From contig NZ_QGGP01000002.1 of assembly GCF_003148645.1 (NCBI RefSeq), forward strand, positions 293,525 to 357,524: DNA of 64,000 nt, read 5' to 3'. The notes below the pieces were generated by a model. It ran no database searches, had not been told where the DNA came from, and was given only the letters and a program-made list of their open reading frames with translations. Every line of letters begins with the position of its first letter. Positions within the stretch are counted from its first letter, which is position 1. Shown piece after piece: positions 1 through 64,000 of this stretch. Position numbers and translations under genes: made by a program. This DNA comes from Xanthomarina spongicola (GTDB lineage Bacteria; Bacteroidota; Bacteroidia; Flavobacteriales; Flavobacteriaceae).

Positions 1-441
1 ACCTAAATGTCCCATGACAGGAATACCAGCATTTAAAATTCGTTTTATAGATTCTTTTACTTCTTTTCCACCTTCAAGTTTTACAGCATGTCCACCAGAT
101 TCTTTCATAATCCTAATTGCAGATCGTAAGGCTTCTTTTGGGTCACTTTGGTAACTTCCAAAAGGTAAATCTACTACAACTAAAGCACGATCTATGGCTC
201 TTACCACAGATGAAGCATGATAAATCATTTGGTCCAATGTAATTGGTAAAGTAGTTTCATGTCCAGCCATAACATTACTTGCAGAATCACCAACAAGTAT
301 AACATCAACTCCAGCTCCATCAACAATTTTTGCCATGGTATAATCGTATGCTGTAAGCATGGAAATTTTTTCACCATTAGCCTTCATATCAACTAAGGTT
401 TTTACAGTAATTCTTTTATATTCTTTTTTTGCTACAGACAT
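1..441 (-). CDS. panB: 3-methyl-2-oxobutanoate hydroxymethyltransferase, N-terminal 147 residues (cut by window edge)
   Basis: PanB transfers a hydroxymethyl group from methylene-tetrahydrofolate to 3-methyl-2-oxobutanoate, giving ketopantoate, the first committed step of pantothenate and CoA synthesis in the cytoplasm. The visible part starts at the ATG complementary to 439-441 ([16 protein letters not shown]) and shows the family's Mg-binding and substrate motifs: LTAYDYTMA near residue 30, VGDSASNV near 51, VVDLPFGSY near 90 and HAVKLEGG near 120, then GIPVMGHLG at the edge. Family members are usually about 265-275 residues, so nearly half is outside the window. The 120 bases upstream separate it from a divergent gene. 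The assignment is firm; no in-frame stop or frameshift is visible. Confidence 0.94.
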
Positions 442-561
442 AGTATGTGGTTGATTTTTATAGATTGTAAAAGTACTAAATTAGAAATTTAATGTTAAAC
501 TTTTCTTTAAAGTCTTTATAATAACTAGTTGTTCGGTTAATTTAGTTGAAAACAAATTAAA

Positions 562-1020
562 ATGGGACGAATAATTACTTTTTTAGTACTATTAATAACA
601 ACAGCAATAACAGCTCAAAATAGTGAGGAAGCTCAGGTGAAATTAGCTGTTGACACTTTTTTTGAAGGTTTTCATAAAGGAGATACAACACTAATGAAAT
701 CTGTTATGATTGATAAATTTTTAACCCAAACAACCTATAAAGATAAGGAAGGGAATGGCATGTTAGTCAATGAAGATTCTTCTAAATTAATTCAAGCTAT
801 TGCTAATAGACCAGCAGATCAAAAATGGGATGAACGCTTATTAGATTATAACATTCAAATAGATGGAACCATGGCTCATGTTTGGACACCTTACGAGTTT
901 TGGTTTAATGACCAATTTAGTCATTGTGGTGTTAATTCTTTTCAATTGTTTAATGATTCAGGTAACTGGAAAATTATATACTTAATAGATACTAGGAGGA
1001 GAAAAGGTTGTCAAGAGTAG
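562..1020 (+). CDS. Exported NTF2-like (lumazine-binding/SnoaL-fold) protein
   Basis: The protein has 152 residues. It begins with a signal peptide (MGRIITFLVLLITTAITAQ) and continues as a single small alpha+beta domain with the pattern of the NTF2-like superfamily: an N-terminal helix (AQVKLAVDTFFEGFHKGD), 'MIDKFLTQ', 'DERLLDYNIQIDGTMAHVWTPYEFW' split over two strands, and 'NSFQLFNDSGNWKIIYLIDTRR' at the end. Such domains occur in enzymes and in binding proteins, so the substrate cannot be named. Short stand-alone exported copies are common in Flavobacteriaceae. It is monocistronic: the divergent panB lies upstream and the convergent serine dehydratase downstream. The start is the ATG at 562 because the signal peptide begins there. 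Confidence 0.75.
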   Translation: MGRIITFLVLLITTAITAQNSEEAQVKLAVDTFFEGFHKGDTTLMKSVMIDKFLTQTTYKDKEGNGMLVNEDSSKLIQAIANRPADQKWDERLLDYNIQIDGTMAHVWTPYEFWFNDQFSHCGVNSFQLFNDSGNWKIIYLIDTRRRKGCQE

Positions 1021-1087
1021 ATTACTTGATAATAGGTTATTTGAATTTAAGAAATCTGACTTTAAAAACAGATCCAGAAATCTAAGA

Positions 1088-2509
1088 TTAACAATCTGCC
1101 ATATTAACACCAACGGCAAGTCCACCTTCGCTAGTTTCTTTGTATTTAGAATTCATATCCTTAGCAGTTTCCCACATAGTTGCCACAACTTTATCTAAAG
1201 GAACTTTCACATTTTTCGGGTCTGTATCTAAAGCTAATTCAGCAGCATTTATGGCTTTTATGGCTCCCATAGCATTACGTTCAATACATGGTATTTGTAC
1301 CAAACCACCAATTGGGTCGCATGTTAAACCTAAATGATGTTCCATAGCAATTTCAGCAGCAATTAATACTTGTTCTGGTGTACCACCAAGTAGTTCGGTT
1401 AAAGCTCCAGCAGCCATGGCAGAACTCACGCCAATTTCTGCTTGACAGCCTCCCATAGCAGCACTAATAGTAGCACCTTTTTTAAAGATACTTCCTATTT
1501 CTCCAGCTACTAATAAGAATTTTTTAATGTCTTCAAAATTCCCATCATGATTTTCAATCACTAAATAATACATTAAAACGGAAGGAATAACACCTGCACT
1601 ACCGTTAGTAGGAGCAGTTACTACACGTCCTAAAGAGGCGTTAACTTCGTTGACTGCAAGAGCAAAGCAGCTAACCCATTTTATTATTTGTCTAAACTTT
1701 ACTTCGGTATTTCTAATGGAATAAATCCATTCAACTGGATTCGAATAAGGCGTATTGCCTTTTAAATTTTGATTCATATCGTAAGCTCGACGTCTTACAT
1801 TTAAGCCTCCAGGAAGATTACCTTCTGTATGACAGCCTATGTACATGCATTCTAACATGGTGTCCCAAATACGTTGTAACTCTTTATCTATTTCTTCTTC
1901 CTCTCGAATAGATTTTTCATTTTCTAAAACAACTTGAGAAATTGGTAAACCTAAATCATTACAAAACTGTAAAAGCTCAGTTCCTTTATCAATTGGATAA
2001 GGAAAGGAGCATTTAATTTCAAAATTTCTCTTATGATTTGTACGCTCTTCTTTGACTACAAATCCACCACCAATAGAGTAGAAGGTAGATTTTTTCTTCT
2101 TACCATCTATCAAAGCAGTAAAAATCATTCCATTAGAATGAAACGGAAGAAATTTTCTATTGAAGACGATGTCAGTTTCAGGATTAAAAGGCAAAGCTCT
2201 TTCATTATTTAAAACTAAAGTATTGGTGCTTTTAATGTTTGATATAATGGTAGGTATAGTTTCTGTTGGAATAGTTTCTGGATCACTACCACACAAACCT
2301 AACATGACAGCATAGTCTGTAGCGTGTCCTTTTCCTGTAAGCGATAAAGAACCATAAAGATCTACATGAATGCTTTCCACTTTATCAAACGTATTATTGG
2401 CTTTTAATTCTTTTATCCAACGTTCAGCTGCGCGCCAAGGACCTAATGTGTGAGAACTTGATGGACCTACGCCAATTTTTAACATATCGAAAACCGAAAT
2501 ACACTCCAT
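1088..2509 (-). CDS. sdaA: L-serine ammonia-lyase, iron-sulfur-dependent, single-chain type
   Basis: The enzyme deaminates L-serine to pyruvate and ammonia. At 473 residues it is the fused single-chain form (beta domain followed by alpha domain), not the split sdaAA/sdaAB type. The N-terminus shows the serine dehydratase motif [12 protein letters not shown] (residues 13-24). The C-terminal half carries the cluster region with conserved cysteines near residues 355 (MGGCQAEIG), 397 (LTCDPIGG) and 408 (QIPCIERN), expected to hold the [4Fe-4S] cluster. The tail ends in a further cysteine (MADC), as in related enzymes where the C-terminus reaches the active site. It is monocistronic and convergent with the gene at 562. 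A TATATTTG element lies about 21 bases upstream of its ATG. Confidence 0.93.
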
Positions 2510-2530
2510 GTTTTATGCCTTTTGTTAAAA

Positions 2531-2538
2531 CAAATATA
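2531..2538 (-). promoter_or_regulatory. Promoter -7 element for the serine dehydratase gene
   Basis: On the minus strand these bases read TATATTTG, a full match to the flavobacterial -7 consensus TAnnTTTG. It ends 21 bases before the ATG of the serine dehydratase gene. No clear TTG is seen at the expected -33 position, so this is a half-consensus prediction. Confidence 0.55.
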
Positions 2539-2602
2539 TAGTTTTTGTCCATATTGTAGTTTATTAAGGAAGAATATTCGTTAAAGTTTCTGTCTGAGAA
2601 AG

Positions 2603-2615
2603 TGACATCATGTCA
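2603..2615. promoter_or_regulatory. Palindrome TGACATcATGTCA between sdaA and dnaK
   Basis: A perfect 6+6 inverted repeat around a single C lies about 100 bases upstream of the dnaK start codon. No TAnnTTTG element is visible between it and dnaK, so the dnaK promoter is not identified. The palindrome may be an operator for a regulator of the chaperone gene. I saw neither the CIRCE element (TTAGCACTC with its inverted partner) nor an E. coli-type sigma-32 promoter here. The function is inferred from position only. Confidence 0.35.
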
Positions 2616-2717
2616 TATTTTTTCTCATGGCATAATCATTGACTTATACATTCCGAAATTAAAAAATTGAACACAACGTTTTCGTGAAGACGAAAATTTA
2701 TAAAAACAAATATTATT

Positions 2718-4631
2718 ATGAGTAAAATTATTGGAATCGATTTAGGAACAACCAACTCTTGTGTCTCTGTAATGGAAGGTAATGAGCCAGTTGTAATTCC
2801 TAATGCAGAAGGTAAGCGTACAACGCCATCTGTTATCGCTTTTGTTGAAGGAGGCGAGATTAAAGTTGGTGATCCAGCAAAACGTCAGGCAGTTACAAAC
2901 CCAACAAAAACGGTTTATTCTATTAAACGTTTTATGGGTAATAAATATTCTGAATCTAAAAAAGAAGCAGAACGCGTACCATACAAAGTAGTAAAAGGAG
3001 ATAACGATACACCTCGTGTAGACATTGATGGTCGTTTATATACACCTCAAGAGTTATCTGCAATGATTCTTCAAAAAATGAAGAAAACTGCTGAAGATTA
3101 TTTAGGTCAAACAGTAAGTGAAGCAGTAATTACTGTTCCTGCTTACTTTAATGACTCTCAACGTCAAGCAACTAAAGAAGCTGGTGAGATTGCAGGTTTA
3201 AAAGTTAGAAGAATTATTAACGAACCTACTGCTGCAGCCTTAGCTTATGGAATGGACAAAAAAGGTAAAGACCAAAAAATAGTGGTTTTTGACTTTGGTG
3301 GTGGAACACATGATGTATCTATCTTAGAATTAGGAGATGGTGTTTTTGAAGTACTTTCAACAGATGGAGATACACACTTAGGTGGTGATGATGTTGATCA
3401 AAAAATTATTGATTGGTTAGCAGATGAGTTTAAAGCTGAAGAAAGTATTGATTTACGTCAAGACCCAATGGCTTTACAACGTTTAAAAGAAGCTGCAGAA
3501 AAAGCGAAGATTGAATTATCATCTTCTGCTCAAACTGAAATCAATTTACCTTATGTTACTGCTACAGCAAGTGGACCAAAGCATTTAGTACGTACATTAA
3601 CAAAAGCAAAGTTCGAGCAATTAATAGACGATTTAGTAAAACGTACTATAGAACCTTGTAGCGCTGCATTAAAAGCTGCTGGTTTATCTAAAAGCGATAT
3701 TGATGAAGTTATTTTAGTAGGTGGTTCTACACGTATTCCTGCTGTACAAGAAGCTGTTGAAAAATTCTTCGGAAAAGCACCAAGTAAAGGTGTAAATCCA
3801 GATGAAGTAGTTTCTTTAGGAGCTGGAATTCAAGGTGGAGTTTTAACTGGAGATGTTAAAGATGTCTTATTATTAGACGTAACACCTTTATCTCTAGGTA
3901 TTGAAACTATGGGTAATGTTATGACAAAGCTTATTGAAGCGAATACGACTATTCCAACAAAGAAAAGTCAAGTATTCTCTACAGCAGCAGACAATCAGCC
4001 ATCCGTAGAAATCCACGTATTACAAGGAGAAAGAGCTATGGCAGCAGACAATAAAACTATTGGACGTTTCCACTTAGATGGTATTCCACCAGCAAGAAGA
4101 GGAACTCCTCAAATTGAAGTAACTTTCGATATTGATGCGAATGGTATTATTAAAGTATCTGCTACAGATAAAGCAACAAATAAAACTCAAGATATTCGTA
4201 TTGAAGCATCTTCAGGTTTAACTGAAGAGGAAATTCAAAAAATGAAAGCTGATGCTGAAGCAAACGCTGAATCTGATAAGTTAGCAAAAGAGAAAGCAGA
4301 TAAATTAAATGCTGCTGATGCTATGATTTTCCAAACTGAAAGTCAGTTAAAAGAATTTGGTGATAAATTATCTGATGATAAAAAGAAACCAATTGAAGAA
4401 GCACTTGAAGAATTGAAAACAGCATTCGAAACTAAAGATCTTGCTGTTATCGATCCAGCTTTAGAAAAAATAAACGAAGCTTGGAAAGTAGCTAGCGAAG
4501 AAATGTACAAAGCACAAGCTGAAGCACAACAAGGTGGTGAAGCAGGACCAGATGCTGGACCAGACGCAAGTCAGAATGGGCAAGCAGAAGGAAGTGATGT
4601 TGAAGATGTAGATTTCGAAGAAGTGAAATAA
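2718..4631 (+). CDS. dnaK: Molecular chaperone DnaK (Hsp70)
   Basis: This ATP-driven chaperone works in the cytoplasm with DnaJ and GrpE. The 637 residues show the complete Hsp70 layout: phosphate-1 loop [17 protein letters not shown] at the N-terminus, [15 protein letters not shown] near residue 200, the adenosine motif [14 protein letters not shown] near 345, the linker [16 protein letters not shown], the peptide-binding beta-sandwich, and a helical lid from about 510. The end is acidic and Gly/Ala/Gln-rich with the terminal [10 protein letters not shown] that bacterial DnaKs use for co-chaperone contact. dnaJ and grpE are not next to it; the gene stands alone, with a strong hairpin terminator directly after it. 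A palindrome lies about 100 bases upstream. Confidence 0.98.
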
Positions 4632-4652
4632 TTCAATAAAGTATATTAAATA

Positions 4653-4686
4653 AAAAAAGCGCAACTATAGAGTTGCGCTTTTTTAT
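4653..4686. terminator. Bidirectional Rho-independent terminator after dnaK
   Basis: The stem is AAAAAAGCGCAACT with AGTTGCGCTTTTTT around a loop of four bases (ATAG), flanked by A and T runs on both sides. It lies between the convergent dnaK and the gene at 4700 and can serve both. Confidence 0.9.
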
Positions 4687-4699
4687 TAAAAGAAAACCG

Positions 4700-5224
4700 T
4701 TAAATTAATTTACCATCTATACCAACTTTTAGAGTTTTCTTTTCATTATCTTTTTTAATCTTTAGCTTATATACTTTTTTAATATCCTCATTAAAATAAT
4801 AGGACACTAAATATGTGTCACTATGAATAGTCCATCCAGGATATTCTTTATAGATAGCTTTCCTTACTGCAGGAGGTAAAGTGACATCATTAAATTTTTC
4901 GAAAGATTTTAAAATTTTACCTTCGCTATTATAAGTTGCAATAATACTTCCACTATTGGAAGATGCATCCTTAAAAATAACTTCGTAAGCTTCAAATTGT
5001 TTGTCAAATACTGGAGATTCTGTAACATCAAATTTCGCAACTTTTTTCTCAAGTTGTTTGACTACTTCTGGAGTGTTCACGTCGTGAACAGCGTTTAAAT
5101 AACTTAGATTTAGTGGAGAAATAACCACATCTGCTAATTGCACTTCTTCTATCTCATTGCTTGATTGAGAGAAACTTAGGTTGGCGATTCCTAAAAATAG
5201 TAAGCCAAGAAAAACTGTTTTCAT
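4700..5224 (-). CDS. Exported PepSY-like protein of unknown function
   Basis: The protein has 174 residues with a signal peptide (MKTVFLGLLFLGIANLSFSQ). The mature part carries repeated 'KAFEKFNDVTLPPAVRKAIYKEYPGW'-type segments (about residues 110-135) followed by 'VYKLKIKKDNEKKTLKVGIDGKL'. This is the strand-helix-strand rhythm of the PepSY/BLIP-like domains frequent in Bacteroidota exported proteins. No catalytic motif is visible, and such domains are thought to bind or inhibit other proteins. It is monocistronic and convergent with dnaK across a shared terminator. I cannot suggest a partner from the context. Confidence 0.6.
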   Translation of the reverse strand: MKTVFLGLLFLGIANLSFSQSSNEIEEVQLADVVISPLNLSYLNAVHDVNTPEVVKQLEKKVAKFDVTESPVFDKQFEAYEVIFKDASSNSGSIIATYNSEGKILKSFEKFNDVTLPPAVRKAIYKEYPGWTIHSDTYLVSYYFNEDIKKVYKLKIKKDNEKKTLKVGIDGKLI

Positions 5225-5506
5225 AATATTAGAAAATTTAAAAGGTTACATGTTAAAAATTCTAATCTTAAAGATGGTTTTGATTAATAACTCGATGGTT
5301 TTAATCTATTTCGATTTTTGATTGATGAAATGGATGTTAGTATAATTAATCATTTAAAATTATACTTAAACTTACATATAAAAGTTAGTTTGTAGGATGC
5401 TAATTAAGAAGGATTTATGATAAGTTTTTGAATAAATTAAGACAAAAACTAGTTTTTAATATTTTATTAAGAATATTATTGGCTGTCTGTTAAAATTGTA
5501 ATATCG

Positions 5507-5532
5507 AAAATACTATGCATGCATAATATTTT
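5507..5532. promoter_or_regulatory. Operator candidate: 26-base palindrome overlapping the -33 region of the gene at 5582
   Basis: Two 13-base arms with a single mismatch meet at the core ATGCATGCAT (centre between 5519 and 5520). The palindrome ends four bases before the -7 box TATCTTTG, so it covers the place where the -33 element would be. A repressor bound here would block polymerase. No regulator gene lies next door, so its identity is unknown. Confidence 0.5.
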
Positions 5533-5536
5533 TTGA

Positions 5537-5544
5537 TATCTTTG
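5537..5544 (+). promoter_or_regulatory. Promoter -7 element of the nitronate monooxygenase-like gene
   Basis: TATCTTTG matches the flavobacterial TAnnTTTG consensus and lies 37 bases before the ATG at 5582. The -33 region falls inside the palindrome at 5507-5532 and has no clear TTG. Confidence 0.6.
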
Positions 5545-5581
5545 CTTACTATTTTATTTTTTTTCATAAATCTAATTTTAA

Positions 5582-6529
5582 ATGAAAACCAAACTAACTG
5601 AACTTTTAGATATAACATACCCAATTATTCAAGCTCCAATGTTTTTGGTGTCAAATACAGCTATGGTTATTGAAGCCATGAAAGGTGGAATTGCAGGTTG
5701 TATTCCGGCATTAAATTATAGAACCTTAGACGATTTAAGAGCTTCTATTCAAGAATTAAAAGCTACAAAAGTAAATGGTGGATCTTTTGGTTATAACCTA
5801 ATTGTTAATAAATCTAATATAAAATATAAAGAGCAACTACGAGTATTATGTGAAGAAGGTTGCGATTTTATTATTACTTCTTTAGGGAGTCCTGAAGAAA
5901 CTATTAATCAAGCTCATGCTGTTGGAATAAAAGTTTTTTGCGATGTCACAGATTTAAAATTTGCTCAAAAAGTAGAAGGATTAGGTGCTGATGCTGCTAT
6001 AGCAGTAAATAACCAAGCAGGTGGTCATAGAGGCAACATGAATCCAGAAGAGTTAATAAAGCATTTAACCGATAATATATCTATTCCTGTTATTTCTGCA
6101 GGAGGTGTTGGATGTAAAGCAGATATAGATAAGATGTTAAGTTATGGAGCTGCTGGAGTTTCGGTTGGAAGTCCGTTTATTGCTTCAGTTGAAGCTGGAG
6201 TTACAGAAGAGTATAAACAAGCTTGTGTAGACTATGGAGCAGAAGATATTGTAATGACCGAACGAATTTCTGGAACACCTTGTACAGTTATTAATACACC
6301 TTATGTTCAAAAAATTGGCACCAAACAAACATGGTTAGAATCTGTATTAAACAAAAATAAAAAATTAAAGAAATGGGTAAAAATGATTCGTTTTACAATA
6401 GGTATGAATGCAGCTACTAAAGCAGCTACTAAAGTTACTTATAAAACGGTTTGGGTTGCTGGACCTAGTATTGAATACACTAAGAGTATTCTTCCAACAA
6501 GGGATATTATTAAAAAACTGACCCAATAA
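5582..6529 (+). CDS. Nitronate monooxygenase / NPD-family FMN-dependent oxidoreductase
   Basis: The 315-residue TIM-barrel protein belongs to the 2-nitropropane dioxygenase family, whose members use FMN to oxidise alkyl nitronates, for instance propionate 3-nitronate, or act as enoyl reductases. Visible family motifs are PIIQAPMFLVSNTAMVIEAM at residues 14-33, the active-site and flavin region AVNNQAGGHRGN near 140 (with the conserved His), VISAGGVG near 171 and GAAGVSVGSPFIAS near 190 for phosphate binding. It is cytoplasmic, with no signal sequence. The gene has its own promoter overlapped by a palindrome, suggesting control by a dedicated regulator. Family membership is firm; the substrate is not known. 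Confidence 0.85.
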   Translation: MKTKLTELLDITYPIIQAPMFLVSNTAMVIEAMKGGIAGCIPALNYRTLDDLRASIQELKATKVNGGSFGYNLIVNKSNIKYKEQLRVLCEEGCDFIITSLGSPEETINQAHAVGIKVFCDVTDLKFAQKVEGLGADAAIAVNNQAGGHRGNMNPEELIKHLTDNISIPVISAGGVGCKADIDKMLSYGAAGVSVGSPFIASVEAGVTEEYKQACVDYGAEDIVMTERISGTPCTVINTPYVQKIGTKQTWLESVLNKNKKLKKWVKMIRFTIGMNAATKAATKVTYKTVWVAGPSIEYTKSILPTRDIIKKLTQ

Positions 6530-6640
6530 AAATTATTATATCTTCACTCTATTACCATTTCCATATAAATTAATAAGATAAAAACATATACGATTAGTTT
6601 TAGTTCATTAACTTCGGAATTACTTTTTTAAAACGAAATC

Positions 6641-8179
6641 ATGAAATTAAAATCAATACTTGTCTTTTTATTGTTCGTAGGAAATTTATTTAATAGCTAT
6701 TCTCAGTCAGTTACAACAGAGAATGGTGTCATGCTTGAAAAAATTAAAAACGAAGGTTTTAATAACTCTCAAGCTATGTCTATGTTAAGTACATTAACAG
6801 ATGTTTACGGACAACGCCTTACAGGATCTAACGAATATTTAGCAGCAGCAACTTGGATGTCTCAAAAAATGACAGCAATTGGTTTACAGAATGTGCATTT
6901 TGAAAACTATTGCGATAATTGTCGTGGTTGGAGTATGGAAAGTTTTAATGTGGAAATGATTTCACCAAATTTCATGCATATCTCAGCTTATCCATTGTCT
7001 ATGTCTAAAAGTACAGAAGGTATTGTTACAGGAGACGTGGTTCAAATAAAAAAGTATAAGCACTTAGATTCAGTTAAACTTCAATTTGCAGGAAAGTTAA
7101 AAGGTAAAATTATTTTATTAGGCAAGGAGCCACGTAGAAAATCTTTAACAGATACTATTTTTGTAAGATATTCTGAAGCAGATTTAAATAAAATGGCAAA
7201 ACAAGATTCTGCCAAAGTAAAACAAACTCGATTACCAGAATTATTAAAATCTTGGGAAACAGATGACATTAAAGAAGAAGCATTTCTAAAATTCTTAGAA
7301 GCAGAAGGTGCTTTGGCTATTTTAAAATCCCGTTCCATGTATTCGGGTGTTTTACATCCTGATGGCACCTATTTTTATAAAGAAGGTCAATTTAAACCCT
7401 TACCATATTTTACTATTATGCCTGAGCATTTTGGCAGATTAGCAAGAATGATTGATATGGACGTAATGCCAAGAATACGTTTAAATTTAGAAACAACTTT
7501 TTACTATAAACCAGAGAATAATGTTAATATAATTGCTGAATTAACAGGAACAGATAAAAAATTAAAGGATGAAACAGTTATGGTAGGAGCTCATTTCGAT
7601 TCTTGGCATTCTGGAACTGGAGCTACTGACAATGGAGCAAGTTCTATTGTTTTGGTTGAAGCTTTAAGAATTCTTAAAGCTATTGGTTATCAGCCAAAAA
7701 GAACCATTAAACTTGGGCTTTGGGGAGGAGAAGAGCAAGCCTTCTTAGGATCTGTGTCTTATGGTAAAAAACATTTTGGGCAACATGAAGAGGAGCCAAA
7801 TGAAGCATCTACAAAAGTATCAGCATATTTAAATTTAGATAATGGAGCAGGAGCTATTAGAGGCTTATATCTTCAAAATAACCCTTTTGCAAAACCTGTG
7901 TTTAAAGAGGTTTTTTCATCTATTTCAGATTTATCTGAAGGAACATTAACTATAGAGAATACGTTATCAACAGACCATGAAACGTTTGATTTTTACAACA
8001 TTCCTTCTTTTCAATTCATTCAAGATCCTTTAGAATATAATACAGTAACACACCATACACAATTAGATCTATTAGAATATGTTCCTGAACAAGATGTAAT
8101 TAAAAATGCAGTAATTTTAGCTTGGACTATTTATTCACTTTCAGAAAATGAAGAAAAAGTGCCTAGAAAGAAAAACTAA
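6641..8179 (+). CDS. Exported M28-family zinc aminopeptidase
   Basis: The 512-residue protein starts with a signal peptide (MKLKSILVFLLFVGNLFNSYSQ). An N-terminal region with an inserted PA-type lid (about residues 100-270) precedes the co-catalytic dizinc domain. The metal and catalytic residues are readable in order: GAHFDSW (His near 318), GATDNGAS (Asp near 330), GGEEQAFLGS (Glu pair near 363), LNLDNGAG (Asp near 400) and THHTQLD (His near 470). It probably trims peptides in the periplasm or outside the cell. It is followed within 45 bases by another exported protein gene, but no co-function is evident. The absence of a C-terminal sorting domain suggests it is not a T9SS substrate. Confidence 0.88.
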   Translation: MKLKSILVFLLFVGNLFNSYSQSVTTENGVMLEKIKNEGFNNSQAMSMLSTLTDVYGQRLTGSNEYLAAATWMSQKMTAIGLQNVHFENYCDNCRGWSMESFNVEMISPNFMHISAYPLSMSKSTEGIVTGDVVQIKKYKHLDSVKLQFAGKLKGKIILLGKEPRRKSLTDTIFVRYSEADLNKMAKQDSAKVKQTRLPELLKSWETDDIKEEAFLKFLEAEGALAILKSRSMYSGVLHPDGTYFYKEGQFKPLPYFTIMPEHFGRLARMIDMDVMPRIRLNLETTFYYKPENNVNIIAELTGTDKKLKDETVMVGAHFDSWHSGTGATDNGASSIVLVEALRILKAIGYQPKRTIKLGLWGGEEQAFLGSVSYGKKHFGQHEEEPNEASTKVSAYLNLDNGAGAIRGLYLQNNPFAKPVFKEVFSSISDLSEGTLTIENTLSTDHETFDFYNIPSFQFIQDPLEYNTVTHHTQLDLLEYVPEQDVIKNAVILAWTIYSLSENEEKVPRKKN

Positions 8180-8221
8180 TTGATAAATAACATTTAATGT
8201 TATTTGAATAAAGTTATTATT

Positions 8222-8908
8222 ATGAAAAAAATATTTCTATTAATAATTAGCATCTCCTTTTTATCTTTTGTTCAGAAGGATAGGGATTTAGAAAAATCAA
8301 AATATTTTGAAGGTCAAATTATTTATGATATTGAATATTCTCCTTACAGTGATAATTTTCCATCAGAAAAATTAAAGGAACTAATTGGATCTAAAATGGT
8401 ACTAACATTTAAAAAAGGGAATTATAAAAAAGAATATTTTTCACCAAGTGGAAACTTAGTACAACAAAGATATTTAAGTTTGAAAGATGAGAAATCATAT
8501 GCAAGAACTAACGACTCTGATACTATAATTTGGTTAGATATAACTAAACATGAATCGAAAACTACTTTTGAAATAATGAAAGATAGTACTATTTTAAATC
8601 ATCCTTGTAGAATTATAAAAACTAAATCAATTGTTTCTGTAGAACAGTTTAAGAATAAACCGTTTGAAATTGAAAGTGTTTTTAAATATGCTAAAGATTT
8701 GCCAGTTAATCCAGTTTGGTATTCAAATTATTATGAAGATAATTTCAATGAAATAATTAGAATAGGTAAAGGAATCGCAATTGTTTCAATTCATAAAGGA
8801 ATTTTTTGGGAGCAAAAATTAAAGTTAAAATCTATTATAAAAAGAAAAGTAAAGGATAAAGAAATAAAATTGAATATTTCAAAAAATACTCCTCTTAAAA
8901 AAATATAA
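8222..8908 (+). CDS. Exported hypothetical protein, GLPGLI/DUF4412-like
   Basis: I set the start at the ATG at 8222 because a signal peptide begins there (MKKIFLLIISISFLSFVQ). A TTG further upstream would only add residues without a leader. The 228-residue mature protein opens with 'YFEGQIIYDIEYS', then 'KMVLTFKKGNYKKEYF', and has 'KDSTILNHPCRIIKTKS' near residue 125 and 'KDLPVNPVWYSNYY' near 163. This succession (induced beta-rich fold with a buried Cys and 'P.NP..Y') is shared by small exported proteins of Bacteroidota such as the GLPGLI and DUF4412 groups. No enzymatic motif is seen. It may be co-transcribed with the M28 peptidase upstream. Confidence 0.55.
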   Translation: MKKIFLLIISISFLSFVQKDRDLEKSKYFEGQIIYDIEYSPYSDNFPSEKLKELIGSKMVLTFKKGNYKKEYFSPSGNLVQQRYLSLKDEKSYARTNDSDTIIWLDITKHESKTTFEIMKDSTILNHPCRIIKTKSIVSVEQFKNKPFEIESVFKYAKDLPVNPVWYSNYYEDNFNEIIRIGKGIAIVSIHKGIFWEQKLKLKSIIKRKVKDKEIKLNISKNTPLKKI

Positions 8909-8937
8909 TTACACGTCAATAATTTAAGTAAAAACTC

Positions 8938-9510
8938 CTAAAATCCTTCAAAAACAGTCCTTTTAATTTCAGCCCATTCCTCTTTTAAAATGCCATAACA
9001 ACATGTACTGCGTTTAAAACCATCTTGCATGAGTGTGTCCTTTCTTAAAACACCTTCAAGGGTTGCTCCAATTTTTTCAACAGCCTTTCTGGAACGTGAA
9101 TTACGTTCATCGATTCTAAATTCTACTTTGTCAAATTTTAAAACTTCAAATGCATATTGTAACATTAAAAATTTCATCTGTTTATTTAATCCAGAACCAT
9201 GAAACTCTTTACCAATCCATGTCCAACCAATATGTAGTAGTTTGTTCTTCCAATTTATAAATCCAAATCGAGTGCTTCCAGCATAGGCTTGTTTGGTTTT
9301 ATCGTAAATAATAAATGGAATGGTTGTTTTGTTATAATAACCATCTACAGCAGTTTGCACGTATTCTTTAAGTGCTTCTGGTGTTGAAATATCGCTAGGT
9401 GAGTAGAAGATGAGATCTTTTTCTTTTGCAATATCTTGAAGATGTTTGTAGTTACTCAAATCCAATAAGGAGAGTTTTACATAAGTATTTTCTAAATGTG
9501 GTGCTGTCAT
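8938..9510 (-). CDS. GNAT N-acetyltransferase, RimJ/RimL type
   Basis: The 190-residue protein has the acetyl-CoA-dependent GNAT fold of the ribosomal-protein acetyltransferase (RimJ/RimL) branch. It begins HLENTYVKLSLLDLSNYKHL, has the central strand 'IGWTWIGKEFHGSGLNKQMK' (the acetyl-CoA loop, about residues 90-110), then 'LKFDKVEFRIDERNSRSRKA' and 'VEKIGATLEGVLRK', typical of this group. The acceptor could be a protein N-terminus or a small amine and cannot be told from sequence. A REP-like palindrome lies 10 bases upstream of its start, between it and the GIY-YIG gene, leaving no obvious promoter of its own. Confidence 0.85.
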   Translation of the reverse strand: MTAPHLENTYVKLSLLDLSNYKHLQDIAKEKDLIFYSPSDISTPEALKEYVQTAVDGYYNKTTIPFIIYDKTKQAYAGSTRFGFINWKNKLLHIGWTWIGKEFHGSGLNKQMKFLMLQYAFEVLKFDKVEFRIDERNSRSRKAVEKIGATLEGVLRKDTLMQDGFKRSTCCYGILKEEWAEIKRTVFEGF

Positions 9511-9520
9511 AATAATTTAC

Positions 9521-9562
9521 CGTCATTGCGAATCCAGACCTAAGTCTGGATGTGGCAATCTG
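9521..9562 (-). repeat. REP-like palindrome, downstream copy
   Basis: The + strand reads CGTCATTGCG at one end and GGCAATCTG at the other. ATTGC (9525-9529) can pair with GCAAT (9555-9559), and an inner hairpin ATCCAGAC / GTCTGGAT with a four-base loop sits inside. The ends match those of the four tandem copies at 9913-10078 but in opposite orientation, and the inner stem differs. Confidence 0.8.
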
Positions 9563-9582
9563 TTTATTTTGTTCTAATATAT

Positions 9583-9885
9583 TTAAGTATCGAATTTAAA
9601 AAGCCAACCATCAGATAAATCATTCCAATTAGGATTCTCTCTGTTTATTAAGTCTTCTTTTCGCTTTCTATTTCCTTTTTTTATTTGTTTTTCTCTAACT
9701 ATTGCTTCATTTATTGAAGTAAATTCTTCAAAGTAAACCAATTTATTACAGTTATATTTTGTTGTAAAACCTTTATATGTTTCGTTTTTATGTTCAAAGA
9801 CTCTTTTTATTAAATGATCAGTAACACCAACATACAGAGTGGTATTATTTTTATTTGTCATAAAGTAAACATACGATGTTTTCAT
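9583..9885 (-). CDS. Single-domain GIY-YIG endonuclease family protein
   Basis: The 100-residue protein consists of little more than the GIY-YIG nuclease fold. 'YVYFMTNKNNTTLYVGVTDHL' in two pieces gives the two core strands (the YVY...YVG variant of GIY-YIG at residues 4-17). Next come the conserved Arg of 'LIKRVFEHKN', the 'CNKLVYFEEF' strand, and the metal-binding Glu of 'AIVREKQIKK', ending with NPNWNDLSDGW. The domain cuts DNA with one metal ion. I chose the ATG at 9885. A longer frame up to 9951 exists, but its extra 22 residues are only translation of the adjacent repeat. The gene lies between REP-like palindromes, which suggests a functional link. Confidence 0.85.
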   Translation of the reverse strand: MKTSYVYFMTNKNNTTLYVGVTDHLIKRVFEHKNETYKGFTTKYNCNKLVYFEEFTSINEAIVREKQIKKGNRKRKEDLINRENPNWNDLSDGWLFKFDT

Positions 9886-9912
9886 TAGTTTTGTAATAGA
9901 TGTTCTATTGAG

Positions 9913-10078
9913 AGATTGCCACGTCGCAAGCTCCTCGCAATGACGTTTCAATTAAGAGGTTGCCACGTCGTAAACTCTTGGCAATGGCGTTTAAGTATGA
10001 GAGATTGCCACGTCGCAAGCTCCTCGCAATGACGTTTCAATTAAGAGATTGCCACGTCGTGAACTCCTCGCAATGACG
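9913..10078 (+). repeat. Four tandem REP-like palindromes
   Basis: Four 33-base units start at 9913, 9957, 10002 and 10046, a period of 44-45 bases. Each runs from AGATTGCCACGTCG to GCAATGACG (the second copy is degenerate, AGGTTGCC...GGCAATGGCG), with ATTGC and GCAAT able to pair. The 11-12 base linkers are near-identical (TTTCAATTAAG twice, TTTAAGTATGAG once). The last copy ends 7 bases before the stop codon of the gene at 10085. The orientation is opposite to the copy at 9521-9562. Confidence 0.9.
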
Positions 10079-10084
10079 TTTGCT

Positions 10085-10720
10085 TTATACCAGAGCATTA
10101 ATAAGTTCTACATTAACAATATGTTTCCCTTCAAAAGGAATAATTTCTAGTGCATTCCCAAATAAATCATTAGTTCTTTGGGTTTCATGTACAATGCGTT
10201 CTTCATTTAAATATTCGTCCTTTGTGCCATAAATCATGGTTACTTTGGCATTTAGAAAACTAAAATCTTCTGGAGTTAACTCTTTTGGAATTCCTCCAGA
10301 ATGTAGTACCATTTGAGAACATGGTAATTTTCTTTTGGCAACATATCTCATTGCTACACTAACACCTTGAGAATATCCAAAAATTATTAAATTTTTATCA
10401 TTTGGTAATTGCTCTGCTTCAAAAACAGCATCAAAATATCGCATCACATTTTCAGTTTCTTTAAGCGTATTTTCTTTAGTTAACCAACTTGCACCAACAT
10501 GTTTAAATTTTGGTGGAATGTAATATTTACTTTGTGCTTGTGGAGCAATTACATAATTTTCATCTGCATTCAATCCACTAAAATATCTTAAAAAATAACG
10601 ACTTAAAAACCCCATGCCATGACATACAAACCAAATGTTTTTAGTTTTATCTGTTAAAGTATTTATGGTAGCATAACTATTGGTAGTTGTATAGGATATT
10701 TCTTTTTCTTCTAAATTCAT
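10085..10720 (-). CDS. Alpha/beta hydrolase (phospholipase/carboxylesterase type)
   Basis: The 211-residue cytoplasmic serine hydrolase has the nucleophile elbow FGYSQGVS (Ser near residue 117), a probable catalytic Asp in MIYGTKDEYLN and a His in FEGKHIVNVE near the C-terminus, as in the small carboxylesterase family. It diverges from the menaquinone thioesterase and menF-menD across only 41 bases, so both sides probably share a promoter region. MenH, the alpha/beta hydrolase of menaquinone synthesis, is otherwise missing here. This protein might fill that step, but it looks more like a general esterase than a typical MenH. Family certain, role open. Confidence 0.75.
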   Translation of the reverse strand: MNLEEKEISYTTTNSYATINTLTDKTKNIWFVCHGMGFLSRYFLRYFSGLNADENYVIAPQAQSKYYIPPKFKHVGASWLTKENTLKETENVMRYFDAVFEAEQLPNDKNLIIFGYSQGVSVAMRYVAKRKLPCSQMVLHSGGIPKELTPEDFSFLNAKVTMIYGTKDEYLNEERIVHETQRTNDLFGNALEIIPFEGKHIVNVELINALV

Positions 10721-10761
10721 TTCGTACTTTTACATTTCGATTTTAAAAATACAAGATTTTT

Positions 10762-11187
10762 ATGCCATTATCTAAAAAAGACCAGTTAGTTGAATTAAAT
10801 AAAATCAATAAAAACACCTTAATGGAAACTTTAAAAATAGAGTTTATTGATTTTGGTGACGATTTTTTAGTAGCTAGAATGCCAGTAAACTCGAAAGTTC
10901 ATCAACCAGATGGCGTATTGCATGGTGGAGCAACAGCAGCTTTAGCAGAAAGTGTTGGAAGTTATGCTGCGCAACTATTCTCTAATTTGGATGAGGTTTT
11001 TGTAAGAGGTATAGAAATTACTGCTAACCATTTAAAAAGCGTTAAAAGTGGTTATGTATATGCTAAAGGTACTTTTTTACATAATGGAAGAACCACTCAA
11101 CTAATAGATATTAGAATAACAGACGATAACGATAATTTGGTGTCTATTTGTAGATTGTCCACCATTTCGCTTCCAAAAAAGACATAA
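10762..11187 (+). CDS. menI: Hotdog-fold thioesterase, probable DHNA-CoA thioesterase (MenI type)
   Basis: The 141-residue PaaI/MenI-like hotdog protein shows HQPDGVLHGGATAALAESVG at about residues 48-67, with the HGG turn and the catalytic Glu of ALAES. It ends with 'GRTTQLIDIRITDDNDNLVSICRLST', typical of 1,4-dihydroxy-2-naphthoyl-CoA hydrolases. The product of MenB would be its substrate. It is the first gene of the menaquinone operon and its TAA overlaps the ATG of menF by one base, which supports the pathway assignment beyond the family level. Confidence 0.82.
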   Translation: MPLSKKDQLVELNKINKNTLMETLKIEFIDFGDDFLVARMPVNSKVHQPDGVLHGGATAALAESVGSYAAQLFSNLDEVFVRGIEITANHLKSVKSGYVYAKGTFLHNGRTTQLIDIRITDDNDNLVSICRLSTISLPKKT

Positions 11188-12308
11188 TGACTTCAGATCA
11201 TTTTTTAGATTCAATACAGCAGCAATTAGTTAAAAAATTACCATTTGTTGCTTACAGTAAACCAAAAGAAACTTTGGTTAAAGCCATACTGCAAAGTAAT
11301 AGTGAAGTATATGTAGTTGAAGATTATTCTGAAAAAGGTTTTGTTTTTGCTCCTTTTGACACTTCTAAAGATGCAGTTTTAATTCCAATTAAAAACTCGT
11401 TGTCAATTGAATGTAAACATGTCATTACTAACAATAGTGAGAATTCTCAATCTATTATTCAAAATACGGACTCTAGTAAAATACATCACATAAATCTAGT
11501 TGAAAAAGGGATTGAGGCTATTAGAAAAGAACAATTTCAAAAAGTAGTATTATCAAGATGTGAGGAAGTTGAGTTTTTGGGAGTAAACCCAATTGATGTT
11601 TTTCAAAAATTACTTCAAAGTTACCCAACAGCTTTTGTGTATTGCTGGTATCATCCAGAAATTGGTTTATGGCTTGGAGCAACTCCAGAAACACTATTAG
11701 AAGTTGAAGGTTCTCGCTTTAAAACCATGGCTTTAGCTGGAACTCAGAAATATCAAGGTACTGTAGAAGTATCTTGGGAAAACAAAGAAAAAGACGAGCA
11801 ACAATTTGTAACCGATTTTATAGTTAACAACTTAAAGAATTCAACAATTAATTTGAAAGTTTCAGATGTTGAAACTGTAAAAGCTGGAAGTTTATTACAT
11901 CTAAAAACAAACATAACTGGAGCACTAAATTTTGAATCCTCAAAACTTAAACAAGTGTTAAAAGCACTTCATCCAACTCCAGCAGTTTGTGGCTTACCAA
12001 AAGAAAAAGCAAAGCAATTCATTTTAAAAAATGAAAATTATAATCGTGAATTTTATACTGGATTTTTAGGCGAATTAAATTTTCAAGAAAAAACAACTAG
12101 GAACACCAACAGGAGGAATGTTGAGAATAATGTCTATACCTCAGTAAAAAATGTTTCAAACTTATTTGTCAATCTACGTTGCATGCAAATTTTAAAGCAA
12201 AACGCACTAATTTATGTAGGAGGAGGTATTACAAAAGACTCAAATCCAGTAGCTGAATGGCAAGAAACAATAGCAAAAGCTGATATCATGAAAAAGGTTT
12301 TACAATAA
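11187..12308 (+). CDS. menF: Isochorismate synthase
   Basis: The enzyme converts chorismate to isochorismate, the entry step to menaquinone. The 373 residues contain the chorismate-binding fold: 'EKGIEAIRKEQFQKVVLSRCEEV' split around residue 110, GLWLGATPETLLEVEG near 165, KTMALAGTQKY near 182, 'LHPTPAVCGLPKEKA' near 265, 'REFYTGFLGELNF' near 287 and the Mg-site end YVGGGITKDSNPVAEWQET. The conserved Lys in the first and the Glu residues in the last motifs are those expected for isochorismate synthases. It overlaps the thioesterase stop codon by one base and lies 51 bases before menD. Confidence 0.94.
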   Translation: MTSDHFLDSIQQQLVKKLPFVAYSKPKETLVKAILQSNSEVYVVEDYSEKGFVFAPFDTSKDAVLIPIKNSLSIECKHVITNNSENSQSIIQNTDSSKIHHINLVEKGIEAIRKEQFQKVVLSRCEEVEFLGVNPIDVFQKLLQSYPTAFVYCWYHPEIGLWLGATPETLLEVEGSRFKTMALAGTQKYQGTVEVSWENKEKDEQQFVTDFIVNNLKNSTINLKVSDVETVKAGSLLHLKTNITGALNFESSKLKQVLKALHPTPAVCGLPKEKAKQFILKNENYNREFYTGFLGELNFQEKTTRNTNRRNVENNVYTSVKNVSNLFVNLRCMQILKQNALIYVGGGITKDSNPVAEWQETIAKADIMKKVLQ

Positions 12309-12359
12309 TTTTATTTAGTAAACCTATTTACTACATTTACATCTAGATTTCTTTCTAAC

Positions 12360-14120
12360 ATGTTATACCCAAAAAACCCTCTTGCACAAACTGTAATTCA
12401 GTTGTGTAAAGCCAAAAATATTCAACATATTGTTATTTCTCCTGGAAGTAGAAATGCACCTTTAACTATAGGTTTTACTAACGATTCTTTTTTTACATGC
12501 TATAGTATTGTAGACGAACGTTGTGCTGGTTTTTTTGCACTTGGTATTGCACAACAAATTGAGAGTCCTGTGGCACTGGTTTGTACATCTGGTAGTGCTT
12601 TGCTTAATTATTATCCAGCAATTGCAGAAGCTTTTTATAGCGATATTCCTTTGGTAGTTCTTTCAGCTGATAGACCTCGTTATTTAATTGGAATAGGAGA
12701 TGGGCAAACCATTAATCAGAAAGATGTTTTTGCAAATCATATTCTTAATTCTGCCAATTTAAAATTGAATTATGAATATGGTCCAAAAAACACTAATGAA
12801 GGTGAACCAGCCATCATAAAATCAATTGAAAACAAGTTGGAACGTATTTTAGGTGTGAAGCAAGAAATTGATGAAGAAAATGAAACTAAAATCAATACAG
12901 CTTTAAATAAAGCTATTTCTGGAAATGGACCTGTTCATATAAATATTCCTTTTGAAGAACCACTATATGAAACAACAGACAAATTGGAAGTTAAGCCCAA
13001 AGTGATTGACATTGAGGTTAGAAAGAAAAAAATAGACGATTTCTTTATCCAGGAATGTTATGATGATTGGAATAGTTATTCTAAGAAAATGATTTTAGTT
13101 GGAGTTAATCATCCTAATAAAATAGATCAACATATTTTAGATGAATTAGCCAAAGACAATAGCGTGATTGTTTTTACCGAAACAACTTCTAATGTTTATA
13201 ATAAGCATTTCTTTAATAGTATAGATAAAATGATTGCGCCTCTTTCAGAAGAAGAATTTCAAGAGTTGCAACCAGATATTTTGGTAACTTTTGGAGGTTT
13301 GATAGTTTCAAAAAAAATAAAAGGATTTTTAAGAAAATTTCAACCTAAGCATCATTGGCATATTGATAAAAAAAATGCAAACGATACTTTTTTCTGTTTG
13401 GACAAGCACATTGAGGCAACTCCAAATCAGTTTTTTAACTCTTTATTACCAAGACTTACACATTTTGTAAAGAGTGATTATAAACCACATTGGAGTGATG
13501 TAAAATCTGTAAGAGATGAAAAGCACCAAGCGTATTTAAACGAGATTCCTTATAGCGATTTTAAAGTTTTCGATTCTGTTTTAAAGGCGATCCCAGAACA
13601 AAGCATATTGCAATTAGGAAATAGCTCTGCTGTTAGATATGCACAACTTTTCGATTTAAAGAAAACCATACAAGTTTTTTGTAATCGTGGTACAAGTGGA
13701 ATAGATGGTAGCACGAGCACAGCCATTGGTTGTGCAAAAACAAGTAAAAAGCAAACAACTTTAATAACAGGAGATTTGAGCTTCTTTTATGATAGTAATG
13801 CCTTATGGAATAATTTTATACCTAATAATTTTAGAATTATACTAATCAATAATCAAGGAGGAGGTATTTTTAGAATTCTTCCAGGACATAAAAATACCAA
13901 GAAATTTGAAACCTTTTTTGAAACAACACATGACCTAAATGCAAAGCATTTATGTAAAATGTTCGATTTTGATTACGTTACAGCTTTAAACGAAAGACAA
14001 GTAAAAACGCAATTAAAGACATTTTTTGCAGAATCTAACCAGCCTAAATTGTTAGAAATCTTTACACCTAGAACTATAAATGATAATGTGTTGTTAGATT
14101 ATTTTAAGTTTATTAAGTAA
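12360..14120 (+). CDS. menD: SEPHCHC synthase (2-succinyl-5-enolpyruvyl-6-hydroxy-3-cyclohexene-1-carboxylate synthase)
   Basis: This thiamin-diphosphate enzyme adds a succinyl semialdehyde unit, from 2-oxoglutarate, to isochorismate. At 586 residues it has a normal three-domain length. Motifs: VISPGSRNAPLTIGF near residue 25, DERCAGFFALGIAQ near 56 (the ThDP-activating Glu), VCTSGSALLNYYPAIAEA near 78, and in the C-terminal domain NRGTSGIDGSTSTAIG followed by ITGDLSFFYDSNALWN and ILINNQGGGIFRILPG, the ThDP/Mg site. It is preceded by 51 bases after menF, with a weak promoter-like TACATTTA, and is probably part of the same operon. Confidence 0.96.
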   Translation: MLYPKNPLAQTVIQLCKAKNIQHIVISPGSRNAPLTIGFTNDSFFTCYSIVDERCAGFFALGIAQQIESPVALVCTSGSALLNYYPAIAEAFYSDIPLVVLSADRPRYLIGIGDGQTINQKDVFANHILNSANLKLNYEYGPKNTNEGEPAIIKSIENKLERILGVKQEIDEENETKINTALNKAISGNGPVHINIPFEEPLYETTDKLEVKPKVIDIEVRKKKIDDFFIQECYDDWNSYSKKMILVGVNHPNKIDQHILDELAKDNSVIVFTETTSNVYNKHFFNSIDKMIAPLSEEEFQELQPDILVTFGGLIVSKKIKGFLRKFQPKHHWHIDKKNANDTFFCLDKHIEATPNQFFNSLLPRLTHFVKSDYKPHWSDVKSVRDEKHQAYLNEIPYSDFKVFDSVLKAIPEQSILQLGNSSAVRYAQLFDLKKTIQVFCNRGTSGIDGSTSTAIGCAKTSKKQTTLITGDLSFFYDSNALWNNFIPNNFRIILINNQGGGIFRILPGHKNTKKFETFFETTHDLNAKHLCKMFDFDYVTALNERQVKTQLKTFFAESNQPKLLEIFTPRTINDNVLLDYFKFIK

Positions 14121-14165
14121 ATCTAAATCTGTCATTTAATTTTTCCTTCGCAATCCTAATATTAC

Positions 14166-14173
14166 TACCTTTG
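14166..14173 (+). promoter_or_regulatory. Internal promoter -7 element directly before the S1-domain gene
   Basis: TACCTTTG matches TAnnTTTG and ends four bases before the ATG at 14178. Transcription from it would begin at or next to the start codon, so the message would be leaderless. No convincing TTG is seen at -33. Confidence 0.45.
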
Positions 14174-14177
14174 CAGC

Positions 14178-15008
14178 ATGATAAAATTAGGAGAATACAA
14201 TACCTTGGAAATACTTCGCGAATCTGAACAAGGTTTATATTTAGCAGATGAAGAAGGAAATGAAGTGTTATTGCCAAATAGATATGTTCCTGAAACATTT
14301 AAAATTTGGGAAAAAATAGAAGTCTTTGTTTATTTAGATAACGAAGAACGCTTAGTTGCAGTTACAGATAAGCCATATATTAAAAAAGGAGATTTTGCAC
14401 TTTTAAGATGTAATGCCGTTACAGATCATGGTGCTTTTTTAGATTGGGGAATGGTAAAAGAATTATTCTGCCCTTTTAGAGAACAAGCTTTTAAAATGAA
14501 AGTTGGAGGCTGGTATTTTGTCTATTGTTTTTTAGACGAACAAAGTAATAGACTAGTAGCTTCTAGTAAAACCAATCGGTTTTTAGATAATACAGAATTA
14601 ACTGTTAGTCAGTTCGATGAAGTAGATTTAATTGTTTCTCATCCTTCAGATATTGGTATGAATGTTATAATTAATAAAAAGCATTTAGGTCTTATCTTTA
14701 AAGATGAAATATTCCAAGACCTTAGCGTAGGAGATAGATTAAAGGGTTTTGTGAAAAAAGTAAGACCTGATAATAAAATTGATATTGTTCTAGGGCAAAT
14801 AGGTTATAGAAACATAGAACCTAATGCTGATGCTATTATGGTACAACTTCGTGATAATAGTGGTTATTTAAATTTAACTGATAAATCTAATCCCGAGGAT
14901 ATTAAAACAATCCTTCAAATGAGCAAAAAAAGCTTTAAGAAAGCTGTTGGAACTTTATATAAGCAAAAATTAATTGAAATTAAAGAAGACGGAATTTATT
15001 TAATTTAG
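14178..15008 (+). CDS. cvfB: CvfB-like RNA-binding protein with S1-type domains
   Basis: The 276-residue protein is of the CvfB family: three OB/S1-like domains followed by a winged helix. Seen in sequence are an opening MIKLGEYNTLEILRESEQG, LLPNRYVP near 35, an S1 motif 'CNAVTDHGAFLDWGMVKELF' near residues 78-97, a second 'GDRLKGFVKKVRPDNKIDIVL' split near 185-205, and the terminal winged helix 'MSKKSFKKAVGTLYKQKLIEI'. Members bind RNA and influence expression of many genes in firmicutes; the target in flavobacteria is not known to me. It sits between menD and menB, a frequent arrangement in the group, and may have its own start-proximal promoter. Confidence 0.85.
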   Translation: MIKLGEYNTLEILRESEQGLYLADEEGNEVLLPNRYVPETFKIWEKIEVFVYLDNEERLVAVTDKPYIKKGDFALLRCNAVTDHGAFLDWGMVKELFCPFREQAFKMKVGGWYFVYCFLDEQSNRLVASSKTNRFLDNTELTVSQFDEVDLIVSHPSDIGMNVIINKKHLGLIFKDEIFQDLSVGDRLKGFVKKVRPDNKIDIVLGQIGYRNIEPNADAIMVQLRDNSGYLNLTDKSNPEDIKTILQMSKKSFKKAVGTLYKQKLIEIKEDGIYLI

Positions 15009-15065
15009 TAGTTTTATTTATTAAAGTGAAAAATTAGTTTCTCATCTTAAAGATGAATTTGTATT

Positions 15066-15905
15066 ATGAGTGAAATAAACTGGATTACAGCTAAAGAATA
15101 CGAAGACATTACCTACCAAAAATGTGGAGGTGTTGCAAGAATTGCATTTAACAGACCTAATGTTCGAAATGCTTTCAGACCAAAAACTACAAAAGAATTA
15201 TACGATGCGTTCTATGATGCTGGCGAAGATGTAAATATTGGAGTCGTATTACTTTCTGCAGAAGGGCCTTCAACAAAAGATGGTGTGTATTCTTTCTGTT
15301 CTGGAGGAGATCAAAAAGCTAGAGGACATCAAGGTTATGTTGGTGAGGATGGTTACCACAGATTAAATATTCTAGAAGTACAACGTCTTATTCGTTTTAT
15401 GCCAAAAGCAGTTATTGCAGTTGTTCCTGGTTGGGCTGTTGGTGGAGGACATAGTTTACATGTGGTTTGCGATTTAACGCTAGCTAGTAAAGAACATGCT
15501 ATTTTTAAGCAAACAGATGCAGATGTTACTAGTTTCGATGGTGGCTATGGTTCAGCTTATCTAGCAAAAATGGTTGGACAGAAAAAAGCACGTGAAATCT
15601 TTTTCTTAGGAAGAGATTATTCAGCTCAAGAAGCATATGAAATGGGAATGGTAAATGCTGTTATTCCTCATGAAGAGTTAGAAGAAACAGCTTATCAATG
15701 GGCTCAAGAAATATTGGCTAAATCGCCAACATCTATAAAAATGTTGAAGTTTGCTATGAATTTAACAGACGATGGCATGGTTGGTCAACAAGTGTTTGCT
15801 GGAGAAGCAACACGATTGGCATATATGACAGACGAAGCCAAAGAAGGTCGTGATGCTTTTCTAGAGAAACGTAAGCCTAATTTTCCAAAAAAATGGATCC
15901 CTTAA
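15066..15905 (+). CDS. menB: 1,4-dihydroxy-2-naphthoyl-CoA synthase
   Basis: This crotonase-fold enzyme cyclises O-succinylbenzoyl-CoA to DHNA-CoA. The 279 residues carry ARIAFNRPNVRNAFRP near 30, FCSGGDQKARG near 80 (first oxyanion-hole strand), PGWAVGGGHSLHVVCD near 123 (second oxyanion-hole Gly), then 'DADVTSFDGGYGSAYL' near 155, with the DGGYGS stretch that separates MenB from other crotonases, and the C-terminal KRKPNFPKKW. It is in the men operon between the S1 protein and menA with short spacings (57 and 26 bases). Confidence 0.96.
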   Translation: MSEINWITAKEYEDITYQKCGGVARIAFNRPNVRNAFRPKTTKELYDAFYDAGEDVNIGVVLLSAEGPSTKDGVYSFCSGGDQKARGHQGYVGEDGYHRLNILEVQRLIRFMPKAVIAVVPGWAVGGGHSLHVVCDLTLASKEHAIFKQTDADVTSFDGGYGSAYLAKMVGQKKAREIFFLGRDYSAQEAYEMGMVNAVIPHEELEETAYQWAQEILAKSPTSIKMLKFAMNLTDDGMVGQQVFAGEATRLAYMTDEAKEGRDAFLEKRKPNFPKKWIP

Positions 15906-15931
15906 TTCTATTATAGACTCAAAACTTATTT

Positions 15932-16837
15932 ATGTCAAAAAATTTTAAGACTTGGTTGTCTGCATTTAGGTTAAGAACGCTTCCATTATCAATTTCTGGG
16001 ATTATAGTTGCTGGAAGTTTAGCTGCATACAATGGTTTTTTTGATTGGTTAGTTTTCTTGTTAGCCATTCTTACAACTTTGAGTTTACAAATACTTTCCA
16101 ATTTAGCAAACGATTATGGAGATGGAGTAAAAGGAACTGATAATAATGAAAGGGTTGGTCCTGAACGTGCTTTGCAAAGTGGTAAGATAACTGCTAAGAG
16201 TATGTTTGAAGCCATTAAAATAAATATTCTAATATCTATTGGGTTATCATTCTTTTTAATTTTAGCAGCTTTTGGGAGAAACCATTTTTGGTTAGCTATG
16301 TTGTTTTTTGGACTGGGTTTGCTTTCTATTTATGCAGCTATTAAATACACAATGGGTAATAACGCTTATGGATATAGAGGATTAGGAGATTTATTTGTTT
16401 TTATATTTTTTGGATTTGTTAGTGTTGTTGGTGGATATATCTTATTTTCTAGACAAATAGACCATATTGTATTTTTACCTGCTAGTATTATTGGCTTATT
16501 AAGTGCAGCCGTATTAAATCTAAATAATCTACGTGATGTGAATTCCGATAGAAATGCAAATAAAAACACTCTTGTGGTTAAATTGGGATTTGAAAAAGGG
16601 AAAATATATCATTATTTTTTAATTATTACTGCAATTGTATTATCTGTTTTATTTGGAATATTATACTACACTTCAATTTTTAACCTCATTTTTTTTATAG
16701 CTTATATTCCATTAATTAAACACCTTATTTTTGTATCTAAAAATAGAGAACCAAGATTATTGGACCCAGAATTAAAAAGACTAGCATTAACTACTTTCTT
16801 CTTGAGTATTTTAATGGCATTAGGCCATTTAGTTTAA
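15932..16837 (+). CDS. menA: 1,4-dihydroxy-2-naphthoate polyprenyltransferase
   Basis: This UbiA-family integral membrane enzyme attaches the polyprenyl chain to DHNA, giving demethylmenaquinone. The 301 residues contain about eight to nine hydrophobic segments and both Asp-rich motifs: SNLANDYGDGVKGTDN near residue 60-75 (first diphosphate/Mg motif) and NNLRDVNSDRNANKNTL near 197-213 (second motif). It closes the first men block. A short inverted repeat TTTAACAA / TTGTTAAA (16833-16851) overlaps its stop codon. A promoter-like signal and a strong terminator follow in the gap. The start is the ATG at 15932, which gives the usual KTWLSAFRLRTLPLS opening. Confidence 0.95.
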   Translation: MSKNFKTWLSAFRLRTLPLSISGIIVAGSLAAYNGFFDWLVFLLAILTTLSLQILSNLANDYGDGVKGTDNNERVGPERALQSGKITAKSMFEAIKINILISIGLSFFLILAAFGRNHFWLAMLFFGLGLLSIYAAIKYTMGNNAYGYRGLGDLFVFIFFGFVSVVGGYILFSRQIDHIVFLPASIIGLLSAAVLNLNNLRDVNSDRNANKNTLVVKLGFEKGKIYHYFLIITAIVLSVLFGILYYTSIFNLIFFIAYIPLIKHLIFVSKNREPRLLDPELKRLALTTFFLSILMALGHLV

Positions 16838-16867
16838 CAATAGTTGTTAAAATATCTTCTTAAAACC

Positions 16868-17000
16868 TTGTTTTTCAATTAAATATGTTTTATATTTAAG
16901 CTGTTGGTAGGTTATTATCAATAATTGAAGCACTATAAATGCTTCATATTTGGGGATTGAAAAACTCAAACAGATTTATAAAATTTGTTTGAGTTTTTTT
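16868..17000 (+). ncRNA. Candidate small RNA between menA and the UPF0173 gene
   Basis: A TTG at 16868-16870, a 20-base spacer and TATATTTA at 16891-16898 make a near-consensus flavobacterial promoter in a gap without a coding frame. Transcription from about 16902 would run through a small hairpin (TGAAGCA / TGCTTCA, 16926-16946) to the strong terminator at 16961-17000, giving a transcript of about 100 bases. Alternatively the region is simply the operon's 3' end and the promoter signal is chance. No Rfam family could be checked. Confidence 0.35.
16961..17000 (+). terminator. Rho-independent terminator after the menA region
   Basis: Two 17-base arms with one mismatch (16961-16977 and 16981-16997, starting AAAACTCAAACA) enclose a three-base loop and are followed by a T run. 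This is one of the strongest hairpins in the window. Confidence 0.85.
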
Positions 17001-17031
17001 GTAACTTCAATTTTCTTAAAACACGTTTCAA

Positions 17032-17709
17032 ATGAAAATTACTTTTTATGGTCATGCAAGTTTAGGAATTGAAGTTAATGATGTTCATATTCTAGTAGAT
17101 CCTTTTATTTCAGCTAATGAGAAAGCTTCTCATATTGATATTAATACTTTAAAAGCAGATTATATTTTATTAACTCATGCACATCAAGATCATATTTTAG
17201 ATGTTGAAGTTATAGCCAAACGTACAGATGCAGTTATTGTTTCTAATTATGAAATTGTATCGCATTTTCAAAATAAAGGCTTTGAAGGTCATCCAATGAA
17301 TCATGGTGGAAGCTGGGATTTCGAGTTTGGAAACGTAAAATATGTAAACGCTATTCATACCTCTTCATTTCCTGATGGGAGTTATGGTGGACAACCAGGT
17401 GGTTTTGTTATTGAAGGTGAACATAAAAATATTTATATAGCAGGAGATACTGCTTTGACAATGGATATTAAATTAATTCCTCTGCAAGTTAGATTAGACC
17501 TGGCTATTTTGCCAATAGGTGATAACTTTACTATGGGAATTGATGATGCGATTCTGGCAAGCGATTTTGTGCAATGCGATAAAATCTTAGGCTACCACTT
17601 TGATACCTTTGGCTATATAGAAATTGATCATGAAGAAGCAAAACGAAAATTCTTCGATAAAAATAAAGATTTAATGCTTTTAGAAATAGGAGAGAGTATT
17701 GAGTTGTAA
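17032..17709 (+). CDS. UPF0173-type metal-dependent hydrolase (MBL fold)
   Basis: The 225-residue cytoplasmic metallo-beta-lactamase-fold protein of the YtkL/UPF0173 family begins MKITFYGHASLGIEV and has the canonical dizinc motif LLTHAHQDHILD (H-x-H-x-D-H near residue 50), a His in YVNAIHTSSFPDG near 108, IYIAGDTALT near 142 (bridging Asp) and ILGYHFDTFG near 190. The active site is intact. The substrate is unknown for the family. Its end is 14 bases before the next start codon, so it probably shares a transcript with the exported protein that follows. It is the first gene after the strong terminator closing the first men block. Confidence 0.85.
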   Translation: MKITFYGHASLGIEVNDVHILVDPFISANEKASHIDINTLKADYILLTHAHQDHILDVEVIAKRTDAVIVSNYEIVSHFQNKGFEGHPMNHGGSWDFEFGNVKYVNAIHTSSFPDGSYGGQPGGFVIEGEHKNIYIAGDTALTMDIKLIPLQVRLDLAILPIGDNFTMGIDDAILASDFVQCDKILGYHFDTFGYIEIDHEEAKRKFFDKNKDLMLLEIGESIEL

Positions 17710-17722
17710 ATTAACTATTTCT

Positions 17723-18319
17723 ATGAAAATAAAATTAATTTTAGTGATTTTACTTATCACAAATTTATCTTTTGGACAAAAAGAAAAAGATAAATTTAGA
17801 AAGTATACTGTTATTTCAATTGAAGGTGCTTCTGAAACTGTTTATAGTAAAATATTGCCTGTTGATGAAATAGGTATTGGAATTAAATTATACGATTATA
17901 ATGGTAAAAATATTAAAAGAAAAGTAACTCCTATGCTTTACGACTATATAATTTTTAAAGATATTGATAGCTCTTTAGTGAAATTAAAATCAATCAAAAA
18001 TGATAGAAAAACGATGAATTTTAGATATAAAAAGTCATTCATGGAGGTTTTAATTGATAAACCAAATGGAGAAAAAAATAATGGTAAAATTGGTTTTTAT
18101 AGACATGATTATTTTGTTGCTAATGGAGCTGGACAAGCAATGGAGTATAACTTATATTTTGAAGATGACAAAGGGACATATAGAGTAGATAGAAAGAAGA
18201 ATTTTAAAACACATTCTGAATTGTTAGGTGAAGAATTATTTAAAAAAATGAAACAATCCAAAAAAAATAAAACAGAATTTTTATATGATTATTTTAGAAA
18301 CTATAATGAAGAAAAATAA
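17723..18319 (+). CDS. Exported hypothetical protein
   Basis: The start is placed at the ATG at 17723, where a clean signal peptide begins (MKIKLILVILLITNLSFGQ). A TTG upstream would overlap the previous gene and spoil the leader. The mature protein of about 180 residues is lysine-rich and charged, with 'YTVISIEGASETVYSK' and 'GKIGFYRHDYFVANGAGQAM' as its most structured parts and a highly basic C-terminus (KKMKQSKKNKTEF). I do not recognise a family. It may be translated together with the hydrolase upstream. Confidence 0.5.
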   Translation: MKIKLILVILLITNLSFGQKEKDKFRKYTVISIEGASETVYSKILPVDEIGIGIKLYDYNGKNIKRKVTPMLYDYIIFKDIDSSLVKLKSIKNDRKTMNFRYKKSFMEVLIDKPNGEKNNGKIGFYRHDYFVANGAGQAMEYNLYFEDDKGTYRVDRKKNFKTHSELLGEELFKKMKQSKKNKTEFLYDYFRNYNEEK

Positions 18320-18380
18320 TAGTCAATTATTGAATTTAGTGGTGGCTTAAAAAATTGAAGAAGATTTAAATAAAAATAAT

Positions 18381-18830
18381 ATGAAATTCACCTGTACGAT
18401 TGATATCAATAAGCCTAAAGAATTTGTAGCTAAACTATTTGCTAATCCTGAATATTTAAAAGATTACCAAGATGGATTTATAAGTAAAGAACTAATAGAA
18501 GGAACAGAAGGAGAAGATGGAGCTGTATCTACAATGCTTTATAAAATGGGTAAAAACAATATGGAGTTAACTGAAACCATTATCGATAATAAGTTACCTG
18601 ATTCATTTTTTGCTAAGTATCATCATAAACACATGGATAACACGATGCTTTGTCGATTTGAAGCGATAGATGATAATACAACAAAATATATTTCTGAAAT
18701 TAATTATACTGAGTTTAGAGGCTTTATTCCAAAAACTTTGGCATTACTTTTTCCAGGGATGTTTAAAAAACAAGTGAATAAGTGGTTGGTTAATTTTAAA
18801 AATTTCGCAGAACAAAAAGATGCTATTTAA
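18381..18830 (+). CDS. SRPBCC (START-like) family protein
   Basis: The 149-residue cytoplasmic protein opens with 'MKFTCTIDINKPKEFVAKLF', the typical first strand and helix of the SRPBCC/polyketide-cyclase-like fold. It continues with 'GAVSTMLYKMGKNNMELTET', 'MLCRFEAIDDNTTKYISEIN' and an amphipathic C-terminal helix (VNKWLVNFKNFAEQ). The fold encloses a hydrophobic pocket and binds lipids or other small molecules. No catalytic residue is predicted. Its 3' end overlaps the convergent SDR gene by 8 bases, so the two transcripts must overlap. Confidence 0.75.
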   Translation: MKFTCTIDINKPKEFVAKLFANPEYLKDYQDGFISKELIEGTEGEDGAVSTMLYKMGKNNMELTETIIDNKLPDSFFAKYHHKHMDNTMLCRFEAIDDNTTKYISEINYTEFRGFIPKTLALLFPGMFKKQVNKWLVNFKNFAEQKDAI

Positions 18831-19614
18831 CCTTACTTCTCAATATTAATTTATGGAGAAGTCTTGGAGATAATCGTTTAACAAATACACCAAATTTTTC
18901 AAATTTACCAATATAGGCTTCGTATTTTTCTTTTCTAATAGCGTTAAGCATGCGCTTAACAAAAATGTCTACTTGTAAACCGTTTTCTGTCATATCATCT
19001 TGATAGCCTTGTTTGCTACCATCAGCTGTTAAGGCATTTCTCGCCACATCTGTATTTACAAATCCAGGACAAATCATGGTTACTTTAATGTTGTCTTTAT
19101 CATGTTCTAATCGTAAAGCATCAAAAAAGCCATGTAAGGCATGTTTGGCACCACAATAAGCAGAACGTAGTGGAGAACTAAATTTCCCCATAAGACTGGA
19201 TACAACAACATACTGACCAGATTGATTGGCTACAAAATGTGGTAATAGCGCTTTACTTAGAGCTACAGTTCCTAAGTAGTCAATTTCCATTAGTTTTTTA
19301 TCCACATCAATAGATGTTTCAATAATGGGAGAACGCTGACTTATTCCTCCATTATTAATTAAAATATCTATTCTTTCAAATAATTTTAAAGCATCATCAG
19401 TTACTTGAACCATATTAGCGTAATGAGCCAAATCAAATGGAAGTAATTTAATATTTTCTGGGTTTTTACAAGATTCCTGTACCTTTTGAAGTTGTTCTTT
19501 ATTTCTTGAAGACAAAATAAGTTTGCAATCTAGTTTTGATAACTCCAAGGCCAATCCTTTGCCAATACCACTAGAAGCACCAGTAATCCAAATAACTTTG
19601 TTTTTAAAAGTCAT
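18823..19614 (-). CDS. Short-chain dehydrogenase/reductase (DHRS7-like)
   Basis: The 263-residue NAD(P)-dependent reductase has the Rossmann motif VIWITGASSGIGKGLALEL at residues 7-25, the structural INNGG near 88, and the catalytic tetrad parts VVSSLMG (Ser) and SAYCGAKHAL (Tyr-x-x-x-Lys) near 140-160, with PGFVNTDV after them. The C-terminal extension 'FVKRLSPRLLHKLILR' resembles the membrane-proximal tail of DHRS7-type enzymes. It is 10 bases downstream of a fatty acid hydroxylase on the same strand, so a two-gene lipid-modifying operon is likely. A role in reducing a 3-keto lipid is possible but unproven. Confidence 0.85.
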   Translation of the reverse strand: MTFKNKVIWITGASSGIGKGLALELSKLDCKLILSSRNKEQLQKVQESCKNPENIKLLPFDLAHYANMVQVTDDALKLFERIDILINNGGISQRSPIIETSIDVDKKLMEIDYLGTVALSKALLPHFVANQSGQYVVVSSLMGKFSSPLRSAYCGAKHALHGFFDALRLEHDKDNIKVTMICPGFVNTDVARNALTADGSKQGYQDDMTENGLQVDIFVKRMLNAIRKEKYEAYIGKFEKFGVFVKRLSPRLLHKLILRSKVK

Positions 19615-19624
19615 ATATTTTTTA

Positions 19625-20521
19625 TTAATTACTCTTTTTAGAATTTAGCCATTCTTCTCTTAAATCAGTACTTATTTTACCAGTACCATCATGTTTCCAA
19701 CCTGGAGGTTTTATTAAGTATTTAATTCTATTTGAAAAAGATTTTGTTCCAGAGAATGTATCCTTCAGCATATAGTACCATTCAATAAAGGCTACTTTTA
19801 TTGGATTGAAAGTATGGATGTTTGTAACCAATCCATAAACTACTTTTTCTTCTTTAAGTTCAGCTTGAAAAGTCCCAAATAGTTTATCCCAAATTATAAA
19901 AATACCAGCATGATTTCTATCTAAATATATAGGATTACTACCATGATGCACTCTATGGTGAGATGGCGTATTCATTACTGCTTCAAACCATTTTGGGAGT
20001 TTATTTATGGTTTCTGTATGTATCCAAAATTGATAAAGTAAACTTATTGACATTTGTAATAATATCATGGCTGGATGAAAACCAAGCAAAGGCAACCATA
20101 ACCAAAATATAAACGATGTAAAACTTCCAGACCATGTTTGCCTTAATGCTGTACTTAAATTATAATGTTGAGAGGAATGATGTACTACATGCGAAGCCCA
20201 AAAGAAGCGACATTCGTGAGAAATTCTATGAAACCAGTAATAAGATAAATCGTCAGCAAATAGCAACAGCACAAAACTCCACCAAGCTACAGGAATGGTA
20301 AAAAATCTAAAGTTTTCATAGACATAAAATAAAGCTAATAAAACGAGTCCTTTACTTAAAAATCCAAGAAAGACATTTCCTAAACCCATTACTATAGAAG
20401 TAAAAGCATCTTTTATTTCATAAGTTTTAATATGTTGTTTTGTAGACACATACAATTCTAATAGCATTGAAAGAATAAAAAAAGGAATAGCAAAATGTAT
20501 TAGATTAGGAAAATCAGGCAT
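19625..20521 (-). CDS. Sterol desaturase / fatty acid hydroxylase superfamily membrane protein
   Basis: This integral membrane di-iron enzyme has the histidine clusters of the superfamily: YWFHRISHECRFFWASHVVH followed directly by HSS (HxxxH and HxxHH), and HHRVHHGSNPIYLDRNHAG near residue 200. Several hydrophobic segments surround them. I prefer the ATG at 20521 (MPDFPNLIHFAIPFF, 298 residues); an in-frame ATG at 20551 would add ten residues. Enzymes of this type hydroxylate or desaturate lipid chains using O2. It is coupled to the SDR gene downstream. The menC promoter region lies just upstream on the other strand. Confidence 0.85.
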   Translation of the reverse strand: MPDFPNLIHFAIPFFILSMLLELYVSTKQHIKTYEIKDAFTSIVMGLGNVFLGFLSKGLVLLALFYVYENFRFFTIPVAWWSFVLLLFADDLSYYWFHRISHECRFFWASHVVHHSSQHYNLSTALRQTWSGSFTSFIFWLWLPLLGFHPAMILLQMSISLLYQFWIHTETINKLPKWFEAVMNTPSHHRVHHGSNPIYLDRNHAGIFIIWDKLFGTFQAELKEEKVVYGLVTNIHTFNPIKVAFIEWYYMLKDTFSGTKSFSNRIKYLIKPPGWKHDGTGKISTDLREEWLNSKKSN

Positions 20522-20579
20522 TAGATATAGGTTTGAAAGACTAAAGTACAAAATATTTTAAGTATTTTTGAATATATCT

Positions 20580-21614
20580 ATGACTGCAACTTACCAGAAA
20601 TATATTTTACATTTTAAGCAACCAAGTGGCACATCTCGTGGTGTTTTAAAAACTAAGGAAACATGGTTTTTAATGCTTGAAAAAGATGGCAAAAGAGGTA
20701 TTGGAGAATGTGGTTTATTTAGAGGCTTAAGTATTGATGATGTATCAAAGTATGAAGATATTTTGCAATGGACTTGCCTTAATATTCATTTAGGTTTAAA
20801 GGTATTATTAGACGAACTCTATAAATATCCAAGCATTCAGTTTGGTTTAGAAACAGCTTTTGCTTCTTTTCAAAACGAAGACCCATTTAAAATTTTTCCT
20901 TCAAAATTTACAGATGGTAGAGATGCAATTCCTATAAACGGTTTGATTTGGATGGGAAGTGAGTCCTTCATGAAACAGCAAATTAAAGATAAGATTGATG
21001 CTGGTTTTTCCTGTATTAAAATGAAAATTGGAGCTATAGATTTTCAAACGGAATTAAACTTACTGAAATCTATAAGAAAAGAATTTTCATCAAACGATAT
21101 TGAATTAAGAGTTGATGCAAATGGCGCATTTCATTCTTCAGAAGCTTTAGAAAAATTAAAGATGCTTTCAGAATTTAATTTGCATTCCATAGAACAACCA
21201 ATAAAGCAAGGTCAGTTTCAAGAAATGGCAAGATTATGCGAAGATTCTCCATTAGATATTGCTTTAGATGAAGAACTTATTGGTGTTTTTTCAGAAAAAG
21301 AAAAGGAAAAATTACTACAAACCATAAAACCACAGTATATCATATTAAAACCAAGTCTAGTAGGAGGGTTTTCTGGTAGTATGGATTGGATTAACCTATC
21401 TAATAATCAGAATATTGGTTGGTGGATTACAAGTGCTTTGGAAAGTAATGTTGGTTTAAATGCTATTGCTCAATGGACTTACACGTTAAAAAGCAAGTTG
21501 CCACAAGGACTTGGAACAGGAAGTTTATTTACTAATAATTTTGACTGTCCATTACAAGTAAAAAATGGTACATTGCAACATAAAAAAAATAAAAACTGGA
21601 ATTTTAATTTATAA
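20580..21614 (+). CDS. menC: o-Succinylbenzoate synthase
   Basis: This enolase-superfamily enzyme dehydrates SHCHC to o-succinylbenzoate. The 344 residues show the barrel motifs in order: CIKMKIGAIDF (catalytic Lys pair near 144), IELRVDANGAF (Asp near 175), HSIEQPIKQGQ (Glu near 203), DIALDEELIG (Asp near 225) and YIILKPSLVGGFSG (Lys near 250). The start is the ATG at 20580; a TTG 12 bases earlier would fall inside a TATTTTTG promoter-like box (20563-20570). Its stop codon is 3 bases from the CPBP protease gene, so menC, the protease and menE form one operon. Confidence 0.94.
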   Translation: MTATYQKYILHFKQPSGTSRGVLKTKETWFLMLEKDGKRGIGECGLFRGLSIDDVSKYEDILQWTCLNIHLGLKVLLDELYKYPSIQFGLETAFASFQNEDPFKIFPSKFTDGRDAIPINGLIWMGSESFMKQQIKDKIDAGFSCIKMKIGAIDFQTELNLLKSIRKEFSSNDIELRVDANGAFHSSEALEKLKMLSEFNLHSIEQPIKQGQFQEMARLCEDSPLDIALDEELIGVFSEKEKEKLLQTIKPQYIILKPSLVGGFSGSMDWINLSNNQNIGWWITSALESNVGLNAIAQWTYTLKSKLPQGLGTGSLFTNNFDCPLQVKNGTLQHKKNKNWNFNL

Positions 21615-21617
21615 TAT

Positions 21618-22589
21618 ATGTACATAACTCAAACGTTTCAAGTGCTTCATGACTGGTGGAGATATTTAATTGGTTTATTAATTGTAATTATTGCTGTAAT
21701 TATTGGTCAGATACCATTTACAGCTGCCATATTTGTTAAAGCCATGAGCGATGGAGAAAGCATTATTGGTATGGACGAATCGAAAATGATGAACATATTA
21801 GAGCCCAATTTAAATTTGTTTCTCATGTTGCTTTCTTTTGCTGTTGGCTTGGTTGGTTTGTTTTTGGTTGTAAAATTTCTTCATAATCAAAGTATTACTT
21901 TATTAACAACAGCAAGATCAAAAATAGAATGGAAACGCGTTTGGTTTGCTTTTATATTATGGGGAATTGTAAGCTCTGGTTTTATTCTATTAGATTATTA
22001 TATGTCTCCTGAAGACTATGTTGTTAACTTTAAGTTGCAACCTTTTATAATTCTATGTGTTATAGCTATTGTTTTAGTTCCATTACAAACTAGTTTCGAA
22101 GAATATTTATTTAGAGGTTATTTAATGCAAGGAATTGGTGTTTTAGCAAAAAATAAATGGTTGCCGTTGCTTTCAACTTCTTTAGTATTTGGCTTACTGC
22201 ATATTGCAAATCCTGAAGTTGAGAAACTTGGATATGTTATTATGGTTTATTATATAGGTACAGGGTTATTTTTAGGAATCATGACATTAATGGACGATGG
22301 TTTAGAGTTAGCATTAGGTTTTCATGCTGCAAACAATTTGTTTACAGCCTTATTGGTTACAGCAGATTGGACAGCATTTCAAACACATTCTGTTTTAAAA
22401 GATATGTCTGAACCAACTTCTGCTAATTTTGTTGAAATTTTTATGCCAGTTTTTATAGTCTTCCCTTTGTTACTGTATATATTCTCTAAAAAATATAACT
22501 GGACTAATTGGAATGAAAAATTATTTGGTTCAATTGAAGAGCCTATAGAAGAAGAAATTCTTATTGAAGATAATAACTTTTTAGAATAG
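21618..22589 (+). CDS. CPBP-family intramembrane glutamic endopeptidase
   Basis: The 323-residue polytopic membrane protein has the CPBP (CAAX/Rce1-like, ABI) motifs: FEEYLFRGYLMQG (EExxxR near 175), FGLLHIANPE (conserved His near 205) and GFHAANNLF (HxxxN near 235), set in seven or so hydrophobic segments. Such proteins cleave or bind membrane proteins, but the substrate here is unknown. It lies between menC and menE with spacings of 3 and 6 bases. Co-transcription is therefore near-certain, though a direct role in menaquinone synthesis is not implied. The C-terminus is acidic (EEPIEEEILIEDN). Confidence 0.88.
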   Translation: MYITQTFQVLHDWWRYLIGLLIVIIAVIIGQIPFTAAIFVKAMSDGESIIGMDESKMMNILEPNLNLFLMLLSFAVGLVGLFLVVKFLHNQSITLLTTARSKIEWKRVWFAFILWGIVSSGFILLDYYMSPEDYVVNFKLQPFIILCVIAIVLVPLQTSFEEYLFRGYLMQGIGVLAKNKWLPLLSTSLVFGLLHIANPEVEKLGYVIMVYYIGTGLFLGIMTLMDDGLELALGFHAANNLFTALLVTADWTAFQTHSVLKDMSEPTSANFVEIFMPVFIVFPLLLYIFSKKYNWTNWNEKLFGSIEEPIEEEILIEDNNFLE

Positions 22590-22595
22590 AATCTG

Positions 22596-23684
22596 TTGAC
22601 ACCTACTTTTAATAAAGTTCATAATAAATTCAAATTAAACAATTCAAACTATACCTTTGAAGAGTTAAAGGATGTTGCTTATAGTTTAATTAAAGAAGGA
22701 AAACCATTTGAAAAAGCCCTTGGCGATTTTCTTGCAGATTGGTTAGATCCTAGAGATTATGTTAGAACCAAATCCTCTGGAACTACAGGAAGGCCAAAAA
22801 CCATTAAGATTAAAAAGCAGGCTATGGTAAATTCTGCCATTGCAACTGGAAATTATTTTGGTTTAAAGCCTGGAGATAAGGCTTTGCACTGTTTGCCAAC
22901 TCAATTTATTGCTGGAAAAATGATGCTTGTTCGTGCCATTATTTTAGGCCTTCAGGTAGATGTTATAGAGCCAACAACAGTTTTACAATTCAGTACAAAA
23001 AAGCATTACGATTTCTGTGCTATGATACCAATGCAGCTTCAGAATAACATTAAAAAGCTAAATAACATAAAAAAACTAATTGTTGGTGGAGCGCCAATTT
23101 CATCACTTTTATTAGAGCAAATTCAGCCTTTAAGAACAGAAATACATGCTACTTATGGTATGACAGAAACGATTACTCATATTGCTGTAAAAAAACTCAA
23201 TAATTTTATGTCATTGCAAGGAGTAACGAGTCAATCTGTTGAATTAGCTTGTTTTAGAACTCTTCCAAATATAAAAATCTCTCAAGATGAAAGGGACTGT
23301 TTAGTTATTGAGGCACCAAGCCTAACTAAAGAAAAAATTATTACTAACGATGTGGTTAAAATTCATTCTGAAACAGAATTTGAATGGTTAGGACGTTTTG
23401 ATAATGTTATAAACTCTGGTGGCATCAAGTTTTTTCCGGAATTAATAGAAGATAAAATTAAAAGTAAAATACAGAGTCGTTTTTTTATAGCTTCAGAGAA
23501 AGATGAAACACTAGGTGAAAAGCTAATTCTTATTTTAGAAGGTGAAGTAAACAATTTAACAAATACAGTTTTCAAAGATTTAGATAAATACGAAACTCCA
23601 AAGAAAATCTATGTCGTTCCAAAATTCATTGAAACAACTTCAGGTAAGATTCAACGGTTAAAGACGTTGGCAACTATTAAATAA
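22596..23684 (+). CDS. menE: o-Succinylbenzoate-CoA ligase
   Basis: This AMP-forming ligase activates o-succinylbenzoate with CoA for MenB. At 362 residues it is shorter than the usual 450-490, as in other Bacteroidota, because N-terminal subdomains are reduced. Motifs: VRTKSSGTTGRPKTIKI near residue 55 (P-loop), HATYGMTETITHIAVKK near 188, WLGRFDNVINSGGIKFFPE near 265 and TTSGKIQRLKTL at the end (catalytic Lys). The only plausible start is the TTG at 22596, six bases after the protease stop; the next ATG would remove the P-loop. It ends one base before the convergent DoxX gene, leaving no room for a terminator. Confidence 0.92.
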   Translation: MTPTFNKVHNKFKLNNSNYTFEELKDVAYSLIKEGKPFEKALGDFLADWLDPRDYVRTKSSGTTGRPKTIKIKKQAMVNSAIATGNYFGLKPGDKALHCLPTQFIAGKMMLVRAIILGLQVDVIEPTTVLQFSTKKHYDFCAMIPMQLQNNIKKLNNIKKLIVGGAPISSLLLEQIQPLRTEIHATYGMTETITHIAVKKLNNFMSLQGVTSQSVELACFRTLPNIKISQDERDCLVIEAPSLTKEKIITNDVVKIHSETEFEWLGRFDNVINSGGIKFFPELIEDKIKSKIQSRFFIASEKDETLGEKLILILEGEVNNLTNTVFKDLDKYETPKKIYVVPKFIETTSGKIQRLKTLATIK

Positions 23685-23685
23685 G

Positions 23686-24108
23686 CTATTGCTGCATTTT
23701 AAAATAGTAATCCAATGAATGTTTTCCAGAACCGTAAAACATAAAAAAGATGCATACTAAGAATGCAATTGTTGCTAATAAAAAATTAGTCATACTAAAT
23801 TCCCCTGCAAAATTGATTATTATTGCTCCAAGTAAAATAGGTAATTGTGCAATAATTGCCCATCGTGTTAAAAGACCAAAGGCAATTAAAATGCCACCTA
23901 TAAAATGTGCTGGAGCCACATAATGAATCATAATCATGCCACCTGCAAGATTTTGCATTGGCTCTAATAGGTCAACTAAAATTTTACTGTTTCCCATAAA
24001 GTGCATGCCTTTAATAAATAAAAACACACCTAAGGCAATTCTTAATACATCTAATGGGAAATACGTATGCGCATTTGCCCATTTGTTAAGCGATTTTATT
24101 GTTCCCAT
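23686..24108 (-). CDS. DoxX-family membrane protein
   Basis: The 140-residue protein has four hydrophobic segments and the DoxX signature: a Pro-Leu-Arg opening (FPLDVLRIALGVFLFIKG), 'YVAPAHFIGGILIAFGLLTR' near residue 65-85, and a C-terminal FYGSGKHSLDYYF. DoxX proteins sit in the inner membrane and are often linked to redox stress or respiratory quinones, but no exact reaction is known here. Its start codon lies within an inverted repeat (24107-24134), a probable operator. It is convergent and almost touching menE. Confidence 0.85.
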   Translation of the reverse strand: MGTIKSLNKWANAHTYFPLDVLRIALGVFLFIKGMHFMGNSKILVDLLEPMQNLAGGMIMIHYVAPAHFIGGILIAFGLLTRWAIIAQLPILLGAIIINFAGEFSMTNFLLATIAFLVCIFFMFYGSGKHSLDYYFKMQQ

Positions 24109-24134
24109 GACTGAAATGTTTGATATTCAGTCAT
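24107..24134. promoter_or_regulatory. Inverted repeat ATGACTGAA-N10-TTCAGTCAT at the DoxX start
   Basis: Perfect 9-base arms (24107-24115 and 24126-24134) are separated by ten bases, spanning the DoxX start codon. A TATCTTAA sequence on the minus strand (24141-24134) directly upstream resembles a -7 box, so the repeat would cover the transcription start. The size and symmetry fit a TetR- or MarR-type repressor site. No regulator gene is adjacent. Confidence 0.5.
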
Positions 24135-24166
24135 TAAGATACAAAATTTTAGAGTAAGAAAATAAA

Positions 24167-25795
24167 TTATACCTGAATAACTCCCATGTTAAACTTTTTT
24201 TCGATAGGAGCGTGGTTGGCAGCTTCAATTCCCATACTAATCCATTTTCTAGTATCTAAAGGATCAATAATAGCATCTGTCCAAATTCTGGATGCAGCAT
24301 AATATGGAGAGACTTGTCTATCGTAACGGTCTTTTATTTTATTGAATAATTCTTCTTCCTTTTCTTTAGTAATTACTTCGCCTTTCTTTTTTAAAGAAGC
24401 TGTTTCAATTTGAAGTAATACTTTTGCTGCACTATTGCCACTCATAACTGCCAATTCAGCACTTGGCCAAGCAACTATCAATCTAGGATCATAAGCTTTA
24501 CCACACATAGCATAATTTCCTGCTCCATAACTATTTCCAAGAATAATAGTAAATTTAGGCACCACGCTATTACTAACTGCATTAACCATTTTGGCTCCAT
24601 CTTTAATAATACCACCATGTTCGCTTTTACTACCAACCATAAATCCAGTAACATCTTGTAGAAAAACTAAAGGTATTTTCTTCTGATTACAATTGGCAAT
24701 AAATCGAGTTGCTTTATCTGCACTATCATTATAAATAACTCCACCAAACTGCATTTCGCCTTGTTTGGTTTTTACTAATTTTCTTTGATTAGCAACTATT
24801 CCAACAGCCCAACCATCAATTCTGGCGTAAGCCGTGATGATTGTTTTTCCATATCCAGCTTTGTATTCATCATATTCTGAATTATCGACTAAACGCTTAA
24901 TAATTTCATACATATCATATTGATCTGCACGAGATTTTGGAATAATTCCATATATATCTTCTTGCTTTTCTTTTGGCTTTTTAGAATCAGCTCTGTTAAA
25001 ACCAGCTTTATCATAATCGCCAATTTTGTCAATAATGTTTTTAATTCTATCTAAAGCATCTTTATCGTCTTTAGCTTTATAATCTGTTACACCAGATATT
25101 TCACAATGTGTTGTTGCTCCTCCAAGAGTTTCATTATCTATCGTTTCTCCAATAGCAGCTTTTACCAAATAGCTTCCTGCCAAAAAAATACTTCCTGTTT
25201 TATCTACTATCATGGCTTCGTCACTCATAATTGGTAAATATGCTCCTCCAGCCACACAGCTTCCCATAACAGCTGCAATTTGAGTAATTCCTAAACTACT
25301 CATTATGGCATTGTTTCTAAAAATACGCCCAAAATGTTCTTTGTCAGGGAATATTTCATCTTGCATTGGTAGATACACTCCAGCAGAATCCACTAAATAA
25401 ATAATAGGCAATCTGTTTTCTATGGCAATTTCTTGAGCGCGTAAATTCTTTTTCCCAGTAATAGGAAACCATGCTCCAGCTTTTACTGTGGCATCGTTTG
25501 CAACAACCATGCATTGTTTTCCTTTAACATATCCAATCTTAACAACAACGCCTCCAGAAGGGCAACCACCATGTTCTTTATACATGTCATCACCTGCAAA
25601 TGCAGCTATTTCTATACTATCTTTTTTAGGGTCTAATAAGTAATCTATACGTTCTCTGGCAGTCATTTTGCCTTTAGAATGGTGCTTTTCAATGTTTTTT
25701 GTGCCACCTCCAAGTTTTACTTTTACCAATCTTTTTTTTAATTCTGATACTAATAGTTTATTATGATCTTCGTTTTTGTTGAAGTTAATGTCCAT
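24167..25795 (-). CDS. Acyl-CoA carboxylase beta subunit (methylcrotonyl-CoA carboxylase type)
   Basis: The 542-residue carboxyltransferase subunit takes the carboxyl group from biotin and puts it on an acyl-CoA. It contains TARERIDYLLDP near residue 50, GGCPSGGVVVKIGYVKGKQC near 78-97, VDSAGVYLPMQDEIFP near 135, the oxyanion stretch MGSCVAGGAYLPIMSDE near 177, LGGATTHCEISGVTD near 224, and in the second half 'GGIIKDGAKMVNAV', ILGNSYGAGNYAMCG and AWPSAELAVM. The DSAGVYLPMQ..FPD and LGGA..HC patterns favour the MCC-beta branch over propionyl-CoA carboxylase. A biotin-carrying alpha subunit is not in the window. The transcript is single, with a TACTTTTG box 26 bases upstream. Confidence 0.88.
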   Translation of the reverse strand: MDINFNKNEDHNKLLVSELKKRLVKVKLGGGTKNIEKHHSKGKMTARERIDYLLDPKKDSIEIAAFAGDDMYKEHGGCPSGGVVVKIGYVKGKQCMVVANDATVKAGAWFPITGKKNLRAQEIAIENRLPIIYLVDSAGVYLPMQDEIFPDKEHFGRIFRNNAIMSSLGITQIAAVMGSCVAGGAYLPIMSDEAMIVDKTGSIFLAGSYLVKAAIGETIDNETLGGATTHCEISGVTDYKAKDDKDALDRIKNIIDKIGDYDKAGFNRADSKKPKEKQEDIYGIIPKSRADQYDMYEIIKRLVDNSEYDEYKAGYGKTIITAYARIDGWAVGIVANQRKLVKTKQGEMQFGGVIYNDSADKATRFIANCNQKKIPLVFLQDVTGFMVGSKSEHGGIIKDGAKMVNAVSNSVVPKFTIILGNSYGAGNYAMCGKAYDPRLIVAWPSAELAVMSGNSAAKVLLQIETASLKKKGEVITKEKEEELFNKIKDRYDRQVSPYYAASRIWTDAIIDPLDTRKWISMGIEAANHAPIEKKFNMGVIQV

Positions 25796-25821
25796 AGAAA
25801 TATTTATTTGCTACGAATTTA

Positions 25822-25829
25822 CAAAAGTA
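25822..25829 (-). promoter_or_regulatory. Promoter -7 element of the acyl-CoA carboxylase gene
   Basis: TACTTTTG on the minus strand matches TAnnTTTG and ends 26 bases before the ATG at 25795. No clear -33 TTG is present. Confidence 0.5.
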
Positions 25830-25874
25830 GAACATGGTTTAAAAGCGAATATTTTGTTAAATAACATTACATGG

Positions 25875-25898
25875 AATTAGTTTCCTTGGAAACTAATT
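25875..25898. promoter_or_regulatory. MarR operator 1, overlapping the operon promoter
   Basis: A perfect inverted repeat with 11-base arms (AATTAGTTTCC and its complement) around TT. Its core TAGTTTCCTTGGAAACTA differs by one central base from the 18-bp palindrome at 27578-27595. The -33 TTG of the promoter (25886-25888) lies in its centre, so binding would block transcription. The operon encodes a MarR regulator, the obvious ligand. Confidence 0.75.
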
Positions 25899-25916
25899 AT
25901 TTTTATTGTATATTTG
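25886..25916 (+). promoter_or_regulatory. Promoter of the DoxX-FMN reductase-GNAT-MarR-pirin operon
   Basis: TTG (25886-25888), 20 bases, TATATTTG (25909-25916): a full flavobacterial consensus promoter, ending 24 bases before the ATG at 25941. The -33 element is inside the operator palindrome. Confidence 0.8.
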
Positions 25917-25940
25917 TACCTCGAAACAAAAAAAATAATT

Positions 25941-26297
25941 ATGAAAAAAAATAAGATTGTTTATAATGTAGCAACTGGTTTGTTAACTGTTTTAATATTG
26001 TTTTCAGCTGGAATGTATTTTTTTAACTATGAAGAAGTTGCTCAAATGTTTACCAACTTTGGCTACCCAACTTATATTATTTATCCTTATGCAGTAATTA
26101 AGTTAGTAGGCTTATTTGCAATTTGGAATCCTAACTTTAGCATTATAAAAGAATGGGCTTACGCTGGATTCTTTTTCGCATTCATACTTGCTTTTTTTGC
26201 ACATTATATGATTAATGATGGTGAACATATATCAGCTTTACTGGCGTTACTGTTTTTAGTTGTGTCTTATATATTTAATAAAAAAATACAAGCGTAA
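25941..26297 (+). CDS. DoxX-like membrane protein, first gene of the MarR-controlled operon
   Basis: The 118-residue protein has four hydrophobic segments (TGLLTVLILFSAGMYFF, YIIYPYAVIKLVGLFAIW, AYAGFFFAFILAFFAHYM and ISALLALLFLVVSYIF), the small DoxX-like fold with a conserved His after the third segment. I set the start at the ATG at 25941; the TTG at 25914 lies within the promoter box and cannot be the start. The next gene begins one base after its stop. Its place in a MarR-controlled operon with a flavoprotein reductase and pirin suggests a part in handling quinones or electrophiles at the membrane. Confidence 0.8.
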   Translation: MKKNKIVYNVATGLLTVLILFSAGMYFFNYEEVAQMFTNFGYPTYIIYPYAVIKLVGLFAIWNPNFSIIKEWAYAGFFFAFILAFFAHYMINDGEHISALLALLFLVVSYIFNKKIQA

Positions 26298-26298
26298 T

Positions 26299-26829
26299 AT
26301 GAAAAAAGTTATTGTATTTGCAGGAAGTAACAGTAGAGAATCAATAAATAAGCAATTAGCTACTTATGCTTCAGGATTATTAGAAAACACAACAATTGAT
26401 ATTTTAGACTTGAACGATTATAGTTTGCCAGTATTTAGTGTTGATTTAGAAAAGGAACAAGGTATTCCAGAAAATGCGATTAAGTTCTTAGATAAAATTA
26501 AATCATCAAATGGTGTCATTATATCTTTAGCAGAACACAATGGAGCTTATTCTGCTGTATTTAAAAATTTGTTTGATTGGATGTCAAGGGCAGAACAAAA
26601 AACATTTATGAATAAACCCATGCTTTTAATGGCAGCATCTCCAGGAGGTAGAGGTGGAGCTTCGGTTTTAGCAATAGCGAAAGACAGATTTCCAAGACAT
26701 GATGCTAATATTATTGCTGATTTTTCCCTGCCTTCATTTGAAGCAAACTTTTCAAAAGGAAAACTTATTAATGAAGATTTAAATGAAGAATTAAAAATAA
26801 AGGTTGAACAATTTAAAAATGCTTTATAA
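26299..26829 (+). CDS. NAD(P)H-dependent FMN reductase (flavodoxin-like fold)
   Basis: The 176-residue protein has the NADPH-dependent FMN reductase pattern: VIVFAGSNSRESINKQLA at the N-terminus (phosphate loop of the flavin site), ILDLNDYSLPVFSVDLE near 34, VIISLAEHNGAYSAVFKNLF near 73 and LLMAASPGGRGGASVL near 113. Such enzymes reduce FMN, quinones, azo compounds or chromate with NAD(P)H. The start is the ATG at 26299, one base after the previous stop and giving the usual MKKVIVFAGS opening. It is the likely enzymatic core of the MarR operon, consistent with a quinone-detoxifying role. Confidence 0.88.
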   Translation: MKKVIVFAGSNSRESINKQLATYASGLLENTTIDILDLNDYSLPVFSVDLEKEQGIPENAIKFLDKIKSSNGVIISLAEHNGAYSAVFKNLFDWMSRAEQKTFMNKPMLLMAASPGGRGGASVLAIAKDRFPRHDANIIADFSLPSFEANFSKGKLINEDLNEELKIKVEQFKNAL

Positions 26830-26831
26830 CA

Positions 26832-27113
26832 ATGAATATAGAACAAGAAGATAACGGAAAAAAAGGCAAGTTTTTCATTGAAATAGATGGCAAACAAGAG
26901 GCTGAAATGACTTATACTTATGCAGGAGCTAATAAAATAATTATAGATCATACAGAAGTAAGTGATAAGTTAAAAGGTCAAGGTGTTGGTTATAAATTGG
27001 TTGAAGCATCTGTGCAGTTTATGCGAAAAAATAATATTGTGGCAATTCCACTTTGTCCTTTTGCAGCAGCTGTTTTTAAAAAGAAACATGAATATTCAGA
27101 TAGACTAGCTTAA
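26832..27113 (+). CDS. Small GNAT-like N-acetyltransferase (YjdJ type)
   Basis: The 93-residue single-domain protein belongs to the minimal GNAT group of about 90 residues: 'GKFFIEIDGKQEAEMTYTYA', 'IDHTEVSDKLKGQGVGYKLV' (the acetyl-CoA pyrophosphate loop GQGVG at residues 51-55), and the C-terminal AIPLCPFAAAVFKKKHEYSD, whose Cys and Pro are typical for this subfamily. Members are known as structures, but most lack a defined substrate. It is two bases after the FMN reductase stop and ten before marR, hence in the operon. Confidence 0.85.
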   Translation: MNIEQEDNGKKGKFFIEIDGKQEAEMTYTYAGANKIIIDHTEVSDKLKGQGVGYKLVEASVQFMRKNNIVAIPLCPFAAAVFKKKHEYSDRLA

Positions 27114-27123
27114 TACATTAATT

Positions 27124-27561
27124 ATGGGAGATATATCTAAAGACGTGAGCTCTAAATTTGCAAATAATAGAGTTAAAGCATTAATCAATATTCTTTATAC
27201 AGCAAATTGGATTACAAATCATCAAAATACCTTTTTTAAACCCTTTGGAGTTTCGCCACAGCAATACAATATTTTACGAATTTTACGTGGTGCAAATGAG
27301 CCATTAAAAGTTCAAGCAATTAAAGAACGTATGATTGATAGGTCGCCAAATGCAACACGTTTAATGGATAAATTATGCGACAAAAATTTAATAGAACGTA
27401 TACCATGTCCTGAAGATAGACGTGTTGTTCATATAGAAATTACAAGTAAAGGTATTAAATTATTAGAAGAAATATCTGATAATTTTAATGATGATTTAGT
27501 TAAAAATATCACAGAAGAAGAAGCGCAACTTTTAAGTGATTTATTAGATAAAATGCGATAG
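27124..27561 (+). CDS. MarR-family transcriptional regulator
   Basis: The 145-residue winged-helix dimer is of the MarR family. It has the dimerisation helices at both ends (VKALINILYTANWITNHQN; EEAQLLSDLLDKMR), the recognition helix in 'MIDRSPNATRLMDKLCDKNL' (residues 76-95) and the wing PCPEDRRVVHIEIT. Two cysteines (near 91 and 100) flank the wing and could sense oxidants or electrophiles, but this is inference. It probably represses its own operon through the palindromes at 25875-25898 and 27578-27595. The latter directly follows its stop codon and precedes pirin. SlyA, HosA and OhrR subgroups cannot be distinguished by eye. Confidence 0.9.
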   Translation: MGDISKDVSSKFANNRVKALINILYTANWITNHQNTFFKPFGVSPQQYNILRILRGANEPLKVQAIKERMIDRSPNATRLMDKLCDKNLIERIPCPEDRRVVHIEITSKGIKLLEEISDNFNDDLVKNITEEEAQLLSDLLDKMR

Positions 27562-27577
27562 AAAAAATTTAATTAAA

Positions 27578-27595
27578 TAGTTTCCATGGAAACTA
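27578..27595. promoter_or_regulatory. MarR operator 2, between marR and pirin
   Basis: TAGTTTCCATGGAAACTA is a perfect 18-base palindrome with the same core as operator 1 (TAGTTTCC..GGAAACTA). It lies 14 bases before the pirin ATG, where no consensus -7 box is seen. It may control an unseen internal promoter or cooperate with operator 1 about 1.7 kb upstream. Confidence 0.7.
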
Positions 27596-27609
27596 AAATC
27601 AAATTAATT

Positions 27610-28329
27610 ATGAAAAAAGTATTACATAAAGCAGACAGTAGAGGATTTGCTAATCATAGTTGGTTGCAAGCCAATCATTCATTTAGTTTTGCAGGATACT
27701 ACAATCCGGAAAAAATTCATTTTGGAGCACTTAGAGTACTAAACGATGATATAATTGCTCCAAAAATGGGATTTGGAACTCATCCACATGATAATATGGA
27801 AATAATTACCATTCCTTTAAAAGGTGTTTTGAAACATCGAGATAATATGCATCAAGATTGGCAACAATTATTACCTGAAGAAGTGCAGGTTATGAGTGCA
27901 GGAACAGGTGTTCAACATTCTGAAATTAATGGCTCAATGGAAGACCATTTAAGTTTATTTCAAATTTGGGTAATTCCTAATAAACAAAACGTAACTCCAC
28001 GTTATGATCAAAAATCATTTACTTTAGAAGATAGAAAAAACAAGTTACAAACATTAGTAACATCCATAGATGAAGATTTTGAGGGAAGTTTGAAAATCCA
28101 TCAAGATGCTATTATTTCAAGGATTGATTTAGATGAAGCTAATGCGATAAACTATAAATTAAAAAGCAAGAATCATGGCGTTTACATTATGAATATTTTT
28201 GGGAATGTAACCATTGAAAACGAAACTTTAGAAACACGTGATGCTTTGGGAATTTCAGAAACTGATAGTTTTTCTATTCATGCAAGCACAAATTCTAGCT
28301 TACTTTTTATTGAAGTTCCTATGATTTAA
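27610..28329 (+). CDS. Pirin-family protein (YhhW-like bicupin)
   Basis: The 239-residue bicupin has the pirin signature at the N-terminus: KADSRGFANHSWLQANHSFS, FGALRVLNDDIIAPKMGFGT then HPHDNMEIITIPLKG (the metal-binding HPH and later Glu), and VMSAGTGVQHSEIN near residue 97. YhhW-type pirins can act as quercetin/flavonol dioxygenases or as redox-sensitive proteins. The start is the ATG at 27610; an earlier in-frame ATG at 27586 lies inside the operator palindrome and would be an artefact. It is the last gene of the MarR operon, closed by a terminator at 28351. Confidence 0.92.
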   Translation: MKKVLHKADSRGFANHSWLQANHSFSFAGYYNPEKIHFGALRVLNDDIIAPKMGFGTHPHDNMEIITIPLKGVLKHRDNMHQDWQQLLPEEVQVMSAGTGVQHSEINGSMEDHLSLFQIWVIPNKQNVTPRYDQKSFTLEDRKNKLQTLVTSIDEDFEGSLKIHQDAIISRIDLDEANAINYKLKSKNHGVYIMNIFGNVTIENETLETRDALGISETDSFSIHASTNSSLLFIEVPMI

Positions 28330-28350
28330 TGTTCAATAATAATTATTATG

Positions 28351-28379
28351 AAAAAGCATCTATTTAGATGCTTTTTTTT
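28351..28379 (+). terminator. Rho-independent terminator after pirin
   Basis: Stem AAAAAGCATCT (28351-28361) with AGATGCTTTTT (28366-28376), loop of four bases, T run following. It ends the MarR operon. Confidence 0.88.
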
Positions 28380-28433
28380 ATTAAAATCACGATATTTGTC
28401 TTTCGACTAAATTAAAATAAAAAGAAATAGATT

Positions 28434-28616
28434 ATGGCAATGAATAAAAATACCGTTTTAGCATGGGCAACCTGGATTATGATTTTTGTAGGACTAGCAT
28501 TAATTGCTCTTGGAGCTTTTAGATACGACGATGTTGCTGGTTGGGGTTTTGCTGCTGTTGGTATAGGTTTCTTTTCTATTGCTTGGGTGTTTAATGCTTT
28601 AAAAGGAAGAATGTAA
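28434..28616 (+). CDS. Small membrane protein of the CAL67264 family
   Basis: The 60-residue protein has two transmembrane segments: NTVLAWATWIMIFVGLALIALG at residues 5-26 and WGFAAVGIGFFSIAWVFNAL at 37-56, joined by a short loop (AFRYDDVAG) and ended by KGRM. I recognise it as the family named after a Gramella locus, conserved in Flavobacteriaceae and without known function. Its TAA overlaps the ATG of ettA (TAATG), so both are translated from one message. A second ATG two codons downstream is an equally possible start. Confidence 0.8.
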   Translation: MAMNKNTVLAWATWIMIFVGLALIALGAFRYDDVAGWGFAAVGIGFFSIAWVFNALKGRM

Positions 28617-30307
28617 TGAGCGACGATAAAAAAGTAATTTTCTCTATGTCTGGTCTAACTAAGACCTATCAAAGTGCCAATACGCCAGTTTTGAAGAATA
28701 TTTATTTAAGTTTCTTTTATGGAGCTAAAATAGGAATCTTAGGACTTAATGGTTCTGGTAAATCAACATTGCTAAAAATTATTGCTGGAGTTGATAAAAA
28801 CTATCAAGGTGATGTGGTATTTTCTCCAGGTTATACTGTTGGTTACTTAGAACAAGAGCCAAAATTAGATGAAAACAAAACTGTTATGGAAATTGTAAAA
28901 GAAGGAGCTGCTGAAACAGTTGCTATTCTTGACGAATACAATAAAATTAACGATATGTTTGGTCTTGAAGAAGTCTATAGCGATCCAGATAAGATGGAAA
29001 AGTTAATGAACAGACAAGCAGTATTGCAAGATGAAATAGATGCTTCCGATGCTTGGGAATTAGATACCAAATTGGAAATTGCTATGGATGCATTAAGAAC
29101 TCCAGATGGCGATAAAAAAATTAGTGTACTATCTGGTGGAGAACGTCGTCGAGTGGCTTTATGTAGATTGCTATTACAAGAACCAGATGTGTTATTATTA
29201 GATGAGCCAACTAACCATTTAGATGCAGAATCAGTACATTGGTTAGAGCATCATTTAGCACAATATAAAGGAACTGTTATTGCAGTAACTCACGATAGAT
29301 ACTTCCTTGATAACGTTGCAGGTTGGATTTTAGAACTGGATAGAGGTGAAGGGATTCCTTGGAAAGGAAACTACTCTTCTTGGTTAGACCAAAAGTCTAA
29401 ACGTATGGCTCAAGAAGGAAAAGCTGCATCAAAACGTCAAAAAACGTTGGAAAGAGAGTTAGACTGGGTGAGACAAGGTGCAAAAGGAAGACAAACCAAA
29501 CAAAAAGCACGTTTAAAGAACTACGATAAATTATTAAGTCAGGATCAGAAACAATTAGACGAGAAACTTGAAATATATATTCCAAATGGGCCTCGTTTAG
29601 GTACTAATGTTATTGAAGCAATTGGTGTTAGTAAAGGTTATGACGATAAATTATTATACGATAATTTAAACTTTAACCTCCCACAAGCTGGTATAGTTGG
29701 AATTATTGGCCCTAATGGTGCAGGAAAGACTACTATTTTTAAAATGATTATGGGAGAAATAGCTCCTGATAAAGGCGAATTTAAAGTAGGTGAAACTGCT
29801 AAAATAGCTTATGTAGATCAAGCGCATTCTAATATAAATCCTGAAAAAACTATCTGGCAAAATTTTAGCGATGAGCAAGAATTAATCATGATGGGAGGAA
29901 AACAGGTTAATTCTCGTGCTTATTTAAGTCGTTTTAATTTTAGTGGAAGTGAGCAAAACAAAAAAGTAAACATGCTTTCTGGTGGTGAACGAAATAGGTT
30001 GCATTTAGCTATGACTTTAAAGGAAGAAGGAAATGTTTTGCTTCTTGATGAACCTACAAATGATCTTGATGTAAATACTTTAAGAGCATTAGAAGAAGGA
30101 CTTGAAAATTTTGCAGGATGTGCAGTAGTTATAAGTCACGATAGATGGTTTTTAGATAGAATTTGTACTCACATTCTAGCATTTGAAGGTAATTCAGAAG
30201 TGTATTTCTTTGAAGGTGGATTTAGTGATTATGAAGAGAATAAAAAACAACGTCTAGGTGGAGATTTAATGCCAAAGCGAATTAAATACAGAAAATTAGT
30301 TAGATAA
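28616..30307 (+). CDS. ettA: Energy-dependent translational throttle protein EttA (ABC-F ATPase)
   Basis: This ABC-F protein acts on the ribosomal E site and couples translation to ATP/ADP level. The 563 residues have two nucleotide-binding domains: Walker A GLNGSGKST near residue 40 and GPNGAGKTT near 365; signature SGGERRRVALCRLLL near 175 and LSGGERNRLHLAMTL near 450; Walker B LLLDEPTNHLD and LLLDEPTNDLD. The linker between them and the arm are of EttA length, and the C-terminus PKRIKYRKL is typical. It has no membrane segments. The gene starts one base inside the preceding small membrane protein gene and is closed by a hairpin terminator. Confidence 0.95.
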   Translation: MSDDKKVIFSMSGLTKTYQSANTPVLKNIYLSFFYGAKIGILGLNGSGKSTLLKIIAGVDKNYQGDVVFSPGYTVGYLEQEPKLDENKTVMEIVKEGAAETVAILDEYNKINDMFGLEEVYSDPDKMEKLMNRQAVLQDEIDASDAWELDTKLEIAMDALRTPDGDKKISVLSGGERRRVALCRLLLQEPDVLLLDEPTNHLDAESVHWLEHHLAQYKGTVIAVTHDRYFLDNVAGWILELDRGEGIPWKGNYSSWLDQKSKRMAQEGKAASKRQKTLERELDWVRQGAKGRQTKQKARLKNYDKLLSQDQKQLDEKLEIYIPNGPRLGTNVIEAIGVSKGYDDKLLYDNLNFNLPQAGIVGIIGPNGAGKTTIFKMIMGEIAPDKGEFKVGETAKIAYVDQAHSNINPEKTIWQNFSDEQELIMMGGKQVNSRAYLSRFNFSGSEQNKKVNMLSGGERNRLHLAMTLKEEGNVLLLDEPTNDLDVNTLRALEEGLENFAGCAVVISHDRWFLDRICTHILAFEGNSEVYFFEGGFSDYEENKKQRLGGDLMPKRIKYRKLVR

Positions 30308-30323
30308 TATTTTAAGGATAAAC

Positions 30324-30354
30324 AAAAAAAGCCTGCTGAAAGCAGGCTTTTTTA
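30324..30354. terminator. Bidirectional terminator after ettA
   Basis: GCCTGCT / AGCAGGC with a three-base loop (GAA), continuing into A and T runs (30324-30337 and 30341-30354). It lies between ettA and the convergent gene at 30374. Confidence 0.92.
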
Positions 30355-30373
30355 ATATGTTAATTTATAATAT

Positions 30374-30619
30374 TTAATGATTATTATCGTACATGTGACC
30401 TTCAGTAAAATCTTTATAAACCTTTTTCTCATCTTCAGTATCTATTGTAAAGGTTTCGCTTAACTTATCGCTTTCTTTTCTTAATATATAAGACTTCCTC
30501 AACCCTAAAATTAATAATACTAAGAAAAAAATAACTGAAATAGACAGAGCAGTAACAATACTAGATTGTTCAATAAGGACTATAATAAGCAACTCCGAGA
30601 GTGACATAATATTTGACAT
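30374..30619 (-). CDS. Small single-span membrane protein of unknown function
   Basis: The 81-residue protein has one strong hydrophobic segment (IVTALSISVIFFLVLLILGL, about residues 21-40) and a charged, acidic C-terminal tail (TEDEKKVYKDFTEGHMYDNNH). I do not recognise a family. It is a separate transcription unit, downstream of the two MBL lipoprotein genes on the same strand with an 84-base gap and bounded by the ettA terminator. The start at 30619 is chosen for length; an ATG four codons later (MSLSEL) would also keep the membrane segment. Confidence 0.5.
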   Translation of the reverse strand: MSNIMSLSELLIIVLIEQSSIVTALSISVIFFLVLLILGLRKSYILRKESDKLSETFTIDTEDEKKVYKDFTEGHMYDNNH

Positions 30620-30703
30620 TGTAGGTATTCGATTTGGTTAATAGCTAATCAAATATAAACATTTTTTTTTACTAATCAACTAATACTTATTGCTCTATGT
30701 GTT

Positions 30704-31633
30704 TTAGTACCAATCTAATTGTATGACTTCAATGTTCTTATTCCCTTTGTTTACTATAGATTTAAATTTTTTAACATCGCTAAAACCATTAGTTCCTTTA
30801 TAATGGTATGGGAATACTTGTTTAGGCTTAAAATCTAATACTGCACTTGCAGCACTTTCAACAGACATTGTATATGGTAAATTCATGCAAACAAATGCGA
30901 TATCAATATTTTTTAAATGGCGCATTTCAAATGTATCTTCAGTGTCTCCTGAAATATAAATACGTTTATTATTTAAAGTAAGAACATAGCCATTGCCACG
31001 AGATTTTGGATGGTATTTTTCTGCTTCTTTACGAATATTATACATAGCTACGCCTTCAACATCTAACGACATTTTAGAAGTTGAAAAAGACCTGCTTAAT
31101 CCACTAAACATAGTTGTGTAGTTTGTTAATAATTCAGCAGGTAATTTATTCTTTACTGCAGCTGTACCAATAATTATAGTATTTAATGTATTTATACTTT
31201 TTAGAGTTTCTAGGTCTAAATGATCGTCATGAATATCTGTGATTAAAATAAAATTAGGTGATTTAAAGTTTTTATAAGTTTCTTTTCCACCAACAGGATC
31301 TATATAAATAGTTGTGTTATTATATTCAATAACAAGTGTTGCATGTTCTATAGGAGAAAACTTAATAGAACTATTAGTGTAACTATTATTGCTTTTATGT
31401 ACTATTTTTTTTGGTTTTGCTATTGCTTTCTTTTTTTCTTGTTTTGGAGGAGTAATTATTTCAGGTTCTTCTATAACAACAGAATCTACTATTATAGAGT
31501 CAATTTCAATTTCTGGTGGAATAGAATCAGATATAATTACATCTTCAATTTTTACATCTGGAACTTTGTTTTCTTTTTTGCAACTTAGTACAACAATTGA
31601 TAGTAATAGCAATGTTAAAATTTTAAATTTCAT
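30704..31633 (-). CDS. MBL-fold lipoprotein, paralogue 1
   Basis: The 309-residue exported protein begins with a lipoprotein leader (LLLLSIVVLSCKKENK; lipobox Cys near residue 18) and a low-complexity Glu/Lys linker to about residue 85, then one MBL-fold domain: ILITDIHDDHLDLETL near 130, NGYVLTLNNKRIYISGDTED near 210, and PYHYKGTNGFSD near 280. The usual H-x-H-x-D-H is D-I-H-D-D-H, so the first His is an Asp. Tandem paralogue 2 lies directly upstream; the last 110 residues are nearly identical. It is likely anchored in the periplasm or outer membrane. Substrate unknown. Confidence 0.82.
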   Translation of the reverse strand: MKFKILTLLLLSIVVLSCKKENKVPDVKIEDVIISDSIPPEIEIDSIIVDSVVIEEPEIITPPKQEKKKAIAKPKKIVHKSNNSYTNSSIKFSPIEHATLVIEYNNTTIYIDPVGGKETYKNFKSPNFILITDIHDDHLDLETLKSINTLNTIIIGTAAVKNKLPAELLTNYTTMFSGLSRSFSTSKMSLDVEGVAMYNIRKEAEKYHPKSRGNGYVLTLNNKRIYISGDTEDTFEMRHLKNIDIAFVCMNLPYTMSVESAASAVLDFKPKQVFPYHYKGTNGFSDVKKFKSIVNKGNKNIEVIQLDWY

Positions 31634-31660
31634 AATTCTATTTTTAAAATATAGTTAATA

Positions 31661-32476
31661 CTATTGGTTTTTGTACCAATCTAATTGAATGACTTCAATG
31701 TTTTTATTACCCTCGTTTACTAGAGATTTAAATTTTTCAACATCACTAAAACCATCTGTTCCTTTATAATGATATGGATAAACCTGTTTAGGTTTAAAAT
31801 CTAGAACTGCACTTGCAGCACTTTCAACAGACATAGTATATGGTAAATTCATGCAAACAAAAGCTATGTCAATATCTTTAAGACTTCTCATTTCTGGTAT
31901 ATCTTCAGTATCACCTGAAATATAAATTCTTTTACCACCTAATTCTAGAACATAACCATTTCCACGTCCTTTTGGGTGAAAATGCTTGGCCTCTTCTCTT
32001 AAATTATACATAGGTACCACATAAACAACAAGATCTAAACCTGCTTTTCTATAGTTTATACTGTGCGAGTTTTTAGGTGCAAATAAATTATATTTTACTG
32101 AATCGGGTATTTTGATTGCAACATCAACAGTTACTATGGGCTGTACAGAGTCGGTCATTACAGCTAAAAACGTTTCTAAATCAAAATGGTCTCCATGTAT
32201 ATCTGTTACTAATATAGCACTTGGAGGTTTTTCGTCTTTATAAACTTCTGGACCACCAACAGGATCAACATAAATAACAATATCTTCATATTCTAATATG
32301 AAGCTAGCATGATTGATGGGTTTAATTTTAATTTCAGATAATGATTTTTTTTCAGCAGGAATTATAGAATCAGTAATAGCTTCTATATTGTTAGTAGAAT
32401 CCATTTCTTTCTTGTCTGATTTACAACTGAAAGAAATAAATGCAAATAGAAATAAAATTAGTAAGGACTTTTTCAT
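31661..32476 (-). CDS. MBL-fold lipoprotein, paralogue 2
   Basis: The 271-residue paralogue of the preceding protein lacks its long linker. A lipoprotein leader (LLILFLFAFISFSCKSDK) is followed by the MBL domain with ILVTDIHGDHFDLETF near residue 90, KRIYISGDTEDIPEM near 180 and YPYHYKGTDGFSDVEK near 235. The metal motif again is D-x-H-x-D-H. Over its last part it matches paralogue 1 almost residue for residue, including VCMNLPYTMSVESAASAVLD. The genes are 27 bases apart and on one transcript, so a recent tandem duplication with divergence of the N-terminal half is the simplest explanation. Confidence 0.83.
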   Translation of the reverse strand: MKKSLLILFLFAFISFSCKSDKKEMDSTNNIEAITDSIIPAEKKSLSEIKIKPINHASFILEYEDIVIYVDPVGGPEVYKDEKPPSAILVTDIHGDHFDLETFLAVMTDSVQPIVTVDVAIKIPDSVKYNLFAPKNSHSINYRKAGLDLVVYVVPMYNLREEAKHFHPKGRGNGYVLELGGKRIYISGDTEDIPEMRSLKDIDIAFVCMNLPYTMSVESAASAVLDFKPKQVYPYHYKGTDGFSDVEKFKSLVNEGNKNIEVIQLDWYKNQ

Positions 32477-32518
32477 TGAAATAAATATTATGGAATAAAA
32501 TTATAAAATAAAAGATAA

Positions 32519-33994
32519 TTAACTAAATCTGCTTTTTAAATCTTCAACTAAAGATTCAATTTGTTTGTTTTTTGCTTCACGTTCTAATCTAATTGCAGGT
32601 GCCTGGCGTGATTGACAATCTGATATAGCACAACGTTCGCAAGTAACACCAACTTGTTTTGTTTTAATTTTTGTATTCTCTAAAAAACCTAATTTTCGTT
32701 TTAACTGTTTATCAATTAATAAACCAACACTAATACTTCTAAAATGATTTTCTCTAAATGGATCTTTTGTAGCTGAAGAGAGTACAAGGTATTGCACGTT
32801 TTCGTTTGGGTAATGTGATATTTGCATATCGAAAATATGTTCTTGTTTACTCTTGCTAATATCTTCTAATACGTTTAAAGATACCCAACGTCTGCAATAA
32901 TGCTCATTAGTCTCGTTGGCATGTGGAGAATGAAGACTAGATATATGTAATTCTTTTTTTAAATAAAATTTTTCGCTTCCAGCACGATGTGTAAAGCGTA
33001 AAAAGAATAAATTTTTAATATTAAAATCTTTAGGTAGAATGTTTGTTAGTCTTTGATAGAAAGATTCTGGAGATGCATTAAAAGAGTTGAGTATATTTAA
33101 AAATTGTTTTTCATCGAATTCTTTTTTAAGGAATAGATTTGAAAGTTCTTTTGTAATAATATCTCTTGGTAAAATTAAAGCACCTGCAAAATATGAGGCG
33201 TAAAAGTTGTTAAGAACCTGATCGAAATTTTCAAATTTTATCCAGGTAAACGTGTAAAGTCTTTCTTTATATTCTAAATAATTATAGGCTAATTCTTTAG
33301 CGTAAATAAAAGTTCGTTGTGCATCGTCTATTTGATTTGCTAACAGTAATGTTTTTGTTTTTGGAATAAAAACAGACCGAAGGTTATCTAAAGCATGATG
33401 TTTATTTAATTCAGTTTCATTAATGGTATAGCCATATTCTTCTGTTAAAATTTCTTCTAAATCTTGAGAAGTAATAGGTTTAGATAAGTCTATTTGATAC
33501 GCTTCAGCAAATGCCACTACACTTTGTTCAATATCATCAAAATAATTATTGTTTGCTTCTTGAAAAGATCGTACTGAGGCTAAATAAAAACTTTCTCTAC
33601 TAAAATTGTAATTCTGTGCAATTTCTATAATGGTACTTATAAAGGCATTGACTTTAGCTGGTGCATTTGCAACAATATCTATTAGATTACTTTCTTTAAT
33701 CCCAAATAATTCCAGAGGGATTTCTTTTAATATTTTCGATTGTAAAATATCACCAATTGGAGCTAAATTCTTATCTAATTTTAAGGAAACCATATGATCG
33801 TATGGTACATCTAGTTTGTCTGCAAGAATAGCAATTTTGTCTGGTTTCGGATATTTTTTTCCTTTTTCAATTTCATTTAAATAAGACTTTGACAAGCCAG
33901 AAAGTTTAGAAAGCCCGAAAAGCGATAATTTCTTATCAACCCTTATTTGCTTTAACTTTAAGCCAAAAATTAGTTTAATATATTCTTCCTCCAT
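32519..33994 (-). CDS. ScfR/RamB-type XRE transcriptional regulator with degenerate IrrE-like domain
   Basis: The 491-residue protein has three parts: an XRE helix-turn-helix at residues 8-66 (LKLKQIRVDKKLSLFGLSKL; SGLSKSYLNEIEKGKKYPKP), a middle region resembling the IrrE/M78 peptidase, and a C-terminal domain of the short-chain-fatty-acid-regulator type with GVTCERCAISDCQSRQAPA near 449-467. In M78 enzymes the helix reads HExxH; here it is AKELAYNYL near 230, so both His are gone and only Glu remains. RamB and related regulators control glyoxylate or propionate genes in response to acyl-CoA. No such genes are adjacent. A palindrome and a -7 box directly upstream suggest autoregulation. Confidence 0.82.
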   Translation of the reverse strand: MEEEYIKLIFGLKLKQIRVDKKLSLFGLSKLSGLSKSYLNEIEKGKKYPKPDKIAILADKLDVPYDHMVSLKLDKNLAPIGDILQSKILKEIPLELFGIKESNLIDIVANAPAKVNAFISTIIEIAQNYNFSRESFYLASVRSFQEANNNYFDDIEQSVVAFAEAYQIDLSKPITSQDLEEILTEEYGYTINETELNKHHALDNLRSVFIPKTKTLLLANQIDDAQRTFIYAKELAYNYLEYKERLYTFTWIKFENFDQVLNNFYASYFAGALILPRDIITKELSNLFLKKEFDEKQFLNILNSFNASPESFYQRLTNILPKDFNIKNLFFLRFTHRAGSEKFYLKKELHISSLHSPHANETNEHYCRRWVSLNVLEDISKSKQEHIFDMQISHYPNENVQYLVLSSATKDPFRENHFRSISVGLLIDKQLKRKLGFLENTKIKTKQVGVTCERCAISDCQSRQAPAIRLEREAKNKQIESLVEDLKSRFS

Positions 33995-33999
33995 AAAGG

Positions 34000-34027
34000 C
34001 AAATATAACTAATTATGCGAACGTTCG
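34000..34027 (-). promoter_or_regulatory. ScfR promoter with palindrome CGAACGTTCG
   Basis: On the minus strand TATATTTG (34007 to 34000) ends five bases before the regulator's ATG, implying a nearly leaderless message. The perfect palindrome CGAACGTTCG (34018-34027) lies between -7 and the expected -33 position. It is a good candidate for autoregulation. Confidence 0.55.
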
Positions 34028-34101
34028 TTTTTTAAAGCAAAATGAAAATAAAATATTAAATTTTTTGAATGCTCACTATTTCCTTTTAATTTAAAGATAT
34101 T

Positions 34102-35124
34102 TCAATTTGCATTTGCTCTAATAAAGTCGGTTATAAGGTAAGTAATTAATTTACCAACTTGTGTTTCTGTTTCAGGAGTTGGAGCAGCTTCACAAATATG
34201 TAAGTATGTAGCATTTTCATGATTTCCAAAATAAGTAACAAATTCTCTAACTTGATTAACTGAAAAACCACTTGGTGTCATAGCACTACTTGGTATATTT
34301 TGAATGGCATCGCAATCAATTTCTATTCCGAAAGAATCTTTATTAACATGATCTAATGCTTGTTCCATTGCATTATTATAGCTTAATTCTTTCTTAATTT
34401 CAATTTCTTCAAAAGTATTATAGGCTATATTGTTATTGTTGTCAATTGCTTTAAAAATTAAATCGGATGTATAATTTTCATGTAAACCGAATATAAAATA
34501 GTTCCTTAAAAAACCTTCGGAAAACGCATAACTAAACCCGTTTCCACTATGTCTACCTTCTTCCTTTCTAAAATCTGTATGGGCATCAAAATTAACAACA
34601 TTTATACGCTTATTTAAAGCTAAAGAAGTTCCTTTTAAATTTCCATACGCATTGTTATGTCCACCACCAATTATAATTGGTTTTTTACCAGCACAAATTA
34701 TATTATAGATTAGGTTTGATACTTCTTTGTCTATTTTAGCAACTAATTTTCTCGCTTTGGCAACATCTTTTACTTTACTTTGATTAAGAGTTGAAAGCTT
34801 TTTTAATTCAGATTCAAAGTTAAGATGACCTAATACAAGTACTTTTTTAGCAAGAGTGAACTTATTACTTTGAATATTTAACAAAATTTTAATTGTAGCC
34901 TCCCAAGAAGCTGAAGTTCCTGATTTTCCGTAGTTTGCGAAAACTCCTACATCTTCGGGTAAACCTATAATTACATAGTCGACATCCAAAGTTTTAAGTT
35001 GCTCGTATATATTGGAAATGTCGGTAATCATTTTAATATGTTCACCAAATTTGGATTCAGCTTGACGTTTATTAAGCAGCTTTTTTAAAGTAGATTGATT
35101 AAATAAAACTAGTTTGTCTTCCAT
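34102..35124 (-). CDS. hutG: Formimidoylglutamase (arginase family)
   Basis: The 340-residue protein belongs to the arginase/agmatinase/formimidoylglutamase superfamily of Mn enzymes. Metal ligands are seen in IIGGGHNNAYGN (His near 155), VVNFDAHTDFRKEEGRHSG near 175 (D-A-H-T-D) and FGIEIDCDAIQN near 265 (D-C-D). The EGRHSGNGFSYAF stretch is of the HutG/formiminoglutamase branch. It would convert formimidoylglutamate to glutamate and formamide, the last step of histidine breakdown. hutI lies 1.6 kb away on the same strand, which supports the function; hutH and hutU are not in the window. Confidence 0.82.
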   Translation of the reverse strand: MEDKLVLFNQSTLKKLLNKRQAESKFGEHIKMITDISNIYEQLKTLDVDYVIIGLPEDVGVFANYGKSGTSASWEATIKILLNIQSNKFTLAKKVLVLGHLNFESELKKLSTLNQSKVKDVAKARKLVAKIDKEVSNLIYNIICAGKKPIIIGGGHNNAYGNLKGTSLALNKRINVVNFDAHTDFRKEEGRHSGNGFSYAFSEGFLRNYFIFGLHENYTSDLIFKAIDNNNNIAYNTFEEIEIKKELSYNNAMEQALDHVNKDSFGIEIDCDAIQNIPSSAMTPSGFSVNQVREFVTYFGNHENATYLHICEAAPTPETETQVGKLITYLITDFIRANAN

Positions 35125-35225
35125 GTTTGAAAAGAATATTAAAGTAGTTAAAATTACATTTTATTTATTGAAACATTTAAAACTAAAACAAAAAAATAAT
35201 TTAAAAACAAGTTAAACAAACAACA

Positions 35226-36110
35226 ATGGAAAATAACAAAACAAATAACATAGGATTAAAAGTTGCTTTAGGAATCGCTTTAGTACTTTTTATTGGAACT
35301 GCTTTTTATTCTTTCGATCTTTTAAAGAATAAAAAAGAAACTGAAGCTCAATTAATTGAAGAGAAGCAATTAGTTATGAATGACCTAAGCAATATGGCAA
35401 AGCAATATGATATTGTAATTGGTGATAATGAAATAGCAAACCAACATTTAATTGAAGCCAAAGAACGCATTCAAGGTTTAATGGACTCTCTAAAAATTTC
35501 TGAAACAAACGTAAAAAGTTTATGGAGATATAAATCTAAGTACTTATCTCTACAAAAAGAAATGGATATTTTATTAACTGAAAACGATAAGTTAAAAATT
35601 GAAAATTCTTTATTAGCAACATCTTTAGACAGTACAAGAGTTCGTTTAGAAGAGCGTACAATGTTTACAGATTCTTTATTAGTACAAAACACAGCATTAG
35701 CTGAAGTTGTTGAAGATGCAGCTGTTTTAACTACTGTTGGATTAAAAGGATTTGGTGTTATTGAAAGATCTTCAGGAAAATTAGTTCCAACTGAAAGAGC
35801 AGGACGTTCAGATAAAATTAGAGTATGTTATACTGTTGCTAAAAACAAATTAGTTAATGCAGGAGAACAAGAATTATATGTACAAGTAATAGATCCAAAA
35901 AACAATACTTTAGGTGTAAACGAGCAAATTCAGTTTGGTGAGCAAACACTTAATTATAGTTTAGTAAGTAAATTTAATTACGAAAATGCAAACTTAAATA
36001 TTTGTGAGTTTGTTGCTCCATCTGGTGACGGTTTTGAAAAAGGACGTTATACTGTAAATGTTTTTAATGAAAATGATTTAGTATCAACAACAGAGTTTAC
36101 TCTTCAATAA
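35226..36110 (+). CDS. Single-span protein with periplasmic coiled coil
   Basis: The 294-residue protein starts with a cytoplasmic tip and an uncleaved transmembrane segment (IGLKVALGIALVLFIGTAFY, residues 9-28), followed by a long coiled coil (about 30-155, rich in Leu/Glu/Lys heptads) and a compact beta-rich domain (about 165-294, GLKGFGVIERSSGKLVPTER to DLVSTTEFTLQ). No enzymatic motif. Proteins of this layout are conserved in Flavobacteriaceae without known role. It is convergent with the transglutaminase-like gene across a terminator and diverges from hutG. Confidence 0.7.
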   Translation: MENNKTNNIGLKVALGIALVLFIGTAFYSFDLLKNKKETEAQLIEEKQLVMNDLSNMAKQYDIVIGDNEIANQHLIEAKERIQGLMDSLKISETNVKSLWRYKSKYLSLQKEMDILLTENDKLKIENSLLATSLDSTRVRLEERTMFTDSLLVQNTALAEVVEDAAVLTTVGLKGFGVIERSSGKLVPTERAGRSDKIRVCYTVAKNKLVNAGEQELYVQVIDPKNNTLGVNEQIQFGEQTLNYSLVSKFNYENANLNICEFVAPSGDGFEKGRYTVNVFNENDLVSTTEFTLQ

Positions 36111-36152
36111 AAATTGTTATAATTAGTTAATATCCATAGAACTGATAATAAC

Positions 36153-36186
36153 AAAAACCCGAAAGCTTAATGTTTTCGGGTTTTTT
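36153..36186. terminator. Bidirectional terminator between 35226 and 36185 genes
   Basis: Stem AAAAACCCGAAA (36153-36164) with TTTCGGGTTTTT (36174-36185) around nine bases. The T run includes the first bases of the stop codon of the leftward gene. Confidence 0.85.
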
Positions 36187-36754
36187 ATTGAGATAAACTT
36201 TTAATACAGGCTTCACGAATCTTCCAAATACTTTCAAAAGTATAATTTATAGATTCTTTAATAATCCACTGCCTTAAATAGAATTGATGTTGTTTTTCTT
36301 TGTAGCTACCTATTTGATTTGGTGTTATTTCTTCTTCAATTAAAATTGATTCTTCAAAAGTTTTAGAGCTAATTGTATTACTTGTAATATCTGTAATAAT
36401 GTTATTAATTTTCAAATAGCAATGAGCTTCAGGTAAATAGGTAAGTTGCCATTTCTTTAATACTGAACCAACTCCTTGTGTGTTTTCTTCGCACATGTTA
36501 TAGATTCCAAGAAATAACTTGACATTTGTTATATTATTTTGCCTAGCAATTTCAGCTAGAAATGCATGTTTTGTAGAACATGTTCCTTTTTGTTCTTTCA
36601 ATACCAACCTGTAATCACTACGATTGGTGTTTCGTCCGTAAGGTAATTTTTTTATATAGGTAAGTGCTTCATCAAAACTATTAACACCACATTCAATAAG
36701 CTTTTGCGAAAGTTCTTCTTTAGAGTTTATTACAAATTTAGTATGGTTGTCCAT
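36185..36754 (-). CDS. Transglutaminase-like (papain-fold) cytoplasmic protein overlapping hutI
   Basis: The 189-residue protein has no leader. It shows the order Cys-His-Asp of transglutaminase-like proteases: QKGTCSTKHAFLAEIARQNN near residue 55 (Cys then helix), LPEAHCYLKIN near 110 (His) and IITDITSNT near 121 (Asp). It may cleave or modify small amides, or be a non-catalytic relative. Its start overlaps the 3' end of hutI by 17 bases, so both are translated from one message. That links it to histidine breakdown, but the family does not belong to the known Hut pathway. It ends in a bidirectional terminator. Confidence 0.65.
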   Translation of the reverse strand: MDNHTKFVINSKEELSQKLIECGVNSFDEALTYIKKLPYGRNTNRSDYRLVLKEQKGTCSTKHAFLAEIARQNNITNVKLFLGIYNMCEENTQGVGSVLKKWQLTYLPEAHCYLKINNIITDITSNTISSKTFEESILIEEEITPNQIGSYKEKQHQFYLRQWIIKESINYTFESIWKIREACIKSLSQ

Positions 36755-37973
36755 TTATTATTACTTGGTCTATGTGATTTTCGCCAAATGCATATGGCAA
36801 AAACGCATAACTTGGAATTGTTTTTGTAATAATTAGATTTGCTTTCTTACCTCTAGTAATACTTCCGTACCTGTTTCCAATATTCATAGCATAAGCACCA
36901 TTTATAGTAGCTGCATTTATTGCTTCTTCTGGAGTCATTTTCATTTTTATACAGGCTGTACTTATTACAAAATTCATGTTGCCACTAGGTGTAGAACCTG
37001 GATTATAATCTGTAGCCAAAGCTAAAGGCAATCCAGCATCAATAATTTGTCTTGCTGGTGTATATGGAATACTTAGAAAGTAGGAGCAGGAAGGTAATGC
37101 CACAGGAATTGTATTACTTCCTTTTAAAGCATCAATATCTTCTTGATTTAGTTCTTCTAAATGGTCTACTGAAAGGGCTTGATATTTAACACCAAGTTTT
37201 ACACCACCAAATGCATTAAATTGGTTTACATGAATTTTTGGAACAAGTCCATGTTCTATTCCGGCTTTTAAAATACGTTCTGTGTCTTCTAAATCGAAAT
37301 ATCCTTTTTCACAAAATACATCTATATAATTTGCTATTTTATCTTTGGCAATTTCAGGAATCATTTTATTTATTACTAAATCAACAAAAGCAGATTTATT
37401 ATTTTTGAATTCTTTTGGAATTGCATGTGCTGCTAATAGTGTGGCTCTTACTTTTATAGGAAAATCTCTTTTTAATCTTTTAATAACACGAAGCATTTTT
37501 AATTCTGCTTCAATGGTTAATCCATATCCAGATTTAATTTCAATGGCACCAGTACCTAATTTAATAACATTATTTAAGCGTTGTGCAGATTGTAAGTATA
37601 AATCTTCTTCAGTTGTATTCTGAAGTTTTTCAGCTGAATTTAAAATTCCACCACCACGATTAGCAATATCTTCGTAACTCAACCCATTTATTCTATCAAC
37701 AAATTCTTGCTCTCTATTTCCAGCATAAACAATATGCGTATGAGAATCGCACCAAGTTGGAAGCACTATTTTTCCAGTGGCATCAATAATTTCGTCTGCA
37801 TCTAAATTTTGTATATCATTCATAGAGCCATAGTCTACAATGGTATCATGATCAATTAATAGATAAGCATTTTTTATGCTTGGTAAGATTTTCATATCCT
37901 TCCCTTTAATAATAGGTACATGAATATCTCTAACTTGGAGTAGTTCTTTAATATTTTTGATAAGAATTGACAA
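36738..37973 (-). CDS. hutI: Imidazolonepropionase
   Basis: This amidohydrolase-superfamily zinc/iron enzyme opens the imidazolone ring in histidine degradation, giving formimidoylglutamate, the substrate of HutG encoded nearby. The 411 residues show LPTWCDSHTHIVYAGNREQE near 72 (H-x-H metal ligands), GIEIKSGYGLTIEAELKMLR near 140, LAAHAIPKEF near 177, VPKIHVNQFN near 240, SVDHLEELNQ near 265 and ALATDYNPGSTPSGNMN near 315 (metal Asp). The last two are diagnostic for HutI. Its 3' end overlaps the transglutaminase-like gene by 17 bases. Confidence 0.94.
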   Translation of the reverse strand: MSILIKNIKELLQVRDIHVPIIKGKDMKILPSIKNAYLLIDHDTIVDYGSMNDIQNLDADEIIDATGKIVLPTWCDSHTHIVYAGNREQEFVDRINGLSYEDIANRGGGILNSAEKLQNTTEEDLYLQSAQRLNNVIKLGTGAIEIKSGYGLTIEAELKMLRVIKRLKRDFPIKVRATLLAAHAIPKEFKNNKSAFVDLVINKMIPEIAKDKIANYIDVFCEKGYFDLEDTERILKAGIEHGLVPKIHVNQFNAFGGVKLGVKYQALSVDHLEELNQEDIDALKGSNTIPVALPSCSYFLSIPYTPARQIIDAGLPLALATDYNPGSTPSGNMNFVISTACIKMKMTPEEAINAATINGAYAMNIGNRYGSITRGKKANLIITKTIPSYAFLPYAFGENHIDQVIINGQPY

Positions 37974-38017
37974 AATGTAGTATTTTTTTCAAAGTTGCTT
38001 ATTTTTTTGGTAATAAA

Positions 38018-38046
38018 AAAACGCTAACAAAAGATGTTAGCGTTTT
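38018..38046 (-). terminator. Terminator of the FG-GAP protein gene
   Basis: AAAACGCTAACA (38018-38029) pairs with TGTTAGCGTTTT (38035-38046). On the minus strand the hairpin is followed by a T run, so it ends the transcript of the gene at 38073-39476 before hutI. Confidence 0.85.
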
Positions 38047-38072
38047 CATATTTTATATTGTAAAAGAAAAAA

Positions 38073-39476
38073 TTATTCTTTTACAAATTTAAAGCTTGAA
38101 TTTAAATCATCTAATCTAAGTATATAAATTCCATTTTGAAGTTTAGAAACATCTAAAGCTTGATTTACATTTATAGACTGACTTATTATTTTCTTACCTA
38201 ATATGTCGTATACTGAAACATTTGTTTTTTCAGTTATTCCTTTAAAATTAATTCTGTTAGACGTTGGATTTGGGTAGATACTAACATCACTTGATAATTC
38301 AATTGCAGGAATACTCAGCAGATTCAATTCATTTTCAATCCATTTTAATCTATTATCTTGATAACCAATCGTTGCTATATCTATATCACCATCATTATCA
38401 AAGTCGTTTATTGTAAAACCGTAAACTTGATTATGGAAATTATTATCTCTAATTATTGTTTCACTACCTAAACCACCAACAGCATCGCTTTCAAACCAAA
38501 AAACATCATCATTTGCATTTAAACCATCAGCTGCAATAATATCATTATAAGAGTCGTTGTTTAAATCTGCTACAAAAGCAATTGAAGGATAAGGGTGTGT
38601 ATTATTAACTATTACCTCAGAAAATGTTCCAGAACCATCATTTTGATAATATGCTATTTGTGGTCCATATAAATCAACTTTTAATATGTCTAAATAAGAA
38701 TCATCATTTACATCTCCAAAAGCAAGACCAAACAGATATGTGTTTCCAGTTGAAATATCTCCCCCTGCAGATTCTGTGAAACTTACTGGGTCGTTATCTG
38801 TAAGGGGATTATAATTATTATAATACAATTCAACTGTTCCTGTATCTACATTTGCAACAACTATGTCTAAATCGGTATCTCCATCAACATCTGCAATGTC
38901 TATATTTCCACAACCTAACCCTGCTGTTGCTGGGATAACATCTTGTTCTGTCCAAGGTAATCCATCGTTTGCAAACCAAATTACTCTATCTGTATCTCCA
39001 TCTCCTCCATATACGGCTAATGCAATATCTAAGGTAGTATCAGAATCAATAAAACCAGTAACTATAGTTCCTGGGCCATCTACAGTACTTGATATTATAG
39101 CTTCATCTGCAAATGTGCCATCTCCATTATTTGCATACCAAACTAGTTTGTCACCATCGTAAGATGTTGCAAGAATATCATTTCCATTAATACCATCAAG
39201 ATCTGCGATATGAACTCCATTAACTTGAGTTAAAGTTTTAACCATTGGTGCAGCAAATGTATCATCTTCATTATTAATGTATATTTCAACGCTATTTGTT
39301 TGTGTACCAACAACAATATCTGGATGAGAACCAGAATTTAAATGACCAGAAGCAATGACATAAGGACTTGCACTTGCTGTTGTTCCCACAGTGTGTGTAA
39401 TAAACGCCTCTGCTTGACTAAATCCAGCAATTATTATAGCGTTTAAAAATAGTAAAGTAAGTATTTGTTTTTTCAT
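38073..39476 (-). CDS. Exported FG-GAP/VCBS repeat protein with T9SS sorting domain
   Basis: The 467-residue secreted protein has a signal peptide (MKKQILTLLFLNAIIIAGFSQ), then about seven FG-GAP/VCBS-type repeats making a predicted beta-propeller, each with Asp-rich Ca-binding loops such as IADVDGDTDLDIVVANVDTG (near residue 195) and INDFDNDGDIDIATIGYQDN (near 360). The end from about 395 (SIYPNPTSNRINF ... NGIYILRLDDLNSSFKFVKE) is a type A sorting domain of the type IX secretion system, by which it would be exported and anchored on or released from the surface. Function beyond binding is unknown. Confidence 0.88.
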   Translation of the reverse strand: MKKQILTLLFLNAIIIAGFSQAEAFITHTVGTTASASPYVIASGHLNSGSHPDIVVGTQTNSVEIYINNEDDTFAAPMVKTLTQVNGVHIADLDGINGNDILATSYDGDKLVWYANNGDGTFADEAIISSTVDGPGTIVTGFIDSDTTLDIALAVYGGDGDTDRVIWFANDGLPWTEQDVIPATAGLGCGNIDIADVDGDTDLDIVVANVDTGTVELYYNNYNPLTDNDPVSFTESAGGDISTGNTYLFGLAFGDVNDDSYLDILKVDLYGPQIAYYQNDGSGTFSEVIVNNTHPYPSIAFVADLNNDSYNDIIAADGLNANDDVFWFESDAVGGLGSETIIRDNNFHNQVYGFTINDFDNDGDIDIATIGYQDNRLKWIENELNLLSIPAIELSSDVSIYPNPTSNRINFKGITEKTNVSVYDILGKKIISQSINVNQALDVSKLQNGIYILRLDDLNSSFKFVKE

Positions 39477-39555
39477 AATTTTATTATTTGTTAAAGCTAA
39501 TATAACAATATTTCTTCATATAACACCTTTTATCGATATTTTTAGTACTTAATCG

Positions 39556-40953
39556 TTATTTAATAATTCCAACCATATCTTCTGGTTTTACCCAAGCATC
39601 ATAATCATCGGCAGTAACATAACCTAAATTAATAGCTTCTTCTTTTAAGGTTGTTCCATTTTTATGTGCTGTATTTGCAATTTCTGCAGCTTTATAATAA
39701 CCAATTTTAGTATTTAAAGCTGTTACAAGCATTAGGGAATTGTTTAATAATTGTTTTATAACTTCATGGTTTGGTTTAATACCTACAGCACAGTGCTCGT
39801 TAAAACTCATGCAAGCATCACCTAATAATTGAGCTGACTGTAACACATTGGCAGCCATCATTGGTTTAAATACATTTAGTTCGTAATGTCCTTGAGTACC
39901 ACCAACAGTAACAGCTACATCGTTACCCATTACTTGTGCACAAACCATTGTTAATGCTTCACATTGGGTAGGATTTACTTTTCCAGGCATAATTGAGCTT
40001 CCTGGCTCATTAGCTGGAATAATAATTTCTCCAATTCCTGAACGAGGTCCAGAGGCCATCATTCTAATATCGTTTGCAATTTTATTTAATGAAACGGCTA
40101 ATTGTTTTAATGCTCCATGTGTTTCTACTAAGGCATCATGTGCAGCTAAAGCTTCAAATTTATTTTCGGCAGAAACAAAAGGTAAGTTGGTAAATTTTGC
40201 AATGTATTCTGCAACAAGTTCAGCATAACCGTCAGGAGTATTTAAACCTGTACCAACAGCAGTTCCACCTAAAGCTAATTCAGATAAATGTGGCAACGTA
40301 TTTTCTAGTGCTTTTAAACCATGATCTAATTGAGATACATAGCCAGAAAATTCCTGACCTAAAGTTATAGGTGTCGCATCCATTAAGTGTGTACGACCAA
40401 TTTTAACCACATTTTTGAATTCGATAGATTTATTATGAAGTGTATTTCTTAATTGAATAACTCCATGAATGGTATTTTCAACTATTTTTTTATATGCAGC
40501 AATATGCATACCTGTCGGAAAGGTGTCGTTTGATGATTGCGATTTATTAACATCATCATTGGGTTGAATGGTTTTTTCACCTTCACCAATAACTTTTCCT
40601 GCAATTTGATGTGCTCTGTTTGCAATCACTTCATTGACGTTCATGTTGCTTTGTGTACCAGAACCTGTTTGCCAGATAACTAATGGAAATTGATCGTCAT
40701 GTTTACCTTCAAGAATTTCATCGCAAACTTGAGCGATTAAATCACGTTTTTCTTCTGAAAGTACACCTAAATCTGAATTCGTATATGCAGCAGCTTTTTT
40801 TAGATAGGCAAAACCGTAAATTATTTCTAAAGGCATTGAAGCAGGAGCTCCAATTTTAAAATTATTTCTAGAGCGTTCCGTTTGTGCTCCCCAAAGTTTA
40901 TCTGCAGGAACTTTAACTTCGCCCATGGTATCTTTTTCTATTCTGTATTTCAT
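39556..40953 (-). CDS. fumC: Fumarate hydratase, class II
   Basis: This iron-independent fumarase interconverts fumarate and malate in the citric acid cycle. The 465 residues contain the superfamily signature [16 protein letters not shown] near 318, [20 protein letters not shown] near 97, [20 protein letters not shown] near 133 (catalytic His/Ser regions), [20 protein letters not shown] near 186 and the C-terminal domain. It is monocistronic. A TAAATTTG element lies 25 bases before its ATG. The start at 40953 gives the usual [20 protein letters not shown] opening. Confidence 0.97.
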
Positions 40954-40978
40954 GATGTAATTGATATTTTTGCTTTTA

Positions 40979-40986
40979 CAAATTTA
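40979..40986 (-). promoter_or_regulatory. Promoter -7 element of fumC
   Basis: TAAATTTG on the minus strand (40986 to 40979) matches TAnnTTTG and lies 25 bases before the fumC ATG. No -33 TTG is evident. Confidence 0.5.
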
Positions 40987-41119
40987 CGATTTTACACCTA
41001 AAAAATATATGAACATGGATTAAGTTTTTATTTAAAAAAGTATAATAACGGAAATATATTCAATTGTATTATTTTGTTTTAGATAATTGTTACTTTAGAT
41101 AAATAATTTAAATGAATAA

Positions 41120-42196
41120 ATGATGATAAAAAAATTACTACCAATTATTATATTGCTTTTTGTAAATTTCATATTTTCTCAAGAAATTGAAGTCATTTCA
41201 GGATATGGAAACCCTTTAGGTATGGCTTTAAAAAATAATGACCTATTTATTTGTGATCATGGTCCTAATTCTGGCATGGGAACTATTTCTAAAATAGATA
41301 TTTTGGATAGTAATCCAGTAAATGAAGATATTTTAACTGGATTAACATACCCTAGAGTTATTTGTTTATATAATAACGATTTGTATTTTTCATCTAGTGG
41401 TCAAGGTTTAAGTAAAATAAACATTAACGAATCTAATCCTACTATACAAAATGTAGCTTCAATCTCAATAATTTACGCATTAATAGTTATAGATGACTAT
41501 CTATATATTGGGAATTATCAAAATAGAATTTATCGAATTAATCTCTTGAGTTCTACTGTGCAACCTGAAATTGTGTTGGACAATATTGAAGATAGGGTAT
41601 TAGCTTTTGCTAATAAAGACGACGATTTATATTTTGGATTTTCAAATAAAGTGTCTAAAATTAATGTTACAGATGAAAACCCTGTACCAGAAGAAGTGGT
41701 AACAGGATTAGAGTCTAACGTTTATACATTAGAATTTTATAATAACATTTTATTGATGGGTATGGCTATTGCTGATAAGATTGCAAAAATTGATTTAGAT
41801 GCAGATGTCCCTGAAGTTGAAGACTTTATGACAACAACAATTGGACAACCTAGTTTTTTACTCTTAATAGAAGATGACCTATTTATAGCTGGTGGATTTG
41901 ATGGTGGAAATATTTTTAAGGTTGAAAACTTAAGTACTTTACTTAGTGTTGAAAATAACTTACCATTTATAATAAAAAAGATATATCCAAATCCTACATC
42001 AGATTATCTTCAAATTTCTGGTTTAAAAGAAAACATCCAATATGAAATTTATAATACTAATGGAGCAAAAGTAAGTACTGGAATTTTAGAGCCTAATAGT
42101 CAAATAGATATTAGTAGTTTAAGTTCAGGAATGTATAATTTAAAATTGAAGGATGGGACTAAAGAAGCAACATATTTTAAAGTTATTAAGCAATAA
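41120..42196 (+). CDS. Exported beta-propeller-like protein with T9SS sorting domain
   Basis: The 358-residue protein has a signal peptide (KKLLPIIILLFVNFIFSQ), a body of repeated four-stranded units of the kind 'GLTYPRVICLYNNDLYFSSS', 'KINVTDENPVPEEVVTGLE' and 'AKIDLDADVPEVEDFM', which suggests a six- or seven-bladed propeller (NHL/SMP-30-like), and a C-terminal type A sorting domain (KIYPNPTSDYLQISGLK to YFKVIKQ, from about residue 285). It should be exported by the type IX system. No catalytic motif was found. Two adjacent ATGs (41120 and 41123) are both possible starts. Confidence 0.82.
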   Translation: MMIKKLLPIIILLFVNFIFSQEIEVISGYGNPLGMALKNNDLFICDHGPNSGMGTISKIDILDSNPVNEDILTGLTYPRVICLYNNDLYFSSSGQGLSKININESNPTIQNVASISIIYALIVIDDYLYIGNYQNRIYRINLLSSTVQPEIVLDNIEDRVLAFANKDDDLYFGFSNKVSKINVTDENPVPEEVVTGLESNVYTLEFYNNILLMGMAIADKIAKIDLDADVPEVEDFMTTTIGQPSFLLLIEDDLFIAGGFDGGNIFKVENLSTLLSVENNLPFIIKKIYPNPTSDYLQISGLKENIQYEIYNTNGAKVSTGILEPNSQIDISSLSSGMYNLKLKDGTKEATYFKVIKQ

Positions 42197-42230
42197 AGTA
42201 AAAAAGTGTTAATAAATCTTAATATTACTA

Positions 42231-42261
42231 TTGTGTAAAAAAACCATTTCATGTATCTTTG
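42231..42261 (+). promoter_or_regulatory. Consensus promoter of the 58-residue membrane protein gene
   Basis: TTG (42231-42233), 20 bases, TATCTTTG (42254-42261): a perfect flavobacterial promoter, with transcription expected near 42265 and a leader of about 30 bases. Confidence 0.85.
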
Positions 42262-42293
42262 CAATAGATATTAAAAAAAAATAGATTTTTATT

Positions 42294-42470
42294 ATGTTCG
42301 AATTTGACCAATACTTAGGATTTATAGCATTTTTAACCATATTAACAATTGGTTTTTGGCTAATGATATTTTTAATAACTTTCGTTATACCTTATTGGAT
42401 TGGTGGAGCTTTTATGGAGCGCATGAAAGAGATTAAAGAAGAGAAAAAAGCAAAACGTGAATTAAATTAA
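42294..42470 (+). CDS. Small membrane protein, 58 residues
   Basis: A short frame (ATG 42294, TAA 42468-42470) encodes MFEFDQYLGFIAFL..., with one or two hydrophobic stretches (ILTIGFWLMIFLITFVIPYW at about residues 17-36) and a highly charged end with Lys/Glu alternation (MERMKEIKEEKKAKRELN). It has a perfect consensus promoter 33 bases upstream and a strong terminator 20 bases downstream, so it is expressed as its own unit. I do not recognise a family. The promoter and terminator make it more than a chance frame. Confidence 0.72.
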   Translation: MFEFDQYLGFIAFLTILTIGFWLMIFLITFVIPYWIGGAFMERMKEIKEEKKAKRELN

Positions 42471-42490
42471 TTTCGTTTTATATTATAAAT

Positions 42491-42520
42491 AAAAAGGAAG
42501 CCAATTGGCTTCCTTTTTTT
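42491..42520. terminator. Bidirectional terminator between the small membrane gene and the outer-membrane receptor gene
   Basis: A perfect hairpin AAAAAGGAAGCC / GGCTTCCTTTTT with loop AATT, T run following. The A and T runs on both sides suit both convergent genes. Confidence 0.92.
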
Positions 42521-42544
42521 ATGCTTTGTTTTTTGAGAATTTAA

Positions 42545-45001
42545 TTATCCTTCAAAATCCATATCGTCTCCACCATAACCACGTTGTTGACGCTTCTTTT
42601 GTTGATTAAATCTATATGTAAACGACAGTGTAATACTTCTTTCTCTCCATTGAAATTCAGAAGTTCCAGTATAAGTTGGAGTAGTAGTATCCATTTTACG
42701 CTTTCTACTATTTAATAAATCACTTACATTAAGTGCTAATGAAGCATTTTCATTGAAGACATCTTTGCTGAATGCCATATTTGTAGAAAAAATACCTTCT
42801 CTTTTATTTTGAGCATCTTCAGATGGACCTCTATAGCTTAAGCTAGTTTGCCATTCAATTTGACCAGGTAGTGTATATTTATTATTTAATCTAGCAAACC
42901 AACTAGTATTATCGTTATCAAGTGATAAACCATTTGGAGCTGTTCCAGTAAGAGATTGTTTAAAAATATTAAAATTGGCATTAATATTCCATTTACGAGA
43001 ATGATTATAACCTACTGTGAATTCAAAACCATATCGATCTTCTTCAGCTAAATTAATTGGTGTACGTTCAATAATTGTAAATTCTTGACCATTAACTGTA
43101 ACAGGAATGCCTGTATCAAAACTTATAAAACTAAATACATCTGTAGCATGTTGGAAGTATGCAGATGTGTTTAAAGAAACTTTACCAAATTTTTTGTAAT
43201 ATCCTAAATCGAACAAACCTGAATAACTTGGCGCTAATTCTGGATTTCCTCTAAATACACTAGTAATACTAGATCTAGAAGGGAAAGGATTAATAAAATA
43301 AGAGCGAGGTCTTTGAATTCGTCTACTATAACCTAAAGTTATATTCTCATCTTCACTTAATTCATAACTTAAGTTAACTGTTGGAAATAAACCTGTATAA
43401 TCATTTTTACTATAGTCACCACTTGTAGGTTGATCTACTGTAATTCGAGTACTTTCTAGACGAAGTCCTAATAGATATGAAAACTTGCTTCCAACTTTAC
43501 TACCAAATTGAGTATAAGCTGCATTTATATATTCACGATAGTTTAAGAAGTTAGATAAAGAGTCGTTAACAACAAATTGACCTGTATTTTCATCAAGAAA
43601 TTCAATGGTGTAATCTGTATCTTGATCATTAAAATTACCACGATATCCTAATTCAAACTGACTCTTTTCTCCTATAGGTAATACATAATCTGCTTGCAAT
43701 AAGATTCTAGTTTGATCTTCAAGTGTAGCAACATTTTCAGTATTTATTCCTTCAAGTAACACTCCAGAGTATTCATCTTCTGAATTATCTTCATATTGAA
43801 AATCCATAGTTAACTTTTCTCCACTAGTATCAAAATCTTTTGTAAAATTTAATGAGTACTGAATAACTTTGTCTGTCTCTTCTTCAGGATCAAAACGATT
43901 ATTTTGTGAAACAAATTGTTGGTTTTCATCTAACTGAATCAATGTATTAGTCGTGTTACTTTCGTTATCTCCATTTCTATATGAAATTGATCCAATTAAT
44001 GAAGCTGAATCTGTAACATACCATTCCAAACCAAAATTAGTACTTAAACCTTTTCTAACTCTGTCATAATCATTAGTCTCATCTAAATAAGAATCTGGAT
44101 TGTCTACAATTAAATTACCATTATCATCATACTCTTTATTAAAGTATTGTGTATAGGAAGATGAATTTCCTGGAACTTCTCTATAATTATAACTTGTTGT
44201 ATTAAATATATTAAGATCACCATCACCAGTTCTATAGTTAATATTTCCAGAAATTCCAGCTGATTTTGGGTAACCAATACTAGTTGTTACTGCTCCATTT
44301 AAGCCTTGTAGTTTACTTCTACGTAAAATAATATTTAATATTCCAGCAGTCCCTTCTGCATCATATCTAGCAGATGGAGACGTTATAACTTCTACACGTT
44401 CTATTGATTCTGCTGGTAATTGTCTTAAAGCATCAGTAGAATTTAATCCTACTAAGCCTGATGGTTTTCCATTAATTAATATTCTAACATTTTCATTTCC
44501 TCTTAAAGCAACATTTCCTTCAACATCTACAGAAACTGATGGAATGTTGTCTAAAACATCACTTACAGTACCACCACGAACTGTAAGGTCTTTACCAACA
44601 TTGTATATTTTTTTATCAAGTTTAATTTCTACTGAAGTTTTTTCAGCAATTATATTTACTTCATCTAAAGCTTGAGTGTCTGCTTCTAAACTAAAGTTAC
44701 CAATATTTTTATCTGAATTAAGATTCTGATTTGGAAGTGTTTGTTTTATAAATGAGATGAACTCAATTGAAACATCGTAAGTACCAACTGGTACAGGAAT
44801 ACTAAAATATCCACTTTGGTCTGTTATACCTCCAGTAACGATTCTGTTTTCAGCTTGACTAAAAAATGCAACAGTTGCATATTCTAAAGGCTGTCCTGTA
44901 ATTTTTTCTAATACTTTTCCTGTTATGGTAACCTCTTTTTGTGCTTGAATTGTAGCGAAAGAAATAATTGTAAATAGAATTGATAATAAGAATTTATTCA
45001 T
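42545..45001 (-). CDS. Outer-membrane TonB-dependent receptor-like beta-barrel protein
   Basis: The 818-residue outer-membrane protein has a signal peptide (MNKFLLSILFTIISFATIQAQ), a carboxypeptidase-regulatory-like domain (VTITGKVLEKITGQPLEYAT, residues 24-110), a plug domain (IKLDKKIYNVGKDLTVRGGT; NVRILINGKPSG; IERVEVITSPSARYDAEGTA, residues 125-230) and a long barrel whose final strand SITLSFTYRFNQQKKR is followed by a glycine/aspartate tail (GYGGDDMDFEG). No TonB box is clear at the N-terminus, as in the 'outer membrane beta-barrel' family of Bacteroidota. The substrate is unknown; no SusD-like partner is present, so it is not a polysaccharide locus. Confidence 0.9.
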   Translation of the reverse strand: MNKFLLSILFTIISFATIQAQKEVTITGKVLEKITGQPLEYATVAFFSQAENRIVTGGITDQSGYFSIPVPVGTYDVSIEFISFIKQTLPNQNLNSDKNIGNFSLEADTQALDEVNIIAEKTSVEIKLDKKIYNVGKDLTVRGGTVSDVLDNIPSVSVDVEGNVALRGNENVRILINGKPSGLVGLNSTDALRQLPAESIERVEVITSPSARYDAEGTAGILNIILRRSKLQGLNGAVTTSIGYPKSAGISGNINYRTGDGDLNIFNTTSYNYREVPGNSSSYTQYFNKEYDDNGNLIVDNPDSYLDETNDYDRVRKGLSTNFGLEWYVTDSASLIGSISYRNGDNESNTTNTLIQLDENQQFVSQNNRFDPEEETDKVIQYSLNFTKDFDTSGEKLTMDFQYEDNSEDEYSGVLLEGINTENVATLEDQTRILLQADYVLPIGEKSQFELGYRGNFNDQDTDYTIEFLDENTGQFVVNDSLSNFLNYREYINAAYTQFGSKVGSKFSYLLGLRLESTRITVDQPTSGDYSKNDYTGLFPTVNLSYELSEDENITLGYSRRIQRPRSYFINPFPSRSSITSVFRGNPELAPSYSGLFDLGYYKKFGKVSLNTSAYFQHATDVFSFISFDTGIPVTVNGQEFTIIERTPINLAEEDRYGFEFTVGYNHSRKWNINANFNIFKQSLTGTAPNGLSLDNDNTSWFARLNNKYTLPGQIEWQTSLSYRGPSEDAQNKREGIFSTNMAFSKDVFNENASLALNVSDLLNSRKRKMDTTTPTYTGTSEFQWRERSITLSFTYRFNQQKKRQQRGYGGDDMDFEG

Positions 45002-45027
45002 GATTTTATTTTTGCAATATAAGACTG

Positions 45028-45035
45028 CAAAAATA
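45028..45035 (-). promoter_or_regulatory. Promoter -7 element of the outer-membrane receptor gene
   Basis: TATTTTTG on the minus strand matches TAnnTTTG and lies 26 bases before the ATG at 45001. Confidence 0.55.
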
Positions 45036-45118
45036 GAACTTGGTTTAGTGTAGAAGGGTTAAAAGTTTGTTAAATAAAAAAGTAATGAACATCAATGATT
45101 TTAAAGCATTTCGACGAG

Positions 45119-45460
45119 TTATATAATGTCTAAAATTTTCTCTGGAGGTCTTCCAATAACTGCTTTTTTTCCGTTTATAACTATAGGTCTTTCTATGAGT
45201 TTTGGATAAGTTATCATAGCATCTATAAGTTGTTCTTCTGTTAAATTTTTGCCCTTAAAATTCTCTTTCCAGATAGCTTCATTCTTTCTAATTAATTCTT
45301 CGGCTTTTATATTTAAAAGAGAAAGAATCTGTTTTAACTCTTCTTTAGAAGGCGTATTTTCTAAATAAGATTTTATCTCGAAATCTTTACCAGATTTTTC
45401 AACTATTTCAAGTCCACATCTGGATTTACTACAACGCGAATTGTGATATATTTTAATCAT
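45119..45460 (-). CDS. arsC: ArsC/Spx-family thioredoxin-fold protein (probable arsenate reductase)
   Basis: The 113-residue protein has the ArsC motif IKIYHNSRCSKSRCGLEIVE at the N-terminus, with the catalytic Cys of NSRCSKSR, the central 'YLENTPSKEELKQILSLL', and the C-terminal Arg/Pro region 'PKLIERPIVINGKKAVIGRP' with the arsenate-binding Arg. It would reduce arsenate with glutaredoxin/glutathione-type thiols. Because it is not in an ars operon and lies three bases after prfB on the same strand, a role as a YffB/Spx-like reductase of other substrates is also possible. Confidence 0.82.
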   Translation of the reverse strand: MIKIYHNSRCSKSRCGLEIVEKSGKDFEIKSYLENTPSKEELKQILSLLNIKAEELIRKNEAIWKENFKGKNLTEEQLIDAMITYPKLIERPIVINGKKAVIGRPPEKILDII

Positions 45461-45463
45461 AAT

Positions 45464-46571
45464 TTATAAGGTTTCTTCTTCTGTTTTTTGTCCCATCATC
45501 ATTAAATAGGCCTTCAAAAACGGTTCAATATGTCCATCCATTACAGCATCTACATTGCCTGTTTCATGGCCAGAACGAACATCTTTTACTAATTTATAAG
45601 GATGCATCACATAATTTCTAATCTGACTTCCCCATTCAATCTTCATTTTCTCTGATTCAATATCTTCTCGTTGAGCCAATTGTTTTTGCAATTCTATTTC
45701 ATATAATTGAGATTTCAGCATTTGCATAGCACGAGATCTGTTATCGTGCTGTGAGCGAGTTTCTGAACATGAAATTTGAATGCCAGTAGGTTTATGTGTT
45801 AATTGGACTTTAGTTTCAACTTTGTTAACATTTTGTCCACCAGCTCCACTAGAGCGTGCTGTTGTTATTTCAATATCTGCTGGGTTTATATCAATTTCAA
45901 TGGTATCATCTACTAAAGGATATACATAAACCGAGGCAAAACTGGTATGACGTTTGGCATTACTATCAAACGGAGAGATACGTACCAATCTGTGAACACC
46001 ATTTTCCCCTTTTAACCATCCAAAAGCGTAATCGCCTTCAATTTCTAAAGTCACAGTTTTTATTCCTGCAACGTCACCTTCTTGATGGTTAAGTTCTTTG
46101 ACTTTAAAACCACTTTTTTCGGCATACATTAAATACATACGCATAAGCATATTTGCCCAATCACAACTTTCTGTTCCACCAGCTCCAGCAGTTATTTGAA
46201 ATACAGCACTTAAGCTATCACCTTCTTCAGAAAGCATGTTTTTAAATTCTAAATCTTCAATAAGATCTGTTGCTTTTTCGAAACTAGTTTCTAAATCTTC
46301 TTGAGTAGATTCTCCTTCCTTAAAGAATTCGTAAATAATTTCAAGTTCCTCAACAAGGGTTTTTCCTTTTTGAAAATCTTCAACCCATTTTTTCTTGGTT
46401 CGAAGCGATTTCATAACAATTTCAGCAGCTGTAGAATCGTTCCAAAACGTAGGTGAGAAAGTTTGTTCTTCTTCGTTTTGAATTTCAATTAGTTTGGCGT
46501 CTATGTCAAAGATATTGTCTAAGCGCACTTAGACGTTTATTAAGATCTTTAATTTGATCTGAAGTAATCAT
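45464..46571 (-). CDS. prfB: Peptide chain release factor 2, with programmed +1 frameshift
   Basis: RF2 terminates translation at UGA and UAA. The gene starts at the ATG complementary to 46569-46571 ([20 protein letters not shown]), reaches an in-frame TGA at 46506-46508 as codon 22, and continues in the +1 frame with [15 protein letters not shown], aligning exactly with the conserved RF2 N-terminus. The product is 368 residues, with the stop-codon-reading SPF tripeptide in [19 protein letters not shown] and the GGQ motif [19 protein letters not shown] at 46528 in the main frame is only a chance start. The following ArsC-like gene begins 3 bases later. Confidence 0.95.
46502..46517 (-). promoter_or_regulatory. 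RF2 autoregulatory frameshift site
   Basis: The minus strand reads AGACAATATCTTTGAC in the region of codons 18-22: TAT CTT TGA C is the conserved slip site. The preceding position, normally a Shine-Dalgarno-like AGGGGG that stimulates the shift, is AGACAA here. Confidence 0.9.
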
Positions 46572-46666
46572 ATTTTCATTTTGTTTCCACAAAAATAAAA
46601 TTTAAAACTGGCAGATAAAATATAACTTGATTTAATTTTATAGTTTTATGCTTTAATTTTTCGCAA

Positions 46667-47692
46667 ATGATAATAGATTTAAGAAGTGATACGGTTACTA
46701 AGCCAACACAAGATATGCTGGACGCTATGTTGCAAGCTAAAGTTGGCGATGATGTTTATAAAGAAGATCCAACTGTTAATGCTCTGGAAGAACAACTCGC
46801 TAAAATGTTTGGAAAGCCTAAAGCCTTGTTTTTTCCAACAGGAACGATGGCAAATCAAACTGCTATAAAGTTACATACCAATCCAGGAGATCAAGTTATT
46901 TGTGATAAAGATGCGCATATTTATAATTATGAAGGTGGCGGAGCTTCTTTTAATAGTGGAGTTTCCTGCAAATTGATTGATGGGAATCGTGGCATGTTTA
47001 CGGCAGAACAAGTTGTCGAAGCTATAAATCCACCTGATTTTTATCACAGTCCATTAACGGCTTTAGTTGAAGTAGAAAATACAGCCAATAGAGGAGGAGG
47101 TTCTTGTTGGGATTTTGAAGAGCTAAAAAAAATAAGAACCGTTTGCGATTCTAATAATCTAGGTTTTCATTTAGATGGTGCACGAATTTGGAATGCTTTA
47201 GTTGAAAAAAAGGAAACAGCTAAAGATTATGGCCAGTTATTCGACACAATTTCTGTGTGTTTAAGTAAAGGTTTAGGTTGCCCAAGTGGTTCGGTATTGA
47301 TTGGTGATGAAGCTTTTATGCAAAACGCCATTAGAATACGTAAAATTCTTGGTGGAGGTATGAGACAGGTTGGTTATTTAGCTTCTGCAGGAATTTATGC
47401 TTTAGATAATAATTTAGACAGATTAGCTGAAGACCACAAAAAAGCAAAAGAAATTGGAAGCCTATTAAGTGAATTGCCTTTCATTAAAAACGTTTCACCT
47501 ATTGAAACCAATATCATTATTTTCGAATTACAGAATAAAAGGGATGAGCCTAAATTCTTAAAAGCACTTGAAGATAAAAACATTCGTCTAAGTGGAATGG
47601 GTCAAGGGAAGCTACGCATAGTCACTCATTTGGATTACACAGACCAAATGCATGACTATTTTTTAAGTGTTTTAAGTGTTTTGAAATTTTAG
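46667..47692 (+). CDS. ltaE: Low-specificity threonine aldolase (PLP-dependent)
   Basis: The 341-residue fold-type I PLP enzyme splits L-threonine into glycine and acetaldehyde. It starts MIIDLRSDTVTKPTQDML, has MFGKPKALFFPTGTMANQTA near 60, CDKDAHIYNYEGGGASFNSG near 88, FHLDGARIWNA near 170 (Asp binding the PLP ring) and VCLSKGLGCPSGSVLIG near 195 with the PLP-lysine. It is monocistronic or with the exported protein downstream. Relatives named GntG-type aldolases have the same motifs, so the substrate could be a related beta-hydroxy amino acid. Confidence 0.9.
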   Translation: MIIDLRSDTVTKPTQDMLDAMLQAKVGDDVYKEDPTVNALEEQLAKMFGKPKALFFPTGTMANQTAIKLHTNPGDQVICDKDAHIYNYEGGGASFNSGVSCKLIDGNRGMFTAEQVVEAINPPDFYHSPLTALVEVENTANRGGGSCWDFEELKKIRTVCDSNNLGFHLDGARIWNALVEKKETAKDYGQLFDTISVCLSKGLGCPSGSVLIGDEAFMQNAIRIRKILGGGMRQVGYLASAGIYALDNNLDRLAEDHKKAKEIGSLLSELPFIKNVSPIETNIIIFELQNKRDEPKFLKALEDKNIRLSGMGQGKLRIVTHLDYTDQMHDYFLSVLSVLKF

Positions 47693-47728
47693 GTGATTAT
47701 GTATGTTTAAACTAGAAAAGAGTAATTG

Positions 47729-48667
47729 ATGATTCGGAATTCAATAATTTGTTTGATTTTTTTGTTGTTTCAAAACAATGTCTATCAACAAGATTTTTTA
47801 ATCTATCATCAAGAATTCAATAAAGTTGAAGATCTTATAGTCAATGAAAATTTTCCACAAGCTGAAACTCTATTAAATAACTTACTTACTGAATATAAGC
47901 CAGCCTTTGCAAAGGATTATGTAATTGCTGCTGAAATTTCTCTAATAAACAAAAACATATCAAAGGCACTATATTGGATCCTTGAAGCAATTAAACATGG
48001 TGTGATAATTGAATGTTTAAAAGAAATTCCCATTTTTAATGAGGAATTTAATGTTTCAGATTGGCAAAAACTAGATGAGCAATTCAATGACTTGTATTTT
48101 GAATACCAATCTATAATTAGTATTGGAGCATCGAAATCATTTCATCGAAACTATCAAAAAGAACAAGAAAATAAAAGTAATAAGAATTATAAAGGGATTG
48201 TTTATTCTAACTTTAATAAAATAAAAGAGGGACTTGATAAAAATGAATATCCAGGCGAAAATGTCATAGGTATTGATAACTCTTATGATGCTTCAAGAAT
48301 AAGTGATTGCGAATTTGATAATTCTAAAGTAACAGTCACACTCCTGCATTACGATTATCCTATTAGTGAGTTAACCGAAGAAAAATTATTAGCTGCCATA
48401 AAATCTGGAGCTATGCATCCAAGAGAATTTGCAATAATTTACACTTTCGAAAAAAATAAGGTTTCTATATTGTATAGAACAAGTGGGAAATCTCGAGCAA
48501 AACTAACTAATTATCATTTTAATTTTCCTTTCGATAAGAAATCCCAAGATTTAACTATAGTTGATGCAGATCGAGCAAAATTTGGGATCTGTACATACGA
48601 AACTGATAAAAAGAAACCTGAGATTGAAGACAAATATGGCATAAGATTAAAGTTTGGTTATCGGTAA
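47729..48667 (+). CDS. Exported hypothetical protein
   Basis: The 312-residue protein has a signal-like N-terminus (MIRNSIICLIFLLFQNNVYQQ), a helical, TPR-like first half with 'EDLIVNENFPQAETLLNNLL' and 'LINKNISKALYWILEAIKHG', and a mixed second half (GENVIGIDNSYDASRISDCE; FAIIYTFEKNKVSILYRTSG). I do not recognise the family. I place the start at the ATG at 47729; a TTG codon lies immediately before. It is bounded downstream by the convergent ybaB gene. Confidence 0.5.
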   Translation: MIRNSIICLIFLLFQNNVYQQDFLIYHQEFNKVEDLIVNENFPQAETLLNNLLTEYKPAFAKDYVIAAEISLINKNISKALYWILEAIKHGVIIECLKEIPIFNEEFNVSDWQKLDEQFNDLYFEYQSIISIGASKSFHRNYQKEQENKSNKNYKGIVYSNFNKIKEGLDKNEYPGENVIGIDNSYDASRISDCEFDNSKVTVTLLHYDYPISELTEEKLLAAIKSGAMHPREFAIIYTFEKNKVSILYRTSGKSRAKLTNYHFNFPFDKKSQDLTIVDADRAKFGICTYETDKKKPEIEDKYGIRLKFGYR

Positions 48668-48734
48668 ATAGTTCATTTAGTAGAGTGGTTTTTTGTAAAT
48701 AAAAATCAAAAAACTCTTATTTAACAACTAACTA

Positions 48735-49058
48735 CTATTTAAACATATCCATACCAGGAATATTTGGCATACCATCTTTTGCCACAGCAGCTAACTCGGC
48801 TTCATTTATTTGTGTTGCACGTTCAATAGCTTTATTAAGTGTTAAGATTAGGTAATCTTCTAATTCCTCTTTGTCTTGCAAAAGGCCTTCGTCTATACTA
48901 ATAGATTTAATGGTTCTATTGGCAGTTAAGGTGACTGTTATTTTTTCGTCACTGCTTTTTTCATCAATTAAAACAGTATCTAAACGCTTTTTAGTTTCTT
49001 CAACTTTTTTCTGGGTTTCCTTTAGTTTCCCCATCATTCCCATAAGATCTCCAAACAT
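48735..49058 (-). CDS. ybaB: YbaB/EbfC nucleoid-associated protein
   Basis: The 107-residue DNA-binding protein forms tweezer-like dimers on the nucleoid. It has the family pattern: a long N-terminal helix ([20 protein letters not shown]), '[20 protein letters not shown]' near residues 41-60 (the central sheet), then a second helix and the tail [11 protein letters not shown]. recR and dnaX, the usual neighbours elsewhere, are not here. The minus strand has TAGCTTTG (49092 to 49085) 27 bases upstream, a consensus -7 box. Diverges from an S9 peptidase gene. Confidence 0.92.
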
Positions 49059-49084
49059 AATTTTATATTTTATTAATTTCAGTA

Positions 49085-49118
49085 CAAAGCTATTTAATTT
49101 TCATATTTTTGAGGCCAA
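49085..49118 (-). promoter_or_regulatory. Promoter of ybaB
   Basis: Minus strand TTG (49118-49116), 23 bases, TAGCTTTG (49092-49085). The spacing is at the long end for this promoter class. It ends about 27 bases before the ybaB ATG. Confidence 0.55.
49104..49111 (+). promoter_or_regulatory. Promoter -7 element of the S9 peptidase gene
   Basis: TATTTTTG matches TAnnTTTG, 31 bases before the TTG start codon at 49143. It interleaves with the divergent ybaB promoter. No -33 TTG is evident. Confidence 0.5.
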
Positions 49119-49142
49119 TAATTCAGTTAAAATTTTTCACTT

Positions 49143-51203
49143 TTGAAAAACACTATATTCCCTCCTAAGGCTAAAATAGTCCCAAAAAAACTTGTTGCTC
49201 ATAACGATGTTCGAATAGATAATTACTATTGGTTAAACGATAGAGAAGACCAAGAAGTATTAGATTATTTACATGCTGAAAATAATTATACTAAAAGTAT
49301 TTTAAAACATACAGAAGCCTTTCAGAAAGACTTGTTTGAAGAAATGAAAGGAAGGATTAAAGAAGACGATCAATCCGTTCCTTATAAGTTAAACGGTTAT
49401 TGGTATGTAACACGATTTGAGAAAGGTAAAGATTATCCTATTTATGCTAGAAAGAAAGAATTTATAGAAGCACCAGAAGAATTACTTTTCGACTGTAATG
49501 AGATGGCTAAAGAGCATTCCTATTTCAACTTAGGTAGTATTTCAATAAGTCCAGACAATACACTTGCAGCGTTTTCTATAGATACTGTAAGTAGAAGGCA
49601 ATATATTATTCAAATAAAGAATTTAGTTACTGGAGAAATTTACCCTGAAAAGATACTCAATGCCACAGGAAGTGTTACTTGGGCTAACGATAATGAGACT
49701 GTTTATTATTCTCGTAAAGATGAATTAACGCTTCGTTCTCATAAAATTTATAGACATAAGTTGCATACTCAAGTAGAAGACGATATTGAAGTGTATCATG
49801 AAACAGATGAAACTTTTAATACGTTTGTTTATAAAACGAAGTCTAGAAAATATATAGTCATTGGATCTTCAAGCACCTTAACTTCAGAATATCGTATTCT
49901 AAATGCTAATAATCCTAATGAAGAATTTCGTTTATTTAGTAAGAGAAAAAGAGGTGTAGAGTATGCAATTGCACATTATAGCGATAGCTTTTATATTCTA
50001 ACAAATAAAGACAAAGCTCATAATTTTAAACTACAAAAAACAAAAGAAACACAAACCGAAAGTAAATATTGGCAGGAGCTTATTCCACACAGAGAAGATG
50101 TTTTGTTAGAAGATATTGAAATTTTTAAAGATTACTTAGTTGTTAGTGAAAGAGAACAAGGCTTGAATAAAATTAGAATTATAAGTTGGAATGGAGCAGA
50201 GGATTACTATCTGCCTTTTAATAGCGAAACTTATACAGCAAATACAGGAAATAACCCAGATTTTAATAGTGAGTACCTACGTTATAGTTTTAACTCTTTA
50301 ACAACACCAAGTTCTGTAATTGATTATAATTTTAAAACTAAAGTTCATGATGTTAAGAAAGAGCAAGAAGTTTTAGATGCCAATTTTAATAAAGAGAATT
50401 ATGCTTCAGAGCGTATTTGGGTTACTGCTAGAGATGGTGAAAAAGTTCCAGTATCTTTAGTTTATAGAAAAGACATGAAAAAAGAGTCTGGAAATCCTTT
50501 AATGCTTTATGCATATGGATCTTATGGTTCTACAATAGACCCATATTTTTCTACTGTTAGATTAAGTTTATTAGATAGAGGTTTTATTTATGCTATTGCT
50601 CATATTCGAGGAGGAGAATATTTAGGACGTGATTGGTACGATAATGGGAAGCTTTTATCTAAAATGAATACTTTTTTCGATTACATTGATTGTTCGAAAT
50701 ACTTAATTGAAAAAAAATACACAACTCAAAAGCATTTATATGCTTATGGAGGTTCTGCTGGTGGTCTTTTAATGGGAGTTATAGTAAATTTAAATCCAGA
50801 ATTATATCATGGTGTTTTAGCAGCAGTTCCCTTTGTAGATGTCGTTACAACAATGCTTGACGACACCATACCATTAACAACAGGAGAATATGACGAATGG
50901 GGAAACCCAAATAATAAAGAATATTACGATTATATGAAATCGTACTCTCCATACGATAATGTGTCTAAACAAGATTATCCTAATATATTGGTTACTACAG
51001 GTTTGCATGATTCGCAGGTACAATATTGGGAACCAGCAAAATGGGTAGCTAAGCTAAGAGAATATAAAACAGATAATAATCTTTTATTATTGCATACAGA
51101 CATGGATTCTGGTCATGGTGGAGCTTCTGGTAGATTTGAAAGTTTAAAAGAAGTAGCCTTAGAATATGCTTTTATATTAGATTTAGAAGGAATTTCTTAT
51201 TAA
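49143..51203 (+). CDS. ptrB: S9 family oligopeptidase (oligopeptidase B type)
   Basis: The 686-residue serine peptidase has an N-terminal seven-bladed propeller (from 'DVRIDNYYWLNDREDQEVLD' to about residue 420) and a C-terminal alpha/beta-hydrolase domain with the nucleophile AYGGSAGGLLMG (Ser near 540), a probable Asp in VTTGLHDSQVQYWEPAKW near 620 and the His in DMDSGHGGASGR near 665. It has no signal peptide. The TTG at 49143 is the only start that keeps the propeller's first blade; the first internal Met is near residue 66. Oligopeptidase B-like enzymes cut after basic residues in short peptides. Confidence 0.88.
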   Translation: MKNTIFPPKAKIVPKKLVAHNDVRIDNYYWLNDREDQEVLDYLHAENNYTKSILKHTEAFQKDLFEEMKGRIKEDDQSVPYKLNGYWYVTRFEKGKDYPIYARKKEFIEAPEELLFDCNEMAKEHSYFNLGSISISPDNTLAAFSIDTVSRRQYIIQIKNLVTGEIYPEKILNATGSVTWANDNETVYYSRKDELTLRSHKIYRHKLHTQVEDDIEVYHETDETFNTFVYKTKSRKYIVIGSSSTLTSEYRILNANNPNEEFRLFSKRKRGVEYAIAHYSDSFYILTNKDKAHNFKLQKTKETQTESKYWQELIPHREDVLLEDIEIFKDYLVVSEREQGLNKIRIISWNGAEDYYLPFNSETYTANTGNNPDFNSEYLRYSFNSLTTPSSVIDYNFKTKVHDVKKEQEVLDANFNKENYASERIWVTARDGEKVPVSLVYRKDMKKESGNPLMLYAYGSYGSTIDPYFSTVRLSLLDRGFIYAIAHIRGGEYLGRDWYDNGKLLSKMNTFFDYIDCSKYLIEKKYTTQKHLYAYGGSAGGLLMGVIVNLNPELYHGVLAAVPFVDVVTTMLDDTIPLTTGEYDEWGNPNNKEYYDYMKSYSPYDNVSKQDYPNILVTTGLHDSQVQYWEPAKWVAKLREYKTDNNLLLLHTDMDSGHGGASGRFESLKEVALEYAFILDLEGISY

Positions 51204-51216
51204 GAAAAAAAATATG

Positions 51217-51224
51217 TATTTTTG
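51217..51224 (+). promoter_or_regulatory. Promoter -7 element before the cysteine-synthase-like gene
   Basis: TATTTTTG matches TAnnTTTG and gives a leader of about 50 bases to the ATG at 51277. No clear -33 TTG. Confidence 0.5.
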
Positions 51225-51276
51225 CAAGGTTTTAGGATACTATAAATTATATTGTAGTAGCTTTTAAATAACATGT

Positions 51277-52317
51277 ATGGAAAATAATAAAAAAGTTTTT
51301 AATAATGTTCTAGAATTAGTTGGTAATACACCACTAATCAAGCTAAATAAAATAGCATCTTCTTTTAAAGGAAACTACTATGCAAAAGTAGAAGCTTTTA
51401 ATCCTGGTCATTCATCTAAAGACCGAATTGCACTTTATATTATTGAGCAAGCAGAGAAGAAAGGTATAATAAAGCCTGGAGATACTATTGTGGAAACTAC
51501 TTCAGGAAATACAGGTTTTAGTATTGCCATGGTAAGTATTATTAAAGGTTACAAATGTATTCTTGCTGTAAGTTCTAAATCTTCTGCAGATAAAATAGAC
51601 ATGCTTAAAACTATGGGAGCACAAGTATATGTGTGCCCAGCACATGTTAGTGCAGACGACCCAAGATCTTATTACGAAGTTGCTAAACGTTTACATGAAG
51701 AAACGGAAGGATCTGTTTACATCAACCAATATTTTAATGAGCTAAACATTGATGCGCATTACCATTCTACAGGACCAGAAATCTGGAATCAGACAGAAGG
51801 TAAAATAACTCATTTAGTAGCTTGTAGTGGTACTGGTGGAACAATTTCTGGAATTGGTAAATATTTAAAAGAGCAAAATCCAGATATTAAAATCATTGGT
51901 GTAGACGCTTATGGTTCTGTTATTAAAAAATATCATGAAACTCAAGAGTTTGATGAAAAAGAAATATATCCATATCGCATTGAAGGATTAGGAAAAAATT
52001 TAATTCCTACGGCAACAAAATTTGAAGTTATAGACGAGTTTGTAAAAGTTACAGACGAAGAAAGTGCTCATACTGCTAGAGAAATAGCAAATACTGAAGG
52101 ACTTTTTGTTGGTTATACTTCTGGTGCTGCTATGCAAGCTATAAAGCAATTAAACGAAGATGAAACTTTTACTAAAGATTCTAACGTTGTTGTAATATTT
52201 CCAGACCATGGTTCACGTTATATGAGTAAGATTTATAGCGATAAATGGATGAATGATCAAGGGTTCTTTGATACCATTCACCAGGAAGCTGCTGAAAGTA
52301 TTCAAATTATTAAATAA
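51277..52317 (+). CDS. Cysteine-synthase-fold PLP enzyme; candidate cysteate synthase
   Basis: The 346-residue fold-type II PLP enzyme has [15 protein letters not shown] near residue 14, the PLP-lysine in [14 protein letters not shown] near 48, the substrate loop [14 protein letters not shown] near 75 and the phosphate-binding glycines [15 protein letters not shown] near 185. These belong to the cysteine synthase / cystathionine beta-synthase family. GHSSKDR replaces the usual GGSVKDR, and the '[14 protein letters not shown]' end is near 275. It is 121 bases upstream of an AONS-type acyltransferase and on the same strand. By context it could make cysteate (from phosphoserine and sulfite) for sulfonolipids; ordinary cysteine or cystathionine synthesis is the alternative. 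Confidence 0.78.
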
Positions 52318-52438
52318 CTAAAGATATAACGATTGAATAGGTAATTTCCTATTTTGTTAATAATAGTGCATAAAAAGATTATGTTGTAAACATATAAATA
52401 TCTAATTTTGCACCAACCAACTATGATTAATAGCTTAT

Positions 52439-53698
52439 ATGAAAGACTTATTCGATAAAATTTATAGAGATAAAGGACCACTTGGAAAGTGGGCTTCTCA
52501 AGCAGAAGGGTATTTTGTGTTTCCAAAATTGGAAGGCGAGATATCTAATAGAATGAAATTCCAAGGTAAAGAGGTTATTACTTGGAGTATTAATGATTAT
52601 TTAGGTTTAGCGAATCATCCTGAAGTTAGAAAAGTTGATGCTCAAGCTGGAGCAGATTACGGTTCTGCTTACCCAATGGGAGCACGTATGATGTCTGGTC
52701 ATACAGATTTACATGAAAAACTTCAAAACGAATTAGCAGCTTTTGTTAATAAAGAAGCAGCTTACTTACTAAACTTTGGTTACCAAGGTATGGTTTCTAC
52801 TATTGATGCCTTAGTAGCTAAAGACGATATTATTGTTTATGATGTGGATGCACATGCTTGTATTATTGATGGCGTGCGTTTGCATATGGGAAAACGTTTT
52901 ACATATAAACATAACGATATTGTAAGCTTAGAAAAAAACCTTGAAAGAGCTACTAAAATGGCTGAACAAACTGGAGGAGGAATTTTAGTGATTTCGGAAG
53001 GTGTGTTTGGTATGCGTGGTGAACAAGGACGTTTAAAAGAAATAGTTGAACTTAAAAAGAAATTCAACTTTAGATTTTTTGTTGATGATGCTCATGGATT
53101 TGGAACTCTAGGTAAAACAGGAGCAGGAGCAGGAGAAGAGCAAGGTGTTCAAGATGGCATAGATGTGTATTTTGCTACATTTGCAAAATCTTTAGCTAGT
53201 ACAGGAGCCTTTATTGCTGCAGATAAAGAAATTATTGATTACTTAAAATATAACTTACGTTCTCAAATGTTTGCAAAATCTTTGCAAATGCAATTAGTTG
53301 TTGGTGCTTTAAAGCGTTTAGATATGCTTAAAACTATGCCAGAATTAAAAAACAAACTTTGGGAAAACACCAATGCGCTTCAATCTGGATTAAAGAAAAG
53401 AGGTTTTGATATTGGTACTACACAAAGTTGTGTTACTCCAGTATATTTAGAAGGAAGTATTCCTGAAGCTATGGCTCTGGTAAGAGACTTAAGAGAAAAT
53501 CACGGCATTTTCTGTTCTATTGTGGTGTATCCAGTAATTCCTAAAGGAATGATTTTATTGCGTTTAATACCTACTGCTACACATACATTAGAAGATGTTA
53601 CTGAAACTCTTGATGCTTTTGATGCTATTAGAGAAAGATTGGTAAACGGAACTTACAAAAGAATGTCAGCTGCTGTAACTGCAGCCATGGATAAATAA
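52439..53698 (+). CDS. Alpha-oxoamine synthase family acyltransferase (serine palmitoyl-/cysteate acyltransferase type)
   Basis: This fold-type I PLP enzyme joins an acyl-CoA or acyl-ACP to an amino acid with loss of CO2. The 419 residues have ITWSINDYLGLANHPEV near 45, GSAYPMGARMMSGHTDLHEK near 75, the stacking His region YDVDAHACIIDGVR near 133, VDDAHGFGTLGKTGAG near 216 (Asp and His) and FATFAKSLASTGAF near 245 with the PLP-Lys. Sphinganine synthesis (serine) and capnine synthesis (cysteate) use this type. The N-terminal 30 residues before the core and neighbouring genes for a cysteate-synthase-like and an N-acyltransferase-like protein favour a lipid role over KBL (2-amino-3-ketobutyrate CoA ligase). 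A strong terminator follows. Confidence 0.82.
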   Translation: MKDLFDKIYRDKGPLGKWASQAEGYFVFPKLEGEISNRMKFQGKEVITWSINDYLGLANHPEVRKVDAQAGADYGSAYPMGARMMSGHTDLHEKLQNELAAFVNKEAAYLLNFGYQGMVSTIDALVAKDDIIVYDVDAHACIIDGVRLHMGKRFTYKHNDIVSLEKNLERATKMAEQTGGGILVISEGVFGMRGEQGRLKEIVELKKKFNFRFFVDDAHGFGTLGKTGAGAGEEQGVQDGIDVYFATFAKSLASTGAFIAADKEIIDYLKYNLRSQMFAKSLQMQLVVGALKRLDMLKTMPELKNKLWENTNALQSGLKKRGFDIGTTQSCVTPVYLEGSIPEAMALVRDLRENHGIFCSIVVYPVIPKGMILLRLIPTATHTLEDVTETLDAFDAIRERLVNGTYKRMSAAVTAAMDK

Positions 53699-53717
53699 AC
53701 ACTAAAATGTATATTTT

Positions 53718-53756
53718 AAAAAATCCGATAGTGTGATGCTATCGGATTTTTTTTTT
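53718..53756 (+). terminator. Rho-independent terminator of the acyltransferase operon
   Basis: AAAAAATCCGATAG (53718-53731) pairs with CTATCGGATTTTTT (53739-53752), seven-base loop, T run to 53756. Confidence 0.9.
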
Positions 53757-53761
53757 GCTAA

Positions 53762-54106
53762 TTATCTTTTTCTTTGTTTTTCATTATCTGAAAAAAAAGT
53801 CAGATGTGCTATTCCATCACTATTCTCATCAACCTTATCTGCTTCTCGTTCAAGAATTTCATAAACTTTATTATTGAAGTCAATAAAAATTTCTTTTTCC
53901 TCAATCCATGAAGGAGAGTTAATAACTAGTTCACGGGATTCTGTAATATCAATTTTAAGTTTCTTATTTAATTGAGCTATAGTTTGAATAACCCCAAAAT
54001 CAAGATTTTTTAAATCTTCAATGAATTTATTGATATCCGAAACATTATTATTCAATTTTTTATTCAAAAGTCTCCTCAATTTTAAATTTAGCATTGTCTT
54101 AAACAT
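53762..54106 (-). CDS. Hypothetical protein with an L7/L12-C-terminal-like stretch
   Basis: The 114-residue cytoplasmic protein is charged and without hydrophobic segments. 'GVIQTIAQLNKKLKIDITES' followed by 'RELVINSPSW' (about residues 37-66) has the rhythm of the ribosomal L7/L12 C-terminal domain (helix-turn-helix with hydrophobic Val/Ile-Ile and an Ala/Ser-Arg/Lys-x-Leu-Val turn), but at low similarity. The rest matches nothing I know. It lies just after the GNAT-fold acyltransferase gene on the same strand (32-base gap), so may be co-transcribed. Confidence 0.45.
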   Translation of the reverse strand: MFKTMLNLKLRRLLNKKLNNNVSDINKFIEDLKNLDFGVIQTIAQLNKKLKIDITESRELVINSPSWIEEKEIFIDFNNKVYEILEREADKVDENSDGIAHLTFFSDNEKQRKR

Positions 54107-54138
54107 TTCTTCATATGTCTTACTGAAAAACTATATAG

Positions 54139-55257
54139 CTACAACTCTTTTCTAAACGTTTTTCGTCGTTTAATAATTTCACAATCAAAATCTTTCCAAA
54201 TTTGTTGCGAAGCAAAATTGTCTACTAATTCAGGGAGTCTAATACAAGTTTCTATATCGTGTTTTTTAAATGTTTTGTAAAACTCATTAAAGATAATAGC
54301 TGTAACCCCTTTATTATGATAATGTGGGTTTACACCAATTAAATAGAATAGTGCAGTTTTACTATGCTTTTTAGCTTTTAGCAATTCTAAAAATCCAAAA
54401 GGAAACAACTTACCTTTTACTTTTTGTAAAGCTTCAGAGAAAGAAGGTAGAACTATTGCAAAAGCTATCATTTTATCATTTTTATCAAAAACGAACTTAA
54501 CGTATTCTGGATTAATAAAATTGATGAATTTCTTTTTAAAGTATTCTTTTTGTAAATCTGAAATGGGTACAAATGTAGATAGTTTCGCGTAAGATTCATT
54601 TAACAATTCAAACATATCATCTATATGTGGTACAATTTCTTTTGTTTTAGTGAATTTGCTTGGTCTTAGCTCAAAACGTTTAGTTATTATATCATTCACT
54701 CTTGTAAAACGCTCTAAAGGAATGGTTTTAAAAGAGAATTTACTTTCTATGTATTCCTTTTCCGGTAAAAAGCCTAGTTTCTCAAAATGTGTTATATAAT
54801 AGGGATGATTATACCATGTTGCCATAGTGCCAATATGATCGAAACCATATGTTAATGCACCATTTTTATCAAGATTAGAGAAACCTACAGGACCTTCAAC
54901 AAATGCTAAGTTGTTTTCTTCTCCTATTTCAAAAACTTTATCAAATAAGGCCTTAGATACTTTAAAATCGTCGATAGCATCAAACCAGCCAAAACGCATT
55001 TTTTTAACATTTTGCTCGTTTATCTCTATCTTATTTATAATAGCAGCTATACGACCAACAATAGCTTTTCCTTTAAAAGCTAAGAAAAAGTGAGCATCAG
55101 CATGCTTAAATGCTGGGTTTTTATCTGCACTTAGCGTTGCAACTTCATCAGAAATTATTGGTGGAACCCAATATTTAGAATCTTTGTATAATTGAAAAGG
55201 AAAGGTTACAAATGTTTTTAACTCTTTCTTATTTGTTACTTCTTTAAGTGTAATCAT
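54139..55257 (-). CDS. GNAT-fold N-acyltransferase, candidate bacterial ceramide synthase (bCerS) type
   Basis: The 372-residue protein resembles a group often labelled 'GTP cyclohydrolase' or hypothetical in flavobacteria: FVTFPFQLYKDSKYWVPPII near residue 14, AHFFLAFKGKAIVGRIAAII near 55-74, FVEGPVGFSNLDKNGALTYG near 118 and FYLIGVNPHYHNKGVTAIIF near 305 (acetyl/acyl-CoA loop, GNAT-like). The bacterial ceramide synthases described from Caulobacter are GNAT-fold acyltransferases of this length. It is convergent with the C-acyltransferase gene. Such an enzyme would add the second acyl chain to a sphinganine- or capnine-like amine. The function is inferred from family resemblance and context. 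Confidence 0.6.
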   Translation of the reverse strand: MITLKEVTNKKELKTFVTFPFQLYKDSKYWVPPIISDEVATLSADKNPAFKHADAHFFLAFKGKAIVGRIAAIINKIEINEQNVKKMRFGWFDAIDDFKVSKALFDKVFEIGEENNLAFVEGPVGFSNLDKNGALTYGFDHIGTMATWYNHPYYITHFEKLGFLPEKEYIESKFSFKTIPLERFTRVNDIITKRFELRPSKFTKTKEIVPHIDDMFELLNESYAKLSTFVPISDLQKEYFKKKFINFINPEYVKFVFDKNDKMIAFAIVLPSFSEALQKVKGKLFPFGFLELLKAKKHSKTALFYLIGVNPHYHNKGVTAIIFNEFYKTFKKHDIETCIRLPELVDNFASQQIWKDFDCEIIKRRKTFRKEL

Positions 55258-55275
55258 AGGTTTAAAAACATCAAT

Positions 55276-56265
55276 TTAGTTTTCAGAATCGAAATCTACG
55301 TCTTCTTTTTTACGTTTATTCTTTTTCTCTCCTCTAGCTTTATTTTCTTGTCTTTCTAGTTCGTCTTCTGCCGAAGTACCATCGTCTTTTTGTTCCTTAT
55401 CCTTATGGAAATCTAATCTGTACGAAGCGCCTAAAGTTACAGCAAAAACAGATGGAGTATCTTTGGTATTAAAGGTAAATGCTGTGTCTAATTGTAAGTT
55501 TTTACTCCATAAATAAGCACCACCAAAGCGAATTAAATTGTCAGCATAAAAATCACTACTAATATTTTGAGATTCAGCAAAAATAGCCCATTGATCTGTA
55601 ATGGATTTTGTTAGAGTTAAAATAAACGAAAAGTCTGATTGGTCTGTACCAATCCGATCTTTTATAAAATTCATTACAAAAACCCATCCTCCAGAAAAGT
55701 TGTTTTGGGTTGCAATAGCCACTTTTGGACTAAAACCTTCTACACCTACTGCTGTGTATGGATTATCAGAAGTATCATAATTACCACCAACATAAACAGC
55801 AACTGCAGGAATTAAATATTTCCATTTAAAACTATGGTTTGCCTTCCAGCTATATAAATTGGGTTTATCTTCTTCATCATTTTTAAATGGATCGTAAACC
55901 AAATATTTGGCTCCAAAAGTTAAAGTTTTAAAATTACTAAATGAATCTTCGTTTGGAACTGTATTGGTATAAGTTCTATTTGTAGATTGAAATGTAGTCT
56001 GTAAATTCAATTCTAATTGTGGCCATAATAAGCCATATCTTGCTGTAAAATCTATACCATAACTTTTATCTTCTCTATCAAGTAATGCATGGTTTTCGTT
56101 TAGCATATATGGACCTCCTTCAACCTGAATAACATTGGTTCCTACTGAAAAAGCACTTTGTGAAACTCCAGGTCTATTTGAGTTAATTACTTCAGTATAT
56201 TGCGAATATCCATGGAGAGAAAAAGCAAAAGCAAATAAAAATACATGAATTTTTAATGGTTTCAT
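55276..56265 (-). CDS. Outer-membrane beta-barrel protein (PF13557-like, 'MetA-pathway' type)
   Basis: The 329-residue protein has a signal peptide (MKPLKIHVFLFAFAFSLHGYSQ) and a body of alternating strands with aromatic ends (VEGGPYMLNENHALLD; FTARYGLLWPQLELNLQTTF; GWVFVMNFIKD; FAVTLGASYRLDF), like the small transporter-type barrels that begin with the RPG motif 'NSNRPGVSQSAFSVG'. The C-terminal 45 residues are highly charged (KDKEQKDDGTSAEDELERQE...) and not barrel-like, an unusual tail for this family. It is 18 bases upstream of the GNAT gene on the same strand, so they are co-transcribed. Confidence 0.7.
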   Translation of the reverse strand: MKPLKIHVFLFAFAFSLHGYSQYTEVINSNRPGVSQSAFSVGTNVIQVEGGPYMLNENHALLDREDKSYGIDFTARYGLLWPQLELNLQTTFQSTNRTYTNTVPNEDSFSNFKTLTFGAKYLVYDPFKNDEEDKPNLYSWKANHSFKWKYLIPAVAVYVGGNYDTSDNPYTAVGVEGFSPKVAIATQNNFSGGWVFVMNFIKDRIGTDQSDFSFILTLTKSITDQWAIFAESQNISSDFYADNLIRFGGAYLWSKNLQLDTAFTFNTKDTPSVFAVTLGASYRLDFHKDKEQKDDGTSAEDELERQENKARGEKKNKRKKEDVDFDSEN

Positions 56266-56434
56266 ATGTAAAATGTTTTATTGATTTGGAGCACATTTAT
56301 TTATAAGTCGTTCAAAATAATTGCTTTATAAATAAATTGAATTGTACTCTTTAATTGCTATTTTGTTTGAATCAAATATATTGATTTTATATTTTTTTTA
56401 AGTATTTATTACAGATTTTAAAAAATGAGATTTG

Positions 56435-56442
56435 TATTTTTG
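56435..56442 (+). promoter_or_regulatory. Promoter -7 element deciding the start of the DUF4834 gene
   Basis: TATTTTTG matches TAnnTTTG. It lies inside the longer frame from 56425, so translation must begin downstream, at the ATG at 56458. Confidence 0.55.
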
Positions 56443-56457
56443 TTTAAAATTACATTT

Positions 56458-56736
56458 ATGCTACAGTACGCATCTATAACAGGAGTTTTAAGAGTTATTT
56501 TAATCATACTATTAATATATTATGGAATTAAAATACTCTCAAGAATTTTTGCTCCTTATTTAATGAAGTATGTTGCCAAAAAGGCTGAAGAACGTTTTGG
56601 CGGACAATTTGGACAGTATCAAAGTCCTAAACAAGAACAAAATAAAGAAGGAGAAGTTACAATAGATAAAGTGCCAAAAACTTCAACTTCAAATAAAAAG
56701 GTTGGTGAATATGTAGATTACGAAGAAATTGATTAA
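56458..56736 (+). CDS. DUF4834 family single-span protein
   Basis: With the start at 56458 (chosen because a promoter box lies upstream of it and inside the longer frame) the protein has 92 residues: MLQYASITGVLRVILIILLI opens the transmembrane segment, followed by YYGIKILSRIFAPYLMKYVA and a basic, Gln-rich cytoplasmic tail ending VGEYVDYEEID. This is the DUF4834 family, conserved in Flavobacteriaceae before yfhO-like genes. Function unknown. It lies 29 bases upstream of the YfhO gene and is probably co-transcribed. Confidence 0.82.
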   Translation: MLQYASITGVLRVILIILLIYYGIKILSRIFAPYLMKYVAKKAEERFGGQFGQYQSPKQEQNKEGEVTIDKVPKTSTSNKKVGEYVDYEEID

Positions 56737-56765
56737 TTTTCGCTTTCAAAGTTTAATACATATTC

Positions 56766-59195
56766 ATGTCATTTTCAATAAAAAAAATACTTCCTCATAT
56801 CCTAGTTTTAATAGGATTTATAATTATTTCCTTAGCTTATTTTAGTCCTGTTTTAAAGGGAAAAGCCATTTATCAAAGTGATATTGTTCACTATATTGGT
56901 ATGGCTAAGCAGCAAAAAGACTTTAAACAAGCTACTGGAGAAGAGACATATTGGACAAATAGTGCTTTTGGAGGCATGCCAACGTATCAACTTGGAGCCC
57001 ATTATCCAAATAATTACATTAAAAAACTAGATTTAACACTTCGGTTTTTACCTCGCCCTGCAGATTATCTCTTCTTGTATTTCTTAGGATTTTATATCTT
57101 ACTTTTAGTTTTAAAAGTTGATTTTAAACTAGCAACTTTAGGTGCTTTGGCTTTTGGTTTTTCAACCTATCTCATTATTATTCTTGGTGTTGGACATAAT
57201 AGCAAAGCGCATGCTATTGCTTATATGCCTTTGGTTTTAAGTGGCATTCTATTAACCTTTAGGAAGCAATATGTTCTTGGATTTTTACTAACAGCTGTTG
57301 CTATGGCATTGGAGTTGGTAGCAAACCATTTTCAAATGACTTATTATTTGTTCCTTTTAGTTTTAGTTTTAGGAGCAGTTTATTTATTTGATGCTTATAA
57401 AAAAACCGAATTAAATCATTATTTTAAATCTTTAGGGATATTGATTTCTGCAGTTGTGTTAGCTATAGGTCTGAATGCTACAAATATTCTAGCAACTCAA
57501 GAGTATGCTAAAGAAAGTAATCGTGGACAAAGCGAATTAACTATTAATGCTGATGGTTCTCCAAAAGAAATTACTACTGGATTAGATAGAGATTATATAA
57601 CGGAATATAGTTATGGTATTCTTGAAACATTTAACTTATACATTCCAAGATTTTTGGGAGGTGGAAGCCATGAAGATGTTGGTAAAGACTCAGAATCCTA
57701 TCAATTCTTCTTAAAACAAGGAGTCCCTCCACTAGAAGCTAGAGAATACACAAAACAAACACCTACATATTGGGGAGAACAGACCATAGTAGAAGCACCA
57801 GCTTATGTTGGAGCTGTCGTGTTATTTTTATTTGTGTTTGCTCTGTTCTTAGTTAAAGGTCGTTTAAAATGGTGGTTAGTTGGTGGATCCATTTTGTCTT
57901 TAATTTTGTCTTATGGAGATAGTCAGCCTTTTAAATTTATAACCGATTTCTTTATTGATTATGTACCACTTTATAATAAGTTTAGAGCAGTAAGCTCAAT
58001 TCAGGTAATATTAGAACTTTGTATTCCTGTTTTAGCGATTTTTGGACTTGTTAGGCTGTTTAACAATTTTAATAAAGATGAAGAAAAACAAAAAGCTTTA
58101 AAATATGCAGTTGGTATAACAGCTGGACTTGCAGTTATTTTCCTATTGTTTAAATCGTCTTTATTCAACTTTATTGGTGGAAGTGATGGGTTCTATCGTC
58201 AGAATTATGGACAACAATTTATGGATGCACTTATTGCAGACAGAAAAACGTTCTTTACACAAGACACCTTAAGAACACTTGTATTAGTGTTACTTTCAGC
58301 TGGAACTATTTATTTGTTCTTAAAGAAAAAACTTTCAGAATCTAAAGTGATTATAGCATTTGCAGCATTAATTTTAATTGATTTGGTTGGTGTTGACAGA
58401 CGTTATGTAAATAACGATAACTTTGTATCTTCTATTCAAATGAATAAGCCATATCAAGCTACAGAAGTTGATAAGGCCATCATGCAAGACCCAGAACACT
58501 TTAGAGTTTTTGATTTAGTTTCTAGATTACCTGCAAAGTCTTCCTATTATCATAATTCTTTAGGTGGTTATCATGCAGCAAAATTAAAAAGATACGATGA
58601 ATTATATGACTTCTATATAGCAAAAAACAATATCAACGTGTTAAACATGTTGAATACTAAATATATTATAGCCGAAGACGAAGAAGGTCAGCCTTTTCCC
58701 TACACAAATCCAGACGCAAATGGTAATGCTTGGTTTATTGAAGACTTGAAGTTTGTTAGTTCTGCTAATGAAGAAATTCTTGCTTTAGATAGTTTAGATA
58801 CTAAACGTGTTGCTGTTATGGCTTCAGATAATGACTATGCTGCTTATTTAAAGGAAGACATCATGATTGATACAGCTGCCACAATTAAGGTAGAAGAGTA
58901 TAGTTCAAATTTTATAAAATACAATTCTTCAAGTGCTGTTGATGGTTTTGCGGTTTTTTCAGAGATATATTATGGAAATGGATGGAACGCATATATCGAT
59001 GGTGAATTAAATCCTCATTACCGAGTAAATTATGTGTTAAGAGGTATGAAAGTGCCAGCAGGACAACATGTTATTGAATTTAAATTTGAACCACAAGTTA
59101 TTAAAACAGGAAGTGCCATTGCTTTAGCAAGCTCAATAGCATTCGGTTTGTTACTTATAGGAGGATTGTTCTATAATTTTAAGAAAAAAGATTAG
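56766..59195 (+). CDS. YfhO-family large membrane protein
   Basis: The 809-residue integral membrane protein has about 12-14 hydrophobic segments in its first 560 residues, a long soluble region after them (about 560-780, beginning NMPKPYQ-like 'FVSSIQMNKPYQATEVDKAI' and including 'YHNSLGGYHAAKLKRYDELY'), and a final membrane segment (GSAIALASSIAFGLLLIGGL). YfhO proteins resemble GT-C glycosyltransferases and are linked to teichoic acid or glycan modification. The next two genes encode a glycosyltransferase and a flippase, suggesting lipid-linked glycan transfer. Confidence 0.82.
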   Translation: MSFSIKKILPHILVLIGFIIISLAYFSPVLKGKAIYQSDIVHYIGMAKQQKDFKQATGEETYWTNSAFGGMPTYQLGAHYPNNYIKKLDLTLRFLPRPADYLFLYFLGFYILLLVLKVDFKLATLGALAFGFSTYLIIILGVGHNSKAHAIAYMPLVLSGILLTFRKQYVLGFLLTAVAMALELVANHFQMTYYLFLLVLVLGAVYLFDAYKKTELNHYFKSLGILISAVVLAIGLNATNILATQEYAKESNRGQSELTINADGSPKEITTGLDRDYITEYSYGILETFNLYIPRFLGGGSHEDVGKDSESYQFFLKQGVPPLEAREYTKQTPTYWGEQTIVEAPAYVGAVVLFLFVFALFLVKGRLKWWLVGGSILSLILSYGDSQPFKFITDFFIDYVPLYNKFRAVSSIQVILELCIPVLAIFGLVRLFNNFNKDEEKQKALKYAVGITAGLAVIFLLFKSSLFNFIGGSDGFYRQNYGQQFMDALIADRKTFFTQDTLRTLVLVLLSAGTIYLFLKKKLSESKVIIAFAALILIDLVGVDRRYVNNDNFVSSIQMNKPYQATEVDKAIMQDPEHFRVFDLVSRLPAKSSYYHNSLGGYHAAKLKRYDELYDFYIAKNNINVLNMLNTKYIIAEDEEGQPFPYTNPDANGNAWFIEDLKFVSSANEEILALDSLDTKRVAVMASDNDYAAYLKEDIMIDTAATIKVEEYSSNFIKYNSSSAVDGFAVFSEIYYGNGWNAYIDGELNPHYRVNYVLRGMKVPAGQHVIEFKFEPQVIKTGSAIALASSIAFGLLLIGGLFYNFKKKD

Positions 59196-59225
59196 TTACC
59201 ACTTTAGCCATGACCTAAATTAAAA

Positions 59226-60515
59226 ATGACCAAAACTAAGGTTCTTATCATCACTTATTATTGGCCACCAGCTGGAGGCCCAGGTGTTCAACGTTGGTTA
59301 AAGTTTGTAAAATATTTACCTGAGTTTGGTATTGAGCCTATTGTATATATTCCTTCTAATCCTAATTATCCAATTATTGACGAAAGTCTAATTCAGGAAG
59401 TTTCAGACAATATTACCATTTTAAAGCAGCCCATTAAAGAACCTTATAAGTTTGCTGGATTTTTATCTAAAAGTAAATCGAAGACTATAAGTAAGGGTAT
59501 TATTCCGGAAGAAAAGAAACAGACAGTTATTGAAAAATTATTATTATTTGTTAGAGGTAATTTTTTTATTCCTGATGCTAGAAAAAGCTGGATTAGACCT
59601 TCTGTACAATACCTAGACACTTATATTGAAGATTATAATATTAAAACCATTATAACTTCTGGTCCTCCACATAGCTTGCATTTAATTGGTTTGTCTTTAC
59701 AGAAAAGTACTGGTGTTAAATGGATTTCAGATTTTAGGGATCCTTGGACAACTATTGGTTATCATAAACAATTAAAATTAACAAAGTTAGCTAAGCAAAA
59801 ACACAAAAATCTAGAGAAAAAAGTATTGCTGGCATCAGACAAAATAATAGTAACTAGTGAAGTTACAAAAAATGAGTTTTCTAGTATTACTAACAAACCT
59901 ATAGAGGTCATAACTAATGGTTACGATATATCTTCAGCAAAAATACCAGAGTTAGATAATAAATTTACATTATCTCATATTGGATCATTACTTTCAAAAA
60001 GAAACCCTGAAGTTTTATGGCAAGTATTAAAGGAGCTTATTGAAGAGAATCCAGAATTTGCTAAAGATTTAGAACTTCATTTTGTAGGTTCGGTAAGTAA
60101 AGTTGTTCTAGAATCTATAAATTTACATAGCTTAAGTAATTATGTAATTAATCATCCTTATGTGTCACATAACAAGGCTATTGAATTTCAAAAAAAATCA
60201 CAAATATTATTACTTATTGAAATAGATTCAGAAGATACTAAATGCATTATACCAGGAAAGTTATTTGAATATATGGTTTCAAATAGACCAATAATTGCTA
60301 TTGGTCCACAAGGTTCAGATGTTGAAACACTAATTAAAGAAACCAATACTGGAGACTATTTTTTATATGATGCTCACGATGCTTTAAAAAGTGTTATTAT
60401 AAATCATTATAAATCTTATAAAGCTGGTAATTTAAAATCTCATGCTATAGGTTTACAGAAGTATAGTAGAAAAATGCTTACAGAAAAATTATCTAAATTA
60501 TTACAATGGGAATAG
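59226..60515 (+). CDS. GT4-like glycosyltransferase
   Basis: The 429-residue GT-B-fold transferase begins 'KVLIITYYWPPAGGPGVQRW', with the nucleotide-sugar domain ITSGPPHSLHLIG near residue 140 and VEVITNGYDISSAK-like 'IEVITNGYDISSAKIPELDN' near 225, then 'HSIGSLLSKRNPEVL'-like 'LSHIGSLLSKRNPEVLWQVL' near 245, and the acceptor-site Glu region CIIPGKLFEYMVSNRPIIAI near 340. It acts at the cytoplasmic face on lipid-linked intermediates. Its end overlaps the start of the flippase gene by ten bases. The donor sugar is unknown. Confidence 0.85.
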   Translation: MTKTKVLIITYYWPPAGGPGVQRWLKFVKYLPEFGIEPIVYIPSNPNYPIIDESLIQEVSDNITILKQPIKEPYKFAGFLSKSKSKTISKGIIPEEKKQTVIEKLLLFVRGNFFIPDARKSWIRPSVQYLDTYIEDYNIKTIITSGPPHSLHLIGLSLQKSTGVKWISDFRDPWTTIGYHKQLKLTKLAKQKHKNLEKKVLLASDKIIVTSEVTKNEFSSITNKPIEVITNGYDISSAKIPELDNKFTLSHIGSLLSKRNPEVLWQVLKELIEENPEFAKDLELHFVGSVSKVVLESINLHSLSNYVINHPYVSHNKAIEFQKKSQILLLIEIDSEDTKCIIPGKLFEYMVSNRPIIAIGPQGSDVETLIKETNTGDYFLYDAHDALKSVIINHYKSYKAGNLKSHAIGLQKYSRKMLTEKLSKLLQWE

Positions 60516-61966
60516 TTGTAAATCAATCAATAAAAAATACGGTTGTAACGTATATAGGGTTTGGTGTTGGAGCTATTAACGTCTTGTTTTTATATACGTC
60601 TTTTTTAAGTGATGAGTATTTTGGATTGGTAAGCTATCTACTTTCAACAGCTAACATTATGATGCCATTAATGGCTTTTGGTGTACATAATACCATAGTA
60701 AAGTTTTATTCATCATTTAAAACAAAACAATCGCAGAATAGTTTTTTAACCTTAATGTTATTCTTGCCTTTATTGGTAATTATACCCTTTGGATTGATTG
60801 GCCATTTTGCGTTTAATTTCATAAGTGCTTGGCTAGCTGGAGATAACATTATTATTATCGACTATGTGTGGCTTATTTATATAGCTGCTATTACATTTGC
60901 ATATTTCGAGATTTTCTACGCTTGGTCAAAAGTGCAAATGCAAACAGTATTTGGTAATTTTATGAAAGAAGTGTTTCATAGATTAGCTACTACAGTTTTA
61001 CTTCTCATGTTAAATGCTGATTTTCTTACTGTTAATCAGTTTATATATAGTGTGGTAGGTGTTTATGTAGTACGAATGATTATTATGAAACTGTACGCAT
61101 TTAGCCTGCGTTTTCCAAAGTTTAAATTCGATAGAATTCCTAATCTTGTTAGCATTTTAAAATATACTACTTTAATTATTATTGCTGGATCTGTAGCTAA
61201 TATTATCCTTGAAATAGATAAGTTTATGATAAATCGTTATGTAGCTATTGAAAATGTAGCGTATTATGGAGTAGCAATTTATATAGCAACAGTAATTGGC
61301 GTTCCTTATCGTTCTATGCATCAAATAGTCAATCCTTTAACGGCAAAACTTTTAAATGAAAAAAACAAAGTAGATTTAAAAATACTTTACAAGAAAAGTT
61401 CTTTAACATTGTTTATAATAAGTGGGTTTATCTTTCTTTTAATTATTCTAAATATTAATGAACTCTATAAATTAATAAATGAAAGTTATGTCGATGGGTT
61501 AGTAGTAGTATTTGTAATTAGTTTAACTAAGTTATTAGACAGCATTCTTGGTAATAATAATGCTATTCTCTTTAATAGTGATTATTATAGAATGGTCTTA
61601 ATTCTTGGTATTTTTCTTGCAGTTTTAACCATAATTTTAAACATTTTATTTATTCCTATCTATGGAATTAATGGTGCTGCTTTTGCTACTTTTATTGCTA
61701 TATTTTTATATAATTTGGCAAAGATTGGATTTGTTTATTATAAATTTAAAATGCTTCCATTTAGTGTAAATACTATAAAAGTTGTTTTACTATTATTAGT
61801 TAGTCTTGGTGTGTTTTATTTTTGGGATTTTTCTTTTCACCCAGTTTTTAATATTGCATTAAAATCCATACTAATTTCTGCTAGCTATGGTTTAGTAGTG
61901 TATGTATTTCATCTATCAGATGACATATCTGTTTTAATAAATAAGATTTTTTTTAGAAGTAAATAA
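60506..61966 (+). CDS. Wzx-like polysaccharide/lipid-linked oligosaccharide flippase
   Basis: The 486-residue protein of the MVF/Wzx superfamily has about 12-14 transmembrane segments, beginning 'SIKNTVVTYIGFGVGAINVL' with the N-terminal PxxxT/N-like helix, and including 'FSLRFPKFKFDRIPNLVSIL' near residue 195 and 'GGNNAIL'-like 'LLDSILGNNNAILFNSDYYR' near 350. It would translocate lipid-linked glycans across the inner membrane. Its ATG lies ten bases inside the preceding glycosyltransferase gene. No wzy or wzz is in the window. A REP-like palindrome lies behind it. Confidence 0.85.
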   Translation: MGIVVNQSIKNTVVTYIGFGVGAINVLFLYTSFLSDEYFGLVSYLLSTANIMMPLMAFGVHNTIVKFYSSFKTKQSQNSFLTLMLFLPLLVIIPFGLIGHFAFNFISAWLAGDNIIIIDYVWLIYIAAITFAYFEIFYAWSKVQMQTVFGNFMKEVFHRLATTVLLLMLNADFLTVNQFIYSVVGVYVVRMIIMKLYAFSLRFPKFKFDRIPNLVSILKYTTLIIIAGSVANIILEIDKFMINRYVAIENVAYYGVAIYIATVIGVPYRSMHQIVNPLTAKLLNEKNKVDLKILYKKSSLTLFIISGFIFLLIILNINELYKLINESYVDGLVVVFVISLTKLLDSILGNNNAILFNSDYYRMVLILGIFLAVLTIILNILFIPIYGINGAAFATFIAIFLYNLAKIGFVYYKFKMLPFSVNTIKVVLLLLVSLGVFYFWDFSFHPVFNIALKSILISASYGLVVYVFHLSDDISVLINKIFFRSK

Positions 61967-61985
61967 AATCTCTTAAAAGAGAAAA

Positions 61986-62022
61986 TCCCACGAGCTTGCT
62001 TTGAGGCATACCACTCGCAGGA
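61986..62022. repeat. Imperfect palindrome after the flippase gene
   Basis: TCC (61986-61988) and CGAG (61991-61994) can pair with CTCG (62014-62017) and GGA (62020-62022), with an internal loop CA/CA. The inside contains TGC..GCA. It resembles short intergenic palindromes of flavobacteria but occurs once in this window. It is GC-richer than its surroundings. Confidence 0.4.
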
Positions 62023-62049
62023 CTTTCCAACTAACCAACCAAAATCTAA

Positions 62050-63105
62050 TTATCTTTTGCTTCTAGTATTCGAAGCTATTTGTCTGTTATTGTCACTCTT
62101 ATTATATGTACGATTATTTTTAGCCTTTGGTTTTCTTTCAGGTACATTGCGTTTTACTAGAGGTTTTGTTGTATTATCTCTAGTTTGTGTTCTAGGCTTT
62201 ACAGCCACAGAATTATTTGTTCTAGGCGAATTAACTTGTGTGCCATTTCTAGGTTTTACAGTATTATTTCTAGTTCTAGGTTTGGTCGTCACAGAGCTAT
62301 TCGATCTAGGTGCATTCATTTGAGAACCTTTACGTGGTCTTACAGTATTTGTAGCAACTTGATTATTTGTTCTTGGCTTCTCGCTTCCAACATCGCGTCT
62401 AGGTGTGTTATTTGCTCTACTTGGCAGTGTAGCCAATTCACTTTGTCTAGAAATAGTATTACCACGTCTACTCGCAACAGCAGTTGTGCGTCTATAGTTG
62501 TTAGTATATGGTTTTGAATATGCATATCTAACAGGAGCATAATATTGTCTGTATGGTGTATGATATACAACACAATGGTTATAAGCAGGAACTCTATAAT
62601 ATGTATGCCATGGTCTATAAACATAATATCTGTTGTAAGAGTTTATATATCCTGTATAATGAGAGAATCTGTAATATCTATTATAATGAATAAAAAGGCC
62701 TCCAACTCGTGTTACATATCCATATCTGTTATAATTAACATTTACATTTCCAATTTGAGTTACTCGACCATAAAAATCATAATAAATTGGTACGTGTTGG
62801 ATTTGAATGATTGCTCCAAATTCATCGTATTGTAAATAAGGGTTATAATCATAACCAGAGTTAAAACTGATGCTAATTCCTGGAGCAGATACATTGATAT
62901 TTGGTCCATAAGATGGCATATAAAAATCAAATTGACCATCTGGGAAAACAGAAAACTCAATACCATTTTCAACAAATATGAAAGAATTACCATAACCTCT
63001 CCATGTTGTTGAATTGTCTATTTGGTTTGGTTTGTTGGTGTTTGATGCACTAACAGTTAGTCCTCCAAGAACTAAAGCTGTTATTAAAAACATAAATTTT
63101 TTCAT
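62050..63105 (-). CDS. Exported Tyr/Asn-rich protein with repetitive basic tail
   Basis: The 351-residue exported protein has a signal peptide (MKKFMFLITALVLGGLTVSA; start chosen at 63105). A Tyr/Asn/Arg-rich middle (about residues 70-190) contains repeated 'YNRYGYVTRVGGLFIHYNRY' units, and the basic tail (about 190-351) is made of Thr/Asn/Pro/Arg motifs such as KPRTRNNTVKPRNGTQ. The tail contains an imperfect 28-residue tandem duplication. It is predicted to be disordered and positively charged. Family unknown to me; homologues of this type are exported proteins without assigned function. Diverges from the phosphoesterase gene. Confidence 0.65.
   Translation of the reverse strand: MKKFMFLITALVLGGLTVSASNTNKPNQIDNSTTWRGYGNSFIFVENGIEFSVFPDGQFDFYMPSYGPNINVSAPGISISFNSGYDYNPYLQYDEFGAIIQIQHVPIYYDFYGRVTQIGNVNVNYNRYGYVTRVGGLFIHYNRYYRFSHYTGYINSYNRYYVYRPWHTYYRVPAYNHCVVYHTPYRQYYAPVRYAYSKPYTNNYRRTTAVASRRGNTISRQSELATLPSRANNTPRRDVGSEKPRTNNQVATNTVRPRKGSQMNAPRSNSSVTTKPRTRNNTVKPRNGTQVNSPRTNNSVAVKPRTQTRDNTTKPLVKRNVPERKPKAKNNRTYNKSDNNRQIASNTRSKR
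62179..62346 (-). repeat. 84-base tandem duplication within the exported protein gene
   Basis: Two imperfect units of 84 bases (62263-62346 and 62179-62262) encode 28 residues each, from TVRPRKGSQMNAPR to KPRTRNN and from TVKPRNGTQVNSPR to KPRTQTR. The unit length is a whole number of codons, and the second copy has diverged at many positions. Confidence 0.75.
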
Positions 63106-63328
63106 AATTGTTAATTTTAAATGAAACTTGCTCAATATAAAACAAACAACATGCCAAAATTTAAAACACCAATAACCTTTTGTTTTAATTAGCTGATAAT
63201 AAAATAGTTAAACAAGATGATTGTTCTATTAATAATTTTTGTGGCTTCATAAAAACCCTTAAATGAATTGGTATAGGATTTGATTAGTATTTATTATCTT
63301 TAAAAAGAGTATTTTTATAACCTACACA

Positions 63329-64000
63329 ATGAACTTTTTTATAATGATAGAAAAAATTAAATTTCATATAGTTTACCTCTTATTTATTTCAATAACAATA
63401 AGTGGGTATTCGCAAACAATTACTGGTTCTGAAGAAAATGAGGAAAGTAAGGAGTTGGGAATAAAAGCAGATAGTCTTAAAATTAATGATGGTCCTTATG
63501 TATTTATTGAGAATGATGTTCTAATTGAAAAAAGCATTATAGATGGAAAGGTTTTTAGCAAAGAATTGCCATTAGACGCTTATAGAATAGAATTCACTCC
63601 AGAAGAATCAACCTATGAAGATGTTGAGAACATAGTCGTTTTAAGCGATATTCATGGTCAGTTTGATTTAGCTATCGAAATTTTAAAAAACAATAGAATT
63701 ATTGATAACAATTTAAATTGGAATTTTGGAAATGGACATTTAGTTATTGTTGGAGATATTTTTGATCGTGGACCTAAAGTAACTGAAACGCTTTGGTTTG
63801 TTTATCACCTAGAGAAACAGGCATTAGAAAGTGGAGGCAAAGTTCACTTTACTCTTGGAAACCATGAATACATGATACTTCATAAAGATTTAAGATATCT
63901 AAATAGTAAATATAGAGTTACTTCTTATTTGTTAAAAACTAATTATACAGATTTGTTTAATAATCAAACTGTTTTAGGTCGTTGGTTAAGATCGAAGCCA
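63329..64000 (+). CDS. Metallophosphoesterase (calcineurin-like), cut by window edge
   Basis: The first 224 residues of an exported phosphoesterase are visible. A signal-type N-terminus (KFHIVYLLFISITISGYSQ, with possible starts at 63329 and 63344) is followed by the dimetal motifs of the calcineurin superfamily: VVLSDIHGQFDLAIEI near residue 109, IVGDIFDRGPKVTETL near 144 and FTLGNHEYMILHKD near 180. Its His ligands for the C-terminal part lie beyond the edge. The GDIFDRG and GNHE spacing is that of protein phosphatase-like or Ser/Thr phosphatase-type enzymes. Substrate unknown. Confidence 0.85.
   Translation, partial: MNFFIMIEKIKFHIVYLLFISITISGYSQTITGSEENEESKELGIKADSLKINDGPYVFIENDVLIEKSIIDGKVFSKELPLDAYRIEFTPEESTYEDVENIVVLSDIHGQFDLAIEILKNNRIIDNNLNWNFGNGHLVIVGDIFDRGPKVTETLWFVYHLEKQALESGGKVHFTLGNHEYMILHKDLRYLNSKYRVTSYLLKTNYTDLFNNQTVLGRWLRSKP

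Follow-up and report, generated by a model that had tools for sequence, protein, structure and literature searches.

A 558-bp block of the Xanthomarina spongicola genome, in which the gene for a 100-residue GIY-YIG nuclease is enclosed by short CGTC-tagged REP repeats, is likely a small mobile element (probability roughly 0.7) consisting of the gene together with its own REPs, similar to a RAYT REPtron but with a different enzyme. The association of gene and repeats, the orientation of the tags, the pairing of each paralogue with its own REPs, the covariation of repeat and protein, and presence/absence polymorphism among congeners are shown; cleavage and mobilisation by the enzyme are inferred. 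Positions given below are those of the window, by which we mean the whole 64,000-nucleotide stretch of DNA that was analysed, and the features of the locus are as follows.

9521–10078, no strand: entire unit (REP – GIY-YIG gene – REP array), CGTC tags outermost on either side
9583–9885, minus strand: GIY-YIG nuclease gene, 100 aa plus stop (PF01541 match, conserved residues, AF2 model)
9521–9561, plus strand: downstream REP of the CGTC type; interior palindrome of its own, folding as DNA to a hairpin of −10.5 kcal/mol (z −4.5)
9913–9945, minus strand: upstream CGTC-type REP 1, adjoining the gene
9957–9989, minus strand: upstream CGTC-type REP 2, both ends degenerate
10002–10034, minus strand: upstream CGTC-type REP 3
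10046–10078, minus strand: upstream CGTC-type REP 4, outer end of the unit
9909–9992, no strand: duplicated two-REP unit, first copy (repeat family D1)
9998–10081, no strand: duplicated two-REP unit, second copy, 94% identical (repeat family D1)
8938–9510, minus strand: host gene bordering the insertion, GNAT-acetyltransferase-like
10085–10720, minus strand: host gene bordering the insertion, hydrolase-like

The nuclease gene runs through codons 9586–9885 of the minus strand, with its stop at 9583–9585, and encodes 100 residues from an ATG. A longer, TTG-started reading frame of 122 aa was rejected as the true gene, its extra N-terminus being the translated adjacent REP; at window positions 9886–9951, calling frames from TTG yields the false N-terminus MKRHCEELATWQSL..., which is REP read as protein. 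The bordering host genes are GNAT-acetyltransferase-like (8938–9510) and hydrolase-like (10085–10720), names inferred from sequence alone.

An earlier note, made from the sequence alone, had described five palindromes with shared ends around this gene, four in tandem upstream and one inverted downstream. The five repeats held, with four upstream of the gene in the same orientation and one downstream in the opposite orientation, and several details changed. The four upstream REPs are one two-REP unit of 84 nt present twice, at a spacing of 89 nt and with 94% identity; the ends are not shared throughout, the copy at 9957–9989 being degenerate at both; and 'palindrome' applies only in part. When folded as DNA and compared with shuffled sequences, the downstream copy forms a stable hairpin (z −4.5), whereas the three upstream copies that were folded did no better than shuffles (z −0.45, −0.45 and +0.51), which makes the term generous for them. 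The downstream REP has the ends CGTCATTGCGA...TGGCAATCT in common with the upstream copies, and its interior differs from theirs and is a perfect palindrome. The tag is CGTC in four of the five window REPs and CGCC in one, and their outer stem, ATTGC/GCAAT, starts with AT. All are built from this 5-bp outer stem and a variable interior; an 8–9-bp stem with a 4–5-nt loop was not met in them. The 11-mer CGTCATTGCGA occurs ten times in the 3.16 Mb of the X. spongicola genome and the reversed control pattern once; as four of the ten copies fall within the 558-bp block, the clustering exceeds chance. A lone degenerate copy of the window repeat, TGTCATTGCAAGGAGTAACGAGTCAATCT, lies at 23209–23237.

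The protein matches the GIY-YIG domain model PF01541 at 54.4 bits (cut-off 22.6), and no other Pfam domain was found in its 100 residues at an E-value of 0.001. Its AF2 model shows a compact, confident fold (pLDDT 93.4, pTM 0.84), to which the nearest solved structures are UPF0213 (1zg2, Foldseek E-value 2e-4), the GIY-YIG domain of UvrC and then Slx1; the first two are alike in fold but only 23–30% identical in sequence. Across 145–158 aligned proteins, Y7, Y18, G20, R28, H32 and E65 are conserved at 98–100% and N84 at 93%. The conserved Tyr/Tyr-Gly, Arg, His, Glu and Asn of GIY-YIG nucleases have catalytic roles. Since these catalytic-type residues are nearly invariant, the protein is probably an active nuclease, an inference from residue conservation in which cleavage itself is inferred. 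Other known families were considered and rejected, the NCBIfam match to a group I intron endonuclease lying below its cut-off and the PADLOC matches being weak only. The HUH motif and catalytic tyrosine of Y1_Tnp were not met in the GIY-YIG protein, and lacking both a Y1 domain and a GTAG tag, the system is not a RAYT. A search of the X. spongicola genome for the Y1 transposase domain (PF01797) returned no match, and no Y1/RAYT gene was found there.

The same genome contains eleven GIY-YIG matches. Six small genes (L011, L012, L013, L014, L016 and L020, the last a pseudogene) are flanked by palindromes, as judged by eye, and the repeat families differ between genes: ATTGC at L014, ATGCTGAA/ACACTGAA at L016, two others at L012 and L013, and TTCCTGC repeats without a clear tag at L011 and L020. 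The remaining five (L015, L017, L018, L019 and L021) yielded one single-sided REP call in total; UvrC is among them, as judged by length and position in the family, and at this gene (L017) no GTC-tagged REP was called upstream or downstream. Dispersed ATTGC-type copies in the genome have constant ends and variable interiors; four of the ten exact CGTCATTGCGA matches contain a perfectly paired interior stem of 5 bp or more. These ten are the unbiased set; a wider typing of 30 ATTGC-type copies, 18 of them with interior stems of at least 5 bp, used a hand-chosen and biased set. ATTGC-type REPs at L001–L010 and in genomes G044, G047 and G049 likewise combine constant ends with many interiors, some of them perfect palindromes with T-rich, terminator-like loops, and this exchange of interiors is unexplained. 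Separately, L020, L092, L094, L097 and L099 appear to represent a single old insertion common to several flavobacteria, before the same downstream gene, in which the REPs are decayed or missing.

Relatives were gathered with a search alignment (A1) of three X. spongicola paralogues already known to be palindrome-flanked, which recovered 469 relatives from GTDB contigs, and the best 80 were kept. Both the seed and this selection lean the survey toward the REP-flanked trait; the within-genome swaps, covariation and empty sites described below do not rest on the biased sample. Hairpins with a GTC tag were concentrated beside the gene, with 22 upstream and 32 downstream within 200 bp, against 0–10 in each of the other 200-bp bins out to 4 kb. 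Using a fixed caller, GTC-tagged REPs within 200 bp were found on both sides of the gene at 51 of 90 loci (90 of 94 loci entered this count) and on at least one side at 71, compared with 5 both-sided calls among 611 control geometries of equal size, taken from these loci no closer than 1 kb to the gene. At most of the 19 loci without a call, degenerate copies were still visible by eye.

Comparing the two flanks of each gene directly, we found a similarity score of at least 40 in 46 of 73 genes, against 30/718 mismatched loci and 7/252 other ORFs (73 of the 80 loci were used; those at contig ends or containing N were dropped). In inverted orientation, the same score was reached by 17 of 73 genes, 31/718 mismatched loci and 2/252 other ORFs. 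A classical TIR transposon with simple inverted-repeat flanks was rejected on this basis, inverted similarity being less frequent than direct. The repeated stretches are REPIN-like units, each comprising a tagged REP, a spacer and an inverted REP; in L037, for example, the repeat spans 167 nt at 98%, and in L042 it spans 374 nt at 91%.

A plasmid collection provided 33 matching records. Fourteen loci were fetched, and eleven had matching REPs on both sides, judged by eye and with some tags degenerate: in Azospirillum lipoferum, Sinorhizobium meliloti, Neisseria, Aeromonas, Novosphingobium, two Shinella, Rhizobium CIAT894, Sphingobium, Planktothrix (a cyanobacterium) and Spirosoma. REP flanks were weak or negative at the other three fetched loci (Photobacterium, Rhizobium K1/93 and Sinorhizobium C101). 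REPs at the Azospirillum, Sinorhizobium and Rhizobium loci do resemble the form with an 8–9-bp stem and a 4–5-nt loop, and tags at the surveyed loci and in the window were CGTC/TGTC, not GTAG. Two plasmid genes have conspicuous neighbours: the REP-flanked GIY-YIG gene of A. lipoferum (L152) sits between sufB and sufC, in a row of iron-sulphur cluster assembly genes, and that of Planktothrix agardhii (L155) between an MmeI-type restriction enzyme gene and the DISARM gene drmA.

Pairing between enzyme and REP was examined in 63 genes from 22 genomes of the family, comprising 57 of 60 hand-chosen places (L174, L177 and L189 were dropped) and six loci of X. spongicola itself. The upstream and downstream flanks of the same gene matched (score of at least 50) in 28 of 63 genes, while swapping paralogues within a genome, such that the upstream flank of one was compared with the downstream flank of another, gave no match in 184 comparisons (Mann-Whitney p 2e-24). 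The result persisted when matches below 56 bits were excluded (25/53 same-gene against 0/118 swaps). The signal does not extend to every gene of the set: flank similarity scored below 36 in 26 of 63, and a REP was called on both sides in only 25. Across genomes, protein similarity correlated with REP similarity (r=0.38), against 0.03 ± 0.04 in within-genome shuffles, of which none in 2,000 reached the observed value; with orthologue-like pairs removed and scores capped, the correlation was 0.41, and again no shuffle of 2,000 attained it. Each paralogue in a genome thus tends to carry its own REP family, which is shown as an association. As a control, other small GIY-YIG classes (20 low-scoring places chosen, 17 used) had REPs on both sides in none of 17 loci, compared with the 25 of 63 in the REP-flanked family.

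In a different small GIY-YIG class (L015 and L019 in X. spongicola, L268–L287 in relatives), 12 of 22 loci have a tRNA gene no more than about 150 bp away. Similar flanks (score of at least 50) were present in 8 of 17 loci of this class, and L015 has a partial tRNA copy on its other side. In the REP-flanked set a tRNA gene was equally close at 3 of 58 loci, all three with matches below 56 bits. It is possible that the tRNA-adjoining class is a sister element that targets tRNA genes.

At the level of whole genomes, we tabulated 60 genomes, one per genus except one, of which 25 have an A1 match of at least 80 bits and are termed strong. These statistics carry no phylogenetic correction, and the score cut-offs for the ATTGC-type comparison were set after seeing the data, four having been tried. 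ATTGC-type REPs were present in two or more copies in 17 of 25 strong genomes against 8 of 35 others (p=6e-4), and any of three REP types in 21 of 25 against 10 of 35 (p=2e-5), gene-adjacent copies being included in both counts. Copies within 1 kb of the gene could be removed only for AYRCTGAA and ATTCCTGC, the types with complete lists. After removal, AYRCTGAA copies remained in 12 of 25 strong genomes against 2 of 35 (p=3e-4); for ATTCCTGC the difference was not significant (9/25 against 5/35, p=0.07). Proximity was in excess of expectation for both types: 20 of 67 AYRCTGAA copies (0.10 expected) and 7 of 73 ATTCCTGC copies (0.17 expected) had a family gene no more than 1 kb away. Dispersed AYRCTGAA copies, more than 1 kb from the gene, occurred in all eight genomes whose gene carries AYRCTGAA, compared with 4 of the 17 other strong genomes. 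The strict ATTCCTGC pattern had no match in the X. spongicola genome, though its L011 and L020 carry a tag-less version.

The co-occurrence is incomplete in both directions. REPs without a detected enzyme were found in G016, G037, G051, G059 and others, with ATTGC-type matches and no strong enzyme match in the single-contig G059 (nine) and in G016 (24; 91% complete). Seven of the 25 strong genomes lack an ATTGC-type match, five of which carry another tested type. In three REP clusters of enzyme-less genomes (L132–L134), no alternative nuclease was obvious and only ordinary genes were seen.

Next, presence and absence were compared among congeners. Seven other species of the genus were searched, and five (G060, G061, G063, G064 and G038) have orthologues of the border genes. 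The block 9521–10078 is missing from the orthologous hydrolase/GNAT junction in all five; there the two genes are adjacent, with a stop-to-start gap of 3–9 bp that holds no GIY-YIG gene and no REP, against 574 bp in X. spongicola. By its appearance, the block was likely inserted as one unit. A second GIY-YIG element of X. spongicola, L016, could be compared in four congeners: it is absent from G061 and G062, whose sites also lack REPs, and is represented by shortened remnants in G063 and G038. As the empty sites at the window locus (five) and at L016 (two) lack REPs too, REPs and gene seem to arrive together. Inspected for a homing target, the empty sites contain no REP and no obvious target or duplication. 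No clear target-site duplication was found at the window or L016 junctions; short A/T-rich matches at some junctions (for example, TCATTTT at L016) were inconsistent, and a shared duplication was rejected. Repeats without a gene also vary: the solitary REP L002 is present with its flanks in G063 and G038 and its stretch is skipped in alignments of G060, G061, G064 and G065, and where X. spongicola has the REP pair L010, G063 has 27 bp instead and other congeners carry different repeats.

These results support the reading of a RAYT-like arrangement with a different enzyme that the earlier note had put forward, while the binding, nicking and transposition it envisaged are not proven. The enrichment of REPs at GIY-YIG genes across genomes is strong, the repeats are not equally frequent in genomes without the family, their ends vary in step with the protein, and orthologous loci include empty sites, as that note had proposed. 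Its description of REPs inverted about the gene held in part, the usual layout being richer, with REPIN-like units directly repeated on both sides.

Presence/absence polymorphism, outermost tags, dedicated pairing and covariation are all what would be expected if the enzyme mobilised its own REPs, in the way that RAYTs mobilise GTAG REPs. In the mechanism we propose, which is inferred throughout, the nuclease would recognise its cognate REP, probably through the hairpin base and the unpaired CGTC tag, and would nick or cut there. Breaks at REPs would then release or copy single REPs, REP pairs or REP-gene-REP units, which host repair and recombination would join elsewhere; the joining is assigned to the host because a GIY-YIG enzyme hydrolyses DNA and would not join it by itself. 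Finally, cutting within an array followed by recombination between repeats may amplify units, for which there is a precedent in SegB, a GIY-YIG enzyme that brings about segmental amplification of neighbouring DNA via breaks and homologous recombination (PMC13096335). Such amplification would account for the REPIN-like units that recur in direct orientation on both sides of the gene, as well as for the tandem duplication in the window.

The family loci that we read come from Bacteroidota, Chloroflexota, Pseudomonadota, Cyanobacteriota and candidate phyla. A bolder reading, to which we incline by a small margin, is that the CGTC-tagged REP superfamily has, across several phyla, its dedicated mobilising enzymes in small GIY-YIG nucleases. 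These would form a second class of REP system, one without a transposase, where the tagged hairpin would be read by a hydrolytic nuclease and host recombination would perform joining and array growth.

Among known systems, the closest parallel is RAYT-REP (REPtrons; TnpA-REP, of the IS200/IS605 group), in which one small nuclease gene likewise lies between short tagged palindromes of its own family, further REPs and inverted REP pairs are dispersed through the genome, and several enzyme-REP pairs occur per genome. It differs in that the enzyme here is a hydrolytic GIY-YIG protein rather than an HUH-Y1 transposase, the tag is CGTC/TGTC rather than GTAG, and the flanks are commonly direct repeats of REPIN-like units. 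REPINs are reported to consist of two opposite REPs around a spacer that replicate as one unit (Bertels and Rainey 2011, PMC3116915); the units here share this layout, whereas the known cases have a GTAG tag and a RAYT enzyme. The repeats themselves belong to, or closely resemble, the CGTC-tagged REPs of Di Nocera et al. 2013 (PMC3733652), who treat dRS3 of Neisseria and two RPE families of Rickettsia as CGTC repeats and conclude that a dedicated transposase for these REPs is apparently lacking. The terminal CGTC/TGTC tag, the AT at the start of the stem and the frequent inverted dimers with spacers are common to both, and Azospirillum lipoferum, Sinorhizobium meliloti and Neisseria, named there, have family loci flanked by such REPs here. 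The window's ATTGC type differs in its build: where those REPs have an 8–9-bp stem and a 4–5-nt loop, it has an outer stem of 5 bp, then an internal loop and an interior that varies. No associated enzyme was reported in that study. The free-standing GIY-YIG homing endonucleases of T-even phages (Seg, including SegB) belong to the same catalytic superfamily, but are phage enzymes near tRNA genes, with no REP family described in the relevant parts of PMC13096335. We found no report of a GIY-YIG-REP link in the literature searched, in which subscription papers and preprints were mostly outside the scope.

The main rival is homing or hitchhiking, whereby REPs spread by other means and a free-standing, homing-type GIY-YIG gene uses them as insertion sites or homology. 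In its favour, GIY-YIG enzymes are classic homing endonucleases (PMC1564403), REPs exist without the gene, direct-repeat flanks fit a duplicated target, and the tRNA-adjoining sister class, with its often repeated flanks, resembles the use of a fixed target. Against it, the empty sites at the window locus (5/5) and L016 (two) are free of REPs, each paralogue has its own REP family, and dispersal is found mainly in genomes whose gene carries that REP, as seen for one REP type. The empty sites do not exclude this explanation, which we nevertheless consider unlikely.

Less plausible still, the REPs could be ordinary intergenic hairpins, serving as terminators or mRNA stabilisers, that share tolerant spaces with small dispensable genes without any functional link. 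REPs in gene-less genomes do sit between ordinary genes, and the T-rich interiors of several X. spongicola copies look terminator-like; however, this view predicts neither the paralogue-specific pairing and protein covariation nor the absence of REPs at other GIY-YIG classes and at Y1 genes, and we strongly disfavour it. A Y1/RAYT transposase acting in trans on CGTC REPs has some support, in that Y1_Tnp proteins occur in 27 of 60 relatives, where REPs are a little more frequent than in the rest (15/27 against 10/33, p=0.07), but is very unlikely and was rejected as a hidden partner: none was found in the X. spongicola genome, 20 hand-picked Y1 loci in relatives had GTC-tagged REPs on both sides in no case (upstream in one, downstream in four), Y1-less genomes had REPs in two or more copies in 7 of 14 cases with GIY-YIG against 3 of 19 without, and Di Nocera et al. 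likewise report no such link for CGTC REPs (PMC3733652).

REPs are among the commonest repeats of bacteria, and their enzyme, RAYT, is known for the GTAG class. If, as we prefer to read the data, the GIY-YIG nuclease is the partner of CGTC REPs, the open question of their enzyme could be tested directly, since only a short oligonucleotide and the 100-residue protein would be needed, and the many pairs of paralogue and REP would offer a natural set of cognate and non-cognate combinations. It would also mean that two unrelated nuclease folds have entered into partnership with REPs, and that repeats may spread by a hydrolytic route.
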